From Catonia carolina (lineage: Eukaryota; Arthropoda; Insecta; Hemiptera; Achilidae), in NCBI GenBank assembly GCA_035578175.1, contig JAQMRL010000005.1, forward strand, positions 55,719,722-55,783,721: a stretch of 64,000 nucleotides of DNA, written 5' to 3'. Shown one piece after another: positions 1-64,000 of this stretch. Position 1 is the stretch's first letter. Every line of letters begins with the position of its first letter. A program made the position numbers and the translations under genes. The notes under the pieces were generated by a model. It saw nothing but the letters and a program-made list of their open reading frames with translations, was not told the origin of the DNA and searched no databases.

Positions 1-326
1 GGTATAGACAAATTGATCACCCGCTATGACAAGTGTTTGAACATCAGTGGAAACTATGTCGAAAAATAGTTTAAGGTTTGGGCTTTCATGTAGAAATAAA
101 ATTGTGTTGCAAAAAAATTGTTTTACTTGTTTTTTTTAAAAACGGTACTTACTTTCTGAACATGCCTCATATAATATTCTTTCTCAAGCAAAAACAAAAT
201 ATTTTAAAAAATTGTTTAAAGTACAAAATTACAAGACATATCTATACCATACATGTATACAAATGTTTGTAGTAAAGTTTGCAAGGGATTTAATGCAATA
301 GAATACTTTAATTAGTATGTTATTAA

Positions 327-570
327 CACATTGACTGCTGGTGATGTGATTCCGCATTAAGGTCAGAGGTAGTGGGATGTGCTTGATGTCGTGTAACTGA
401 TGATACTATTTGGTATTACAGAAGTTATGTTATACTACAGCCAAAAAAACTGATTTGGAACTTTATTTTCAACAACAGAATTTATATAATTACACCTCTA
501 GATAAGTTTAAACAAATAACTATTTTCAGTTTTTTCATATAATAATAATGTTTGTTTAGCAGTCAATGTG
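327..570. mobile_element. piggyBac-type MITE, TTAA-flanked
   Basis: A 244-bp non-coding element begins CACATTGACTGCT and ends with the exact inverse AGCAGTCAATGTG, a 13-bp perfect terminal inverted repeat. It is flanked directly by TTAA on both sides (323-326 and 571-574), the target duplication of piggyBac transposases. There is no coding capacity, so it would need a transposase in trans. The TIR resembles that of the element at 26562-27143. Family assignment rests on the TTAA target and TIR style, not on protein. Confidence 0.82.
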
Positions 571-574
571 TTAA

Positions 575-1107
575 GAAGAACAAAAAAGTACAATATTACC
601 CTACTTAACCTCTGTTTATAGTACAGCTGCAAGGAGAGCTGTAATAAAAGCGGCAAGGAGAGTCAAGAAGTGAATACATATAATAGAGCAGTGAGGAGCA
701 CAACACGGAAACCGAAACGTCTCAAAATGTTTGTGTCGAAGGAACGTAAATAAGGTGTATTTGGAAAGTAGTGCTATAAGTTTGAAAATTTTACAATGTA
801 AGCTAAGCTAATGGTTAAGAAAATGGTCCATTCATCCAATAATGCTGGCAGAGAAGAAGAGAAGAAATGGAGAATTTAATCGCTTTTACTTAAAATTACG
901 TTTATATCCCAATAAGTTTATAAAATACTGTTAATCTGCACTTTTGACTATATTTTGCGTCAAGTAAGTTCACCAATGCAGCCAACGTGGACGAATTGCC
1001 TTCGCAATCCAATAATTAGTACTGAAAAACGATTTGCTCTTAGTTTGTGGTGAGTATGTAGATTCAAAAAGAAATATTTGTTATCTTTAATAAGCCTACC
1101 TTAATTG
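575..1107. other. No gene recognised
   Basis: AT-rich sequence with no supported coding region. A purine-rich stretch at about 625-720 (repeated AAGGAGAG-like words) may be a decayed repeat. I see no splice pair linking it to the host gene. Confidence 0.4.
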
Positions 1108-1132
1108 TCACAAAAAATTAGTTTTCAAGTAG
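1108..1132 (-). CDS. Possible terminal coding exon of the host gene (weak)
   Basis: On the minus strand a good pyrimidine tract ends in TTGTTTCCAG at 1133. Joining this acceptor to the phase-2 donor of the exon at 1559-1805 gives eight further codons and a TGA at 1108-1110. Acceptor quality and frame fit by themselves are weak evidence for so short a coding stretch, and another downstream exon outside the window is just as possible. The less AT-rich block at 1190-1350 also has an open minus frame, but I could not connect it in phase. Confidence 0.2.
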
Positions 1133-1558
1133 CTGGAAACAAGTTCAACAACACGAAAATATACTGAACTAATGAATAATGTGAAATGGATATACAGTAC
1201 TGATGGAACGAATACCCCGCAGGCTGCCGAATATGTCCGAACACGCTGGTCTGCGCGTTTATCACTCTATAACAAGTACATGTTTGTTTCTGCCTCTCCA
1301 CTTTTATGGCTCCTGACAGCTCCACTACAATCACGGCCTTATCCATAAAATAAAGAAACTTTTCGTGTTTTGTTTAATTTTTTCTGGTTAGAGTTTATTT
1401 AACATTTAGTGTAAGTTATAATGTTGTAATCTTAGGTCATAGTATGTATTGTACTAGTAATTAAATGGAGTTGGGTTTCATTTCTCAGCATCTAGTGCCA
1501 ATCATTACTGCCGATAATCGGGAGTCAACTGAAGTTACATAAATATATCATAACATAC

Positions 1559-1805
1559 CTGCTAGTATTTCGTCTAGGATCATGGTCAGATGTAGTGTAA
1601 TTATAGTCACTAGCTGCCGATTGATCCATAGCATTATTGCTTCCAGATCTCTGTTTAATAAAAAGACGAACAAGGCTAAAATTCTGTGTACGCTGCGGAG
1701 GTGCAAGACCATTACTGCTTAGACTGCTACCACTATTTGTATTAGCTGAATCAGATGCCAAACTGGAACTTGTATTTTGAACATCATACAATTTTACACA
1801 GCCAC
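1559..1805 (-). CDS. Host gene, internal exon 5 of 5 seen
   Basis: A 247-bp exon on the minus strand. The acceptor is TTCTTCTTACAG before 1805 and the donor is AG|GTATGTT at 1559/1558. It enters with one base carried from the exon at 3024-3368 and leaves in phase 2. The peptide is rich in Ser and Asn (SSSLASDSANTNSGSSLSS), then has a more ordered stretch, QNFSLVRLFIKQRSG, that looks like a conserved segment in an otherwise disordered tail. No domain recognised. The correct phase across this and four other exons is the main reason to call a real gene. Confidence 0.8.
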
Positions 1806-2039
1806 CTGTAAGAAGAAAATGTTGTAGCTAATTAATCATAACTACCAGCAGTAACAAATTTAAGTCTAAATTAATACATCAAATTTTACCATTTATATTA
1901 ATCATAACTCTGCCAACAATGGTTTTTAATACCGCCCAGGAACTTATTAGTAAGATTGATAGGTATATCAGGTGGAAATCGTCTGGTAAAAAGATCATGG
2001 TTCAGGGAGAAGAAATTTATAAAAACTGCCAGTTGCAGA

Positions 2040-2975
2040 AAGAAAATATTAAGACATTTGTTTCAAGAGAGCATGCACAAAGAACTGGGATATAGAGAAA
2101 TAAATTCAGACATACAAGAAGAATGGAATGGTTTAAAGGAGGCTCTGCATAAAGTTTCATCTGAAATTCTCAGTAAGATGAAAGGTTTGAAAATCTGGAC
2201 ACAAAAAATAAGAATGCTATAAAAGACACAAATTATGTGTATCAACAAATACCCCTATCAATAAAAACCAGGAAATATATACAAGGAGAAATTTTTCAAA
2301 GAAATTAGTAAAGAAAAGCCACCAAGATTCCTGGGAGAGATTTGTTGCAAAAATTTAGAATGACATTCATGGACGTCAGACTTTTGATACAAAGCACTTA
2401 AAATTGAGAAATCTTTCATTAAAATCTAAAATTCATTACTATAATACAATGGTTAAACCATAGAATTGAAACAGAATATTTTACAAAAACAGGAATCAAG
2501 AAGATTTTAGTAGCAGAAAGAAAAATCTGAGGAACATTTTAAGAAATAATTTTTTAATGGAAACTTAAATTAAAATTAAATAAACAATTTTATGAACATT
2601 TTCAATCAGTAAAAGAATCAATAATACTAATAAGGTTTTTTGGATACATTTAATGTGAGGATGAAAACAAACTAAATAAACAAATTTTTAGAATTTGTAA
2701 CGACAAAATTAATAAAAGTTTTATTAAAGTACGAACAAGAAAAAGAGATAAAAAAATTAAGGTTCAAAGAACAGGATTATTTCGATCAAATAAATTTTGA
2801 GAGCAAATATTTGACTAGACTATTCATGGAGAAATAAAAGCAGAAGATAATAACGATATAAGATATAAGTCTCAAAACATCTGAGGCAATGAAGAAAGTT
2901 TGGAAATAAAGAAGGGAAACCAATAAAATACCAACTGGTTTTAGAAAACGGAAGAAGAAGAAGTAATTTGTTTTC
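2040..2975 (+). pseudogene. Decayed RTE-like LINE fragment (ORF2 C-terminal part)
   Basis: In broken frames the plus strand reads like the end of an RTE-like LINE ORF2. Recognisable pieces, in order, are QEEWNGLKEALHKVSSEIL (endonuclease-RT linker type), IHGRQTFDTKHLKLRNLSLK, SKIHYYNTMVKP, and ERKILRNILRNN, followed by a degenerate stretch with NKQIF and NDKINKS. The spacing implies that most of the reverse transcriptase was lost between the first two pieces. It lies in the intron between host exons 1559-1805 and 3024-3368, antisense to the gene. Many stops and frameshifts make it an old fossil. It resembles the C-terminal half of the element at 14262-17490. Confidence 0.55.
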
Positions 2976-3023
2976 AAGAAATTTTTGTGGATTGAATTCT
3001 TGGAAAAAAAATTATTTACTCAC

Positions 3024-3368
3024 CTAAACCGATTCCCAGACCCAGTGCTCTGCTTTCAATACTAGATGCATTTAGAACATTCCTTGCAAGCCAATGTCCA
3101 TTACGAGCATTACATAAATTTGGTAGACTAAGAGATGACTGTTTTAATGCAAGAACATTGTTATTATAAGACTGATTGCATTTTGTATTGGTTTCATTGG
3201 AATGCTTCTTAAGTTTACTCCATGTTGTGAACGGTGCATCTGAATTAGTCATAGCAATTGCATTTGCATTATTCCCTTTTAACTGAGCGACTCGCATGCA
3301 GGATGTACGTGATCCTGTTCCGGAACCAGTTCCTTCACTTGAGTACGTACTTGTAACTCCACTTTCAC
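3024..3368 (-). CDS. Host gene, internal exon 4 of 5 seen
   Basis: A 345-bp minus-strand exon. The acceptor is TTTTCTTTTTAAG before 3368 and the donor is TTAG|GTGAGT at 3024/3023. It enters and leaves in phase 1, matching both neighbours. The N-terminal part is Gly/Ser/Thr-rich (GESGVTSTYSSEGTGSGTGS). It then reads through TTWSKLKKHSNE and SSLSLPNLCNARNGHWLARN, ending in a Gly/Leu-rich GLGIGLG. The SLPNL-type motif and low complexity suggest a cytoplasmic scaffold-like or regulatory tail, but that is inference. Product not recognised. Confidence 0.82.
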
Positions 3369-3540
3369 CTTAAAAAGAAAACGTTATTATTATAATCACA
3401 ATTTCTGATGAAACGTAATAAAAAAATATAAATAATACAAAAACATTACTCGCACATAAAACATACATGTTAATATGATATCTAAACCTACTGAAACATC
3501 TGAATCTTTTGAACAAGTCTTTAACAAGAGGAAGATAATG

Positions 3541-4030
3541 GCTGTTGTTTTTTTGGGGACAAAAGAGGTGTACTGTTTCTTTAATTTATCGAACCAGGAA
3601 CTAAGATAAATCCAGCTATTTATTATAAGACTTTACGAAGACTTCGGTGAGCCATTAAAAACACAAGAAGAGGAATTCTGGAGTTTTTCTGATTCTTGAA
3701 TATGCCTGCATTAACAGTAGGCCTACTGCTGTAACCAAACAGTTTCTGGAGCAGTTTTAATGGAATGTGTTAGATCATCAGTCTAATGCCCTGACTTAGT
3801 GTCGAGTGATTTTAATTTATTCCTTAAACTGAAGAATGGGCAAGGAGACCAAAGTTTCCAGACCAATGAGGAGATTTAAAGCAACATTTAAGCCAATCTT
3901 CCATCATTGGCAACAACACTCTTCGAATAATGTATCGGAAATCTTGATATAAATACGTATATAACGATTTGACAAATGTCTGAATTCATGATGTATATGT
4001 TGGAAAGTAACCATGTATATAACACACATG
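3541..4030 (+). pseudogene. Mariner (DD34D type) transposase fossil
   Basis: Degenerate plus-strand similarity to the C-terminal half of a mariner transposase across stops and frameshifts. FVPGTKINPAIYYKTLRRLR corresponds to the segment before the second catalytic Asp, LLEQF.WNVLDHQ to the segment before the PPYSPDL block, and SFQTNEE and the final DKCLN to the C-terminus. The second and third catalytic Asp motifs are not intact. No terminal inverted repeats found. It lies in the host intron between 3368 and 5865. Confidence 0.65.
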
Positions 4031-4196
4031 TATTGGTTGAAAAAAACCTTCCTTCATATTTTGTAATTTAAAAATAAAATTACAACAGAAGAATCTGATT
4101 TCAAATGGGACTTTGGTACATGACCAATATTCTAATGTGCGATACACTTTACCTGCGCATTATTGGTGGCAATTTTTAAAATGTTATTATCATTTT

Positions 4197-4400
4197 CATT
4201 TGTCCATCCGTCACACTCAGATGTCAAAAACTAAAAGAGATAGCAACAAAAGGTTTTCAAATTTGTAATCTACACAAAAAGTTAGTGGGCCTTAATTTAG
4301 TTTGAAGTTCCAGTTTTGACCGAAAGAAATCAAAGTCAGAAACTACTACAGTTAGCAACAAACAGTTTTCGGATTCGTAATCTACGCAAAAATCATCATC
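4197..4400 (+). repeat. Minisatellite-type block related to repeat B
   Basis: About two degenerate units containing GAGATAGCAACAAA, GGTTTTC, CGTAATCTAC and AGTTTGAAGTT. The same units precede the repeat-B copy at 55325. Here the block stands about 500 bp upstream of the repeat-B copy at 4899, with an unexplained stretch between. Confidence 0.6.
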
Positions 4401-4898
4401 AAATGAATATAAATGAACAATATGATCAAGGCCTATGAATAAATGTTTAATGAGGCTAAAACCGTCATTTCATGGTTTGTTATGTCTGTTTCTGTGGATG
4501 GCACCAGACGCAATCATGGTGTCTCTAGTAGAGAGTTAGAACAGGCGGGGTTTGTTGTTAAAGAACCAAGAAACACAATGGCGAGGATGGAATAAGTCAC
4601 AAAGGTAAAAGAGAGACAAAAGACTGAACAATATTGGCAGCCATAGTGATAAGTTCATAAAATAAAGAATAAACTGCCTTTATTCGAATAACTTTGTATG
4701 TTCGGGATCCTGAATAGTATTATATTATTCTGAAAACATTCATGCAGCATGCAGCTGATAGGAACTTTGTTCGGAAATTCAAATTATTATGAAAACAATT
4801 CATTCATCCCATGAATATTTTCAACCTGTAATAAGATTGAAAACAAATGATGAAAAATTCCCGAAATCATGAGGAATCCAACTAAGGACCCCTTATGT
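4401..4898. other. Intron sequence, nothing recognised
   Basis: About 500 bp between the minisatellite block and a repeat-B copy. I see no coding region, splice pair or inverted termini. Confidence 0.4.
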
Positions 4899-5814
4899 AA
4901 AATCTGGTGTGAAACACTACATGACTTTCTCTTGCCAATGCAAATAATTAACAATATAGCCTAACATTAGTAATAAAACATTAGAAATAAACATAAAGCT
5001 AACTTTAAAAAAATAACCTTATTTTAATCATTAGTGAAAGACGAAGTGAAAATCAACCTCAGTTTGGCTTAAAAATACGGGAAATCACTCTTTCACGCTA
5101 AATTAGGCTCAGAAAAATGCTTAAAAATACGTTGTAGATCTTTTAATTTCCTATAAATTTGATTATATACACTTTTGTCATAAAATGCATACCAAGGCTG
5201 AAATCTTTTAAAAAAAATAGATTTTTTTACATTTCTTGAAAAAAAACCAGAAAATCGCTAATTACCACTAAACTAAGCGTTATTCAAAAAAATGTTTGGA
5301 ATAAAAGTTGTAGGTTTTTGAATTCTCTACAACTTTTATTATATACATTTTTGCACTAAAATGCATATTATAGCCGCAATCTTAAAAAACAATTTTTTAT
5401 GAGAAAACAGCCTCCACAAAAATTTCACCAGACATGGCGCCTACCCTATCTTGTAGAGCATAAAAAATTTAGTAAATGACGTGATTTTTAAAAAAATCGT
5501 AGGAGGCGTTTTTGAGAAAATCGCAAAAAAGTGAAGAATGACACGAATAAACTACTACTTCCGGTTAACCAATTTTGATGAAAATGTTTGGGTCACGTCC
5601 TCTAGTGGTACCTAACTTAGTCTCAAGTTTCAACTTCGTACAATGTTCTGTTCTTGAGATATTTTGTTCACACACACAGACTAATCGACAAAAACATGTT
5701 TTTTGGGTTCAGAGGGGTCTAAAAATGCGTATATCTGGTGAAAACTCGATTTCAAAAAATCGACATGAAAACAATACTTTCTTTTCCATATATTCATACA
5801 AGCAAGAGAAAGTA
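4899..5814 (+). repeat. Repeat family B, near-full copy
   Basis: A copy of an interspersed repeat found at least eight times in the window. It starts TCTGGTGTGAAACAC and ends in CAAGAGAAAGTA. Landmarks inside are CTAAACTAAGCGTTAT-like and GCTAAATTAGGCTC-like words, AAAATGCATA, CTTGTAGAGCATAAAAAAT, ACTACTTCCGGTTAACC, a short CA run at about 5671, and CATGTTTTTTGGGTTC. It lies 50 bp downstream of the donor of the host exon at 5865-6063, in antisense orientation to the gene. Confidence 0.85.
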
Positions 5815-5864
5815 AAAATTAGTTCAAAGAAATAGAAAAATATTTTATGAAAAAAGAAATTTAC

Positions 5865-6063
5865 CTGTGTCGTGGTAATCAGAATCAACTCCCATCAATG
5901 TTGAACCTTCAAATGCTATGGTATAATTATCTTTATTTGCTTGACAAGTTAAAAGCATATCTTGTTCACAATCTAAGGAATCGACGCTGATATTCCCAGG
6001 CATCGGAGTTTCTCTTACTGGTGAAAATAATGGTTCTGATTTACAGATTGCCATTGACTCTTC
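5865..6063 (-). CDS. Host gene, internal exon 3 of 5 seen
   Basis: A 199-bp minus-strand exon. The acceptor is TGTTTTGTTGCAG before 6063 and the donor is ACAG|GTAAAT at 5865/5864. It enters in phase 0, matching the exon at 22874-23045, and leaves in phase 1. The peptide begins EESMAICKSEPLFSPVRETP and is acidic overall (SVDSLDCEQDM, GVDSDYHDT). Short Ser-Pro and Thr-Pro pairs could be kinase sites. No domain recognised. The intron upstream is 16.8 kb and holds the nested LINEs and the Harbinger element. Confidence 0.82.
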
Positions 6064-6481
6064 CTGCAACAAAACAATCGCACAAATTGTTTATAAAATT
6101 GATTAAATCCACTATCAAATGGGATCAGGTTGAAATAAAATAAATCAATCACAAACCTAAACATCAAAATAATGATTAACATTGCATTTTGTGGAAGTTT
6201 TGCTGAACAAACAGAAATAAAAAATTCATATAGAATGAAATATAAACAGGACAGATTAAGGCAGATATTTGAATAAATTAAGCCTAAAATAACAGCTTTA
6301 AAAAATGCATTTGATAACACCATCATTGTTGTAAAATGTTATTTCATAATGTATTTAAAGAATGAATAAGTGTTCATTACAAGATCATCTCAACAATTTG
6401 GCACATATTGAAAAACTATTAAATTAAATAATTGTGCAAAAAATTACTTTACTATAATAAATATATATATATTTTTTTAAT

Positions 6482-6667
6482 TTATATATTTAACGTCGCA
6501 TCAACTGCAACGGTCATTAGCGACGATGTTGGGGTGTAACTGTTTACAATGAAGGATGAAATGATTTTTGTAACGTATGAAAATATGCCTTGCCTGAGTG
6601 GGATTCGAACCCAGGACCGCATGATGAGAGGCGAGCACGTTACCAACTGCGCCAATGCAGCCGGCAA
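6482..6667 (-). mobile_element. tRNA-derived SINE
   Basis: Read on the minus strand, the head is tRNA-like, with box A TGGCGCAGTTGG and box B GGTTCGAATCC about 45 bases apart. A non-tRNA body follows (CATACGTTACAAAAATCATT, then a GACCGTTGCAGTTGATGCGA segment). An almost identical copy lies at 49368-49563 and a diverged one at 42775-42945. Acceptor-stem pairing typical of a working tRNA is absent, and the body beyond the head marks it as a SINE. Confidence 0.85.
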
Positions 6668-7204
6668 ATATATTTTAATGTAGTGTTTTCATCTAATATG
6701 AAAAAATTTTTGTGAACTCAATAGTGACTAATATAATTAATAAATGTGATTCTACTGTTAAGCTACACCTAGTTCCAGTGTGATAATTGTGTTGTGTATT
6801 TTTAATAAAAAAAATAAAAGGAATTAATATAAAAGTTTAGAGATCTGTTACCCTGATCCTACATTGTGATACATATGGCAATAGAGTAAAAGGTAAACAT
6901 GGTGAAACTTAGCTCTGCTGCTTGAAATCTGAGGTTAACTGTTTTGGTGGTGAATGGACTGCACACAACATGCCGGACAGTAATCATATGACTGTTACTT
7001 AATTTTTTTAAAACATTAATCTCATTAACCTAACACTGTTTTGTTCTTGTGGATTTCATCTATTTAATTATTTGTCCATAAGTGACAATAATTATCTATA
7101 ATTATACGGAAACAATTATCTTAATCACAACAAATAACCTAAAATGTATAAAACAAAAAATGCTTATCTATACAAACAAAAATTAAACACTACAAAACAG
7201 TCAT
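6668..7204. other. No feature recognised
   Basis: AT-rich intron sequence of the host gene. No reading frame or repeat that I could match. Confidence 0.4.
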
Positions 7205-7740
7205 ATAACCACAAGTTACTTATGCCAGCGAAACATTAGCAAAAGTGACCGAGACAAAAGCAATAGACAATATCCTAAAACTCGAAAGACGAATCCTAAG
7301 AACCTGCATAGGAAAGAAAAACAAAGTAGATGGGCAATGGAGAACAAACGAACAAGTCTATAAAGAAAACGAACCCATAACAGATACAATAAGGAATAAA
7401 AGGATATCTTTTCTTGGACATCTTATCAGAACACCTAGACACAATTTTAAACAAGATGATTAGAAAAATCTTTCCAATGGTAACATCAGAAGCATGGATC
7501 CGAAATGTCAAAGAAGACATGATCAAACTCAGATTAACTTTCGATAATTTAGAAAACAAAACAGAAATACGGAAAAGTAGATTTGAAACAAAATCAGATG
7601 GAAGAACAAACCAAAGCAGGAAGAAACCGGTCGTTTCAGAGGAAGTTTGGCAAGCAAGATCAGCCCAAATGAAGGCATACTGGCAGAACATCAAGCTAAA
7701 GAATATGAAAAGGAAAAAGCTTTCCAAATTTGACTAAAGT
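7205..7740 (+). pseudogene. RTE-like LINE ORF2 C-terminal fragment, frameshifted
   Basis: The plus strand encodes TYASETLAKV-like sequence, then ILKLERRILRTCIGKK and RNKRISFLGHLIRTP. After a frameshift near 7430 it continues with AWIRNVKEDMIKLRL and ARSAQMKAYWQN, ending at TAA 7735-7737. This order matches the C-terminus of the element at 14262-17490 (ASETLSLN, ERKIIRKIL, LKFFGHIKRLP, ERMKAYW), but the sequence has clearly diverged, so it is a separate subfamily. It is 5'-truncated, with no tail resolved. Intronic and antisense to the host gene. Confidence 0.75.
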
Positions 7741-7857
7741 GATCCATTTTGATCATAAAAGACAAAAAAATAGTGACAATAATGGAAATAGTTGTACTGT
7801 TGCTTGTATTTGTGTCGGTAGCTTATTAAATGTTTTGTAATCTGTACCATTGTTAAT

Positions 7858-8495
7858 AAGCTCATCAGTTAAAAGGGTGGTTTCAACCTCTAGAAGCTTC
7901 AATACGTAAAACCAGGAATGAGGTGGTTTACTAATGCCTTCCTCACCGAGTGGAAAAGAAGCCAATGTTTATCAGCATGCCAGGCCCTCCAAAAAGAATA
8001 TACTTTCCACTCTGCAATTAACACCTTCATTTCATTCACCACAGGATCTGGCGGTATAATGAAATTTATTACTCTCAGAGGAGATAACTATGACTATAAT
8101 CCAACGAACTAAAGACTGCAGATGTGATCTAGCCAATAACAGCTAAGGTCGGGTGTGAGGTTGCCCCTTCCGCTGTCTTAGGTTGCCATCCACAGCGGCG
8201 GCCCACAACGTGACAATGCAGGATATGATTAACGAAAGTCAATTGGCTCAGTGCTGTGATTTAGGTGACTACACTCCGCCTTCATCTGCAGTCTCTAGTT
8301 CGTTAAGGTATAGTGTCTTTTACGCCTTTACTTCTTCTGCTCTTAAATGCTTTAGTCATGTAATTGGCTGATCATCTGATAAGAAACAGAACAATTTTTT
8401 GTAGCCCTGAACTAGCAGGGCTAGTTGCAGGACAGTCAGATTGTAAAACAGTCGGACGTTAAACAAAAAAAAAAACACTCCACCTGCTTGTTAAG
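7858..8495 (-). repeat. Repeat family A (SINE-like) copy with nested insertions
   Basis: Matches the family defined by the copy at 40973-41361. Words such as TGAGGTGGTTTACTA and CCTTCCTCACCGAGTGGAA come first, later CAGAGGAGATAAC, and at the far end CACTCCACCTGCTTGTTA. The copy is split by a MITE (8099-8310) and carries a short SINE tail (about 8428-8475, CAGTCGGACGTTAAAC plus an A-run). The sense strand is taken as minus because that strand ends in the hairpin and (AAC)n tail seen in complete copies. Confidence 0.8.
8099..8310. mobile_element. Small MITE nested in repeat A
   Basis: About 210 bp bounded by inverted repeats: AACGAACTAAAGACTGCAGA at the left, and at the right the inverse of AACGAACTAGAGACTGCAGA. 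It interrupts repeat A between GATAACTATGACTATA and TATAGTGTCTTTTAC, so the target was probably TA or TATA. It is less AT-rich than its surroundings and has no coding capacity. The TA target suggests a Tc1/mariner-group MITE, but the TIR is not one I recognise. Confidence 0.75.
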
Positions 8496-9650
8496 GGCAG
8501 AGTAATCTACAGATTACTCAGTACAGATATACTACAGTACAGTAGATGTGGATTGTATTTGGTTATACCGATAGTTCATAAGTTTATATTTATTTCTGAT
8601 ATTCAGTTATTCACCAGTAGTGAATTGTGCAGTTTGCAGAGAAATAATCAGAATACTACAAATCGTAGAAAGATTCAAGGCAAAATTATAGTTAAATAAG
8701 AGAATTAATTAGAAATTTACATAAATTCTCAAACAGGAACTGAGCGAGGGACCAATTTTGTTAACAAAAGTAAAAGAAGAGAAAGTACCTTAACATTGGT
8801 TTTTTCTTAAGTAGCTTTCAGCGGTTTCTGTGAGAAATTTAAACCAATAAAAGTCTAGGTCAAGGGGTTTTTTCTACATCTTGAAAAGTGTAATGGAAAA
8901 TCTACAAGTAAATTTTTTTACTAACAGCAGTAATGTATTCGCGTCATTCCAGCAACCAACTAAAATCTTATTTCAGTCATACTATGCTTCACCACACTGA
9001 AGTAATACCTATTACATAAACATGTTACCATTAATAGAAAAATGTTTTAATACCATGGTGAAAATTTTTATTTAAATTTATTAAAGTTCATCTAACCTCC
9101 AAGGTTACGTTAAGACATTAAACACAAATCAAATAAAACATAAATTTGACACCAGTACATTGTTTCATTATAAGACATTCATATAGGTATATATTTCAAA
9201 ATTTATTTTTTAATGTTAAATAAATAAACACTAATAAAGAATGTTAAAATTTTACCAGCCATTAACATAGCTGAACATAAAACTTGTAGTACACAAAAAC
9301 AATAAAATATTTTGCAGAATGCTTAGTAAATTTTCTGCAGCAGAATCATTTTTTTTTTTTGATAAATAATACATTTTTCAAACATAGATTAATTAAGAGT
9401 GAATATATTAAAATATGATATAAAATATTAGAAATTTGTCATATCAGCACTCAAAGCATTACAAAGCGATTATTCAAAATTATTAGATCAGTTTAAATAA
9501 AGTTATAAAAGATCCACATAAGCAAAGTGAATGAATTAATAATCGCATTTTAAATAAATACTACATAAGTAATTTTAAACAATCATAATCCAAAATGTAA
9601 AAACTTATGAATAATGAAAATATTCATATAGTGGATTGTTTTGAACACAC
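8496..9650. other. Long intron stretch without recognised features
   Basis: About 1.15 kb of AT-rich sequence. I see no coding frame, splice pair, inverted termini or match to the repeat families in this window. Confidence 0.4.
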
Positions 9651-9653
9651 TTA

Positions 9654-11004
9654 AGGCCATTTCACATTGGCGTAGCATCGCTCGAGCGATGTTTTAAAAA
9701 ATATTGCTTGTAATGATTATTAATACACAGTATAACCTACCAGATCGATATTATAAAATTTAAATTCATTAGATCGTCTTTTGTTTCTTATTTCAGTGTT
9801 TTTCATTTGCAACTAGATTTTTTGTTACTAGTGTAAAAAGCGATCCCTTTTTTACACCAGCTGGTGCGTTTCTTGTTTCACCGATTTTTTTTTGATTTTT
9901 TTACATTTTGTCGTTACAACATGTGGCTTTGACATTCCATTTTTACAAGCTCTAGAAATTTTCAGCCAATTAAAATTTAAAGCAATATTTTTTAAAAGCC
10001 TATCTTTGCCCATATTTTTGATACTTAAAATTGCTTTGCTAAACTCCCGGGAAAATGCCCATTTATAAAATATCATGCACTGTTGCAGACTCTCTTACCA
10101 ATTAGCACCTGCAGATGGTCCCACTACCTGCCTGCCGTGCGGACCACTACAGACATGCAGAGCCTACCCTCCACAATGAAGTGAACTCGCCTGAGACCGC
10201 CTTGGCCGCGCTATCGGCAGACGGCCTACGCTGACCCGACACGGCGGGGCTCTGGGGGCCACCACTGCCACTGAGGGAAGGCTAGGCCTGAACCCGGTAG
10301 CTGAGCCGTCACTCTTCAGGCTCCGCTTCTACCACGCCGGCTCGCCACTTCCGATCGCCAACAAGGCCCTTTTCAGAGCCACAAATTTTTCAAACAAGGT
10401 TTTGCCAAGTGTCGTCAGCCCCGCTTGGCGACAGCACACTGGGCATTTGAACAGCTTACAAACTACATGAAACAGATTTACTTTGCTTAGTTTCTCTAAA
10501 ATGTTGGAAACTTCTTCCCAAGCTAAGTTGCGCATGTTAGCGTCCCTATATTGTAATCTTGAACAGTCCCACAACACGGGATGTTGTTCACTTGGTTTAT
10601 TAAATCTGATATCGCTTTTCCAATGAAATCCAATGCAATGGAGTGTTCGCAGCAAGAGGCTTATGTTGCAGCAGACAGAAACCAGCTTTAGACAGATCAG
10701 TGCGTATACGTGAGCCAAGCTACGTTTGCAACACTAAAAATGCAGGTGTAGCCACGGATATACGTATTAAGTAATTCGAGCGATGCGACGCAACGCTACA
10801 GCAGTCAGAAATGCACCATTAGATTACATTACAAGATACGTTTTGCTGTTGCTCGAGCAACTTTATGGCAGTGTGAAATTGTCACGTAGCTTCGGTGACG
10901 CTTTGGTAGTCTGAAATGCACCATCACATTACATTATCAGATACGTTCGCGATGTCACTCGAGCGTCATTGCTCAAGCGACATTACGCCAATGTGAAATG
11001 GCCT
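9654..11004 (-). mobile_element. PIF/Harbinger-type element, non-autonomous
   Basis: A 1351-bp element with inverted termini AGGCCATTTCACATTGGCGT and ACGCCAATGTGAAATGGCCT, flanked by the 3-bp repeat TTA (9651-9653 and 11005-11007). A TWA target duplication is the hallmark of PIF/Harbinger. Subterminal sequence is full of short inverted CTCGAGCGATG/GCTCGAGCAA words. The only coding trace is the MADF-like remnant on the minus strand. No DDE nuclease is visible, so this is a deleted derivative. Confidence 0.8.
10329..10718 (-). pseudogene. MADF-like DNA-binding protein remnant inside the Harbinger element
   Basis: A 129-codon open frame on the minus strand. Its middle, EQHPVLWDCSRLQYRDANMR followed by NLAWEEVSNILEK, matches the pattern of a MADF/Myb-SANT-like domain: HPxLWD, then YrDxxxRxxAWEEI. 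Harbinger elements encode such a DNA-binding partner alongside the nuclease. The part before the domain looks like out-of-frame sequence, and the part after it (FKCPVCCRQAGL) is not typical of MADF, so the reading frame is probably broken. The start at 10718 is only the first ATG. Confidence 0.55.
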
Positions 11005-11007
11005 TTA

Positions 11008-12330
11008 TATGTGCAAGCTATAAGGTGATTTGATTCAGTCCTAGAGGTGTTGCAACGAACTGAATTCTTCCAAAAAAATGAGTTCAAAACTAATCGCTCA
11101 ACAATTATTTCCATATTCTACTTGATGAAGAATTTATGTAAGAATGACAGCTTGAAACAAAAATTTTGCAATAAAATATTTTTAAGCAATATTTAATATT
11201 TTTTTAAATTACAGCAACCGATATACAATGTGCAAATAACCGCAGAAACAGTGAAATGAATATAAATGTGCAAACTACGCTTGTATTTTTACAAGTTTGG
11301 TTAGTAGATAAATTTAGTTATTGCAATATAACTTGCAGAAAAATTAGTTAAAAAAAAGCTAAAATGAAAATTAAATTACAAATTAGACAGAGTTAATAAG
11401 TAAGGAAACATATACAAAATAATATTAAAATTTTAAGAGATAGGCTACCAGAAGTCAATAATTTTGTGCCAAAATACTTCTTAAAAAATTAAAGTTTTTG
11501 GATTTTAATATATTCATCATGGCAGCATGAAAACTTCTACATTTACTAACTAATTTGTTAATATGTTTTTATACTGATATGATTCACACATAAATTACTA
11601 GACTTGCAAAAGTAAATTCAGTACATTTAGTCATTCTGCAGAATACCTTTAAAAACAACCTTTTAAAAATAAACGGTTTGTTTCTTTAATGTTTATAATT
11701 CTGAATATTAATAAAGAATGTACTTTCTCAAGAAATTAGGTGAAATATAAAAAAGCTAAACAAAATTTACAGAGATGATCTTAAACAAAACGTTATCAGC
11801 TGACAGATCAGAAGAAAATTCAATAAATACTATATCAATAGGGTTATGTTTTTTAAATTGATTTTTGTTAATCAACAGGTGTTCCCCGCCATTTTTTTGT
11901 AAACAAACTTAAAATAATGTGTCCCCTCACAACTAGACAAAACTTTGTCAGTGATTATAAAACAACCAGTGCAAATGTTTTCATTTAGAACTAAAATTTT
12001 TAGTAATTGAAATTCAAACCTGTCTAAAATAAAGAACAAATCAAATTAATATTTAAAAATAAATATTTGGTCAACGGGTATGTGAAACGTGTAGGCTAAT
12101 AATACTTGTTAATATATAGTGTATAGGAAGGTACAATCCCATTTAGACTAGAATAAACATACAACAAAGTTTTTGTAACAATTTAATATATTTGTGCCAA
12201 TATAAAATTAATAATAGTTCTGAATGTAAAAGAATCTCTTAACATCATTACAATGTTATAAAAAGTTATTTGAAACAACAGATAATAAGAAATTTCTATC
12301 AAATTCAGAACTAAAAAATTGAGTAATGTA
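11008..12330. other. Long intron stretch without recognised features
   Basis: About 1.3 kb of AT-rich sequence between the Harbinger element and the mariner. Nothing supported. Confidence 0.4.
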
Positions 12331-12332
12331 TA

Positions 12333-13246
12333 CAAGGTGTGGCAATTAAGTTCCGGGAATTTGTCAATAAAACACAAGCAAATTAAGTTATGAGCAAAAT
12401 TTTATTATCAACCTCCACAATAGTCTCCCTCTAACTTTACACAATGATTCCAACATTGCTCCCACGATTGGAAGCACCCTTGGTAATCCTCTGAAGTTAC
12501 TCCATTCAGCACCGCGGTTAAAGCTCCCTTTGATCTCCTATACACCGCCATGATGAGTTTCCTTGAGGTGCGACTTCATCTTGCGGAATAAGAAGTTCCA
12601 GGGGATGATATCGGGGCAATAGGGTGGGTGTGACAACGTTGGAATGCCTTTTTTCGCCAAAAACTCTTGCACAATAAATGACAAATGGGTTGGCTCGTTG
12701 TAATGGAGCAAGATCTGGTTGTCCCGACAAGTTCAGGCCACGCATGTAAAATGCATGCTCGCAGCCAATATAGAACGGTCCACACTGTTTGGCTGGCAGG
12801 AACATATTCACGATGAATGATGCCGCGAATATTGAAAAAGCAATCATCAACATTGCTTTCAGTTGCGACTTGAACATCCTCGCTTTCATTGGCCATTCCC
12901 CACCCTTTTCCACTCACTGCTGACTTTGTTTACAGGTCTCGGGGTCATACTCCAATATCCAGGTCTCATCTCCAGTGACTACATGACTCATCAAATCTCT
13001 GCCATTGCTCTAAATGGAAGACAACAAATCCGCGTTTGTAATGTGAGTCATTCATTTTCACGACACTTCTAAAAAAGTTACTTTTAAAAATCACGCATAA
13101 AACACAAACCATACATGCTATCAACTTCAAACTTTGACTGCAACAAAAAGATGGCCCCCTATTTCCGGTAAGTTGTTTACGAACAACGCAGTGTTGCCAA
13201 TTCCCAAGTTATAACTAAATTCCCAGAATGTAATTTCCACACCTCG
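12333..13246 (-). mobile_element. Defective mariner (DD34D-type) with TIRs
   Basis: 914 bp bounded by inverted repeats (CAAGGTGTGGCAATTAAGTT at the left; the right end inverts to CGAGGTGTGGAAATTACATT) and flanked by TA on both sides (12331-12332 and 13247-13248). On the minus strand a broken transposase reads VVTGDETWILEYDPET (first catalytic Asp), FNIRGIIHREYVPASQTV, then frameshifted matches to the second half, ending near CFQSWEQCW. The N-terminal helix-turn-helix half is missing and the element is shorter than a typical 1.3-kb mariner. An inactive deletion copy. Confidence 0.85.
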
Positions 13247-13248
13247 TA

Positions 13249-14224
13249 TTAGTGATCCAATTTTTTCTAAAGCAAATAACTATCGCAAAAAATTAATTAA
13301 GCCTATAGTTAAAAACCATTAAAGTAAAATATAAATGTTAGTATAAGGTTAAATTAGTACAATTACACCCACTCAACGAAACAGTATTAAATTGAGTGTT
13401 TTTCTAGTGTTTCTTTTTGGTTTCCTTCCGAATATTTTACCTGAGAACTGCTGAGTGGGCTGAGAGATGAATCAAAATCAAATTTAACCATCATTGAACC
13501 TGAGACACTGGCAAACATTTCCCCACGATATTCCGGCTAGAACATTTCAAAATTTCTATCTAGTTGCACAGAACAAAAACTATTTTTAAGTGTTTTGTTT
13601 TATTATATGGATTATGAAACAAAGACACAATATTAGATTTCTTAATTAAATGCAAAGCAAAAAAAAGGAAAAATTGTATAAAATATTTTACAACAAATTA
13701 ATATTTCATAAATTCAGTTTCCTTTGAGAGTATTTTCACAGAAAATTTAACAATTTACTTAAGATAATACCAAATAACAAATTTAAGTCAATGAATGCTG
13801 AAATTATGGAATGTCCAGTACATGCTTGTTTAGATTAAAAGTTTAATTCATATAAGTAATTGAACACATTTCATATTACTCGATTATAAGATTTATTATC
13901 TTAAAATGCATGAAAAAAGTGTCTCTTTATAACAATAGGTGTAATTTCACATAGTGTGGGAATTTGCAGTAAAATGAATAGATGTACTCTAATAAAATTT
14001 GACACAAATTGCAACAACAGAGCATCAAAGAGAGTACCACAGACTCCTGGTTATCCAAAATGATCGCAAAATATATTTTAAAAAACTAGTGAATTTAAGC
14101 CAAGTAAATTGTGTTACAAGAGGTAGATATGTTCCTGAGAACCAACAAGAATAATGAATTTGCAAAAAATAGGAATGTTTCATAGCTCAATATTTCCTCA
14201 TAGTAGTACTTTCCAAATAAATTG
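13249..14224. other. Intron stretch without recognised features
   Basis: About 975 bp of AT-rich sequence up to the LINE target duplication. No coding region or repeat supported. Confidence 0.4.
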
Positions 14225-14240
14225 AATTTTATAAAGTAAT
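14225..14240. repeat. Target-site duplication, left copy
   Basis: AATTTTATAAAGTAAT, identical over 16 bp to 22170-22185. The pair brackets the whole 7.9-kb nested LINE structure. The left copy is followed immediately by a (TAA)n run. Confidence 0.85.
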
Positions 14241-14261
14241 AATAATAATAAATAATATATA

Positions 14262-17200
14262 ATACCAAATCACAAGTATAACTATGGATCGTACAATTAA
14301 TAACAAAATTACCCCAGGTGGTAAAAATCCACTCATTTCACCATAATTATAACATCTAAAGAAATGACAACCGGTCGATCGGATTCTGGGGGGACCGGAA
14401 TTGCACGAAATCATGAGTGAAACAGTCTATACTGGTGAGCCTCCCAGAACAAAACGCAAAATTAAGGAACCTAAACATTACATAGGAACAATTAATATAC
14501 AAACACTTGTCCAAACTGGAAAGCTCCATGCGCTAACAGAAGAAATGAAAAAACAGAAGGTACAAATTCTTGCAATCCAAGAGACGCGATTTCCTGATAA
14601 TCAAACGATAGACTATAATGGCTTCAGATTATTTAAAAGTGGAACGAATAGGAAGGTTGGGAGAGGAGCAAATATGCTTGGAATGGCCTTCCTGGTGGAT
14701 AAGACAATACTGAAATCTGTTAAGTCTGTCAAACCAGTGAACAATCGGCTTATGACCCTTCGAATCAAGAGTAAAAATAAAAACTATACCCTTGTAAACA
14801 ATCATGCTCCCTGTAACATTGACAACCAAAAGATCGGGAGAATGTTGAAAAGCACTGGGAAACACTGGAATTGGAAATGGCCAGGATTCCAAAAGATGAC
14901 ATAAAAATTCTGCTCGGAGATTTCAATGCCCAAATTGGCAGGGAAAGGAAATATCAGAGAACCGTTGGACTTTTTCCCGCTCACAGAATGACCAACCGTA
15001 ATGGGATGAGATTGATACAACTCTGTCAACAATTCAATCTCAAACTTAGTTCCACATCTTTCAATAAAAAGCCCAAGAAACAGAAGACCTGGAGGTCACC
15101 CATTTTGCAACTGGGAGAATATCAGATCGACCATGTCGCGATTTCATATGATAACCAGAGAGAGATTCGTGATATCCAGGTACGAAGAGGCGCCAAAATT
15201 GAATCGGACCACTATTTAACCAGAGTGCGTGTTAATTTCACTGCCAGGAAAAAACTAATCACAATACCAGCTGCGATCCCCAAATTCAATCTTCCCAAAC
15301 TTAAAGAATCAGATATTATTTCACAATGGGAAGAAACTCCTGCAGAAAATTGGATTGACTTTAAAAACAAAATAATTAAATCGGCAGTGGAGGAAATACC
15401 CCTTAAAAAGAAGCGCAAGCATCCTTGGTGGAATTCTGTGTGTGATGAAGCAGTCAAGTCTCGTCATAAAGCCTTTTTGAATTTTAATTCCAATAAATCT
15501 GAAGACAAGTACCAAGCTTTCCTCCAAGCTCGTAAATTAACAAGTAAGATTATAAGGCAAGAGAAAAGAAAATTTGTTAATCAACAACTGGACTCAATTG
15601 AGTCTGATTTCCGAAACTATAACACTCATGGCTTTTATAAGACGTTTGCTGGACAAATTAAGGGTTATGCACCGCAGAATATTTGTTTTCGAAAAATGGA
15701 TGGAAATTTGGCTTTAAACGATGAGGAGAATTGTGAAGAACTGGCCAAGTATTTTGAGAGATTATTGAACTGTCCTGAACCAACAGAAACTTTTCCTGTT
15801 TCGGGGGAAAGAACACCCCAGAATTCAAATTCTCTTCCCCCTTCCAAGGAAGAAATTGATAGGCATATTAATAAACTAAAAAATAATAAAGCATCTGGGG
15901 AAGACGGGATTGTTACAGAGTTTCTTAAGAATTTGGGACCAAAGTCAAAACTGGAACTGACAAAAATAATTCAGAGAATCTGGGAGACTGGAGCAATCCC
16001 TGATGACTGGAAAACTGCTCTCATTCACCCGCTCCATAAAAAGGGAGATCCAACTGATGTGAATAACTACAGGGGAATTTCCCTTCTTCCTGTGGCCTAC
16101 AAAATTCTTTCTGCCTGCCTAATTGAAAGAGTACAAAAACAATTAGAACCTCAAATTTCTGACTTACAAGCCGGTTTCAGACCTAATCGGTCGTGCTCGG
16201 AACAAATATTAAATCTAAAGTTAATTACTGCAGTAAGAAAATCAAGAAGCAAACCGACTATCTATACTTTTGTAGACTTCCAAAAGGCCTACGACTCTGT
16301 TCACAGACCAACCCTTTTCAGAATCCTTGAAGGAAAAGGCCTAGATGCTAAAACCCTTGAAATAATTAAACTAACGCTCACTGGCACGAAGTCTAAAGTT
16401 AAATTTATGGGACGATTATCACAGCCTTTTGACATTAAAACTGGAGTAAGACAAGGAGATGGACTGTCTCCGCTACTTTTTAACTTAGCCCTTGACAACG
16501 TGATGAGAGCATGGGAACAAACATTGAAAGAGGAGAATCATTGGAGTCCAATGTATCTCGGTAGAAAGAATAAAAACTTACAGATCCCTTATTTGGCCTT
16601 TGCGGACGACTTGGCAATTTTTTCTGAGTCAAAAGAACAGGCCATCAAACAAGTTGAAACTCTGAAGGAGTGTGCCGAGAGAATTGGACTACAAATCTCC
16701 TTCACAAAAACTGTCTTCACTTGCCATAATACGGAAGTCAAAGAGCTTGACACCAAATATGGAAAAATAAATAAAGTATCTCACTTTAAATATCTGGGGA
16801 AAATGTATCTGAGAAGGAAGCCTACAGCGATAGAATTCGGAAAGCCCGGAAAGGTCTTGGACTTGTACATAATATCTATAATAAAAAATGTTTATCCATA
16901 AACTCTAAATGGAGACATTATTCTACAGTTATTAAGCCCTCAATGACATATGCCAGTGAAACATTGAGTCTTAATCGTAAAATGGACTTGGACATTCTTT
17001 TGAAGGAGGAGAGAAAAATCATCCGGAAAATACTTGGACCGAGGGAAGCACAGAATGGTTTCAGGCTGCAGAAGAATTGTGAAGTCGAAAAGCACTCTAA
17101 TATAGTAGCAGACATGAGGAAGAGAAGACTTAAGTTTTTCGGACATATTAAAAGACTCCCCGAGAATAGGATAACACGGAAAATAGTGGAATATGTTAGC

Positions 17201-17490
17201 TCTCTTAAAAATGGAGTAGACTGGATAAAAAAGGTTAAAGAGGATCTCAATCTTGCGGGAATTCCTGAAGAAATAACTACTGACGGGAAGAAATACCGGA
17301 AATGCGTTGAGGACTGGGAGGTCAAGCCGGTGGAAAAACATCACAAAGTCAGAACTAGATGGACTGAGGATAGGAAAAAGGCATTCTCGGAGAGAATGAA
17401 AGCATACTGGGTGGAGAAAAAACGGAAGGTACCCAGTAGAGTAATCCATAATTAAATACTTAGCGACTTCCACTTTGGGAGCTTGACGCA
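14262..17490 (+). mobile_element. RTE-like non-LTR retrotransposon
   Basis: About 3.2 kb on the plus strand with one long ORF2 (endonuclease, reverse transcriptase, C-terminal domain) in three frame segments. Both ends are (TAA)n, best explained by insertion into the (TAA)n tail of the minus-strand LINE at 17539-22169. The 5' sequence before the ORF is only about 150 bp. No gag-like ORF1 is visible, as expected for RTE-type elements. The clade call rests on endonuclease style, lack of ORF1 and the C-terminal LERRILRKI/GHI domain. Confidence 0.88.
14401..17455 (+). pseudogene. RTE-like ORF2 (endonuclease-reverse transcriptase), two frameshifts
   Basis: The coding sequence runs in three frames: 14401-14904, 14871-16901 and 16943-17455, with shifts near 14865 and 16805. 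The first ATG in frame is 14413. The AP-endonuclease-like domain shows IGTINIQTL, LAIQETRF (catalytic Glu), LLGDFNAQIG, YQIDHVAIS and ESDHYL (Asp-His). The reverse transcriptase shows NKASGEDGI, NNYRGISLLP, QAGFRPNRS, FVDFQKAYDSVH, GVRQGDGLSP and the catalytic FADD at 16599-16610. After the second shift come TYASETLSLN, KIIRKILGP and LKFFGHIKRLP, then ERMKAYW before the stop. With the shifts read through it is about 1,015 residues, normal for the family. Every catalytic motif I looked for survives, so the frameshifts are the only visible lesions. Confidence 0.88.
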
Positions 17491-17538
17491 AATAATAATA
17501 ATAATAATAATAATAAATAATAATAATAATAATAATAA
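17491..17538. repeat. (TAA)n microsatellite at the junction of two LINEs
   Basis: About 48 bp of nearly pure TAA/AAT repeats. It is the 3' tail of the plus-strand RTE-like element and, read on the other strand, the (TTA)n tail of the minus-strand LINE, preceded by a GAGAAATAAAG polyadenylation-type signal at about 17543-17553. A second TAA run lies at 14241-14261. Confidence 0.9.
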
Positions 17539-17938
17539 AACTTTATTTCTCATTTTTCTTTTAACAAATATCAAATTATCTTAATCTAAGTTTTAATCGA
17601 GCATAACCGGATTCCCAGTTGTCTGCCGGAGTTGCATACTGTTTTATTCCTCATCAACAGATAAGCATTTGATTAAACAAAATCACACTGATAGTTCTTA
17701 TCTACAATATTAATTGCTGCTATCCGTCTTTGCCTTATCTGTTAATGTAAAACTCCACAAAATAATCTCATTTTCCAAAGAAAAAATGGACAATATTTTC
17801 CTTACAAACTTCCTAAATTAATATTATTTATAATTTATACATTGGTCTATTAGAGACATTCACTTCCTCTCACTCACGCACGCATACACACACATCAAAC
17901 ACATCACTCACCCACATTCACTTAACTATTCACATCAT

Positions 17939-20160
17939 TTAACTATTATATTCCCTTACAAAATCTTTCCTGTAATTCCACGAATTTCTCACATACACAA
18001 TAAATTTAGCCCAGTCACTACCATTTAATAAATCTACAACTTGCTCTTCTGCAAGATATCTGGCCCCAAACACTGTTAATCTTATCTCCACCAGTATCAG
18101 GCATCTGCCAATAAAATGCATAATATCTTCAGCTTCCCTTAAATTACACAGTGTACATAATAACTGTACCCCCTCTCTACCTGGCCTATGATTTAACTGC
18201 CACAGTGATCCTCTAGTTCGAAAAATTATCGAAATATCATTTCTATTCAGCAACACATTTATATAATTATTACTGCCCAAATCCCAACTTAACTGATTAA
18301 AAATGGAATGAAATTGAGATCTTCTCGCCCGCATAATAACTGTTTCTCTATAACTTATTCTCATAGAATTTATAAGGTATTGTAATTGTGTCTTCCATTC
18401 ATTAGCTCCATTCACACCTTCACTTACTTCACATGCATACCTTTCACCCAACTCCTTCCATTCCTTAAACCATCCTACATTCTTTTCAATAATTTTTGTT
18501 GTTATAACGCGCGGTAGTCGGTGGTTCTCTAACTTTAAAATTTTCAAAATATAGGACACGTGCAATGAAAACAAATAATAATATAGCCGCTCCCTACCTG
18601 TTTCCAAGTATACAATATAATTAGGTGTAGACTGCGGAAGCGAGAACATCTTCTTTATAAAAAACCTCTGTAGCGCCTCTATTTCTTCGTAGGGCTTATA
18701 TCCCCATACCTGTCCTGCATAACTTACTATCGTCCTATTTACAGCATTGTAAACTTCCCATTTACTTTTAACTGGTATTTGCTGAGTCATTATACCTTTC
18801 CATGTACTATTGAGGCCTGATTTTGCGGCCGCCACCTTCTCCCTTATATACACCGCAAAATTTAAACTAGGAGTAAAAGTAACGCCCAAATATTTATATT
18901 TCTTTACTATTACAATTTGTTCATTTCCCCAATACCATTTTTCCCTCTTTGCAAGTCTACCTCCTTTTCTGAATACCATGGCTCTTGTTTTTTCCATATT
19001 TACGCGCAAAGCCCACCTAACACAGTAACTTTTTACATTGTTTATCATTCTCTGTAAGCCCTTCACTGTTGAGGCCATTACCACTAAATCATCAGCGTAA
19101 AGTAACCCCCTAACGTTCAGTTCATCTATCCAAATGCCCTCCTCTAAATTATCTATCAGGTCATTGATATAGAGAGAGAAGAGCGTGGGCGATAACACGC
19201 AGCCCTGTCTTACGCCACACGACGTTTCAAAAGCGTCCGTTAATCCATGTGCACACCACACCCGCGCACAAGTACATTTATACATTTCTTTAATAATATT
19301 TACAAATTTAAAAGACAATCCCAACTCCCATAATTTATATAACAGTGCCCCTCTGTCAATTGTGTCAAAGGCCGCTTTAAAGTCGACAAACAAACAATAC
19401 AATTTCACTCCCCTACCCTGCAATTTTAGTTTTATTAAATTGTGTAAGGTGAAAATGTTATCAACCGTAGAATACCCTTTCCTAAACCCTTTCTTAAATA
19501 TAGGAAATATAATTGATTCTGAAAAATTAGCTGGCATAGTCCCTGTCTCCAAAATCCTATTGTAAAAATTTAATAGTACCATGAAAACATTTTCTGGCGC
19601 TGCCTTACAAAATTCCGCTGGCACACTGTCAGTTCCAGGCGCTTTATTCTCCTTAGTTTTCCCAATAGTCGCCACCAGTTCCAAGTAACTGATAGGAGCA
19701 TCCATATCCCTGTCCTCTCTGTAAGGGACTGCATAAGCGACAGGAGTAGCAGATCTGCCCACGGCTAATAACCCCTGAAAATACTGTACCCATCTTTCGG
19801 CCTGAATGTCCACTGAGCATCTATAATTAGTTCTTTTAAAAATCTTAATCAGCTCCCAGAAATCCTTCGAGTCTTTTACATTACGCAATTTTTCTGTTAA
19901 CCCACTAAAAAATAACTTCTTTTTGTTTCTACAAAGTCTACCATAATGTTTTTTCTGTTCTAGATATTTACATCTTGTTTGATCACAATTACTTATCCTA
20001 TATAATTTTAAACATGCAAATACACGTTCTCTTGCTTTCTTACACTGCCAATCAAACCATATTTCCTTGCCTGGTCTAACAATTTTCCCTTTACTTAAAG
20101 CATCCCTTCCTGCCGCTTCATATATCCAACTACGTATTTCTGTCTCATTACCACATCCAT
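17939..20160 (-). pseudogene. LINE ORF2, reverse transcriptase and C-terminal part, internal deletion
   Basis: An open minus-strand frame from about 20160 to the stop at 17939. It includes NKAPGTDSVPAEF, VDFKAAFDTIDRG, GVRQGCVLSPTLFSLYIND, the catalytic YADD at 19088-19099, KYKYLGVTF and a terminal knuckle CTLCNLREAEDIMHFIGRC. The sequence runs straight from PIFKKG into FRKGYSTVDN at about 19473-19500, where related LINEs have some 40-50 residues including an NYRGIS motif. The deletion keeps the frame and its ends share the word AAAGGG. With that block missing the polymerase is unlikely to work. The frame is shifted relative to 20095-20652. Confidence 0.88.
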
Positions 20161-21090
20161 GTCCCCCAGCAAAGGAGCACCGCGCACCGATCTCTCCAAA
20201 GATTGCCTGTACCGCTCCCTATCCACTTTTGGCCACATAAGTCTTGGCACCGGCAAAATCTCATCCCCCTCCTGCGCACGCCAATTCCACTTTAACTTAA
20301 CCTCGATTGGTAAATGATCAGAAAACTCCTCAGAACCCACCTGGAAGTCCTCCACTATTCCCAATAAATCGGACGAATCACAACATAAATCGATAACAGA
20401 GCTACCCATAGCCCCAATGAACGTAAACTCCCCTTGCCTATCACTCTTGGTTCTTCCATTCAACACACATAAATCAAACATATCACACATCTCAAGCACT
20501 CTACGACCCCGATCATTCACCACACTATCCTTTGAGTACCTATAAGTACTTAAATCCCAATCCCCCTCAACTACCTCTTCCAGTAAAACTTGGCTATCTG
20601 CAATTCGACCATTAAAATCTCCAATTAAAACACAACTACCTAGCTCATTCATTATAAGCTTCCATCATTTCCCAAATAGCCAAGAAGTCCTCCTCCCATC
20701 TAGTACTGCTACTCAAATATACTGGTACTAGACAAATTGCCGATCCTGTTCTACGTGAAATCCTCAATACATCTCTCCCTTCGACCTTCCCAAAAGAACA
20801 ATTCTTCCCTATTTCAGAATTTACTCTATAACCTATCATAAGTCCCCCTTTAGCCCTCCCAAATCTCGAGTCCTTTATAGCCGGTATGGAAAAAATTTTA
20901 AATTCTGAGAAATATCTTTGATACCACATACATTCATCCCTTTCTGCAAAAGTTTCACACAAACAAAAAATATCATACTGCTTAACATAACACAAAAAAT
21001 TGGATGATGATAACTTACCCCTGAGCCCAGCAACATTATAGGCTAAAATTCTTATTACATTTCCCTCCCTCTCACGGCAGACAACGGCAT
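20095..21090 (-). pseudogene. LINE ORF2 N-terminal endonuclease, two compensating frameshifts
   Basis: The AP-endonuclease-like domain starts just after the ORF1 stop with NVIRILAYNVAGLRGK. It continues with YDIFCLCETF (catalytic Glu), and after a frameshift near 20650 reads VLIGDFNGRIADS (Asp), NDRGRRVLEMCDMFDL, SSVIDLCCDS and EFSDHLPIEVKL (Asp-His). A second shift near 20170 restores the original frame, which runs on into the reverse transcriptase. The catalytic residues are present. The frame of the first and last segments is the same as that of ORF1. Confidence 0.85.
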
Positions 21091-21091
21091 C

Positions 21092-21907
21092 CTATTCTAA
21101 ACTATTTCCCTGATTTACCACATCCATTATTCCAGTAAAATCACAATTAAACATAGAATTTAATTTAACAATTCCATCCTGGTTTCCACATCTAAGACGT
21201 CCGTCTGCAGACCACGTGAACCTCTGCCCTTCCACCAGAAGCTGATCCACTTGAAGCACCATTCTTCTTTCTCCGACTCTTTTCTGCAACTCTTTTCTCA
21301 ACGCAAGCAATTTCCCTCTTTTTCCCCTAGTTCCATAACTAAAATCTTTATGCACGATATAACCAGTCCCCTTCAATTATTTTGTATTTCGCAGTATACA
21401 ATTCACATCCGCATCCACAGGAAAATGTGCGATGAGATCAGCATTCTCACGTTTCACTCCTAAGGGGTGGGCGCGATTGACTGTTATCTGTCCCTCACAC
21501 TTCAACACGTTTACACAGAATTCCTTCACCACCTCTGTACAGTCTCTATTACAATCATATTTCAACCCCTTAAATATTAAATTATTCCTACGCGAACGAT
21601 CTTCAAAGTTATCCAACCGGTCCCTGAAGTTGTAATTTTCCTCCTTCAGCTTTCTCACCTCTTCCTTCAGCACTCGATTTTCTGCAGTCAACTCCCGTAT
21701 CATTTCCCTCAAACTCTGAATATCACCCTTTGTTGCCAAAACTTTTAGTTTCTCGTCGAGCAATTCCTTCACCGTATCTTTCACAGCTTTTAAAAGTTCC
21801 TCATTACTGTCCGAGAAACGCTTCGCGGCATGGTCGAGCTCCTCCGGTGATAACGGATCACGCTGTCGTTTGTCCGTACGTGTTTGAGAACTCACAAATT
21901 TATCCAT
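21092..21907 (-). pseudogene. LINE ORF1, coiled-coil nucleic-acid-binding protein, one in-frame stop
   Basis: ATG at 21905-21907, terminal TAG at 21092-21094. About 271 codons are interrupted once by TAA at 21377-21379. The N-terminus is basic and polar (TRTDKRQRDPLSPEEL). A long coiled coil follows (DEKLKVLATKGDIQSLREM through LKEEVRKLKEENYNFRDRLD). Then comes FEDRSRRNNLIFKGL, the hallmark start of an L1-ORF1-like RRM domain, with the C-terminal part after the TAA. In the family this protein trimerises and coats the LINE RNA. The TAG is followed in the same frame by ORF2, with no intergenic gap. Confidence 0.88.
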
Positions 21908-22169
21908 TATGTTCTATAATTATTTTAACAATTACTTATTTATATAATTTTTTTTTCTTCTTTATGTCCTACTAATAGTTCAAGTTTTTTTAAAAGCACA
22001 ATATAGTAATGAATAAAAAAAAAACAGTATCACTCGATTCATTTGTTTATATTTGAACACGATAAATCACATGAATTAATGTCAGCACGGGAATAAACTG
22101 AGCACAATTTTACTGATAAGCGAGCGACCTACGCTACGTCCGTTCACTACCAACGCCGCAACTCAACTC

Positions 22170-22185
22170 AATTTTATAAAGTAAT
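22170..22185. repeat. Target-site duplication, right copy
   Basis: AATTTTATAAAGTAAT, a perfect match to 14225-14240. It directly follows the LINE 5' end at 22169. Confidence 0.85.
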
Positions 22186-22267
22186 TTCAATCATTTAGAT
22201 GGTAAAAAAGTTAAATCTGAACCCAGACCTTTCTAATGTACGTACTACACGAAAGCTATTAAAAGTT

Positions 22268-22510
22268 AGGGTGTTCTCCCACCGGTGATACTCGACTGCA
22301 ACGTGACCGCGACTTGACATCTGATATGAGTCCTACCCTTACATTTATAAGTTCGCCCTCCCACCAGTACGACCCCGACACAACCTCGGTCAAACCGATC
22401 GCATGCGACTCAGTTTGTCCAACATCTGCTCAAACAGTCGCATATAACCATGGCAGACGAAGCAGCCAATGTAGCCTTTGTGGTTGAAGTTGAAAGTTGT
22501 TTTATTAATT
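22268..22510 (+). other. Possible 5' piece of a DNA transposon
   Basis: A less AT-rich block starts TTAGGGTGTTCTCCCACCGG and has a second similar word (CCCTCCCACCAGTACG). It ends in an ATG at 22451 that opens MADEAANVAFVVEVES before AT-rich sequence. The layout recalls the 5' end of a PIF/Harbinger element (TTA, GC-richer terminus, short MADF-type leader), but I find no matching right end. Confidence 0.3.
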
Positions 22511-22873
22511 TTAAGCTATTACTCAAAACTCGGGTAATTCAAAATTTACTTCTCTCATTATTACAGAAAACCAGGAGTTTATGGTATTATTATTCATAAC
22601 TCTTTTACATTTACGTCATCTGTAGTTTTACCAAAAATTATTAGAAAATATTTAAAACAATTTCTCCAGACTGCAATGACAACAGATTTCCCAAGCACAC
22701 CACTTGCATTCTCTATGAAAAGAAAATTTTAATAGCTCTTGCAAACAGATAATTCTACATTTTTCCAGATTAAATTTCTTTGTTTATATACTGTATCTCC
22801 TGAGGAATTGTCTTAGTTCATTAAAACTTAAATTTAGTACATCAAATTTAAATAGTTATAAGAATTTATATAC
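22511..22873. other. Intron sequence, nothing recognised
   Basis: About 360 bp of AT-rich sequence next to the donor side of the exon at 22874-23045. Confidence 0.4.
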
Positions 22874-23045
22874 CTGTAATTCCCCGCAACACATAGCAGG
22901 CAGAATATCTTCAGCTCTAAAATCTTCCATATCAACCTGTGCCAATTGAGTGTCAATATCTCTAGCCAAATCATCATATCGCCCAACTTCGTACGATGCG
23001 GATAAAGATGACAGAATACTCGCATGATGATGACTCTCTCTGTAT
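22874..23045 (-). CDS. Host gene, internal exon 2 of 5 seen
   Basis: A 172-bp minus-strand exon. The acceptor is ATATTTTAG before 23045 and the donor is TTACAG|GTATAT at 22874/22873. It enters needing one base (phase 2) and leaves in phase 0, fitting both neighbours. The peptide is the best-ordered part of the protein: HHHASILSSLSASYEVGRYD, then DLARDIDTQLAQVDMEDFRA, then EDILPAMCCGELQ. The regular acidic, helical pattern suggests a conserved domain, but I cannot name the family. The pyrimidine-rich region before the acceptor is the end of a repeat-B copy. Confidence 0.87.
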
Positions 23046-23059
23046 CTAAAATATAAAAA

Positions 23060-23933
23060 AATCTGGTGTGAAACACTTACATGACTTTCTCTTGCCAATG
23101 TTAATAATAAAACAGTAACCTTATATTAATCTTAGTAAACAATGTAAAATGAAAACTACAATCTAATTTTAATCATGAGTGAATGAGACAAAATGAAGAT
23201 CAACCTCTGTTAGATTAAAAATACGGAAATACAATAAAGAAAAAAAATGATGCCAAGCTAATACTAAGCTCTGTAGAAGAAAATGCTTAAATCAAAAGTT
23301 GCAAATTTTTATATTTCCTATAATTTTAACAACACATATTTTTGTCATAAAATGCAAACCAAGGCCGCAATATTAAAATATCCAATTTTTTACGGATTTA
23401 GATGAAAAAAATACAGAAAATCACCGATTGATGCTAAACTAAGCATTGAACAAAAAAATGTTTAAAAACATTAAGTTGTAGGTTTTTTATTGTTCTACAA
23501 CTTTGATTATACTAAAGGCTTAACTATTGACTAGAATGCATATTAAGACTGCAATCTTAAAAAACCATTTTTTACGAGACTACAGGCCCCCAAGAAATTT
23601 AGCAAACTGGCGCTTACCCTATCTTGTAAAGCATTAAAAATGTAATAAATGAAGCAATTTTTAAAAAAATCATAGAATTGTTTTTGAGAAAATCGTAAAA
23701 AGTGAAAAATTGCACCTGTTTGACAATTTTGATGAAAATGTTGGTGGCGGGTACCATAGTGGTACCTAACTTAAGTTTTAAGTAATAACATTGTACACTA
23801 TTCTGTTCTTGAGATTTTTTGTTCACATACACATATACCAATCACTAAAAAAATGTTTATTGGATTCAGGGGACTTGAAAACTACATTTTGAAAAATTGG
23901 CATGAAAACAATGATTTCCCAAGAGAAAGTAAA
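23060..23933 (+). repeat. Repeat family B, near-full copy touching a host exon
   Basis: Starts TCTGGTGTGAAACACTTACA and ends CAAGAGAAAGTA. Its start lies about 14 bp from the acceptor-side edge of the host exon at 22874-23045, so on the gene's strand the repeat terminus reads straight into the acceptor. The internal landmarks match the copy at 45719, with several small deletions. Confidence 0.85.
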
Positions 23934-24479
23934 AAAATAAATAAAAGGGAGCCAGTACCTTTAAATGATTTCCACTATAAGAAGAAAACATTTCTAAAGC
24001 GCTGTATGGCAAAACACTGCCTAGCTACAAAAAAAGAAATGACGAATCGAAACACGAAAGAACAATGATGCCTGAAAGGCATCAGTCATCGCATAGTAGT
24101 TCCATTTTATGCATAAGAGGCTCTATCAATGTGTTAGTAAACCATATATTGAGAGTAGCATGGGCAGAAAATAAAACAAACTAAGTAATCCTGCATATCA
24201 TGAATAAAGAAAAAGACTACAAAAACTATTAAAACAAGAAACGATAATATGTTGATGTTATGCGAGAATGATACAGCCAGCTCCAGTTGATTAAAAGAGC
24301 AAATATCCAAAAAACATGAGCTTCATGGCTGACGAACTTGAGAATGAGCTCTATAGAGGTCTTAGAACTGCTCGTCTATAAATCCACTCAGAGCAGTGTT
24401 ATTCAAGGTCGAAATTGCCATTATGATAGCCAAACTCCATTAAGAGAAGAAGATACTTCAAGAAGAAGAAAAAATAAAC
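23934..24479. other. Intron sequence with one small hairpin
   Basis: No gene supported. A perfect short hairpin TGATGCCTGAAAGGCATCA lies at 24066-24084. It may be a remnant of some element; nothing else matched. Confidence 0.4.
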
Positions 24480-24481
24480 TA

Positions 24482-25799
24482 CCGGTTGTTTATAAATGAA
24501 TAGCGGGGTTCTAACGCTCTATAATATTAATTTTAATACATTATACTTACAGTTATAAATGATACATCAAACGAAAGAGCAACTCAAACAGTTTTACATA
24601 AATGCCTACAAGTGTTCAATGTGCGCACCATTTGTCACACGACACACATCAAGACGTTGTTTAGTGTCTCTCGAGTAATTGTTGCAACAGCTGCTTCAAA
24701 CCTGATTCTCAATTCGGGAAGGTCAGCTGGTAGTGGAGGCACATACACACAATCCTTTATGAACCCCCAAAGATAGAAATCACACGGCGTCAGATCGGGT
24801 GACCATGGAGGCCATGGAAAACGAGCCCTGTCATTGCACCCCTTGTGGCCAATCCAGCGGTCGGGTAAAGTGACGTTCAGCCAATCGCGTACTTCATTAT
24901 GCCAGTGTGGCAGCGCACCATCTTGCTGGAAAATGAAGTTCTCTGGCTCTTCACCTTCCAACTGAGGGAAGAGCCATAGCTGTAGAGTATGAAGGTAAGA
25001 AGCACCACTTACAATTGCTTCAACAAAAAAGAAAGGCCCATAAACTTTCCGCTGGGACATGGCACAAAAAACATTCAATTTAGGGGCGTCTCGTTGCACT
25101 TGTACCATCGCTTGAGAATTTTCTGTGCCCCAGACTAGCACACTATAAGTGTTCACTTGTCCACTAAGGTGAAAGGTCGACTCATCACTGAAGACGACAT
25201 GATGTAGAAAATCTTCATGCAACAACATTTTGTTAGCGAAGTTGACACGTAAACATAGTCTGCAGGATTTAGAGCCTGTACCAACTGTAAACGATAAGGA
25301 CGTAGTTGTAAGCGTCTCCGTAAAACTTTCCAAACAGTCTGAATTGGAAGTCGGAATTGCTAATTCATGACTAGCCTTCTGACCAGATTTCTGTGGGCTA
25401 CGCGTGAATGACTCTCGCACTCGCTTAACGCTCTCCGCACTAACACTTGGTCGTCCCGTACTCTTCCCTTTGCATAGGCAGCTGGTATCTTCAACCTGAT
25501 GATACCATCTACGGATGTTATTATCACCTGGAGGTTCACAACCAAACTTAATACAGAACGCATGTTGCTCAGTAACTACCGATTCCCGTCTTTGCGAACT
25601 GTAAAACACAAAATGCTTTCTGTTCTTTAGTGCCCATCTTTGCTACTAGCGCTTTTTAACGGCTGGCAGTGGAAACATTGCGCACTGCTGCCAACAAACA
25701 AAACTGCTTGAGTTGCACTTCAGTTTGATTTAACTGTAAATATAATGTATTAAATATTATAGACCGTTAAAACCCCACTATTAATTTATAAACACCTGG
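24482..25799 (-). mobile_element. Complete Tc1/mariner-group element
   Basis: 1318 bp with long imperfect inverted ends: CCGGTTGTTTATAAATGAAT at the left and CCAGGTGTTTATAAATTAAT read inward from the right. The similarity carries on for about 60-100 bp. TA flanks both ends (24480-24481 and 25800-25801). One transposase gene lies on the minus strand. The termini start like those of the fold-back element at 28220-29167, so the two are probably related lineages. Confidence 0.9.
24635..25609 (-). pseudogene. Mariner-group transposase, DDD catalytic triad, locally frameshifted
   Basis: A 324-codon minus-strand frame with VVFSDESTFHLSG (first Asp), FIFQQDGALPHW (second Asp), and WPPWSPDLTPCDFYLWGFIK (third Asp). 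I count 41 residues between the second and third Asp. From about 25340 to 25250 the product reads out of register: the neighbouring frame gives the expected TVWKVLRRRLQLRPYRLQL, so a pair of compensating small indels scrambled about 30 residues of the helix-turn-helix linker. The DNA-binding N-terminus also looks shortened. It lies in the intron between host exons 25840-26005 and 22874-23045, same strand as the gene. Confidence 0.88.
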
Positions 25800-25839
25800 T
25801 ATATTGTTTTAAGTAGTCTATTGTAAAGTAAGAACTTAC

Positions 25840-26005
25840 CCATAATCTAAACACCACTGGTAATCAGAATTATCTTGTATGAAATCAACTGAAGATGTAT
25901 TGCTTGCAGTCGAGTCAAGAGTATTTGAATTGCAGTCTGACTCAGGACTATGTGCTGTCCCAAGTTTGTCTTCAGTCATTCCCCTTACTTGACCAGGCAC
26001 GAGCC
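25840..26005 (-). CDS. Host gene, internal exon 1 of 5 seen
   Basis: A 166-bp minus-strand exon. The acceptor is TTTTTGTTTCAG before 26005 and the donor is TATGG|GTAAGT at 25840/25839. It is open from the acceptor, leaves in phase 2, and joins the exon at 22874-23045 in frame across WCLDYG|YRES. It contains an ATG (reading GMTEDKLG) that could be internal or the start. The stretch DNSDYQWCLDYGYRE, spanning the junction, is Tyr/Trp-rich and looks conserved. The rest is Ser/Thr/Asn-rich. Upstream exons were not found with confidence. Confidence 0.85.
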
Positions 26006-26561
26006 CTGAAACAAAAATATAAAGTTGTTAATCCAATATTATAATACAAAATTTTAAGAACTAATCTCTAGATGAATCGAAAATTTATAAAAAATTAATT
26101 CCTATATACTCTAATATGATACACTTCAATGAATTTTTTGTAAGGTAACAAACTGCTAATCAACAAAGATATTAAGAAAAACAGATTGACGAAGCTTATA
26201 ATTATTTTACAATCTATCACGGTCTTTAAAATACACTTTACGAAGTCAATTTATTTTAAAAATTTACTGAAATTGTAGAAGCTCTAGAAATTTTCTCAAA
26301 TAAACCATTTACTAGAATTCAGTTTGTAGCAGTTCAAAGGTTTCATCAAATTAATCAAAACAGTTTTAAGAAAACTTCAACAGATTGAAACAAACTTATA
26401 TTTCTCAGTAAATGATTTAAAAAGTTTTCATACCAGCCTTTAGATTGAAATAAAACCTCTGAATTTACAGGCTGAACAAGATTTTTAAATAGGTTGAGTA
26501 GTTAATTTTAAAAGGTCGGTGAGTTTCAAAAAATAAATCTTTTGTACTAATTAATCCTTAA
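26006..26561. other. Probable intron upstream of the first exon seen
   Basis: About 550 bp of AT-rich sequence with no recognisable feature. Confidence 0.4.
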
Positions 26562-27143
26562 CCCTTTAACTGCTACCTTAGGAATCGTCATGTGTAACCT
26601 CCTGTGCTGAATTAGGAATGACTTTTTTGGTGTCATCTTAAATCATAACTTATTTCTTTTAAGTTTAAAATAAAATCAAAATTTTAAGTGTGTAAACTTA
26701 CGCATACACACTTCATAAAGAAGAAACACCAAACTCATATGCAACAGCTGTTTCGAAAAAATACTTATTTATTTATTTACTATTTTCATTGTAAAATGCA
26801 ATATTTTATTTATTTTTATGATAAAAAAATGAAGAAAATGATATAACCGAAATATAACTTAAAAATAATCGAATATAGACACCAAAATACCACGGCAACA
26901 CATCTGACAATATGTGATGTAGCTAATAAATACAGGACACTGTCAAAAAGTTTCACGTAATAACCAGTAGATGGTGTAACATGTCCATTATGTAGTGTTA
27001 TGTTTTCCCAATGATTTAACATTAGAACGTACAAATGCGGAAGTAGCACGTGCGTTTGATTTTCAATAACGTAAAAGTATGTTAGTAGCACAGTAAGTAC
27101 CGCGAGCCCCGAACGTATATATACGTCAATAGCAGTTAAAGGG
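26562..27143. mobile_element. piggyBac-type MITE, TTAA-flanked
   Basis: 582 bp bounded by CCCTTTAACTGCTA and its inverse TAGCAGTTAAAGGG, a perfect 14-bp TIR. TTAA stands directly outside on both sides (26558-26561 and 27144-27147). There is no transposase. Ten of the first 13 terminal bases agree with the element at 327-570, so both were probably moved by related transposases. Confidence 0.88.
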
Positions 27144-27156
27144 TTAAGAATAGGAG

Positions 27157-27240
27157 ACATTATTAACCCAGGACCTTCACATTACAGGCTAGCACGCTAC
27201 CTCTATGCTATGGAGGGAGCCAGCATACTCTTGTTTGACG
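27157..27240 (-). mobile_element. Degenerate tRNA-derived SINE head
   Basis: On the minus strand GGGAGCCAGC-type termini are absent, but CATAGCATAGAGGTAGCGTG resembles a box A region, followed by CTAGCCTGTAATGTGAAGGT where box B is decayed. Similar in layout to the SINE at 29832. Confidence 0.45.
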
Positions 27241-27289
27241 ACTTTATATTGTATCATCATACATTTAAATAATAAATTCTGTAAGGAAG

Positions 27290-27620
27290 TGAGGCGTGAG
27301 CAACAACAAAAACCCAAGAGCGGAGAATCCAAACGGCAGAGATGAGATTTTTGCCAAGGACTAAAGGGTGCACACGCAGAACCAGACTAAGAAAAAAGGA
27401 AATGAGGTCCGAATTGGGTAATTACAACGAAAAGATAAAGGATTATCGCCAAAGTTGGAAGCAGCAGATGGCAAGGATGTCAGATCACAGGATACCTAAG
27501 CAGGTGCACTGGTATGCTCCAGAAGGTAAAAGGGATGTTGGTAAACCTAGGAAAAGATAAAGATAGATGTGAGATTGGAACAGGCTGCGGCCTAATCCTT
27601 GGTTAAAAGAAGAAGAAGAT
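27290..27620 (+). pseudogene. 3' end of an RTE-like LINE
   Basis: The plus strand reads EMRFLPRTKGCTRRTRLRKK, IKDYRQSWKQQMARMSDHRI, PKQVHWYAPEGKRDVGKPRK and, after a frameshift, sequence ending in a (GAA)n tail at about 27605-27618. This is the C-terminal block typical of insect endonuclease-reverse transcriptase LINEs (EMKFLRR..., RRxWxxHxxRMxxxRIPK, GRPRKRW). Heavily 5'-truncated. A second example of the same block is at 62955-63255. Confidence 0.8.
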
Positions 27621-28217
27621 CATACATTTAAAACATAAAATCCAATATAATTTAAATGGATACTGTTTGTCTTTAAATACAGGATTCCACCAAATGGATT
27701 TAAACTATAATGTTTACATGATTGTAAAGAGGACACGTCTTTCAGAATATTCCTGTTTCTAGTCATTTTCATTTATCGTTTCATTTCTGAATCAAGTTGT
27801 TCACAAAAAAAAAATTAAAATGTTCACTTAACACAGTTCAAATAATATGTTGTCTCCACTACACACAGTGACGCATATTTAACACAATTCATTCTTTAAC
27901 CAACTAATAACTGTTGTTTTTAAAATAAATTAGTTTTAAGTTAAAAATACATATTATTTTTGTTTTTATAGATGTTATACAATTATAAAAAAACCTGCAT
28001 CTTCAGTTAGATAACTGATAACGCAAAACAAAATTAATTACGACACAGATTTAGAGAATAAACAAACTAAATTCAGTAACAAATGAGCTAATAACATAAT
28101 CCAGGCTTATCAAATAATCTCAAAATTTAATAATATTACTTCACACAAACGCACTAATCATTGTGCCTAAATACTCAATTTAAACACTGCTAAAATATTT
28201 TAACAGTCAATTTAATA
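27621..28217. other. No feature recognised
   Basis: About 600 bp of AT-rich sequence between a LINE tail and the fold-back element. Confidence 0.4.
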
Positions 28218-28219
28218 TA

Positions 28220-29167
28220 CCAGGTGAGCATAAAGTCTTGCCCTGATTATAAAAATTTATTGCACAATAACTGTTTGACATAATAATTTAAATTTGATGC
28301 TGTTACATAGGTTAGTGTTAATCGTTTTTTTTAAGATTACTTACATTAGTAAACTTCAACGTGTGCCCCCTTTGTAGCTCAGAGAATGTCGAAGCGGTAT
28401 TCCAGTTCCCGCCAGGTGTTTTGTAACATGTGTTCTGTCACAGTACCCACAGCAGCTTGTATCCTAGCCTTCAGTTCGTCAACGTCAGCAACTGGTGTGG
28501 CGAGGACTCTATCCTTGATATAGCCCCAGAAAAAAAAGTCAAGGGGAGTAATGTCTGGAGAGCGGGGTGGCCAGGGTGTTGGACCATCCCTTCCAATCCA
28601 CCGATCCGGAAATGTTTTATCACGGAAAACACCATTAACGCTAATATTTACTTAGATGTTTTGCAACAGTTCATTACACCACAGTTAGAAGAATATCAAC
28701 CATGGATAATTTTCCAGCAAGATGGGGCACTGCCCCACTGGGCTTTGATAGTGCGTAATTTCCTGGATGAAACATTTCCGGATCGGTGGATTGGAAGGGA
28801 TGGTCCAACACCCTGGCCACCCCGCTCTCCAGACATTACTCCCCTTGACTTTTTTTTCTGGGGCTATATCAAGGATAGAGTCTTCGCCACACCAGTTGCT
28901 GACGTTGACGAACTGAAGGCTAGGATACAAGCTGCTGTGGGTACTGTGACAGAACACATGTTACAAAACACCTGGCGGGAACTGGAATACCGCTTCGACA
29001 TTCTCTGAGCTACCAAGGGGGCACACGTTGAAGTTTACTAATGTAAGTAATCTTAAAAAAAACTATTAACACTAACCTACGTAACAGCATCAAATTTAAA
29101 TTATTATGTCAAACAGTTATTCTGCAATAAATTTTTATAATCAGGGCAAGACTTTATGCTCACCCGG
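28220..29167. mobile_element. Fold-back mariner derivative with 398-bp arms
   Basis: 948 bp consisting of a left arm (28220-28617), a unique centre (28618-28769) and a right arm (28770-29167) that is the nearly exact inverse of the left. Each arm runs from the terminal CCAGGTGAGCATAAAG-type TIR to AAACATTTCCGGATCGG inside the transposase gene. TA flanks both ends (28218-28219 and 29168-29169). The arms therefore contain the 3' UTR and the last third of a transposase ORF in both orientations. A transcript would fold into a roughly 400-bp hairpin. Confidence 0.92.
28620..29008 (+). pseudogene. Mariner-group transposase C-terminal fragment
   Basis: The plus-strand frame reads YLDVLQQFITPQLEEYQ, then IIFQQDGALPHW (second catalytic Asp), FPDRWIGRDG, and WPPRSPDITPLDFFFWGYIK (third Asp, about 36 residues later), ending EYRFDIL before TGA. 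The first catalytic Asp and DNA-binding domain are absent. The frame stays open upstream to 28430, but that part translates the inverted left arm and is not transposase. The 3' two-thirds is duplicated inverted at 28382-28617. Confidence 0.88.
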
Positions 29168-29169
29168 TA

Positions 29170-29831
29170 TAATTAAATAATCCTAAACATTATCAAATAT
29201 TACTTGCAATCACTATCTTATCAAATTAAATACTACGGCAGTACTCAAATAGTATGACAGTTAATATTGAAAGCTTATTTGTACAGTATAATCAACACAG
29301 ATAATGTATTATTCCCCAATTAACAAAAGTGCATATACAAATAAAGGTGAATTCTATGATGACACAAAAATTAAGTAGGAATTTTTGAAGATGAAACAGA
29401 ATCCTAACCAACTATCAATTTAGAATTCTTGCCCATCTATTTTATCACGTTACTTGAACACTGCTGTATTAATCTGTTAATACCTTACTTAAATTTTTAA
29501 ATATAGATACTATTACTGTAATATTTTTAGAAAGTTATCTGTAATTTAAGTTATTATTGAAACTACATCAAAGATTGTTTATGTTAAATATAACACATTA
29601 TAAAATTATGCAATCAATAAAATAACTAATCCACAAGAGAAGTAATTCAGTTAGTATGATCATGCTATTACGTTATTTTTAACTAAACATTCTAAATCAG
29701 ATTTCTTTAATATATGACTGATCATAATAAAAATTTTCTTATGATAAGAGAAATATGTCATAAAACAATTATCAATGATTATTATAACTTAAAAGAATTA
29801 ATATAGTAATAATTTTACATAAAATTAATAA
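29170..29831. other. No feature recognised
   Basis: About 660 bp of AT-rich sequence. Confidence 0.4.
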
Positions 29832-29985
29832 TTAGCCTTATTCATAGCGTAGTGGTAACATGCTAGCCTACCACGCGTAGGTCCCAGGTTTGATTCCCGG
29901 CCAGGGTATAAAAAATTTTCACAAGTTAAAGTTCGTAGTCACTAATGACTGAGGTTATTAATTTGACTAAAAATACATAATTAAA
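29832..29985 (+). mobile_element. tRNA-derived SINE
   Basis: A plus-strand tRNA-like head: box A region TAGCGTAGTGGTAACATG and box B GGTTTGATTCC, 30-odd bases apart, ending in CCGGCCAGGGTA. A body with CACTAATGACTGAGG follows. The outer strands do not pair as a proper acceptor stem, so I call a SINE, not a tRNA gene. Confidence 0.7.
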
Positions 29986-32329
29986 TTCTATACGAGTTTC
30001 TAGAGCCACCTACAGTATGTTATATATATCATCAATTGACTCGGCTTGAATTTAATTTCAAGATGTAGGTTAGGATCTAATTGGAATTATAGTTTAACTC
30101 AATGCATAAAAAATACAGACAGAATAGCAGTTAAAATTTTACTGCACATGGGATCACATAACTAAGATGTTTTACAAGAATGTTAACTATCAATATCATA
30201 TAAGTTGTGTTCATTACATTTCCTTAGCACATTGACTATTCAAGAAAAATAAATTATACAATAGGCTATAAAAAATAATAGACAAGTAAAAGGATAAGTC
30301 TTTTACTATGATAAAACCAAGGGAAAAATCATGATAAGGGTACAAAATTATCGTTTTAAATAAAAATTAACAACTATGTAACCTAATCTAGTTCTATCAA
30401 AGCCAGTTTGTTACCCCTTCTTTTAGACTGATAAAACCGGGCTATTATATCAAACGTTTCCTATTTTTAATCTGGTCACCTGTCTACAACATTAATTCAC
30501 AAAATAACACCAAGACAATAAAAATTACCCTAATTACTACTCAAATATCATTACAATGTACTAAATGTCTACATTTAAAATTAATATTAAATGTTACAGA
30601 AAACATACGTTTCGATGAGTAAGCACCCTTAATGTAGACGGGTACAATTATTGTAATTAGGAATAAAAATTTAGGCTAATCAATAACTAGTCATGTCTAA
30701 TCACTAAATAACTGAACAAAATATTTTTTATATAATTAACGTGATTGGAAGTAGAAATGTCAAAAAATATCATAATTAGAAATTTCTTAATTAACCATAA
30801 AATTTTAACTAACCTATAAATATTGAAGCATACTATTGAGATGTAGCAATCACTAAAAAAGAATTATAACGTGTATAGAATACTTAGTAATTGTACAGAA
30901 ATAACACGATACTTTTTAATAGGAACATTAAAAAATTACAATACTAATATACATACAACTTTAAAAATTCATCAGATTGCAAACGTTATAAAAACACATT
31001 TCTCGTAGTTTAACACTGTTTCAGGTTAGCCAAAACCTGAATTACAAAATTCCCTACAATACACTACATGTGTACAATGTTTTACGGCTTCGGGGGTAAA
31101 AAGCAGGAAGTTGTCTGTCAGAGAGAGTTGTAGCTCGTGATAAAATTCTTTACTAACTTAATCATTAAGTTTCCTTCTATACAATTACGTTTGATCGGTT
31201 TAACTTTTACTTCGTTGAATTGCAAAGAACTTGTCAAGTCATTGGCGGCAAAAGCAGCGCCAATACGATTCCATATTTGAAATGTCATTTATGCCGGTTT
31301 TGTATAGTACAACTCACAGTATTATAAAAAAAAACGGTTAAGTAAAGAATGTGTTTATTTAAGCAGAACTACGTTGTTTTAAAATAAGTATTACAACAAT
31401 GTACCTAAGAAATGTACAACTGTATTTTAAAACCCAAATTATCATTTATTAAATCAAACAATAATTGTAAAAATAAAAAATTGTTCAAGTAAAACCAGAG
31501 ACAGGTTATTTTTCCTAAGAAATATTGAAGATTTTGCAGGAATCTATCAATATTTTCACAGTAATTTAACTAATTCTAACGTAGTGAAAAACGAAGTGAA
31601 ATATATGTCGAATTATTTGAATATTATTATATGTAATTAAAACCCCAAGAGTAGCAAATATTTGTAAGAAATTAAAATGATAGTATAACAACAAAAACAT
31701 TTTTAGAAAATGTATTAATATACTAATAAAATTGAACTTTAAAATGCCATTCAACATATTTGTATTTTACCTAGTATGTTAATAAATAATACTAAAGAAT
31801 GTAAAACATCCAGGGATAAATACCATTTGGCAAACTTCACATAAATATTGTTACGGTACACAAAATTGGATATTACAGTACTATATTAACAAAGAAAAAG
31901 TATTTGGCAAGCTTTCGTAATACTGTATTTAGTTTATTCACAACCTTGAACGGTAATTAAACAACTTTACAAAAACATATTAAAATTATTAACAGTGAAT
32001 CCAAGTTATATATGTATCAACGAAAGTATTTCTACTGAACGTGGCTATTATTGAACATGAGAAATGTTTTTTTAGAAAAAGTTAATCTCCACTTTTATGT
32101 GTTCCTATACGAAAAAAATAATATAGCTTTTCACTCAATATCACTACTAATAATTTCCGAAACTGCTCACGGTAGAATTGTGAAAATTTGTATGGAAATA
32201 TGCTTCATTAATAAACACATCTGTTTTTGTTTTGTTTTAACTTTTATTTGCTATCGGGAACTGTACATTAACACCTTCACTGCAATTCCCATGCCTGAAA
32301 CTCATCTTGTATGTGACGAGGAAGTGTGA
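29986..32329. other. Long AT-rich stretch, nothing firm
   Basis: About 2.3 kb without a supported gene. The only compositional change is at about 31080-31320, where a less AT-rich block contains GGCGCTGCTTTTGCCGCCAA on the minus strand, a short open frame starting ATGACATTTCAAATATGG and a following TCTCTCTGACAG. It could be a promoter or leader exon of the minus-strand host gene, but I cannot link it by splice sites. Confidence 0.3.
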
Positions 32330-32700
32330 AGGAGGAGGAGGAGTAACAACCTCGATAAAAATCCTGAGTCTATCTGATTTGATCACAGGGATACAGGTGA
32401 AAATTGGCCAATGGCTTTGAAAGTGGAAGAAGATGCAATTCCCAGTGGTAAAGAGGGCAGAAGAACTTAGTGGAATAAACCAATATGGAATAACCTGTTG
32501 AACGAATGTTTTTGGAATAACCAAACCAATCGTTGCCCAACAGCTTTGGGTAGAAGAGTTGACAAGAGAAAAAGTAATGAATCTTTAGATAAGAGATCAT
32601 CTCTAAAAGTGAACGAATCATGATCAACATGAAATGCAAAAGGCAACTGAAAACCACTGCATTATACGCACTTTAGTGCATTCCTAGTCAACCATATGGG
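32330..32700 (+). pseudogene. Possible 5' region of an RTE-type element
   Basis: Contains GTGAACGAATCATGATCAAC, GAAATGCAAAAGGCAACTGA and AAACCACTGCATTA, words I associate with leader regions of insect RTE-type LINEs. A (GGA)n run at 32331-32342 precedes it. There is no usable coding frame. The assignment is from memory of the motif and is weak. Confidence 0.3.
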
Positions 32701-32811
32701 TAAGCGCACAGTGAACGCTGGTCGCAGGTGCTGGTTCATGCTGGCGAGTGCGCATAATGGGAACATGTAACTACGTGCTTAACCTTCATTCAGTTGTCAG
32801 TATTCAACATG

Positions 32812-33115
32812 AGTTCCAGAAGCAGCAGTGATGAATTATTTCTAATGGAAAACGTTTACACAAAATTATTATCATTTAAAGACAATACCGTTAATGATAT
32901 TAATAAGAACAGAAAATTGTATGGCAAGTATTATCTTTTTCCACAATTAAAAAAAGATAGACAGGTTTTCTAAATACATGAGAATGACTCCAGAAACGAT
33001 TAATTTTACATTGTCAAAAGTAGAACTTCATTTACAAAACCAATGGTGCAACTTGCACAAGCAACCAATATTACCGGAAGAAAGACTTGTGATTACTTTG
33101 AAACATGTATTTTGA
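32812..33115 (+). pseudogene. PIF/Harbinger transposase N-terminal fragment
   Basis: From ATG 32810-32812 the plus strand reads MSSRSSSDELFLMENVYTKL. After frameshifts it has RFSKYMRMTPETINFTLSKV, then HLQNQWCNLHKQPILPEERL and VITLKHV. This matches the N-terminal pattern of Harbinger nucleases (FRMs..F..LL, I....TN..rPIsPEERLavTLRyLa). The catalytic DDE part is missing. A GC-richer segment at 32690-32760 may be its 5' end. I found no clear right terminus. Confidence 0.6.
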
Positions 33116-33720
33116 ACATTTTGACTACGGATATTCAATATTATAAAGCATTGTTTGTCCAGTAATAATCTTTTAAAGTTATTTTTATAAACCTTAATTA
33201 ACTTAATTAACAGTTTGTTATTATTTATGAATATGTATAATACGATGCCAAGTACACTTAACAACCTGTCAGCAAGTAGCAGGCAGGTTTAGATAAATCA
33301 AACCCATGAGCTGACAAGTGCAGATGACCAGCGCGCAGGTTTCCCCACCAATGTTTACAGTGAGACATCTGATTAAAATATAATGGTTGATTCCTACTAG
33401 CAGGCTCCCACTTCTAAACGACCAGCCTAATGCACAAAAACAAATAAAAATCTTATTGTCCGTGGTCTTTGATACCAAGATCTGGTAGGGGAAGACATTT
33501 GGATGTTTACAAGGCCTCCTTCGTCATCAGTCTGTGAAATTGTAAATATCACAGTTGAAAAATCTTTAGGGCTGGTGTAGTAGAAATTCAGTTGCTCTTT
33601 TCCATTGTTCAATCAACACTTCTTCAGTGGCTTTGTGGTAGTCAATGTTCTCCAAGGAAAAGGCACCTCAAGAAGCAAAACTACACGTAACTCTTAACCA
33701 CCCGATTCATCCACAGCTCA
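33116..33720. other. Unclassified block with a coding-like trace
   Basis: On the minus strand near 33590-33650 a short frame reads HKATEEVLIEQWKRATEFLL, which looks like real protein but continues into stops. Not matched to any family. It may belong to the transposon fragment at 32812 or be an unrelated fossil. Confidence 0.25.
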
Positions 33721-36720
33721 TCGTAGTTCTTTTTTGCTTGAATTTAAAGAGGATCTCCATGGAATGTGTTTAAAATAGATGCCTATTTACTGGTCATCTT
33801 ATAAAGTTACTCACTCAAACTGTGTTACTTAACTTCTTATAGTAACTGTTAGCTGAAGATCTAACAATTTTCTTTAATATTATGATAACTGTTATTATCA
33901 CAATTTATTGCTTTAGAAATTTATTTTTCAGACTATTTAGTTTGAAGACCACCTTAGAATCTTTAGTATGCACCCTAACTATGATAGCAGAAGCCTATGT
34001 TCAACTACTAATCACTTAAAAACTATCTTCAATAACTTAACAGCATTTTAGTTAAAGCAGAATATTGTTGTTATACTGAAAATACATTATTATACAGCAT
34101 TTAACATAATGAATTACATTTTGAGGGGTATTATATGCAAAATTCACAAAATCCAATTTTTTAAAATTTTTCAGAAAGAAGAAAAACTTACTTCTTAATT
34201 TTCAGCTGATTTCTGAGCTTGATTTTTTTATGATATCGCAACATGTCTTTAGACTAGTTTATGCACACACAAACAGATGTTAGTTAAAAGAAAATCTAAA
34301 AATAAATATTTTTTATTTTGGATAATGTAAGTTTTGGAACAAAGTTTAGGATAATGTTAGTTTTGTTTCAAACTTATTAAGAGATTATACGAAATGCAGT
34401 GACTCAGACTAAGAAAAATAACTAAGTTAATGGAAATAATTTTGCTTTGATAATGAAGAAGAAGTTATTATAATATTATAAAACATATTTTCAAAACTAA
34501 AGGTGACAGCCTCGTAGACACACATTATTCAGCGCACTAGCAAAACAAAACTCACATTCTCCAGATGTAGGCTGCAATGTTGAATGTTTGGTTGAAGCAT
34601 TGTCATTGGTGGATATGGATTGTGTGAGGTTTGACACAAATAGGTGGTTGGAGAATGTTAGATTTTTTAGCTCAAAAAAATAGGATACAGTAAGCTTTGT
34701 TCCGCATTGTTATGATAAAACGATGTAGTTCAACATGACAAACCAGATGGCAGTGGTAACTCAATTTTCAAAAAAATTAGATTATGTAAGTTTTGCATCT
34801 ATACCTCTCATTTTAAATAATCACGTAATTATTTTGAAAACTGTGTAAATTCATAATTTTTATTCATTTTCATTTAAATAAATAGGGATAATATTTTATG
34901 TTACTTTTTATATAAATTAACAAAGCCACACAAATATACATTTTCATAATGGATGCATTAGTAACAGCAATTCTTACAAAGTTTAATCTTGACAAATCAC
35001 ACAGCAAAGAACAGTTTATAAATGCTTTAAAATTACAGTCATTCGAAAGAGAAGAAACTTCCTTTTCAAAGTGAAAAGAGATTAAAATATATAGTGCACT
35101 TAACTTACATTACGTTTACTTTCAGATATAAATGTGAACGTAATATTTTTAAAAGTTTTTAACTTTTACTGCAGTACTCTATTTTATCTAAATCCAAACA
35201 CTTTTTAAAAGAATAAATGTAGAAATGAATACAGTACGAGAAACGTAATATGTATTACCACATGTTACAAACACCTAATCACAGTCTATTATTTTTTTTT
35301 AAATTTTGTTTCAAATCCAAATAACTCATGCAATATTGGTGGCTCCACCGTTGATTTATACAACTCTGCTAATCTGAAACCCACTAATCTAACTTTTTTT
35401 TTTGGTTTAACGTCCGACTGTTTTGCAGTTACTGACTAACTGATTTCTAATGAATTTAACATACTCTTTACAATAAAATGTGTTTTAAATTAATAACTAA
35501 GTAATTTTAAAATATTTTAATAGGTTTCTAAACATAAAATAAAAAAAAATGAACAGTAAAGTGTTAAGAATAGAAAACGAACACCACCAGGTTTTTAATT
35601 GAAGATATACTTACAATATAAATAATGGTTGAATGGTAAAATATTTTTTCTAGTTAAAGAAATTATAAATTTTCACTACTTTCAGCTGTATAAAATCACT
35701 GTACACATTAACTCTTCAGGTGGTTTTTATAAATTAATATTATTATACTTTAAAAATATGAAATGAAAAAATCCAAGAAGGAGATCATATTAGAAAAACA
35801 CAGTGTAAACAAAACAATCTACAAGAAGTATTTTAAAATGTGGTAGTACTAAAAAGCTTTCAGTTGTATTTGTCAAAAAAGGTTAATAAATTTCCAAACT
35901 TATGAGATTATTAAGTTCAGTATAGATTGAGGTTATGCTAGCAATTAACCTAACACCTGAGATCTTTTTAAATATCTTCAACAAAATAATTCACTCAAAT
36001 TATAAATAAGACAAAACTTAAAGCAAATTAAGTTATATTATAATTACCATAAATTATATTATTTATTTTAGGTTATACATATTTATTGATAAACAAACAT
36101 TTAGAGTTTAAACTTAACAATACAATACTTATGAAACAGACAAACATGCAAATAAAATAATGCAACAAGTAAGACTGGAACAATGCCCAGCTTAATACAG
36201 AAAATTGGTGAAATGTTGGGAATAATACAAGAAACAAGAAAACTTTCCCAACCTAACCTACTTTCATCTTGATAAATGAAGGGAGAATGAAATGAGGCAG
36301 GCACATTGTGTATAAAGAAACATATCATTTGGTTTTGAGGCGATAGAATATAATGGCAAAGGATATGCCATACAGAAATACACTGTTTACACTAGAACAG
36401 AATGAACTTGTTTATGTAGTAGTATGGAAAAGGAAGTGTGTGATAAGAAACAACGTGGGTGAAGAGAAATGACGACAAAAGACAATGGCGGATGCTGTTT
36501 CCATAGAAACGAAATATCGATTTCACCAGAACGAGATATCTAACCTCATCTTTTACAGTAATGAGCACAATCACCTTAAAATCGATATTTTTTAACTGTG
36601 TCACTTTCAGGCCACAACTTTTATAATATTATTGATGATAGTTTTATCGCTTCCTTTGCACGATAAAGAGAGTAACCCCTCATCTGAATTGACTTCACAT
36701 CGACTCAGACAAACATCGAT
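33721..36720. other. Long AT-rich stretch, nothing recognised
   Basis: About 3 kb. The only match is a SINE-tail fragment at about 35395-35440 (TTTTTTGGTTTAACGTCCGA, the 3' part of the SINE at 42775-42945). No gene supported. Confidence 0.4.
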
Positions 36721-36726
36721 ACTACA

Positions 36727-37172
36727 TATCATCTGGCGGGAAAATTATCCCGCCAGATGATATGGCGGGATATCATCTGGCCATATCCAGATGGCCATCT
36801 GGATATGGCCATCCAGATGGCCATATCCATCCAGATGGATGGATATGGCCATATCCATCCATCTGGTGTGGATGGATATCCACACCAGATATGGATGTGG
36901 ATATGGTCATATCCACATATATGACCATCTGTCATATATGTGGACAGATGGTCCACATATATGACAGATATATGTGGATATATCTGTCCACATATATCCA
37001 CATATATGTGGATATGTGGATATGACATATCCACATATGTGGATATGTGGATATGTCATATCCACATATGACATATCCACATATATCTGTCCACAGATAT
37101 ATGGATATATCTGTGGATATATCTACAGATATATCCACAGATATATCCGTGGATATATCTGTGGATATATCT
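36727..37172. repeat. Cascade of overlapping perfect palindromes
   Basis: 446 bp made almost entirely of palindromes that overlap head to tail. Examples: a 15-bp stem at 36727-36741/36748-36762; a loopless 32-bp palindrome at 36779-36810; a loopless 36-bp palindrome at 36831-36866; a 22-bp stem with a 2-base gap at 37127-37172. The words drift steadily along the array, from CCCGCCAGATGATA through GGCCATATCCAGATGG, GGATGGATATGG, GGTGTGGATGG and ATATCCACATATATG to AGATATATCCACAG. Neither a constant-unit satellite nor a single hairpin looks like this. Open frames on both strands here (Trp/Ile/Tyr/His repeats) are by-products. Confidence 0.95.
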
Positions 37173-37224
37173 TAATTTTTAGTTTAATCGCGCGCCAATT
37201 TACCGTTCCCTTCTTTATAAAAAA

Positions 37225-37654
37225 AATATATTAAGAGCAACAGAAAATTATTAAAGGAGATAATATCTTCTTGGTAAATTAAAAAAATAAAACTATCATT
37301 AAAATTCCAAGAAATTGGAAATGACATAGTTTTAATGACATAATTTTAATAATGACATACACATAATTTTAAGAATGACATAGTTTTAATAGACCATTTT
37401 TTTACGATATGCTATTTTAAATAGGTGTTACACGACTACAGCAATAACATTGCCCAAAACAAATATTAGAAAAATTTTTTTTTTTAAATATTAAGAGCAA
37501 CAGAAAATTATTAAAGGAAATATCTTCTTGGTAAATTAAAAAAATAAAAATATTAAAATTCCAAGAAATTGGAAATGAAGTGTTAATAGACCATTTTTTT
37601 ACGATATGCTATTTTAAATAGGTGTAAAACGACTACACCAATAACATTGGCCAA
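37225..37654 (+). repeat. Imperfect tandem duplication
   Basis: Two direct copies, about 37226-37450 and 37487-37650. Each starts ATTAAGAGCAACAGAAAATT and passes through TATCTTCTTGGTAAATT and ACGATATGCTATTTTAAATA to an AATAACATTG-CCAAAAC end. The left copy has an extra set of short TGACATA-TTTTAAT repeats. The duplication lies directly downstream of the palindrome cascade. Confidence 0.85.
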
Positions 37655-37797
37655 AACGGGCAGGTGGAGTGTTAAATTAATTGCACTCGATCTGTTGGTT
37701 CCAGGGCTACAAAACAAGTTCTGTTTCTTATCACATAGTCAGCCAATTATATGATTTAACTAGGTATTTAAGAACAGAAGAGGTAGAGGTGTAAAAG
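37655..37797 (+). repeat. Repeat family A, 5' half
   Basis: From GGGCAGGTGGAGTGTTAAAT to GAACAGAAGAGGTAGAGGTG, then abrupt change to repeat B. The 3' half of the family is missing. Confidence 0.75.
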
Positions 37798-37966
37798 AGC
37801 GTAGTTTAGCATCAATTTAGTGATTTTCCGTACTTTTAGTCGAACAGATGTTGATTTTCCTTTTACGTTATCCACTCATAATTATTAAAATTAGTTTATG
37901 TTTTTTAATTTTTCATTGTTTACTAATGATTAAACGTACATTATATATTTTACTATTTACATATTT
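37798..37966 (-). repeat. Repeat family B, 5'-end fragment
   Basis: A decayed segment corresponding, on the minus strand, to the part of repeat B around ATGATTAAAATTAG and GTTTATGTTTTTTAATTTTT. It abuts the fuller minus-strand copy at 37967. Confidence 0.6.
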
Positions 37967-38907
37967 TTACTTTCTCTTGCCTATATAAGATAGAATAAGT
38001 ATAAGTTATAGGAAGGAAAGTATTGTTTTCATGTAAATTTTTCTAAATCGCGTTTTCACGGATCTACACGTTTTTAGACCCTCTGAACCCAAAAAACATG
38101 TTTTAAGTGATTGGTGTGTGTGTGTGTGCGCGCGCGCGCGTGAACAGAATATCTCAAGAACGGAACCTCGTACAAACTTGAAACTTGAAACTTGAAACTT
38201 AAGTTAGACACCACTGCTGGACCCGACACGAACATTTTCATCAAAATCGGTCAACCGGAAGTAGTAGTTAATTCGTGTAATTTTTCACTTTTTTGCCATT
38301 TTCTCAAAAACTGGTCCTACGATTTTTTTTAAAATTTGCCACATTTACTAAATGTTTTATGCTTTACAAGATATGGTAGACGTCATGTCTGCTGAAATAC
38401 TTGGAGAGGCTGTTTTCACGTAAAAAATTGTTTTTTAAAGATTGCTGCTTTAATATGCATTTAGCGCAAACATGTATAAAATAAAAGTTGTAGAGAATTT
38501 AAAATCCTATAACTTTTATTTCAAACATGTTTTTGCGTAACGCTTAGTTTAGCGGTAATTAGCGATTTTCTGTTTTTTCACGTGTAAAAAAGTCGAGTTT
38601 TTACGATTTCAGCCGTAGCACGCATTTTATGTCAAAAGTGTACAATCAAATTTATTAAAAATCAAAAGATTTACAACTTTTATTTAGAGTATTTTTCTCT
38701 ACAGAGCCTAGTTTAGCGTTAAAGCGTAATTTTCCGTATTTTTAAGCCAAACTGAGGTTGATTTTCATTTTGCGTCTTTCAATCATGATTAAAATTAGAT
38801 TATGTTTTTTGAGGTTAGTTTCTGTTGTTTATTTCTAATGTTAGGTTGTATTGTTAACTATTTGCATTGGCAAGAGAAAGCTGCGTGAGTGTTTCACACC
38901 AGATTTT
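37967..38907 (-). repeat. Repeat family B, full copy, inverted
   Basis: Plus-strand reading begins TACTTTCTCTTGCCTATATA and ends GTGTTTCACACCAGATTTTT, the exact inverse orientation of other copies. The microsatellite position is occupied by (TG)n(CG)n at 38106-38140. Internal AAGTTGTAGAGAATT and CGCTTAGTTTAGCGGTAATT words match. Confidence 0.85.
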
Positions 38908-39408
38908 TCCTGAACAATAATTACATTGATAAAATAACAAAGAACTGTGGATATCCAAAATAATTTTAGTTGATATCTTCTGAACGTTCAATGTGTTTCC
39001 CTAACCAGTAGAAATGATTTTGTAGTTTAAGTGCGTTTATAAATGGAATCAATACAACTCCAACAATAGAAAATTCTCTAATCAGATTTACGTTTGTTCG
39101 GAATGTACAGCGTTGATTATTTGGAATTCCCGCGGGAGTAAACCTTAATCAGAATGAAACACAAGACCTCCTCTTCCAAACCAACATAACTATGAAAACA
39201 ATTTAGTGATTGGACCACCATTTCCCCTATCTAATTATATAGAACAAATTAATTTTCCAAAATGAAAAATTTAATTCACTTAATACATTCCAATTAAATC
39301 CAACCGACAATTAGTTAGTAAAAAAAATAAATAAATATTTTTTAAAATTAACTAATCACAATTAAGGAACTAGACTCGGAAAATTATTCTAAACATAGAA
39401 CCAAAAAA
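38908..39408. other. No feature recognised
   Basis: About 500 bp between two oppositely oriented repeat-B copies. Confidence 0.4.
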
Positions 39409-40240
39409 AAAAAAAATCTTGAGTGAAATACTCACACGACTTTATCTTGCCAAGGCAAATAATGAACAATATAACCTAAGATTAGTAATAAAACGTTAAA
39501 ATAAAAAAAAATCTAATCTCAAAAAATAACCTAATTTTAATCATGATTGAACGGTACAAAATGAAAACCTACTTTAGTTTGATTTAATCATACGGAAAAT
39601 CACTCTTTCACGCTAAACTAGGCTCTGTAGAGAAAAATTCTTAAAATAAAAGTGTAGATATTTTAATTTCCTCTAAATATGATTATACACTTTTGTCGTA
39701 AAATGCATGCTAAGGCCGAAATCTTAAATAATACATTTTTTCACAAATTTTTATGAAAAAAAAAACAAGAAATCACTAATTACCGCTAAACTAAGCGTTA
39801 TACAAAGACATGTTCAAAATAAACGTTATAGAGTTTTATTTTGTTTACAACTTTTACTACATACACTTTTGCGCTAAAATACATATTATGGCCGCAGTCT
39901 TAAAAAAACAATTTTTTTTCTACGAGAGAACAGCCTCCCCAAGAATTTCAGCAGACATGGCCCTATCTTGTACAGCATAAAAAATTCTGTAAAAAAGGCG
40001 ATTTAAAAAAATCGTAGGAGCCGTTTTTGAGAAAACTGCAAAAGAGTTAATAATTACTCAAATAAACTACTACTTCTGGTCGACCAATTTTAATGAAAAT
40101 GTTCGTGTCGGGTCCTTTATTAATACCTAACTTAAGTTTCAAGTTTCAACTTTGTACGATGATGTATTTACACTTATATGCAAATAATTTCGTTCTTGAA
40201 ATATTGTGTTCACACACAGACACAGACACGGACTAATAAT
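39409..40240 (+). repeat. Repeat family B, 3'-truncated
   Basis: The 5' end is diverged (AAAATCTTGAGTGAAATACT after an A-run). The body matches through CTACTACTTCTGGTCGACC to the CACACACAGACACAGACACG microsatellite position, where the copy stops. Confidence 0.8.
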
Positions 40241-40872
40241 ATTAGGGATTTTGAATTGTTCACATATTATGTGAAAAATATAAAATACATGTGAAAATAA
40301 GGAAAATATAAAAAGTAGTTTTTCTCGTTAAGAAGTTTAATCATTGTGATCAAGCACCGTATAAATGCGTTTGCATCTCTAACTTTGGCTGGCGTATGTA
40401 GGAATATGCAATAAAATAGAGGAGCATACTTTTTAGAAACTGCAGATCTAGCGGTTGAACAACTAATCAAATTTTACGTTTTACAGCATTACTCCTGACT
40501 CCAAAAAATATCCCCCTTTATTGACTAAGTTAAATTAGTTTTGTGTAAATATAACTGGATTTGTTCAACGAAAAAAGAGGATTATTATTTGATTATTTTT
40601 TTTGAAAAGATGTAGGCGGCAACAAAAATGGAATTACAAACATAAATCTTTCAAATAATATTGTTGAGTTTAAAAATTTAATGTAAGACTCCTACGCAAC
40701 TTCCTTCTATAAACATAGGATTTACCAAATTACACACTTTCATTTTTTATTATGACCATAATTTAATCTTATAGTATAATAAAAAATAAAAATCTATAAA
40801 GTACAGGTCATTTTGGTGTTAAAAGCTACTTGAATAACAATCAAACACGCCTTCCATGGCACATTATTAGAA
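40241..40872. other. No feature recognised
   Basis: About 630 bp of AT-rich sequence up to a Tigger-type terminus. Confidence 0.4.
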
Positions 40873-40874
40873 TA

Positions 40875-41823
40875 CAGTAGAATCTCAGTAGTCAGGCACC
40901 TCCAGTAATCCGGCCCTTACAATACTAGGCCTAAAAGTATGAAAACTCACCCAGGACAGATTTTGATAAAAGTGTTGTTGTTTAGGTCATCAGCCAAAAG
41001 GCTGGTTTGAACCTGTAGAGGTTTTACTAAGTAAAACGAGGAGTGAGGTGGTTTACCGTTGCCTTCCTCACTGAGTGGAAAAGTACGCTTATCAGCATGC
41101 CGGGCCCTCTGAAAAACACATATTTTCCACTCTGCAAACGACACCTTCACTTCATTCACCACAGGGTCTGGCTATATAATGAAATTCATTACTTTCAGAG
41201 GAGATAACTCTGATTAGTGTCTTTTGCACCTCTACCTCTTCTGTTCTTAAATGATTCAGTCATTTAATTGGCTGACCATGTGATAAGAAACAGAACTACT
41301 TATTTTAGCCCTGCAACGAACAGATTGAGTGTAAATAATTTGACACTCCACCTGTCCGTCATTTGATAAAAGATTTAAATTGAATTAGGGAAATCAACTC
41401 GACCTAATTACGGCGGATTTAGGTAATATAACATGTAGGCTATGTTTAGGATTTTATTAAAGAAATAAATAAGCAGACCTTAATTGTTAAGTGGAATAAT
41501 ATTTGGCCTTTTATCCAAAACTCAGAACTGGGTCATACTCTATACTTCATGCTGAATTGACAACAAAACGTAATTCTCAAAACACAAGCACCCCCACACC
41601 GCACTAGGCGATGTCAAAAGCCGATAATTATTTTTAGTACAATGACTACAGAAGTACTCAGCAAACCTTTTTTTAATTAGTTAATTTAATTAAAAATCAC
41701 ATAGAAATCAATGCAAATTCATTTTTTGTTTAAATTTATAATTTATAGTTCCAAAATTTCAACACATCCAGTAATCCGGCACCCTCTCGGTCCCGAACAG
41801 GCCGGACTACTGAGATTCTACTG
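40875..41823. mobile_element. pogo/Tigger-type MITE, split by a repeat-A insertion
   Basis: Inverted ends CAGTAGAATCTCAGTAGTCA and, reading inward from the right, CAGTAGAATCTCAGTAGTCC, both flanked by TA (40873-40874 and 41824-41825). Subterminal CCAGTAATCCGGC is shared in inverted orientation. No transposase. Its length without the nested repeat A is about 550 bp. TIR style and TA target fit pogo/Tigger. Confidence 0.88.
40973..41361 (-). repeat. Repeat family A, complete copy with target duplication
   Basis: 389 bp flanked by TTTGATAAAAG at 40962-40972 and 41362-41372. On the minus strand it starts ACGGACAGGTGGAGTGT, passes GAGGTAGAGGTGCAAAAG and GTGAATGAAGTGAAGGTGTC, then AACCACCTCACTCC, and ends with an AGCC-TTTT-GGCT hairpin and TGACCTAAACAACAACA. 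The long variable target duplication, 3' hairpin and (AAC)n tail argue for retroposition by a LINE, so I call it SINE-like. There is no convincing pol III promoter. Confidence 0.85.
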
Positions 41824-41869
41824 TACTACTAAACTACGCTGAACTGCAAAGGTTCAATTACCGGGTACA

Positions 41870-42082
41870 GACTATTGTTTTTAGGTCATCAGATTAAAGG
41901 CTGGTTTGAACCTCTACAGGTTTACTAAATAAAATGAGTGAGGTGGTTTACTACTGCCTTCCTCACTGAGTGGAATAATATACTTATAAGTATACTGGGC
42001 TCTCTGAAAGTATCTACTTTCCACCCTACAAATGACACCTTCACTTCATTCACCACACTTTCTGGGTATAATGAATTCATCA
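41870..42082 (-). repeat. Repeat family A, left piece interrupted by Tigger
   Basis: The copy breaks at TATAATGAATTCATCA, where the Tigger-type element begins, and resumes at 43152 with CTCTTAGAGGAGATAAC. Confidence 0.8.
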
Positions 42083-42229
42083 CAGTACGGTCGCGGTAAT
42101 CCGAACCCCTGGAAAACCGAAACCTCCAGTAATCCGAACGATCAGTTATTATCATATTATTAATTATTTTTTTAGCATTTAGAAAATTCTTTAAAAACGT
42201 CTAATAAATGGAGTGCGGCCCACTGAAAA

Positions 42230-42726
42230 GAAAATATTGAAAGCAGCAGGTAAACCTAATGCCGAGTGGGCTTTAAACTCATGGTTTTTGCAAGAAAGAG
42301 CAAGGCAATTTATAGTCAGTGGAGACATTTTCACCCAAAAGTGAAGTTTTTCTACAATGAAATGACCGGGAAAGACGACTTTCAAGCCAGTAATGGCTGG
42401 CTGGACAAATTCAAACAACGATATGGAATTAAGACTGTAAACTGTTACCGGTGAAAAAAATTCTAGGATATCGATAATTTTATAGACTTTAAAACAAAAT
42501 TCCAGGATGAAGTAGAAAAACGGGTTTTAACAGCAGATCAAGTTTACAATGGAGATGAGTCGGCATTGTACTGCAAAATGTTGCCAAGAAAAACCTTAGT
42601 TCATAAGGGGGAAAAGACTGCCGCTGGATTCAAAGTTAAAAAAAATCGCATAACATTTTTCCCGTGGAGGAACAGCACTGACAGTCAAAAGTTACCATTG
42701 TTTGTATTAAAGCTGTGTTTTGTTTA
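42230..42726 (+). pseudogene. Tigger/jerky-type transposase remnant
   Basis: The plus strand reads HPKVKFFYNEMTGKDDF, then QASNGWLDKFKQRYGIK, a CENP-B-like DNA-binding block. After a frameshift it has QVYNGDESALYCKMLPRKTL (first catalytic Asp) and KTAAGFKVKKNRITFF, ending LPLFVLKLCF. Order and motifs match pogo-group DDE transposases. The second and third acidic residues are missing beyond the SINE insertion. Dead. Confidence 0.82.
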
Positions 42727-42774
42727 AAATGAAATGAAAATAATACCGTAACATATTTTAAATGATTTTTTTTC

Positions 42775-42945
42775 TTTTTTTGGTTTAACGTCCGACTGTT
42801 CTGCAATTACGGCTAAAGCAGACGGTGAAGGATGAAATTATTTTTTGTAACGTATGAAATATGCCGTGCCTAAATGGGATTCGAACCCAAGACCGCATAA
42901 TGAGAGGCAATCACGTTACCAACTACGTCAATGCGACCGGCATTG
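42775..42945 (-). mobile_element. tRNA-derived SINE nested in Tigger element
   Basis: Minus-strand head with decayed box A (TGACGTAGTTGGTAACGTG) and box B GGTTCGAATCC, then CATACGTTACAAAAAATAAT, ending GCAGAACAGTCGGACGTTAA and an A-run. Same family as 6482-6667, with a different 3' part. Confidence 0.8.
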
Positions 42946-43151
42946 GCGTAAATAATTGGCCGTCATTGTTTTTTAAATGAGGTATCAATTATAATTTTGT
43001 GTTCTCGTATTTTGTTAAATCTTTATTTTTTTATCCTAATACTGTATAGGCCTATAGTATTTGTAATTTGATTGCCGAAATCTAAGATTGTAGACATCGA
43101 TAATCCGCAAAGGTCGGACATCTTACGTATTCGAATTACCGTACTATACTG

Positions 43152-43320
43152 TACTCTTAGAGGAGATAACTTTTGACTAGTGTATTTTACACCTGTACCT
43201 CTTCTGTTCTTAAATACTTCTGTCATATGATTGGCTGACCATGTGATAAGAAACAGAACTGTTTGTTATAGCCCTGGAACTAGCAGATCGAGTGCAAATA
43301 ATTTAACACTCTACCTGGTT
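43152..43320 (-). repeat. Repeat family A, right piece after Tigger
   Basis: Continues the copy at 41870-42082: CTCTTAGAGGAGATAAC through ACAGAACTGTTTG to ATTTAACACTCTACCTGG. Confidence 0.8.
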
Positions 43321-43430
43321 CTTATTTATAGTCTATATACGGGTCTATACACGGTAGTATATACGGTCTATACACGGGTTCTTATTTATAATCTTATATT
43401 TATAGTCTATAGACTATAAATTTTAACCAC
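43321..43430. repeat. Degenerate GTCTATA short-repeat array
   Basis: Repeated TTCTTATTTATA, GTCTATA-TACGG and TCTATACACGGG words, ending in the small palindrome TTTATAGTCTATAGACTATA. Confidence 0.75.
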
Positions 43431-43539
43431 GTTGTCACCCAAAGATAGTGTTATTTAACCCAAAAAAGTGGCAAATAACTAAGATGATAGTAAGAGCACA
43501 GAAATGATTTTTTTAGTCGTAACAACAGTTAGTTAGTTA

Positions 43540-43800
43540 GTTCTTTATTGAATTAATTTTTATTTACGTCCAACTATTTTGCATATAATGGTTAATGCCG
43601 ACGATGAAAGGAGATAGATAACAATTACTAATTAAAAATAGCCTGACCGAGAATCGAACCCGAGATCTCTAGCGTAGAAGCCACTTGTGCTGACATTTTA
43701 CTACGTAATAAATTTCCAGAGTTTAGCCGGGAATCGAATCCAAACCCTTTCGTTTTGCAGGTTAGCACACTAACCACTGCACAACGGAAGCGGTCACGAA
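43540..43800 (-). mobile_element. Two tRNA-like SINE units in tandem
   Basis: On the minus strand two tRNA-like heads occur. One has GTGCAGTGGTTAGTGTGC with box B GGATTCGATTCCC (43720-43790). The other has GGGTTCGATTCTCGG (about 43640-43665), followed by the GTTGGACGTAAATAA tail type. They could be one dimeric SINE or one SINE inserted at the head of another. Confidence 0.6.
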
Positions 43801-44826
43801 CGAATATTAACAGCTTTAAAAAGTACCTGGAGATAAATTTTTAAAACCTAAAATATTTTATTTTTAAAGTCTTTTTAAGGTTATGAGCATATATTTTTTA
43901 ATTTTATACCACGTCAATTAACATAATTGAAAAAACTTTCTAGATCTAGCCGGAAAACGAATTCAAGATATTTGGCTAACAACGAATATGATATTCTATT
44001 CCAAAGAGACGGTCAAAGATTTTTCTTGATTTTTTTATTGAAAATATCATTTGTAACATAAAACCACCATAGATTTAAAAATCAGTATATTCATAAAATA
44101 TAGAAAACTAAAGCTAAGAGAAGTTTCAGGAACTTTTGATTAATTATATTATAAAAAGAAGAAATTTTAGTTTATACAATACAAAATGTATCTTTTGTGA
44201 AGTTAGAATAAAAATAAACTAAGAAGCTGATAAATGATACTGAACAGACAATGTTAAACATGTTTGACCTACTTCTCTATTTAATTGCCTATGTCTTAAA
44301 TGCGTTTTTTTATCTAAAATCCTCTTCTTTATTATCCTACATCGAAATGGACGAACGAATTGTCCAGCAGAATCTACAGTAGTAGGCTAAAGAATTGTCT
44401 ACGCTAGTATTCCTGAGGGAAATTTTTCCCTCAGTCTTAACTGGGAAATGACATCCCTTAACAACGTTTCTTTTTCGGGTGTGGCCAATATACCAATCGT
44501 GGAGTGAGAATTCGTTAGTTACGACCAAAAAATATTTATTCTTATGTTAACCCAAATATTTTTGCATCTGACTTATTTCATTCCATTTTAGTTTCTCGTA
44601 ATAAATTATTTTGATAAACAACCGTTAAAAGTTACACTTATGTTTTTCTAAGCATCTCTAATTTTTTCTCGTACGGGGCCAGTTTTAGACCACGTGAGGT
44701 GCCTTTAGACTTTTCTGGAAGTTTTTTGCAGCCCACACTCTCAGTACTGTACGATCTCCTCCTTCCTTCTGTCCACCCGGTGTTCTGTTTTAAGAAAATT
44801 AATTAAAGAAGTAACTCCTCCGTGAT
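43801..44826. other. No feature recognised
   Basis: About 1 kb of AT-rich sequence. Confidence 0.4.
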
Positions 44827-45218
44827 TTTTGTTTAGGTCAACAGCCGATAAAAAGCTGGTTTGAACCTCTAGAGGTTTTACTAAGTAAAAACGAGAAGTG
44901 AGGTAGTTTACTATTGCCTTCCTCACTGAGTTGAAAGCGTATGCTCATCAGCATGCCAGACCCTCCAAAAAGCACACACTTTCCATCCTGCAAATGATAC
45001 CTTCACTTCATTCACCTCAGGGTCTGGCTGTATAATGATAAAATTCATTTCTCTTAGAGGAGATAACTAGGGTCTCTTACACCTCTACTTCTCATGTTCT
45101 TAAATAGTTCAATCATATAATTGGCTGACTACGTGGTAAGAATCAGAACTATTTTTTTGTAGCCCTGGAACCAACAGATCGAGTGCAATTAATTTAACAC
45201 TCCACCTGCTTGTTATGG
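44827..45218 (-). repeat. Repeat family A, full-length copy
   Basis: Matches the complete copy at 40973-41361 over its length: AGGTTTTACTAAGTAAA, AGTGAGGTAGTTTACTATTG, CATCAGCATGCCAGACCCTC, CTTAGAGGAGATAAC, CACTCCACCTGCTTGTTATG. No clear target duplication. Confidence 0.85.
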
Positions 45219-45718
45219 GCATTCGTGTTCATAAGTTTAAAATAAACTTTTCTTACCGTATCCCTAAATTGTCCACGTTACAATCTGTTCAAAAGAATAA
45301 TAAACAACCCCATGTCCCAATGAGATAAGGATGATATGTACGACTTGTAAATGAGGTGTAGTCTTGTACAGAATCAGGTCGACCATTTTTGAAAGAATGT
45401 GGTCGATTGAACTCTAACTATCAAAGTACACCGGTAACCAATTTCTAGTATTCAAATCCGTATAAAAGTAACTATAATGTTTTTCACGGTTACTGAGTTC
45501 TGCTGTTCCACGCGTTTAGTCCAATCAGAACGTTTGCCAGCATTGTCAGATTGTACCTGACAAATATTACGTGCACATGCGAATAACGGCCACAGTAGTT
45601 TACTTGTGTCTTGCATCTCGTGCTAACACATCGATTATAGAGCGCGATTCTTTATAATGTAACCTGCTGGTTGTATGTTTATAGGTTATAATTGTAATTG
45701 AAAAACAAAAACAAAACA
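45219..45718. other. No feature recognised
   Basis: 500 bp of AT-rich sequence ending in an A-rich run before repeat B. Confidence 0.4.
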
Positions 45719-46702
45719 AAAAATCTGGTGTGAAACACTCACACAACTTTCTCTTGCCAATGCAAATGATTAATAATATACCTAACATTATTAATAAAAT
45801 ATTAGAAATAAACAAAAACTAACCTCAAAAACATAACCTTATTTTAATCACGAGTGAATGACGCAAAATGACAATCGAACTCAGTTTGGCTTAAAAATAC
45901 GGAAAATCACGCTTTCACGCTAAACTAGGCTCTGTAGAGAAAAATGCTCTAAACAAAAGTTGTAGATCTTTTAATTTTCTATAAATTTAATTATATACAC
46001 TTTTGTCGTAAAATGCATACTAAGACCGAAATGTTAAAAAAATCGATTTTTCTCACGTTTTCGTGAGAAAAAAACAGAAAATCGCAAATTACCGCTAAAC
46101 TAAGCGTTATACAAAAAAATGTTTGAAACAGAAGTTGTAGGTTTTTAAATTCTCTATAACTTTTATTATATAAGTTTTTGCGCTGAAAATTATATTAAAG
46201 CCGTAATCTTAAAAAAACAACGTTTTTACGTGAAAACAGCCTCACCGAGAATTTCAGCAAACATGGCGCCTACCCTATCTTGTAGAGAATAAAAAATTGA
46301 GTAAAATAGGCGATTTTAAAAAAAATCGTAGGACCAGTTTTTGAGAAAATCGCAAAAAACTGAAAAATTATACGAATAAACTACTACTTCCGGTTGACCG
46401 ATTTTGATGAAAATGTTCGTGTCGCGTCCGGTAGTGGTATGTAACTTAAGTTTCAAGTTTCAAGTTCGTACGATGTTCCGTTCTTGAGATATTCTGTTCA
46501 CACACACACACACAGACACAGACACACACACACACACACACACAGACACACACACACACACACACAGACTAATCGCTAAAAACATGTTTTTTGGGTTCAG
46601 GGGGTCTGAAAACGTATAGATCCGGTGAAAACTCGATTTCGAAAAATCGACATGAAAACAATACTTTCCTTCCTATATATTCATATAGGCAAGAGAAAGT
46701 AA
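45719..46702 (+). repeat. Repeat family B, full copy with expanded CA array
   Basis: Runs from TCTGGTGTGAAACACTCACA to GGCAAGAGAAAGTAAC. The best-preserved copy. The CA microsatellite at 46499-46567 is far longer than in other copies. No coding capacity: recurring open frames on both strands change between copies. Confidence 0.88.
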
Positions 46703-46710
46703 CAAAAAAA

Positions 46711-46741
46711 ATGGCTGACGAAATATACCAGAGCTACGAGG
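46711..46741 (+). other. Possible start exon with strong splice donor
   Basis: Directly after repeat B: AAAAAATGGCTGACG, then an open frame MADEIYQSYEG that runs into a near-consensus donor GAGG|GTAAGTATT. I could not find its partner exon, so this may be coincidence or part of a transposon leader. Confidence 0.25.
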
Positions 46742-47254
46742 GTAAGTATTGGCAACGTTGCTGGCTAGTCATTGGCTAGCTATGAAGTGGTTAGGGGGCA
46801 ATGCTTACGTTCAGAGCTGATCAACTTTGAAAAATAGTATAATCTAGCACGCTGACATTTTTTTATGTCATGTTTAGCGATTTTACAAAATTTATTTACA
46901 AAAATACCTAATAACTTGAAAAGTAATGATTTTCTGTTAAATTTTATTGCATTATCGTTTTTCATAATTATTATGTTAATTCGTGAAATAGTTGTTGAAC
47001 AATGACGATATATTTGAACAAAAAATACGGGGTTTTCTTCAAAAAGAAAACTTTTAGTAAATTATAGTAGGTATATTATCTCTTTAAGCGTGTTTTTTGA
47101 AATAATTTTATAGAACAAAAAACATGCGAAATACTTTCGTTTTATAAAAATGCATAATTTCCGATAAGTTTTAGTTACTTAAAGGAAATAAGAAATGTTT
47201 TCAAAAATAGTTTTACAATCCGCTTATTGCTCCTCTCTATCGGAGGCCATCAAG
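46742..47254. other. No feature recognised
   Basis: About 510 bp, AT-rich. Confidence 0.4.
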
Positions 47255-47385
47255 TTATAGACAGACTAGGCTACATTACTAGAATTTTAAACAGGAACCT
47301 GCGTCTCCGAAAATCAGCTGTTTAACGCGGCGACGACTTTACCTCTAGACCCCGGAGAGACCTCTAGAACCCGGTGGGATTTAAG
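47255..47385 (-). mobile_element. SINE fragment related to 53945-54200
   Basis: On the minus strand AAACAGCTGATTTTCGGAGA and the following GGTTCCTGTTTAAAATTCTA match the SINE at 53945 (AACAGCTGATTTTCGGAGAT, GGTTCTGTGATTTAAATTCT). A shared AGTCGTC word lies upstream. Confidence 0.65.
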
Positions 47386-48306
47386 TTAACTGAAACGAAA
47401 ATAATAAAAATAACGGAAAAATTAATAGAAATTAATTTTGTAATAATTTTTTTAAATTTTTTGATGCAATAGCTCAGTAGGCGAAGAAAAATTAAACTAA
47501 TAGTTTTTAAGTTGTTTAGAAAAGTAGTTTAATCTTTAGAATGAATGAAATAAGCGACATAATATTATGGGGATCTTTAGTGGAGATTCGGTACACAGAT
47601 TGTGAGAAGAGGGGGAAGAATCTGACTTTCATATTATCTTCGAACGCGAAGCATTGACTGATATGAGGTACTCAATCTTCGAGCAAATAAACCTGGAGTG
47701 TAAACTTGCACAGAAAGACTTGGTAAGCAGTCTCTTAAAACTTAAATAAGGGAAGGGTCTGTTTGCCGAGTGAATATGAAAAGATGGGATTACAAAAAAA
47801 GGACTCTATAAAGTTATAGTGTCAAGGGACTGAAAGACCACCTCATCCATTTTAAGTAATCAATCAATCAATATAAAGAATAAGATATAAATACATTTAT
47901 ATGCAGACTAACATGTACAAGGAAACCAGTACTTACTCAACTCGAAGGGTGGTGAAACTTGAAATTATGTTGAAACTGAGAAACTAAATTTTTAACGCAA
48001 TTGCAAAATTATTTCTCCCTCCTACACAGTGGTAAGAAGGATTAATCTTGATTATTACATTAATATGATTCATACATTTTTTTTGTAATTATAGTATAAT
48101 TTTCAAAAGGTTGGCAATGTATTTTGGTTATTCATTTATTCAATATATAATTATCAACCATTTAAAAGTAATTGAAAAGAAAATTAATAAGCGAAAAATT
48201 GATTTTATTATACAGATAGAGGTTGAGCATATTTGGTTTAACTGACATTGAGTTTAGAAAAAATTCTAATTTTATTAAAACTGCACCAACAAATTATGGC
48301 ACGACG
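47386..48306. other. No feature recognised
   Basis: About 920 bp. A less AT-rich segment at 47560-47860 has partly open frames (for example YSIFEQINLECKLAQKDL) but no family match. Confidence 0.35.
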
Positions 48307-48687
48307 TTTTTAATCAGCCGAAATGCTGGTTTGAACCTTTAGAGGCTTTACTAAGTAAAACGAGGAGTGAGGTGGTTTACACTTGCCTTCCTTACTGAGT
48401 GGAAAAGTATGCTTATCAGCATGCCAAGCCCGCTGTAAATCATATACTTTTTATTCTGCAAATGGCACCTTCACTTTATTCACCAAAGGGTCTGGATGTA
48501 TAATGAAATCCATTACTCTCAGAGGAAATAACTCTGATTCGTGTTTTTTACACCTCAACCTATTCTGTTCTTAAATGCTTTAATCATATAATTGGCTGAC
48601 CATGTGACAAGAAACAGAACTATATTTTGTAGCCCTGAAACTAGCAGATCGAGAACAAATAGTATAATGCTCCACCTGGTTGTTATG
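48307..48687 (-). repeat. Repeat family A, full-length copy
   Basis: AATCAGCCGAAATGCTGGTT, GAGGAGTGAGGTGGTTTACA, TTATCAGCATGCCAAGCC, CTCAGAGGAAATAACTCTGA, TGCTCCACCTGGTTGTTATG. TTATGGC occurs at both edges (48294-48300 and about 48682-48688), a possible short target duplication. Confidence 0.82.
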
Positions 48688-48739
48688 GCGGAAAACAGTA
48701 TAAAACAGTACAGTTGAAAACAGTTTTAACAGAAATTTT

Positions 48740-48873
48740 AACAGTATAAAGCCTTTAAAAAAACTATAAAGTATACAAAATAAATATAAGTAGTAATATA
48801 AAGTAAATATAAGTAGTATATTTAATAAGTAAAAGCATAAAGTATAAAGGCTTTATACTGTTAAAATTTCAGT
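48740..48873. repeat. Inverted repeat around an AT-rich core
   Basis: AGAAATTTTAACAGTATAAA at the left faces its near-inverse TTTATACTGTTAAAATTTC at the right, with GCCTTT and AAAGGC extending the stem. The core is degenerate AAATATAAGTAGTA-type repeats. No TA or TTAA flank seen. Confidence 0.75.
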
Positions 48874-48885
48874 TCATTTCTGTTA

Positions 48886-48996
48886 AAATTCAGGGGGTCT
48901 GAAAACGTGTACTTTCGGTGAAAACTGAACTTTTAAAAATCGACGTATAAACAATGTTTTCTTTCCTTATATTCATATATAAATGCGAGAGAAAGT
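48886..48996 (+). repeat. Repeat family B, 3'-end fragment
   Basis: The terminal 110 bp only: TTCAGGGGGTCTGAAAACG, GGTGAAAACTGAACTTTTAA, ending GAGAGAAAGTAAAA. Confidence 0.75.
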
Positions 48997-49367
48997 AAAA
49001 AAACATGTTGGGAGTCAAGCAACTTATGATCCACCATGGATTAAAAGGCTGGGACAACTGATATGTAATGACGAGATGACCCGGGACTCAGTGTGGGCAA
49101 TGCGCTGCTGCCAGCGTAGTACGTACATTTCTAAAAACATGCAGCTGTGTAGTATATATAATTTATTTTTTGCTTCTTCTTTACAACGCTTAATAACATT
49201 CCGTTCCACACTTCGAATTGTTTTACCCTCCTTTCGAAGGGTCGATATGATAAACTTATAATAAACGGATAGATACCTAATTTATAACAACACTGCAGAA
49301 TAATGAATAAAATGTGAATAATTAAAATGAAAAGAAATTGAATGAGTTTTAACGAATTAAAATACTT
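48997..49367. other. Unclassified, slightly less AT-rich block
   Basis: 49016-49250 has mixed composition (ATGACCCGGGACTCAGTG, ATGCGCTGCTGCCAGCG) but no recognisable protein in any frame. Confidence 0.35.
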
Positions 49368-49563
49368 TTTTTTTATTTTTTATTGAACGTCGCATCAACT
49401 GCAATGGTCATTAGCGACGACGTTGGGGTGGAACTTTATGCGATGTAGGATGAAATGATTTTTTGTAACGTATGAAAATATGCCATGCCTGAGTGGGATT
49501 CGAACCCAGGACCGCATGATGAGAGGCGAGCACGTTACCAACTGCGCCAATGCGGCCGGCAAA
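49368..49563 (-). mobile_element. tRNA-derived SINE
   Basis: Near-identical to 6482-6667: box A TTGGCGCAGTTGGTAACGTG, box B GGTTCGAATCC, the same body, and an A-rich end (T-run on the plus strand at 49368-49382). The high identity suggests recent activity of this SINE. Confidence 0.87.
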
Positions 49564-51142
49564 ATACTTTTATGTGTATAAATGTAGCCTAAAACGTAAA
49601 AACAGAACAGCCAAATCAAAACAATATTTCCTGTATCACTCGTTGCTTAATAAAATAAGGACTGTGTATTCCAATGAACTACGACTGTCAGTATGTTTTT
49701 AGGATTGTAATAGAGAAACTGGGCATGCGCAGTAGATTGTTCCCTTCTTACACTTCGTCTCAAACAAAGTTCATTTCATGACTAACCATCAGTAATCTAT
49801 TTCATATAGGTATAAAAGTACCTAGTTCATTTGATAAAAGATCTTAAGAAATATATACAACTGAAGAAAAAACATCAATATCGTATACATCAAATCAAAA
49901 GGAAAATAAAAAATAAGAAAAATATACGTACAGGTCAGATTGAAAATACACCTTTTTTGAGGAAAATCCCTTTAAAGAAATCAAAGATATAATCTCCAGA
50001 TTGTAAAAGATAGAACATCTTTGCTGATCTAAAAGAGCAGATATGTATCACACATCATAAAATACACTAACACAAACACGAAAAATGTAATTCCGTTTGA
50101 TAAAAATGAAACATTTTATTTAGAAATTTATATGATAGGACAACAAAAGAATAAAATTATAACTTTCAATCGGTATTAAAATGATGAATCAAAACAATTT
50201 ACGCCAAGAATTTCTGGACAACTAATAGAAAATCTATGCAAATAGGACCTTGAGGACAAATGAAAATAGGCGTGGGGTTAAGTAACAATCAGAAATAAAA
50301 CAGGAGGGCGGTAATACGCCATCAGTCCACTCCTTCTATGACAAGACATCGCTGATTGTTTCTTTCCTGTTTTAAAGTAATCAACGCTGACAAAAAAAAA
50401 AACAAGAAAACAAAACAGAATATTGCAATAAAGTATTTAAGTACTGTATAATAAATAATACATTAATACATACTAGTCCCAACCACGCATTATCTATTGT
50501 TATTCCTCAACATAAAAAATACATTTAAAATAAAAAAAATATTTGCATAATAATAATTATTATAATCCATAATCTAATGTCCAATTAGGAATTCTCTCAA
50601 AATAATATTTGCAAGATTACAATAAATTGAATTCACAGTTTATTTTTAAATTACCTAAATATAGGATACACCCGGATTCATTAAAAAAAAATTTATGATA
50701 AATTTACATTCTTTTTGATTATTTCTAGAAGATAATACAATGAACGAAAATGTGTATTTTTTTAATAAAAATATACAAGGTGGACCAAGTAAAGTTTACA
50801 TTTTCAATTATGGAAGGACGGTTTAACATAAAAAATTGAAACAAAGAAATCCTGGGTATTTCATAACTACCATGAAAGTTTTAATTTATCAATATTATTC
50901 TGACATAAGTTTTCTGTCATTTTCGGTTTAAACTATTTGGCATAATTTAAGGTAAGATTGCTTTTTTTAAAGATTGCACCGATAGCACTGGAAAAATCTG
51001 GGGGATATGACAGTACGTTGCAAAACGGCGGATTTAGTTATCATACAAGTGATGCATTATCTAAAAGTAAAACACGTATTGGTTAGATGAATAAAAGTCA
51101 AAAATAAATAGGCTATACTTAAATTTTTATAGACAAGATACC
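49564..51142. other. Long AT-rich stretch, nothing recognised
   Basis: About 1.6 kb with no coding region or repeat that I could match. Confidence 0.4.
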
Positions 51143-51190
51143 AGACCTGACCAAGAATCAAACCCGGGTCCCGTCGTTTAGAAGCTTCTA
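51143..51190 (-). mobile_element. SINE head fragment
   Basis: The minus strand has GGGTTTGATTCTTGGTCAGG, a box-B-like tRNA remnant. The rest of the SINE is not recognisable. Confidence 0.4.
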
Positions 51191-51589
51191 TAAATAATTT
51201 TAAAGGGATGAAATAAAACACAAAATTGATCATAATGAATTTTGGGTAAGGTGAGCCATAACAGATGATGGCCAACACAAGTAAGGAAAGGATAAAACTG
51301 AATCTACCAATAGTTATTTTCTACAAGAATTGCTGGAGAGTAATGTCTACTACAAGCTTACCACATTGAAGAGGAACTTCATAAGTTGTCAGCATTTGAC
51401 AACTTCCCCCACCAGAATTCTATAACATCTTTTATTTAGTTGCATAACAGATGCTGTCAGAGTATTCATATTAATTATTTCAATATTATTCGGAAAGGAA
51501 ATATTTAACAAGAAAGCCCTTAATATTGGTAGGTTAGAAAAGAAAAAAAAGAGTATAAGAAGGAACAGGAATATAAGAAATATAATACG

Positions 51590-52310
51590 ATCAAGGACAG
51601 AAATTGCGAGATCCTTTGTGTCGCTGAAGAAATTGCTGTGTGGTCGGGATCTTGGCAATGAGCTCAGAATGAGAAAGCTGTGAAGTTATGTCTTACCTGT
51701 TCTGTTGTACGGGATGGAGGTGCGGACACTCAAAAATATCCATTTAGAAAAGATACAGGCCTTTGAGATGTGGCGCATTCCATGGACAGACACAATAAGA
51801 AAATGAGATGTGCTTGATAAAATGGGCTCAGAATTTCCGTTAGTTGAGATGGTGGAGAGGAGAAAACTTAAATATCTTGGATTAGAGGTCCTAATATCAT
51901 CATCATCATCATCATCTTACAAGGATTAGGCTCTATTGGCCTGTTCCGGCATCCATTTTTTCCTCGGCCTTCCCACATCTCGTTTTCCTATAGGTTTGTA
52001 CTCCCATGCCTGCAATGGAAGTCTATTGGGTGACATTCGGAGTAGATGACAAGACCAGTTATCACGACTTTTTTTTCAAAATACTCAGTAGAGGTTCCAC
52101 TTGCAATTCAGCTCTTATGTCTTCATTCCTTATCTTGTCTAGTCGAGACAATCATATCTTATCTTATCACATCTTGCAATTAATCATGCAGGGGAAGATA
52201 AAGGGCAAGCAGAACGTTGGTAGGCGTTGAGCATCCTGGTTGAGGAACCTGAGAGACTGGTTTGGATGCAGTAATACGGAACTGTTCCTAGCTGCGAATA
52301 ATGATGATAA
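51590..52310 (+). pseudogene. LINE ORF2 C-terminal fragment, split by an antisense LINE piece
   Basis: The plus strand reads EIARSFVSLKKLLCGRDLGN, LRMRKL, YVLPVLLYGMEVRTLKNIHL, EKIQAFEMWRI and MVERRKLKYLGLEV up to about 51890. It then resumes at about 52165 with HILQLIMQGKIKGKQN, SWLRNLRDWFGCS and ELFLAAN. This is the classic end of an insect endonuclease-reverse transcriptase LINE. The gap is filled by 51895-52150. Confidence 0.82.
51895..52150 (-). pseudogene. Antisense LINE 3' end inserted in another LINE
   Basis: On the minus strand KIRNEDIRAELQVEPLLSIL, then SCHLLRMSPNRLPLQAWEYK, PIGKRDVGRPRKKWMPEQ and a (GAT)n tail, seen as (ATC)n at 51897-51915. It has the same C-terminal block as 27290-27620. 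Insertion into the older LINE is clear because that LINE's frame resumes after it. Confidence 0.82.
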
Positions 52311-53024
52311 TGATTTCGTGCGGGTCCACATAATGATGATTTCTGACCTCCGATAGTAGAAGGACTTTAAGAAGAAGGAAATATGGGAAAAGCAATCATA
52401 ATCTTCAACTTGTTCTTAAGCGGAGTAATGCAGATTACTATAAAATGTTTAGGTGTCCATACACACAATATACAATATTGTACAGTACAGTTTTACTTCA
52501 TTTTCAAAACAATAAATAAACAAACGATTTCACAAGGAAACTGGTTTTCTATAAATAATCTTCAAATATTTGTTATGGGGATATAATACAAAAGAATATC
52601 TAAAAATAAATTTACTTTTGTAGATTACTTGAAAGATAATAAGGTGATTAATCAATTTACAAAAGATAATATTATATTATCCATTAATAATAAAATATGA
52701 CAGTTAATGTATCCTTTCTACTGATTATTGATTGTTAATACTAAATTACTTAAAAGACATTAGGTTACCTTTAATGAAAATTATATAAAGTATTATCATT
52801 TATCTTACAATATTGATTATGTTCAAACTATAGATAAATACTGAAATTTCTACTGATGATGTGTCGCAGAAGTAAATTTCTGCCAGTAGGAAAATGAACG
52901 GATTAGTTAATCCGTGATTATGATAGTTTTACTCAAAACAATCACAAGCTAAAACATATGAAAAATACACGGACAAATGGATTTTCGTGTGAAAATATAG
53001 TTTCTTATCATTAAAAACTTTGTC
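52311..53024. other. No feature recognised
   Basis: About 710 bp, AT-rich. Confidence 0.4.
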
Positions 53025-53388
53025 CATAACAGATGGTGAAGTGTTAAATTATTTGCAATCGATCTGCTAGTTCCAGGGCTGCAAGAAATTGTTCTGTTAA
53101 ACATTTAAGAACCGAAGAGGTAGAGGTGTAAAAATCACTAATCAGAGTTATCTCCTCTGAGAGTAATGGATTTTATTATACAGCTAGACCATGTGGTGAA
53201 TGAAATGAAGATGTCGTTTGCAGAATGGAAAGTATATGATTTTCAGAGGGTCTGGCATGCTGATAAGCATACTTTTACACTCAGTGATGAAGACAATTGT
53301 AAACCACCTCATTCCTCATTTTACTTAGTAAAGCCTCTAGAGGTTCAAACCAGCCTTTCGGCTGATGACCTAAACAACATCATAAAAC
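53025..53388 (+). repeat. Repeat family A, near-complete copy
   Basis: Sense on plus: CATAACAGATGGTGAAGTGT, GAAGAGGTAGAGGTGTAAAA, TCTCCTCTGAGAGTAATGG, AAACCACCTCATTCCTC, ending CCAGCCTTTCGGCTGATGAC and CTAAACAACATC. Confidence 0.85.
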
Positions 53389-53944
53389 TCCACACATGCG
53401 TTACTTAAGATCCTTAACTTCGGTAAATTCGTAGATAAAACTTGGTTGAAGAATAAAAGTTTTTAAACTTGTTTCTAAATACTTCCAATTCTCAGCCACC
53501 TCTCATTACTTTTTACGGCCAGGAGACTCCCAAAGAATGATAAGACATGTCAATAGCATATAAGTTACTTTAATTTATACAAACATAGCCTACTACCTAA
53601 ATGTATAATTTTATTACTTTAATTACATGTTAAACAATTACTAGAAAACGTCTAACAGGTGTTCTTGAGTCGTAAGATGCGGGAAAATTGTTTAAATTAC
53701 TCCCTACTACTTATTACGTATTAAATTCTTCAATGATTTTATTGTAGGATCTAGCCTCGCATTTTTAGCCTCTAACAGAGGTTCACTGAGCATCTTTCAA
53801 GGAAGGTCCAAAATCGAGTGACCGGGGTATACAGGCTTACTAACAATACTTGTGTTGTCTTATAACATTTACCCAATAGTATACAAAGTTTCCTTCAGCA
53901 TTCGCTTGGTAAAATGTTTTTAATTTTGTTTTATTTATTTTTTA
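53389..53944. other. No feature recognised
   Basis: About 555 bp, AT-rich. Confidence 0.4.
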
Positions 53945-54200
53945 ACCCACCCGGTTGGTCTAGTGATACAGTCGTCACCAAGACTCACCCATTTAACAGC
54001 TGATTTTCGGAGATGAAGGTTCTGTGATTTAAATTCTAGTAAAGTTTATTTTTATACGTATTTAAATACCAGACAGCCGGTTACCGGTGTGATTTGATAG
54101 TTGGGATCCAATTAATAATATTCTCTCGGGAATTGTCGATCTGAGTACAAGCCTATATCTCATTCACACGTCATACATATCATCCTCATCTCATTGGATC
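53945..54200 (+). mobile_element. tRNA-derived SINE
   Basis: Head CCCGGTTGGTCTAGTGATAC (box A type), then AACAGCTGATTTTCGGAGAT, a decayed box B GGTTCTGTGATTTAAATTC, and a body with ACCAGACAGCCGGTTACCGG and TCTCATTCACACGTCATAC. A related fragment lies inverted at 47255-47385. Confidence 0.7.
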
Positions 54201-54954
54201 ATGAGGTTGCTTAGTGTTCTTAAAATTGAACAGATTGCAATGTACAAAAATTTTTAAATAGAAAATTTTTTATAAATGAATTCCAGTACACTTTAAAATG
54301 TCTTATCGATCAAATAAACCCCTTTATACCAGTAAACAGTTCGATTAACATCTATAATCAATAGGAATATATTACTGACAGCAGTTGCCATAAAGTTATG
54401 GTACTGATAAGAGAGGATCTTAGACGAGGGGTGGGTTAAGCAGCGACGTTTTATGAATTTCCTTCCTCTTTATTGTCACAAATCATTATTATTATTACTT
54501 ACATTACAAGTCATTATTATTTTACAAGTGATAATAAAATAGGAACCTTTATTATTACTTGTACGCAGTAATATTTATTCTACAGACCGAATAACTAAAT
54601 TCGAGAAAGTTACAATTCGTTTTCTTTAACATAGGATAAATATAATTTAATGTTAAATAAAATATGATTTATGAAACCGTTAATACTCCAGACGTGATAA
54701 ATGTGCATTATCAGCTGCTATTTTGCAGTTTATTTCTGAAAATTATCTTAATAGTTTATTGTTTTGCTTAATTACAACCACATATTGTGATGTTTTAATA
54801 ACATATAACAACGTACAGCATCAGGAATGGATTCCTGTAGTACTACCGATTAAAATGAAGACCACAGGGTAAGAACTTGATAAGTCACATTTTAGTGTTT
54901 CAAGGAAAGCATTTTTAAATGTTAAAAGTTAGTAAGTTATTGGTAGCATTTTTA
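54201..54954. other. No feature recognised
   Basis: About 750 bp, AT-rich. Confidence 0.4.
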
Positions 54955-55324
54955 AAATTGTCATCTATCATTTTTCTTTGTCCGTCCGTCACACCTATAT
55001 ATCAAAAACCATAAGAGATAGCAACAAACGGTTTTCAGATTCATAATCTACTCAAAAATTCAGAGGCCTAAATTAGGTTTGAAGTTCAGGTTTCGACTGG
55101 AAGTGGCCCAAAACCGGAAGTCTAGAAATCAAAGTAAGAAACTACAAGAGATAGCAACAACGGTCTTCGGATTCGTAATCCACACAAGAATTTACTGACC
55201 TAAATTTACTGAGTTTGAAGTTTCGGTTTCGACCGGAAGTGGCCCAATACCGGAAGTCAATAAATCATAGTAAGAAACTACAAGAGAAAGCAACAAACGG
55301 TTTTCGAATTCGTAATCTACAAAA
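54955..55324 (+). repeat. Tandem minisatellite upstream of repeat B
   Basis: About three units of roughly 120 bp. Each contains AAGAGATAGCAACAAACGGT, CGTAATCTAC, AGTTTGAAGTT and CGACCGGAAGTGGCCCAA, ending CCGGAAGTC. It runs directly into the repeat-B start at 55327. The same units occur at 4197-4400, so this block is probably the 5' part of a longer form of the repeat. Confidence 0.8.
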
Positions 55325-56273
55325 AAAATCTGGTGTGAAACACTCACACAACGTTTACTTGCCAATGCAAATAATTAATAATATATATAACCTAACATTA
55401 GTAATAAAACATGAGAAATAAACAAAAAAACTAACTTCCAAAAACATAACCTTATTTTAATTATGAGTGAATGATGCAAAATAAAAATCACCTCAGATTG
55501 GCTTAAAAATACGGAAAATCACTCTTTCACGCTAAACTAGGCTCCTTAGAGAAAAAATGCTTAAAATAAAATTTTGTAAACTTTTTAATTTCCTATAAAT
55601 GTGATTATACTTTTTTGTAGTAAAATGCATACTAAGGCTGCAATCTTAGAAAAAAAAAAATCGATTTTTTTTTTAAACATTTTCGTGAAAAAAAAACAGA
55701 AAATCCCTAATTACCACTAAACTAAGCGTTATACAAAATAATAGTTGTAGGTTTTAAAATTGTCTACAACTTTTATTACATAGGTACACTTTTCCCCTAA
55801 AATGCATATAAAGGCCGCAATCTTTAAAGCCCATTGTTTTCTTCGAGAGCACAGCCTCCCCAAGAATTTTAGCAGAAATGGCACTTGCCCTATCTTGTAG
55901 AGTATAAAAAATGTAGTAAATAAAGTGATTTAAAAAAATCGTAGAAGCCATTTTTAAGAAAATAGCAAAACAGTGAATAATTACACGAATAAACTACTGC
56001 TACTACTTCCGGTTGACCGATTTTGATGAAAACGTTCGTGTTGGGTCCTCTAGTACTACCTAACTTAAGTTTCAATTTTCAACTTCATAAGATGTTCCGT
56101 TCTTGAGATATTTTGTTCACGCGCGTGTGCGCTCATATACACACAGACCAATATAGCTAAAAACATGTATTTTTTTGGTTCAGGGGGTATGTTCGGTGAA
56201 AACTCGATTTCTAAAAATCGACACGAAAGCAATACTTTCCTTCCTATACATTCATATAGGCAAGAAAAAGTAA
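55325..56273 (+). repeat. Repeat family B, full copy
   Basis: Runs from TCTGGTGTGAAACACTCACA to GGCAAGAAAAAGTAAT. The CA position holds a mixed CGCGCGTGTGCGC and ACACACAGAC sequence. All internal landmarks present. Confidence 0.85.
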
Positions 56274-57196
56274 TATAAATACAATTATAATGAACAGATT
56301 AAAATAAACTATACATCAAATACGGAACACGAAGCAAAAGTACAACAAGAAAATATTTTAAATGTACCAGGTACCGTTGTATTGTTAAGTTAACGAATGA
56401 AGTAAATAACACAAAGACTGAAATATTGCTTAAAATATTAACGTTAAGGTTCCTACCAAACATAATATATCATTATGTTGACACAAAACCACACTGTAAC
56501 ACTGCAATAGACAAAGTTAAAGAATTCCCGTACGATACAAACAATGAAGAAAATAACTTAACACTGAGAAAGACTTAAGTTAAGGATTATAGAAGGCTTA
56601 TGTACTTTATATTCTAGTAGCGCTAAGCATTGAACTAAGCATATAAAAGCACCGAAGCACGCATACAGAAGCTAGGCGTGAGAGAAATCGAACATTCTTT
56701 CTTCCGTTGTTCACACAGAGTCTGTGTGTTTAAAACACGAAATTATAAAACGGTACATACAATATTTCAAACAAGTTTAATTCCTGCTAAATATATATTA
56801 CTTATAAGGTTTGAAACCCCTTAAACAATTAGTAAATTTCAGTCTATTAATTAAGACAACACAAGATAAATATTTTAAAATTTACAAAATTTATTTTGAA
56901 AATTTTTTCATGATAGGAAAATACTTAAAAGTGAGTTCCGAGGTCAACGAACAAGCACTTCATTTAATCTTTGTAAACTTTAACACCACTACAAAATTGT
57001 ATTAAAAAAACATTCTTTTGTCACGCAAATTTAAACTCTCTTACAGGGATTCAGATAAGCTTTATCTCTCACAAGGTTCATTAACTTTTTAATTATAGTA
57101 CTACAAAAATAAAATTAAAGTTACCACCTAAATGAAATAGTCAAATTCATAAAGCATAAAAGCATAAAGTATAAAAAGATAAGGATCCCGGATGTC
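56274..57196. other. No feature recognised
   Basis: About 920 bp, AT-rich, no match. Confidence 0.4.
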
Positions 57197-57595
57197 GATA
57201 ACGGCCAGGTAGAGTATTAAATTAATTGCACTCAATCTGTTTGTTCCAAGACTAAAAAAAAATAGTTCTGTTTCTTACCACATGGTCAGCCAATTTGTTA
57301 CTGAAACATTTAAGAATAAAAGAGGTACCTACAGGTGTAAAAAAAACACTAGTCAGAGTCTTCTTCTCTGAGAGTAATGGATTTCATTATACAGCCAGCC
57401 GCTGTGGTGACTGAAGTGAAGGTGTAATTTGCAGTATGGAAAGTAAATGTTTTTTGGAGGGTCTGGCATGCTGATAAGTATACTTTTTCACTCTGTGAGG
57501 AAGGCATTTGTAAACCACCTCACACCTCGTTTTACTTAGTAAAGCCTCTAGAGGTTCAAACCAGCCTTTCGGCTGATTACCTAGACAACAACATC
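57197..57595 (+). repeat. Repeat family A, full-length copy
   Basis: GATAACGGCCAGGTAGAGT to CCAGCCTTTCGGCTGATTAC and CTAGACAACAACATC. The hairpin and (ACA)n end are well preserved. Confidence 0.85.
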
Positions 57596-57639
57596 TGTAT
57601 TACACACGAATTATTAAAAATCTTAAGTAAAAAGTATAA

Positions 57640-57735
57640 TGGCGTCTCTGTGTGTGGTTAAGAGCGTCACATTGCACTGAACTGCAAAATGGAAGATCTC
57701 GGGTTAGATTCCCGACCCAAAACAGCAACATCTTA
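57640..57735 (+). mobile_element. tRNA-like SINE fragment
   Basis: TGTGTGGTTAAGAGCGTCAC (box A region) and CGGGTTAGATTCCCGACCC (box B in a T-arm-like stem). Its end is cut by the R1/LOA-like LINE insertion. Confidence 0.55.
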
Positions 57736-57748
57736 ACATGTTAAGACC

Positions 57749-59730
57749 TTTTTTTTCAGCCGTGCGGAGCGGGGGAATCTTCTTAGGGCCAAGCGGCTCC
57801 CCCTGCCTTTTCAATTCCGGCTGGGCCTGAAAGATACCACTGCACGCGCAGTGGTTATGGGTTATGTGGGGTTTTTACCCACTAAACCTAACCAACCGCC
57901 CCTTCTCAACACCAGGTACCGGACCCGCCTACGATGGCATTACTCAGTACCCGGTGTGCCCTGGCAAAAAACTCAACCCCTTAACGTTATCACCGGACCC
58001 GTAGGGCTTATTGGCCATTCAGCCGAGGCTCAATGACCATACCTACTAGCCTAAATACCCCAGACCTAAGCCCGAAGTATATCGCGACAAAAAAGTAACA
58101 CATAAACCTAACCCCTGATAATGGGCTTTACTGACGGATTATCATTGATAAACCGTCATACCACGAATAACATGCACACACACATTCATACCTACATAAA
58201 AAGCTTCTAAAATAAAGGGCGAGGGGCCCGAGAACTATGTTCCCAAACCCCCCGTAACAAACCAGGTGGACTCTACATTGAATTAACCAGGATGAAGATC
58301 AACATCATCGCTCCCGCAGCCGACGCTCGTCTTCACCCTTGGGTCGCAGAATGGAACTAACCAGCAGCTGCACACTCTTCCATGCTTCCTGCGACTCCAG
58401 CATCTTCTTCACCACGGTGTCCGCCATGACGTCTTCGCCAACAGCGACGGCACACCGCCTCCTCTCTTCCGCCCACCTTCCACACACCAGAATGGGGAAC
58501 TGGGTGAGGAAAAAGTCCAGCTCCCCATGGCGCCTTTCCAGCCAACTTTTCAGCTCTGGGATCAGCCTATGGGTCCATCGACCCTTCTCTGACCCAGACC
58601 ATCTAATTTGCCACTGCTGCATCCTGCGATCCTTGGCCTCGCTTTTGGGCATGCCCCCCGCCACTGCCGCTCTCTCTTCAATGACCAAGTCGATAGGGGG
58701 CACCCCGGCCAACACAAACGCCGCTTCCGCAGACACTGTACGGAACGCCAGGCACACACGAAGGGCGACGCGCCGTTGTACTGCTTCTAAGCACCTCCGT
58801 GCCACCTGGAATTCCAGAGCCCTACTCCAACATTCTGCTCCATACACTATGACGGATGTCACCACCGCCGCATACAGTTTTCTCTTCGATGGTCTAGGCC
58901 CATGCATATTTCCCATAAGCCTACCCAGAGCCTTAATCAGTCTGTCCGCCTTGCCGCAGACTTCTCGTACATGGGGGATGAACACTCTGTTTTTATCCAA
59001 CCATACCCCCAAGTACTTGACCTTCGGCAAGGGTGTGATGACCTTGTTTCCAACCCGGAAGGTTATCTCGCCGAGTAGCCGCCTACCCGCCATAACTACG
59101 GCCTCCGTCTTCTCTGCTGCCACTTCTAAGCCGACGCTGGCCATCCAATCCATTATGATTGCAATGGCTTCGTCCGCCTTTTCCATTACAGTTTGCGGAG
59201 TCTTCCCCACCACCACAATGGCGAGGTCATCCGCAAACGCGACCGTTGTTACGCCGTCTGGTAACACCAGCCGAAGGACGTCGTCGTAGGATAGGTTCCA
59301 CAGGTCCGGTCCGAGGATTGAGCCCTGTGGAACTCCGCAATACATCCTCTCCTCTAATATCTCGCCCTCCGACTCGACCATCAGCAGCCTCTCCGACAGG
59401 TACCTCTGTACGATACGTAATAGGTATTCGCTAACCCTCTTCTTTTTCAATGCTTCAACCACAACACCCCACGGAAGCTGTTGAATGCATTTTTTATATC
59501 GAGCAGGATTACAGCGGGAATTCTTCTTGTCCTCCAGCTTCCCGCCGCAGCCTCGTCCACCTTCTGCATTACGAGCCCAACGGCGTCTGCCGTTGACCTT
59601 CCTTCCCGGAAGCCAAACTGTCTTTCCGACAGACCGCCGTTCCGCTGGATTTCTTCTTTCAGCCTAACCCTCAGCAAGCTCTCGTAGAGCTTACCCAACG
59701 AATTGAGCAAGCATATCGGCCGGTAGGCCA
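57749..59730 (-). mobile_element. 5'-truncated R1/LOA-like LINE
   Basis: About 2 kb on the minus strand, much richer in G+C than its surroundings. A short A-tail (T8 on plus) at 57749 is followed by the 3' UTR (to 58304) and the ORF2 C-terminal half. TTAAGACC occurs directly outside both ends (57740-57747 and about 59736-59743), the probable target duplication. Truncated in the reverse transcriptase. Confidence 0.88.
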
Positions 59731-59734
59731 ACAT
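58305..59734 (-). pseudogene. R1/LOA-like ORF2, reverse transcriptase, one frameshift
   Basis: Two frames: 59447-59734 (LAYRPICLLNSLGKLYESLL, FGFREGRSTADAVG, ILLDIKNAFNSF) and 58305-59462 (VEALKKKRVSEYLLRIVQRY, CGVPQGSILGPDLWNLSYDD, catalytic FADD at 59226-59237, VKYLGVWLD, GPRPSKRKLYAAVV). The shift is near 59455. The C-terminal region is RRHGELDFFLTQ-type, followed by an ERRRCA segment. The stop is at 58305. The endonuclease and N-terminal RT are missing through 5' truncation, not decay. The rest is well preserved, pointing to a fairly recent insertion. Confidence 0.9.
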
Positions 59735-59744
59735 CTTAAGACCT

Positions 59745-60004
59745 ACTGTTTCTGTACCTCACACCATTATAGTATCTAAAATGTAAAAAGTTTAAAAAAA
59801 TCGTTGAAACAATTTTTTATTTCCTTATAGGGAAATCCGACCTAATTTATTGTTACTATCTGTTTGACTGCCTTCGGATTTTCTACAGATTAGATCAAAT
59901 GTTAGATTTTCAGATCCTAAAAAAGAATCGAACCCAGGATTGACAATTAGCAATCGAGTAAAAATGATTCATTTAATAAAATCGAATTCCAATAAATTTT
60001 TTTT
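59745..60004. other. Spacer with a SINE-head trace
   Basis: Contains AAGAATCGAACCCAGGATTG at 59922-59941, the inverse of a box B, so a decayed minus-strand SINE head may be present. Nothing else. Confidence 0.35.
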
Positions 60005-60410
60005 GTTTTTAGTCTCTCGACTGGTTTGATGCAGTTCTCCAAGCTGTTTTACCTTGCACGAGTCGTTTCATATCTACATACATCTTTTGTAATTTGCTTT
60101 AATTATTCTAACCTTTGCCTCCCGCTACAATTCACTCTCTCAAATTACCCTCCATTATTTACAGAACAATAACTGGATGTCTTAAGATATGTCCTACTAG
60201 CTTATCCCTTCTTTTGGTAAGATGTTTCCACATTTATACTTCTTTCATCCACTCGTCTAAGAACCTCTAAATTAATCATTTTTGTCCACCCACCTAATCT
60301 TTAATATTTTTTTATAACACCACATTTCAAAAGCTTCTAACCTCTTCCTTTTTACAGCTTATGTCACCCATATATTGCTCCCATGTAATGCTACACTCCA
60401 AACACAGTAT
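60005..60410 (-). pseudogene. LINE ORF2 C-terminal fragment, antisense
   Basis: Minus-strand pieces in broken frames: SITWEQYMGDISCKKEEVRS, then the stretch around KHLTKRRDKLVGHILRHPVI, then YVDMKRLVQGKTAWRTASNQ and SRD. Order and wording match the end of insect endonuclease-reverse transcriptase LINEs. Decayed. Confidence 0.75.
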
Positions 60411-61225
60411 TTAAAGGTGTGTTAACTGAAAATTTCGATTTTCAGGTTTTTATTCTTCAATACCTAGTTCAGACCTAGATCTAAGAGAAAAACATTAAAT
60501 TATCTCAAAAAATTATTTTAATGAAAAATTAAGTTTTTAGCAGGATTAAACAAAAAATTATCGTGTCACTAACAATGAATATTTTTATAATTTTAAACTG
60601 ATCGTTTTAGAGCAAAGGGAATTTTAGTTTTTTAAAATATATGCATTACTGTTTTTAATATTCGAAGCTGTTGGTTCAGCTTTCTAACCAACTGCTGTTG
60701 GGAAATTTACTTGTTTGGGTACATTTTGTTTTTTATTTGTGTCTTTCTTTTTTATCTGTTCCCTTAAATTTAGATTTTTAACATTTAGGTACGTTTTTCT
60801 CGGAAGCCATTAAACCTACCAGGCTGAATCTCTTACCAGTTATTCGTCTTGTACATCACATATACAGGAATTTTTATGATTTTCTCAGATACTCCAAAAA
60901 TTATTAGAAATATGGAAAAAACATAGAAAATAATTTGTAAAAATTGTGTTATTCGTTATTTTGTTCTTAATTTTATGGTTTAACAAATTAAATTTAAAAA
61001 AATTCAGAAGCTACAGAAACCCGACAACTAAAAGTGTGTAAAGTTTTATTTCCCTATATTTTACCAATTCTATGAAAAATGTACCTAAAAATAGCAAATT
61101 TAACGTTGGGGGGGGGGGATACAAAGAACAGTCTCCCGTGAAGAAATCTTTCTTAATCTGTAAATCAAAGTTACAATAACTATGAACAGAATTAAAATTA
61201 AGCAACAGAATATACGTTCAATATT
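60411..61225. other. No gene; contains a G homopolymer
   Basis: AT-rich, with a run of about eleven G at 61108-61118. Nothing else recognised. Confidence 0.4.
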
Positions 61226-61390
61226 CCTACTGACCGCCTTTATAGCCCAGTCGTTAATGTGTTACGCTGTAAAGTTAAAGATTCTGTGTTCGTATACCAG
61301 AAACGGAAAATTATTATACCTCAAAACCCACCGTTTCTTAAGCCGAAATAGTATCTGATGACCATGTTTTTGATGCGACTTTAAATAAAT
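61226..61390 (+). mobile_element. tRNA-derived SINE, diverged
   Basis: TATAGCCCAGTCGTTAATGT (box A type) and TTCTGTGTTCGTATACC (box B decayed), then a body with AGTATCTGATGACCATG. Confidence 0.5.
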
Positions 61391-61990
61391 TAATAACAAA
61401 ACATCCTCATAAAAATTTCTACACTAAATTTAGGCCTATTTAATACCAATTTAAAATTAAAATGTAATAAACTTTATTATTAAACTACACCCATGTTAAA
61501 TTAATATGACCTAGAAATAAAATTTGCATTTACTGTACCGTCATTTATTTAGAACCACAAATTTATTATCGAATACTTTGCTTTATACCAAACTTTACAA
61601 ATTCTGTTTTAGGTTATGAAATACAATAACCGCAGGAATGATAATGGTATACCTTTATAATGGATAAATACCACCGCTATAATTCGATAGCTACTTTTAA
61701 AATACTGCTTAATCACATAATGTGGGTGATTTCTTACTTGTACAGAATATAATAACAGAACATAAAATTACATTACATTATTCAATGGGTGTTTCAAAAC
61801 AAATAGGTACAAAAAGTATATTTCAACGCTTCTCATATTCAGCTCATTAAATTTCAATTATTATTTTTACGATGGTTTGTTATAACAATCGAAATAAGAT
61901 TTTTGGTTAAAATGTGTTGAACCAAAAATGTTTTCGAATATTCTTGAGTTTTAGTAGAGATTTATTAAAATTGTAAACCTATTCTTTGCC
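61391..61990. other. No feature recognised
   Basis: 600 bp, AT-rich. Confidence 0.4.
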
Positions 61991-62048
61991 CACAACAGGC
62001 ACGTGGAGTGTTAAATTATTTGCACTCGATTTGGTAATTCCAGGGATA
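61991..62048 (+). repeat. Repeat family A, 5'-end fragment
   Basis: ACAACAGGCACGTGGAGTG to TAATTCCAGGGATAAA. It stops at the A-run where a repeat-B copy begins, suggesting that B inserted into (or joined at) the A-rich site inside A. Confidence 0.75.
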
Positions 62049-62814
62049 AAAAAAAAATCTGGTGTGAAACACTCACACAACTTTCTCTTACCAATGCAAA
62101 TAATTAACAACAAACCTAACATTAGTAATAAAACATTATAAATAAACAAAAAAACTAACTTCAATTAACATAACCTAATTTTCACAAGAGTGAAAGACGC
62201 AAAATGAAAATCGATTTCAGTTTGGCTTAAAAATACGGAAAATCAGTCTTTCACGATAAACTAGGCTCTGTAGAGAAAAATGCTCTAAATAAAAGTTGTA
62301 GATCTTTTAATTTACTATAAATTTGATTATATAATTTTGTCGTAAAATGCTTACTAAACCTGAAATTTAAAAAAAATCGATTTTTTACACGTTTTCGTGT
62401 GAAAAAAACTGAAAATCGCTAATTACCGATAAACTAAGCGTTATACAAAAAAACTTTTGAAATAAAAGTTGTAGAATTTTAAATTCTCTAATTTTTTGTT
62501 TTTACATTTTTGCGCTAAGGAGTATATTAAAGTCGCAATCTTAAAAAAAAAACAATTTTTTAACGCGGAAACAGCCTCACCATCAATTTCAGTAGACATG
62601 GCGTCTACCCTATCTTGTAGAGCATAAAAAAATGTAGTAAATGAGGCAATTTTTAAAAAAATCGTAGGAGCCAGGGAAATCAATCTGGAAAAAGTGAAAA
62701 ATGACACGAATAAACTACTACTTCCGGTTGACCGAATTTGATGAAAATGTTCGTGTCGGGTCTGGTAGTAGTATCTAACTTAAGTTTCAAGTTTCAAGTT
62801 CGTACGATGTTCCG
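62049..62814 (+). repeat. Repeat family B, 3'-truncated
   Basis: TCTGGTGTGAAACACTCACA through CTACTACTTCCGGTTGACC to TACGATGTTCCG. The microsatellite and the terminal part are missing. Confidence 0.82.
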
Positions 62815-62833
62815 CACTGTTGTTTTCTAGCTA

Positions 62834-62886
62834 AAAATCTGGTGCGAAACATTGACACATCTTTCTCTTGCCAATGTAAATAATAA
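62834..62886 (+). repeat. Repeat family B, short 5' fragment
   Basis: AAATCTGGTGCGAAACATTG and TCTTTCTCTTGCCAATGTAA only. It follows directly after the truncated copy. Confidence 0.7.
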
Positions 62887-62954
62887 AATCATCATAAAAA
62901 TTCCTTGAAATTTAGTAAAATATATAAAATCTTAAACTTAACGTCAAAAAATAT

Positions 62955-63255
62955 TGTCAGCACCATTACTAGTAAAATCCAAACAGAAATAAGGTTCCTT
63001 AGATCTGTTAAAGGACGTACAAAACAAGACCACATCAGGGATTAGGTGATAAGAGAGGAATGTGGAACTTAACCACTAAATGAGATCATCACGGAATATA
63101 AAAGACAATGAACAGATCATTAGAAAGTCACAGGACTACCTTTAAGTACATAGCTTTATGAACCGAGGTGTAAAAGAGGAGTGGGGATACTGAGGAAGAG
63201 ATGGACACGGGAACAGGCTTTATAGTCTAACCATGATGGACGACGACTATTGCTA
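62955..63255 (+). pseudogene. 3' end of an RTE-like LINE
   Basis: The plus strand reads TEIRFLRSVKGRTKQDHIRD, then IREECGT, LNEIITEYKRQ and, after shifts, GILRKRWTREQAL followed by a NHDGRR-like end. Same C-terminal block as 27290-27620. Strongly 5'-truncated and frameshifted. Confidence 0.7.
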
Positions 63256-64000
63256 GTCAAAAGCAGCAGAATATTGTAAATTTATGCGAAAATTCAGATA
63301 TATATAAAATAATTCAGTTGACCAGATTTGTGTACTATGTAAAAATTTACAGATAGAACCAATTAAGACGTTATTTTTTCATTTTTATTTTTGTTCTGCG
63401 ATGAGTGAATGGTTTTTTTTGGAACACCCTTTATTAAAGTGTAATATATTTAAGATCCTTGAACGGTATAGAAAAGGTAAAGTTGGAGAATAACTAAAGT
63501 GAGTGTAAATGAAAAGTAACGAGATTATTTTCCTGATAGAAAAACTGTTGTTAAGGAAAATTGGATTTTAAAATGTTTACTGTACGTTAAATAATATTGG
63601 TAGAATGATATTATAGTAAAGGGAAAGATGACGCATAAGAAAAAAAAGAAAATAAACACCGATAAAAATAATAACGCTACAGTAGTAAATTTATCTGATT
63701 AGTGAAATAATCGATTATTAATATTCTACTACAACCATGTCTCGACATCTAATTATTATAATTTACAAATAGCCTATCTTAAAAAAAGACGATCAAACAG
63801 TACCGGAAACATGTTTCGTTAATATAATGAAAATGAATGTACATAGTACACTTACAAATTTGTCGAAAATTAGTCAAATTTGAAAAAAAATATAAGACAA
63901 GTATAACCTAACAAATTATGAGATTTTTTTGCTAGCATGGTTATGAATAGAAGAACATCAGCATTGAAGAACTTCTAAAAGAGTTAATCCATATAAAAAC
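63256..64000. other. No feature recognised
   Basis: About 745 bp of AT-rich sequence to the window edge. Confidence 0.4.

What the first reader, a model, noticed from the sequence alone, without database searches (positions are those of the whole stretch)
36727..37172. A 446-bp drifting cascade of overlapping perfect palindromes
Almost every base lies in at least one palindrome, and successive palindromes share an arm with the next one. Several are long and loopless (32 bp at 36779, 36 bp at 36831; 22-bp stems at 37127). The word changes gradually from GC-rich at the left (CCCGCCAGATG) to AT-rich at the right (AGATATATCCACAG). This looks like a record of repeated hairpin-primed or template-switch synthesis, each step copying the last arm with small edits. 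Satellite amplification or a single inverted duplication would not produce the drift. Either an unusual repair or polymerase process acted here, or it is an amplification or assembly artefact.
Basis: partly seen in the sequence, partly recalled or inferred. Interest (0 to 1): 0.92.

Follow-up and report, generated by a model that had tools for sequence, protein, structure and literature searches.

The report
Runaway self-copying DNA repair scar
A unique 448-base stretch of an insect-like genome reads as if one DNA end had folded back and copied itself about thirty times in a row, which would be a far longer version of the small fold-back insertions known from error-prone break repair.

Summary
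Thirty inverted repeats with perfect arms (arm at least 8, loop at most 6) cover 442 of 446 bases, and the words drift steadily from left to right. The block and its left flank are each single-copy in a 1.47-Gb assembly. No tandem unit spans it.

Parsed left to right, the block is mostly reverse-complement copies of sequence lying just behind the growing end. With a primer of at least 1 bp and a loop of at least 3 nt there are 31 copies: median 11 nt, longest 26, 22 of 31 from a template within 15 nt. Single steps fit published inverted templated insertions of DNA polymerase theta (3-30 bp; 1-3 bp pairing, 6-nt loop; PMC11292364). What differs is about 30 repetitions. Old and young arms are equally intact (6 mismatched of 531 pairs), which favours one recent burst.

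Best reading: iterated snap-back synthesis at a broken end. The copying pattern is well supported, left-to-right growth is favoured only about 5:1, and the polymerase is inferred. Reads, relatives and other individuals could not be seen, so an artefact is not excluded.

The parts
36480..36724 (.). left flank, single-copy in the assembly
   Evidence: one match, itself, in a 1.47-Gb search
36725..36748 (+). presumed native seed: first template arm plus loop, the last ancestral bases before the cascade (inferred)
   Evidence: first 17-bp arm starts at 36725 and does not extend further left; forward parses treat the first 21-25 nt as uncopied
36749..37172 (+). presumed inserted tract (about 424 bp) made of about 30 chained reverse-complement copies
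   Evidence: constrained parse: 31 inverted copies, median 11 nt, maximum 26 nt, 78 nt not credited including the seed
36725..36764 (.). first hairpin, 17-bp perfect arms, loop 6
36778..36811 (.). loopless perfect palindrome, 34 bp
36831..36866 (.). loopless perfect palindrome, 36 bp
36927..36969 (.). hairpin, 19-bp perfect arms, loop 5
37012..37069 (.). longest perfect hairpin, 27-bp arms, loop 4, itself made of two smaller palindromes
37103..37148 (.). hairpin, 22-bp perfect arms, loop 2, sharing its right arm with the next one
37127..37172 (.). last hairpin, 22-bp perfect arms, loop 2
37173..37480 (.). right flank; its first 7 bases are the reverse complement of 36741-36747 beside the first loop (may be chance)
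   Evidence: the genome search for this flank did not complete

Best explanation
The block is the scar of one runaway burst of self-templated synthesis, most likely at a double-strand break repaired by polymerase-theta-type end joining (synthesis-dependent, snap-back). The 3' end of the left side (about 36748) folded back, paired through a few bases a few nucleotides behind itself, and copied about 11 nt; the stem melted, the new 3' end folded back again at a slightly different place, and so on about 30 times, until the tail was joined to the right side near 37173. Because each step copies only what the last steps made, the text drifts away from the native seed. Shown: the chained inverted copies, their length and template distance, the drift, the single copy, the intact arms. 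Inferred: break, direction, polymerase, single burst, joining.
For: Inverted copies explain the block best: 469 bits against 594 for direct copies and 896 raw. In the greedy left-to-right parse 31 of the 35 copies inside the block are inverted (a 36th copy lies in the right flank). With primer >=1 bp and loop >=3 nt the parse costs 522 bits instead of 469 and still has 31 copies, median 11 nt, maximum 26 nt, template distance median 8 nt, 22 of 31 within 15 nt. PMC11292364 (Discussion read) reports inverted insertions of 3-30 bp and, for Drosophila, 1-3 bp pairing with a 6-nt loop as most favourable; a review says repeats used lie near the break and fall out of use towards 30 bp (PMC7407515, passages). 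Growth wholly from the left is the cheapest of all split points (468.6 bits; all-right 484.6). Arms on the presumed old side are no more decayed than on the young side: 1 mismatch of 182 pairs left of 36940, 5 of 349 right of it (counted). Rival generators gave the signature in 0 of 60 each.
Against: The end-growth simulation itself met the signature in only 3 of 60 runs; the real block is denser in palindromes than most runs. Clean end-growth simulations give a larger direction gap (means 44-97 bits) than the real 16.5; only a noisy version matches it (mean 17.3, sd 18.4; 86 of 100 positive), and a model of insertions at interior sites shows the same sign (94 of 100), so the gap does not prove end growth. 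Some palindromes have loops of 0-2 nt, which a single strand cannot prime directly. 78 of 448 nt are not credited under the constrained parse. In vitro, with all four dNTPs, Pol theta filled the stem and did not go on to further random extension (PMC11292364 section 7), and insertions of this length are not described in what I read. No reads, relatives or empty allele were seen; the host's Pol theta gene was not checked because the search did not complete.
Confidence: 0.58

Rival explanations
1. Serial replication template switching: separate short-range inverted template-switch mutations, each fixed in turn at a hairpin-prone hotspot over many generations, some at interior sites rather than at one growing end.
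For: Single events of this kind are common in great apes, with a modelled inverted length of about 10 nt (PMC7954356, passages), and they create perfect hairpins (PMC8794818, abstract). An interior-insertion model shows the same sign of direction gap (94 of 100).
Against: Arms made early should have decayed; 1 mismatch of 182 pairs on the left, 5 of 349 on the right. Interior insertion compresses less well in simulation (609 bits, sd 49) than the real block (469), end growth better (531, sd 53; parameters chosen by me).
Confidence: 0.2
2. In vitro artefact: hairpin extension by a polymerase during library amplification, or a consensus error, taken into the assembly.
For: Self-priming palindromic synthesis by polymerases in vitro is known (recalled; one search listed only reviews that mention it). 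No reads could be examined.
Against: The block sits between unique flanks (left flank checked) inside a 75-Mb contig of an assembly of 142 contigs; many independent reads would have to carry the same 448 bases.
Confidence: 0.14
3. A functional or mobile element: a hairpin-rich end of a transposon or virus, or a hairpin RNA locus kept perfect by selection.
For: Very strong folding (z -21.9).
Against: Single-copy in the genome; no Rfam family in the window at gathering threshold; its 108-codon open frame has no relative in the protein collection; no terminal repeats or clear target-site duplication seen; the repeat words change along the block.
Confidence: 0.05
4. A decayed palindromic satellite array.
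For: Short tandem segments exist, such as a 12-bp unit 5.9 times at 37102-37172.
Against: Nine tandem rows of seven different periods fall in the block, the longest 87 bp, none spanning it; simulated palindromic-unit satellites keep the same far and near similarity (0.446, 0.441) whereas the block falls from 0.318 to 0.059; no copies elsewhere.
Confidence: 0.03

Closest known systems
Inverted templated insertions of theta-mediated end joining / snap-back SD-MMEJ (PMC11292364: abstract, Discussion part 1, section 7 and passages read; PMC7407515: passages)
   Same: Inverted copies of 3-30 bp from sequence just behind the end, 1-3 bp primer pairing, loop of about 6 nt, several templates possible in one junction.
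   Different: About 30 successive self-copies and about 424 bp of new DNA; reports I read describe one or more short copies. No break, genotype or second allele is known here.
Short-range template-switch mutations, four-point model (PMC7954356 passages; PMC8794818 abstract)
   Same: Inverted copy within tens of bases creating a perfect hairpin; modelled length about 10 nt.
   Different: Those are single events that return to the original template; here each copy is the template of the next.
Small inverted triplications in FEN1/Rad27-deficient cells (PMC13334657, passages)
   Same: Fold-back or palindrome-primed synthesis that makes inverted repeats.
   Different: Median 148/160/148 bp with a 30-bp spacer and 6-bp junctions; one inversion cycle, no chain, no drift.
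MMBIR templated insertions (PMC8421209, passages)
   Same: Inverted insertions of at least 10 bp with a template within 100 bp; sometimes several switches.
   Different: Template is the chromosome, not the newly made insert; no chain of this length in the passages seen.
Self-primed palindromic synthesis by thermophilic polymerases in vitro (recalled; only mentioned in papers listed)
   Same: Hairpin self-priming yields long palindromic repeats.
   Different: In vitro, usually a constant unit; here it lies between chromosomal flanks and drifts.

Membership tests
TMEJ / SD-MMEJ snap-back insertion | new DNA is an inverted copy of sequence beside the junction | tested here: met
   31 of 35 greedy copies inside the block are inverted; inverted-only parse 469 bits against 594 direct-only
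TMEJ / SD-MMEJ snap-back insertion | copy length 3-30 bp | tested here: met
   31 copies, 6-26 nt, median 11; lengths under about 6 cannot be credited by the parse
TMEJ / SD-MMEJ snap-back insertion | short primer pairing with a small loop near the end | tested here: inconclusive
   requiring >=1 bp and loop >=3 costs 522 bits and >=2 bp costs 560, against 469 without; 22 of 31 templates within 15 nt, 9 farther (16-55 nt)
TMEJ / SD-MMEJ snap-back insertion | insertion at a break, seen against an unbroken allele | not testable with these tools
   left flank occurs once in the assembly; no other individual or relative held
TMEJ / SD-MMEJ snap-back insertion | dependence on DNA polymerase theta | not testable with these tools
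   presence of the gene family was asked for but the search did not complete
Short-range template-switch mutation | single switch and return to the original template | tested here: not met
   about 30 chained copies whose templates are themselves copies
Satellite DNA | constant unit repeated head to tail | tested here: not met
   no tandem unit spans the block; near/far similarity 0.318/0.059
Satellite DNA | copies elsewhere in the genome | tested here: not met
   5 matches, all within the block itself (simple words are skipped by that search)
MITE or other transposable element | multiple copies and target-site duplication | tested here: not met
   single copy; only a 3-base TTA flanks the presumed insert on both sides, which may be microhomology or chance (sequence)
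Known structured RNA | match to an Rfam family | tested here: not met
   0 matches in the window at gathering threshold

The most novel reading that the evidence does not exclude
Animal cells can, in one event, synthesise hundreds of bases of new chromosomal DNA with no template other than the growing end's own last hairpin: a self-feeding fold-back polymerisation that writes new, drifting, palindromic sequence into the genome. If so, such snowball insertions would be a separate class of de novo sequence birth, and each would record the step length, loop size and primer rule of the polymerase that made it.
Probability: 0.25. Interest if true: 0.85.

Novelty: new variant of a known kind. Interest (0 to 1): 0.62.

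Why it matters
If the block is real in the animal, it shows that snap-back repair synthesis can run on for about 30 cycles in a germ line, although in vitro work and short in vivo insertions suggest that it is tightly limited. The order of the copies is a readable record of polymerase behaviour (step length, loop size, template distance) that can be measured without an experiment wherever such scars are found. It also shows a way in which new, strongly folding, unique DNA can arise at once, which bears on the origin of hairpin RNAs and fragile sites.

Tried and rejected
Satellite, drifting palindromic unit, random-orientation satellite and one big palindrome: simulated and rejected (0 of 60 each). 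Growth from the right or from both ends: more costly (484.6, and every split point above 468.6). The preference for left-to-right is modest: real gap 16.5 bits; taking the noisy model's mean 17.3 and sd 18.4 as symmetric normals I get about 5:1, which is my arithmetic. In the greedy parse the direction is undecided: inside the block 34 uncopied nt left to right against 35 right to left (recounted).

Other cascades: in 100 kb sampled from the same genome (10 loci) I found no block like this; two clusters of three overlapping palindromes occur (L007:6919-6965, L011:9266-9315), none in L013-L016. The sample is 0.007% of the genome and shows only that such blocks are not very dense.

Conservation: the 108-codon minus-strand frame of the block had 3 candidates and no match in the protein collection. 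Candidate host exon upstream: no PDB or Pfam match (the queried piece lacks its first two residues). Papers: nine searches listed no paper whose title or abstract start describes a chained, drifting palindrome block; this covers open-licence full texts only. Yu & McVey 2010 and Khodaverdian 2017 are not held and are known here only through citing papers.

Full report
What is there. Positions 36725-37172 of the window hold a chain of overlapping inverted repeats. The strand folds far better than its shuffles (z -21.9, 0 of 100 as low). Relaxing the loop to 12 nt and allowing mismatches gives 35 hairpins with 531 arm pairs and 6 mismatches, of which 5 lie in the repetitive tail. The vocabulary drifts: 6-mer similarity falls with every distance class, from 0.318 to 0.011 (the last class has 6 pairs).

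Where it is. The window lies at G000:C91:55719722-55783721 in an assembly of 1,471,388,699 bases in 142 contigs; contig C91 has 75,245,328 bases. Three long open frames of the window carry reverse-transcriptase domains. The closest named relatives of one of them, in a list of 120 of 949, are mostly psyllids such as Diaphorina citri, the best at 52% identity, beside a leafhopper, a wasp and a moth. A hemipteran host is likely but not proved. The block's only matches in the genome are to itself and the left flank is also single-copy. To the right lie two copies of a local unit (37228-37336 with 37488-37587, 90%; 37382-37460 with 37579-37657, 94%) and, from about 37648, a dispersed repeat with six more places in the window and hits in four of ten sampled loci.

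How it was built. I parsed the block as a text in which each new phrase may be copied, inverted or direct, from the preceding 60 bases. Inverted copies alone give 469 bits left to right and 485 right to left; direct copies alone 594 and 578; no copying 896. Letting both kinds in gives 490 and 498, with 4 direct copies in each direction. The best split point between growth from the left and growth from the right is the right end itself, that is, all from the left. When each copy must start from at least one paired base and a loop of at least 3 nt, as a folded single strand requires, the cost rises to 522 bits and 31 copies remain: median 11 nt, range 6-26, template distance median 8 nt, 22 of 31 within 15 nt and 9 farther, up to 55. 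Ties in that parse are settled in favour of the farther template, so the nearness is not made by the method. 78 of 448 nt are not credited, the first two dozen being the seed.

Direction and single burst. In clean simulations of end growth the right direction is cheaper in 29 or 30 of 30 runs in each of six settings, by 44-97 bits on average. The real gap is 16.5 bits, which fits a noisy version (mean 17.3, sd 18.4, positive in 86 of 100), but an interior-insertion model is also positive in 94 of 100. So left-to-right is favoured about 5:1 (my arithmetic) and end growth is not proved by the gap. The interior model compresses less well (609, sd 49) than end growth (531, sd 53) or the real block (469), with parameters that I chose. 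If copies had been added one by one over long times, arms on the old side should have decayed; there is 1 mismatch of 182 pairs left of 36940 and 5 of 349 right of it (counted). That favours a single, recent event, or a few close together.

Rivals. Four other generators, run 60 times each, never gave at least 20 palindromes, 90% coverage, near similarity of at least 0.2 and far similarity of at most 0.1 together; end growth did so in 3 of 60. The thresholds were set after seeing the block, and the low success of end growth says that the real block is unusually dense. Nine tandem-repeat rows fall in the block, the longest 87 bp. No Rfam family matches the window at gathering threshold. An amplification or assembly artefact cannot be excluded without reads.

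What it works like. Pol theta can start synthesis from two terminal base pairs of a stem-loop on one strand (PMC11292364, abstract). Its Discussion states that inverted templated insertions of 3-30 bp are frequent in mammalian cells and that in Drosophila 1-3 bp pairing with a 6-nt loop is most favourable. A review describes preferred repeats of 2-4 bp close to the break, falling out of use towards 30 bp (PMC7407515, passages). Every single step here fits those numbers. What does not fit is the repetition: in vitro, with all four dNTPs, the stem fills to its end without further random extension (PMC11292364 section 7). Loops of 0-2 nt must be explained by hidden micro-steps or by pairing between two ends. 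Short-range template switching (PMC7954356, PMC8794818), small inverted triplications (PMC13334657) and MMBIR insertions (PMC8421209) share the inverted copy but not the chain, in the passages that I saw.

Ends. The presumed last native bases before the insert read AAAATTA and the right flank resumes with TAATTTT, its reverse complement. This may mark an AT-rich palindrome that broke, but a 7-base match in this composition can be chance.

Verdict. Nine paper searches listed nothing like it, within an open-licence library. No second block was seen in 100 kb of the same genome, apart from two clusters of three short palindromes.

Noticed in passing
37228-37657: Two local copies of a roughly 180-250-bp AT-rich unit just right of the block (90% and 94% identical over two parts), one with extra copies of a short AATGACATA-type motif.
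   Followed up: partly
from about 37648 to 37700 and on: Start of a dispersed repeat with six further places in the window and hits in four of ten sampled loci of the genome.
   Followed up: partly
36485-36560, + strand: Possible first coding exon (about 25 codons, ATG in good context, then a GTAATG donor-like site), which would place the block in a first intron; no database match.
   Followed up: partly
36733-36748 and 37183-37195: GGCGGGAAAA and GCGCGCCAAT on either side of the presumed insert look like E2F-type promoter words (recalled, from no call).
   Followed up: no
14871-16898 (+), 17939-19888 (-), 58305-59462 (-): Reverse-transcriptase frames of non-LTR type; the first has closest named relatives in psyllids.
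   Followed up: partly
42260-42451 (+): Remnant with a Tc5-type transposase DNA-binding domain.
   Followed up: no
55006-55327: 136-bp tandem unit, 2.4 copies.
   Followed up: no
L007:6919-6965 and L011:9266-9315: Small clusters of three overlapping short palindromes elsewhere in the same genome.
   Followed up: no
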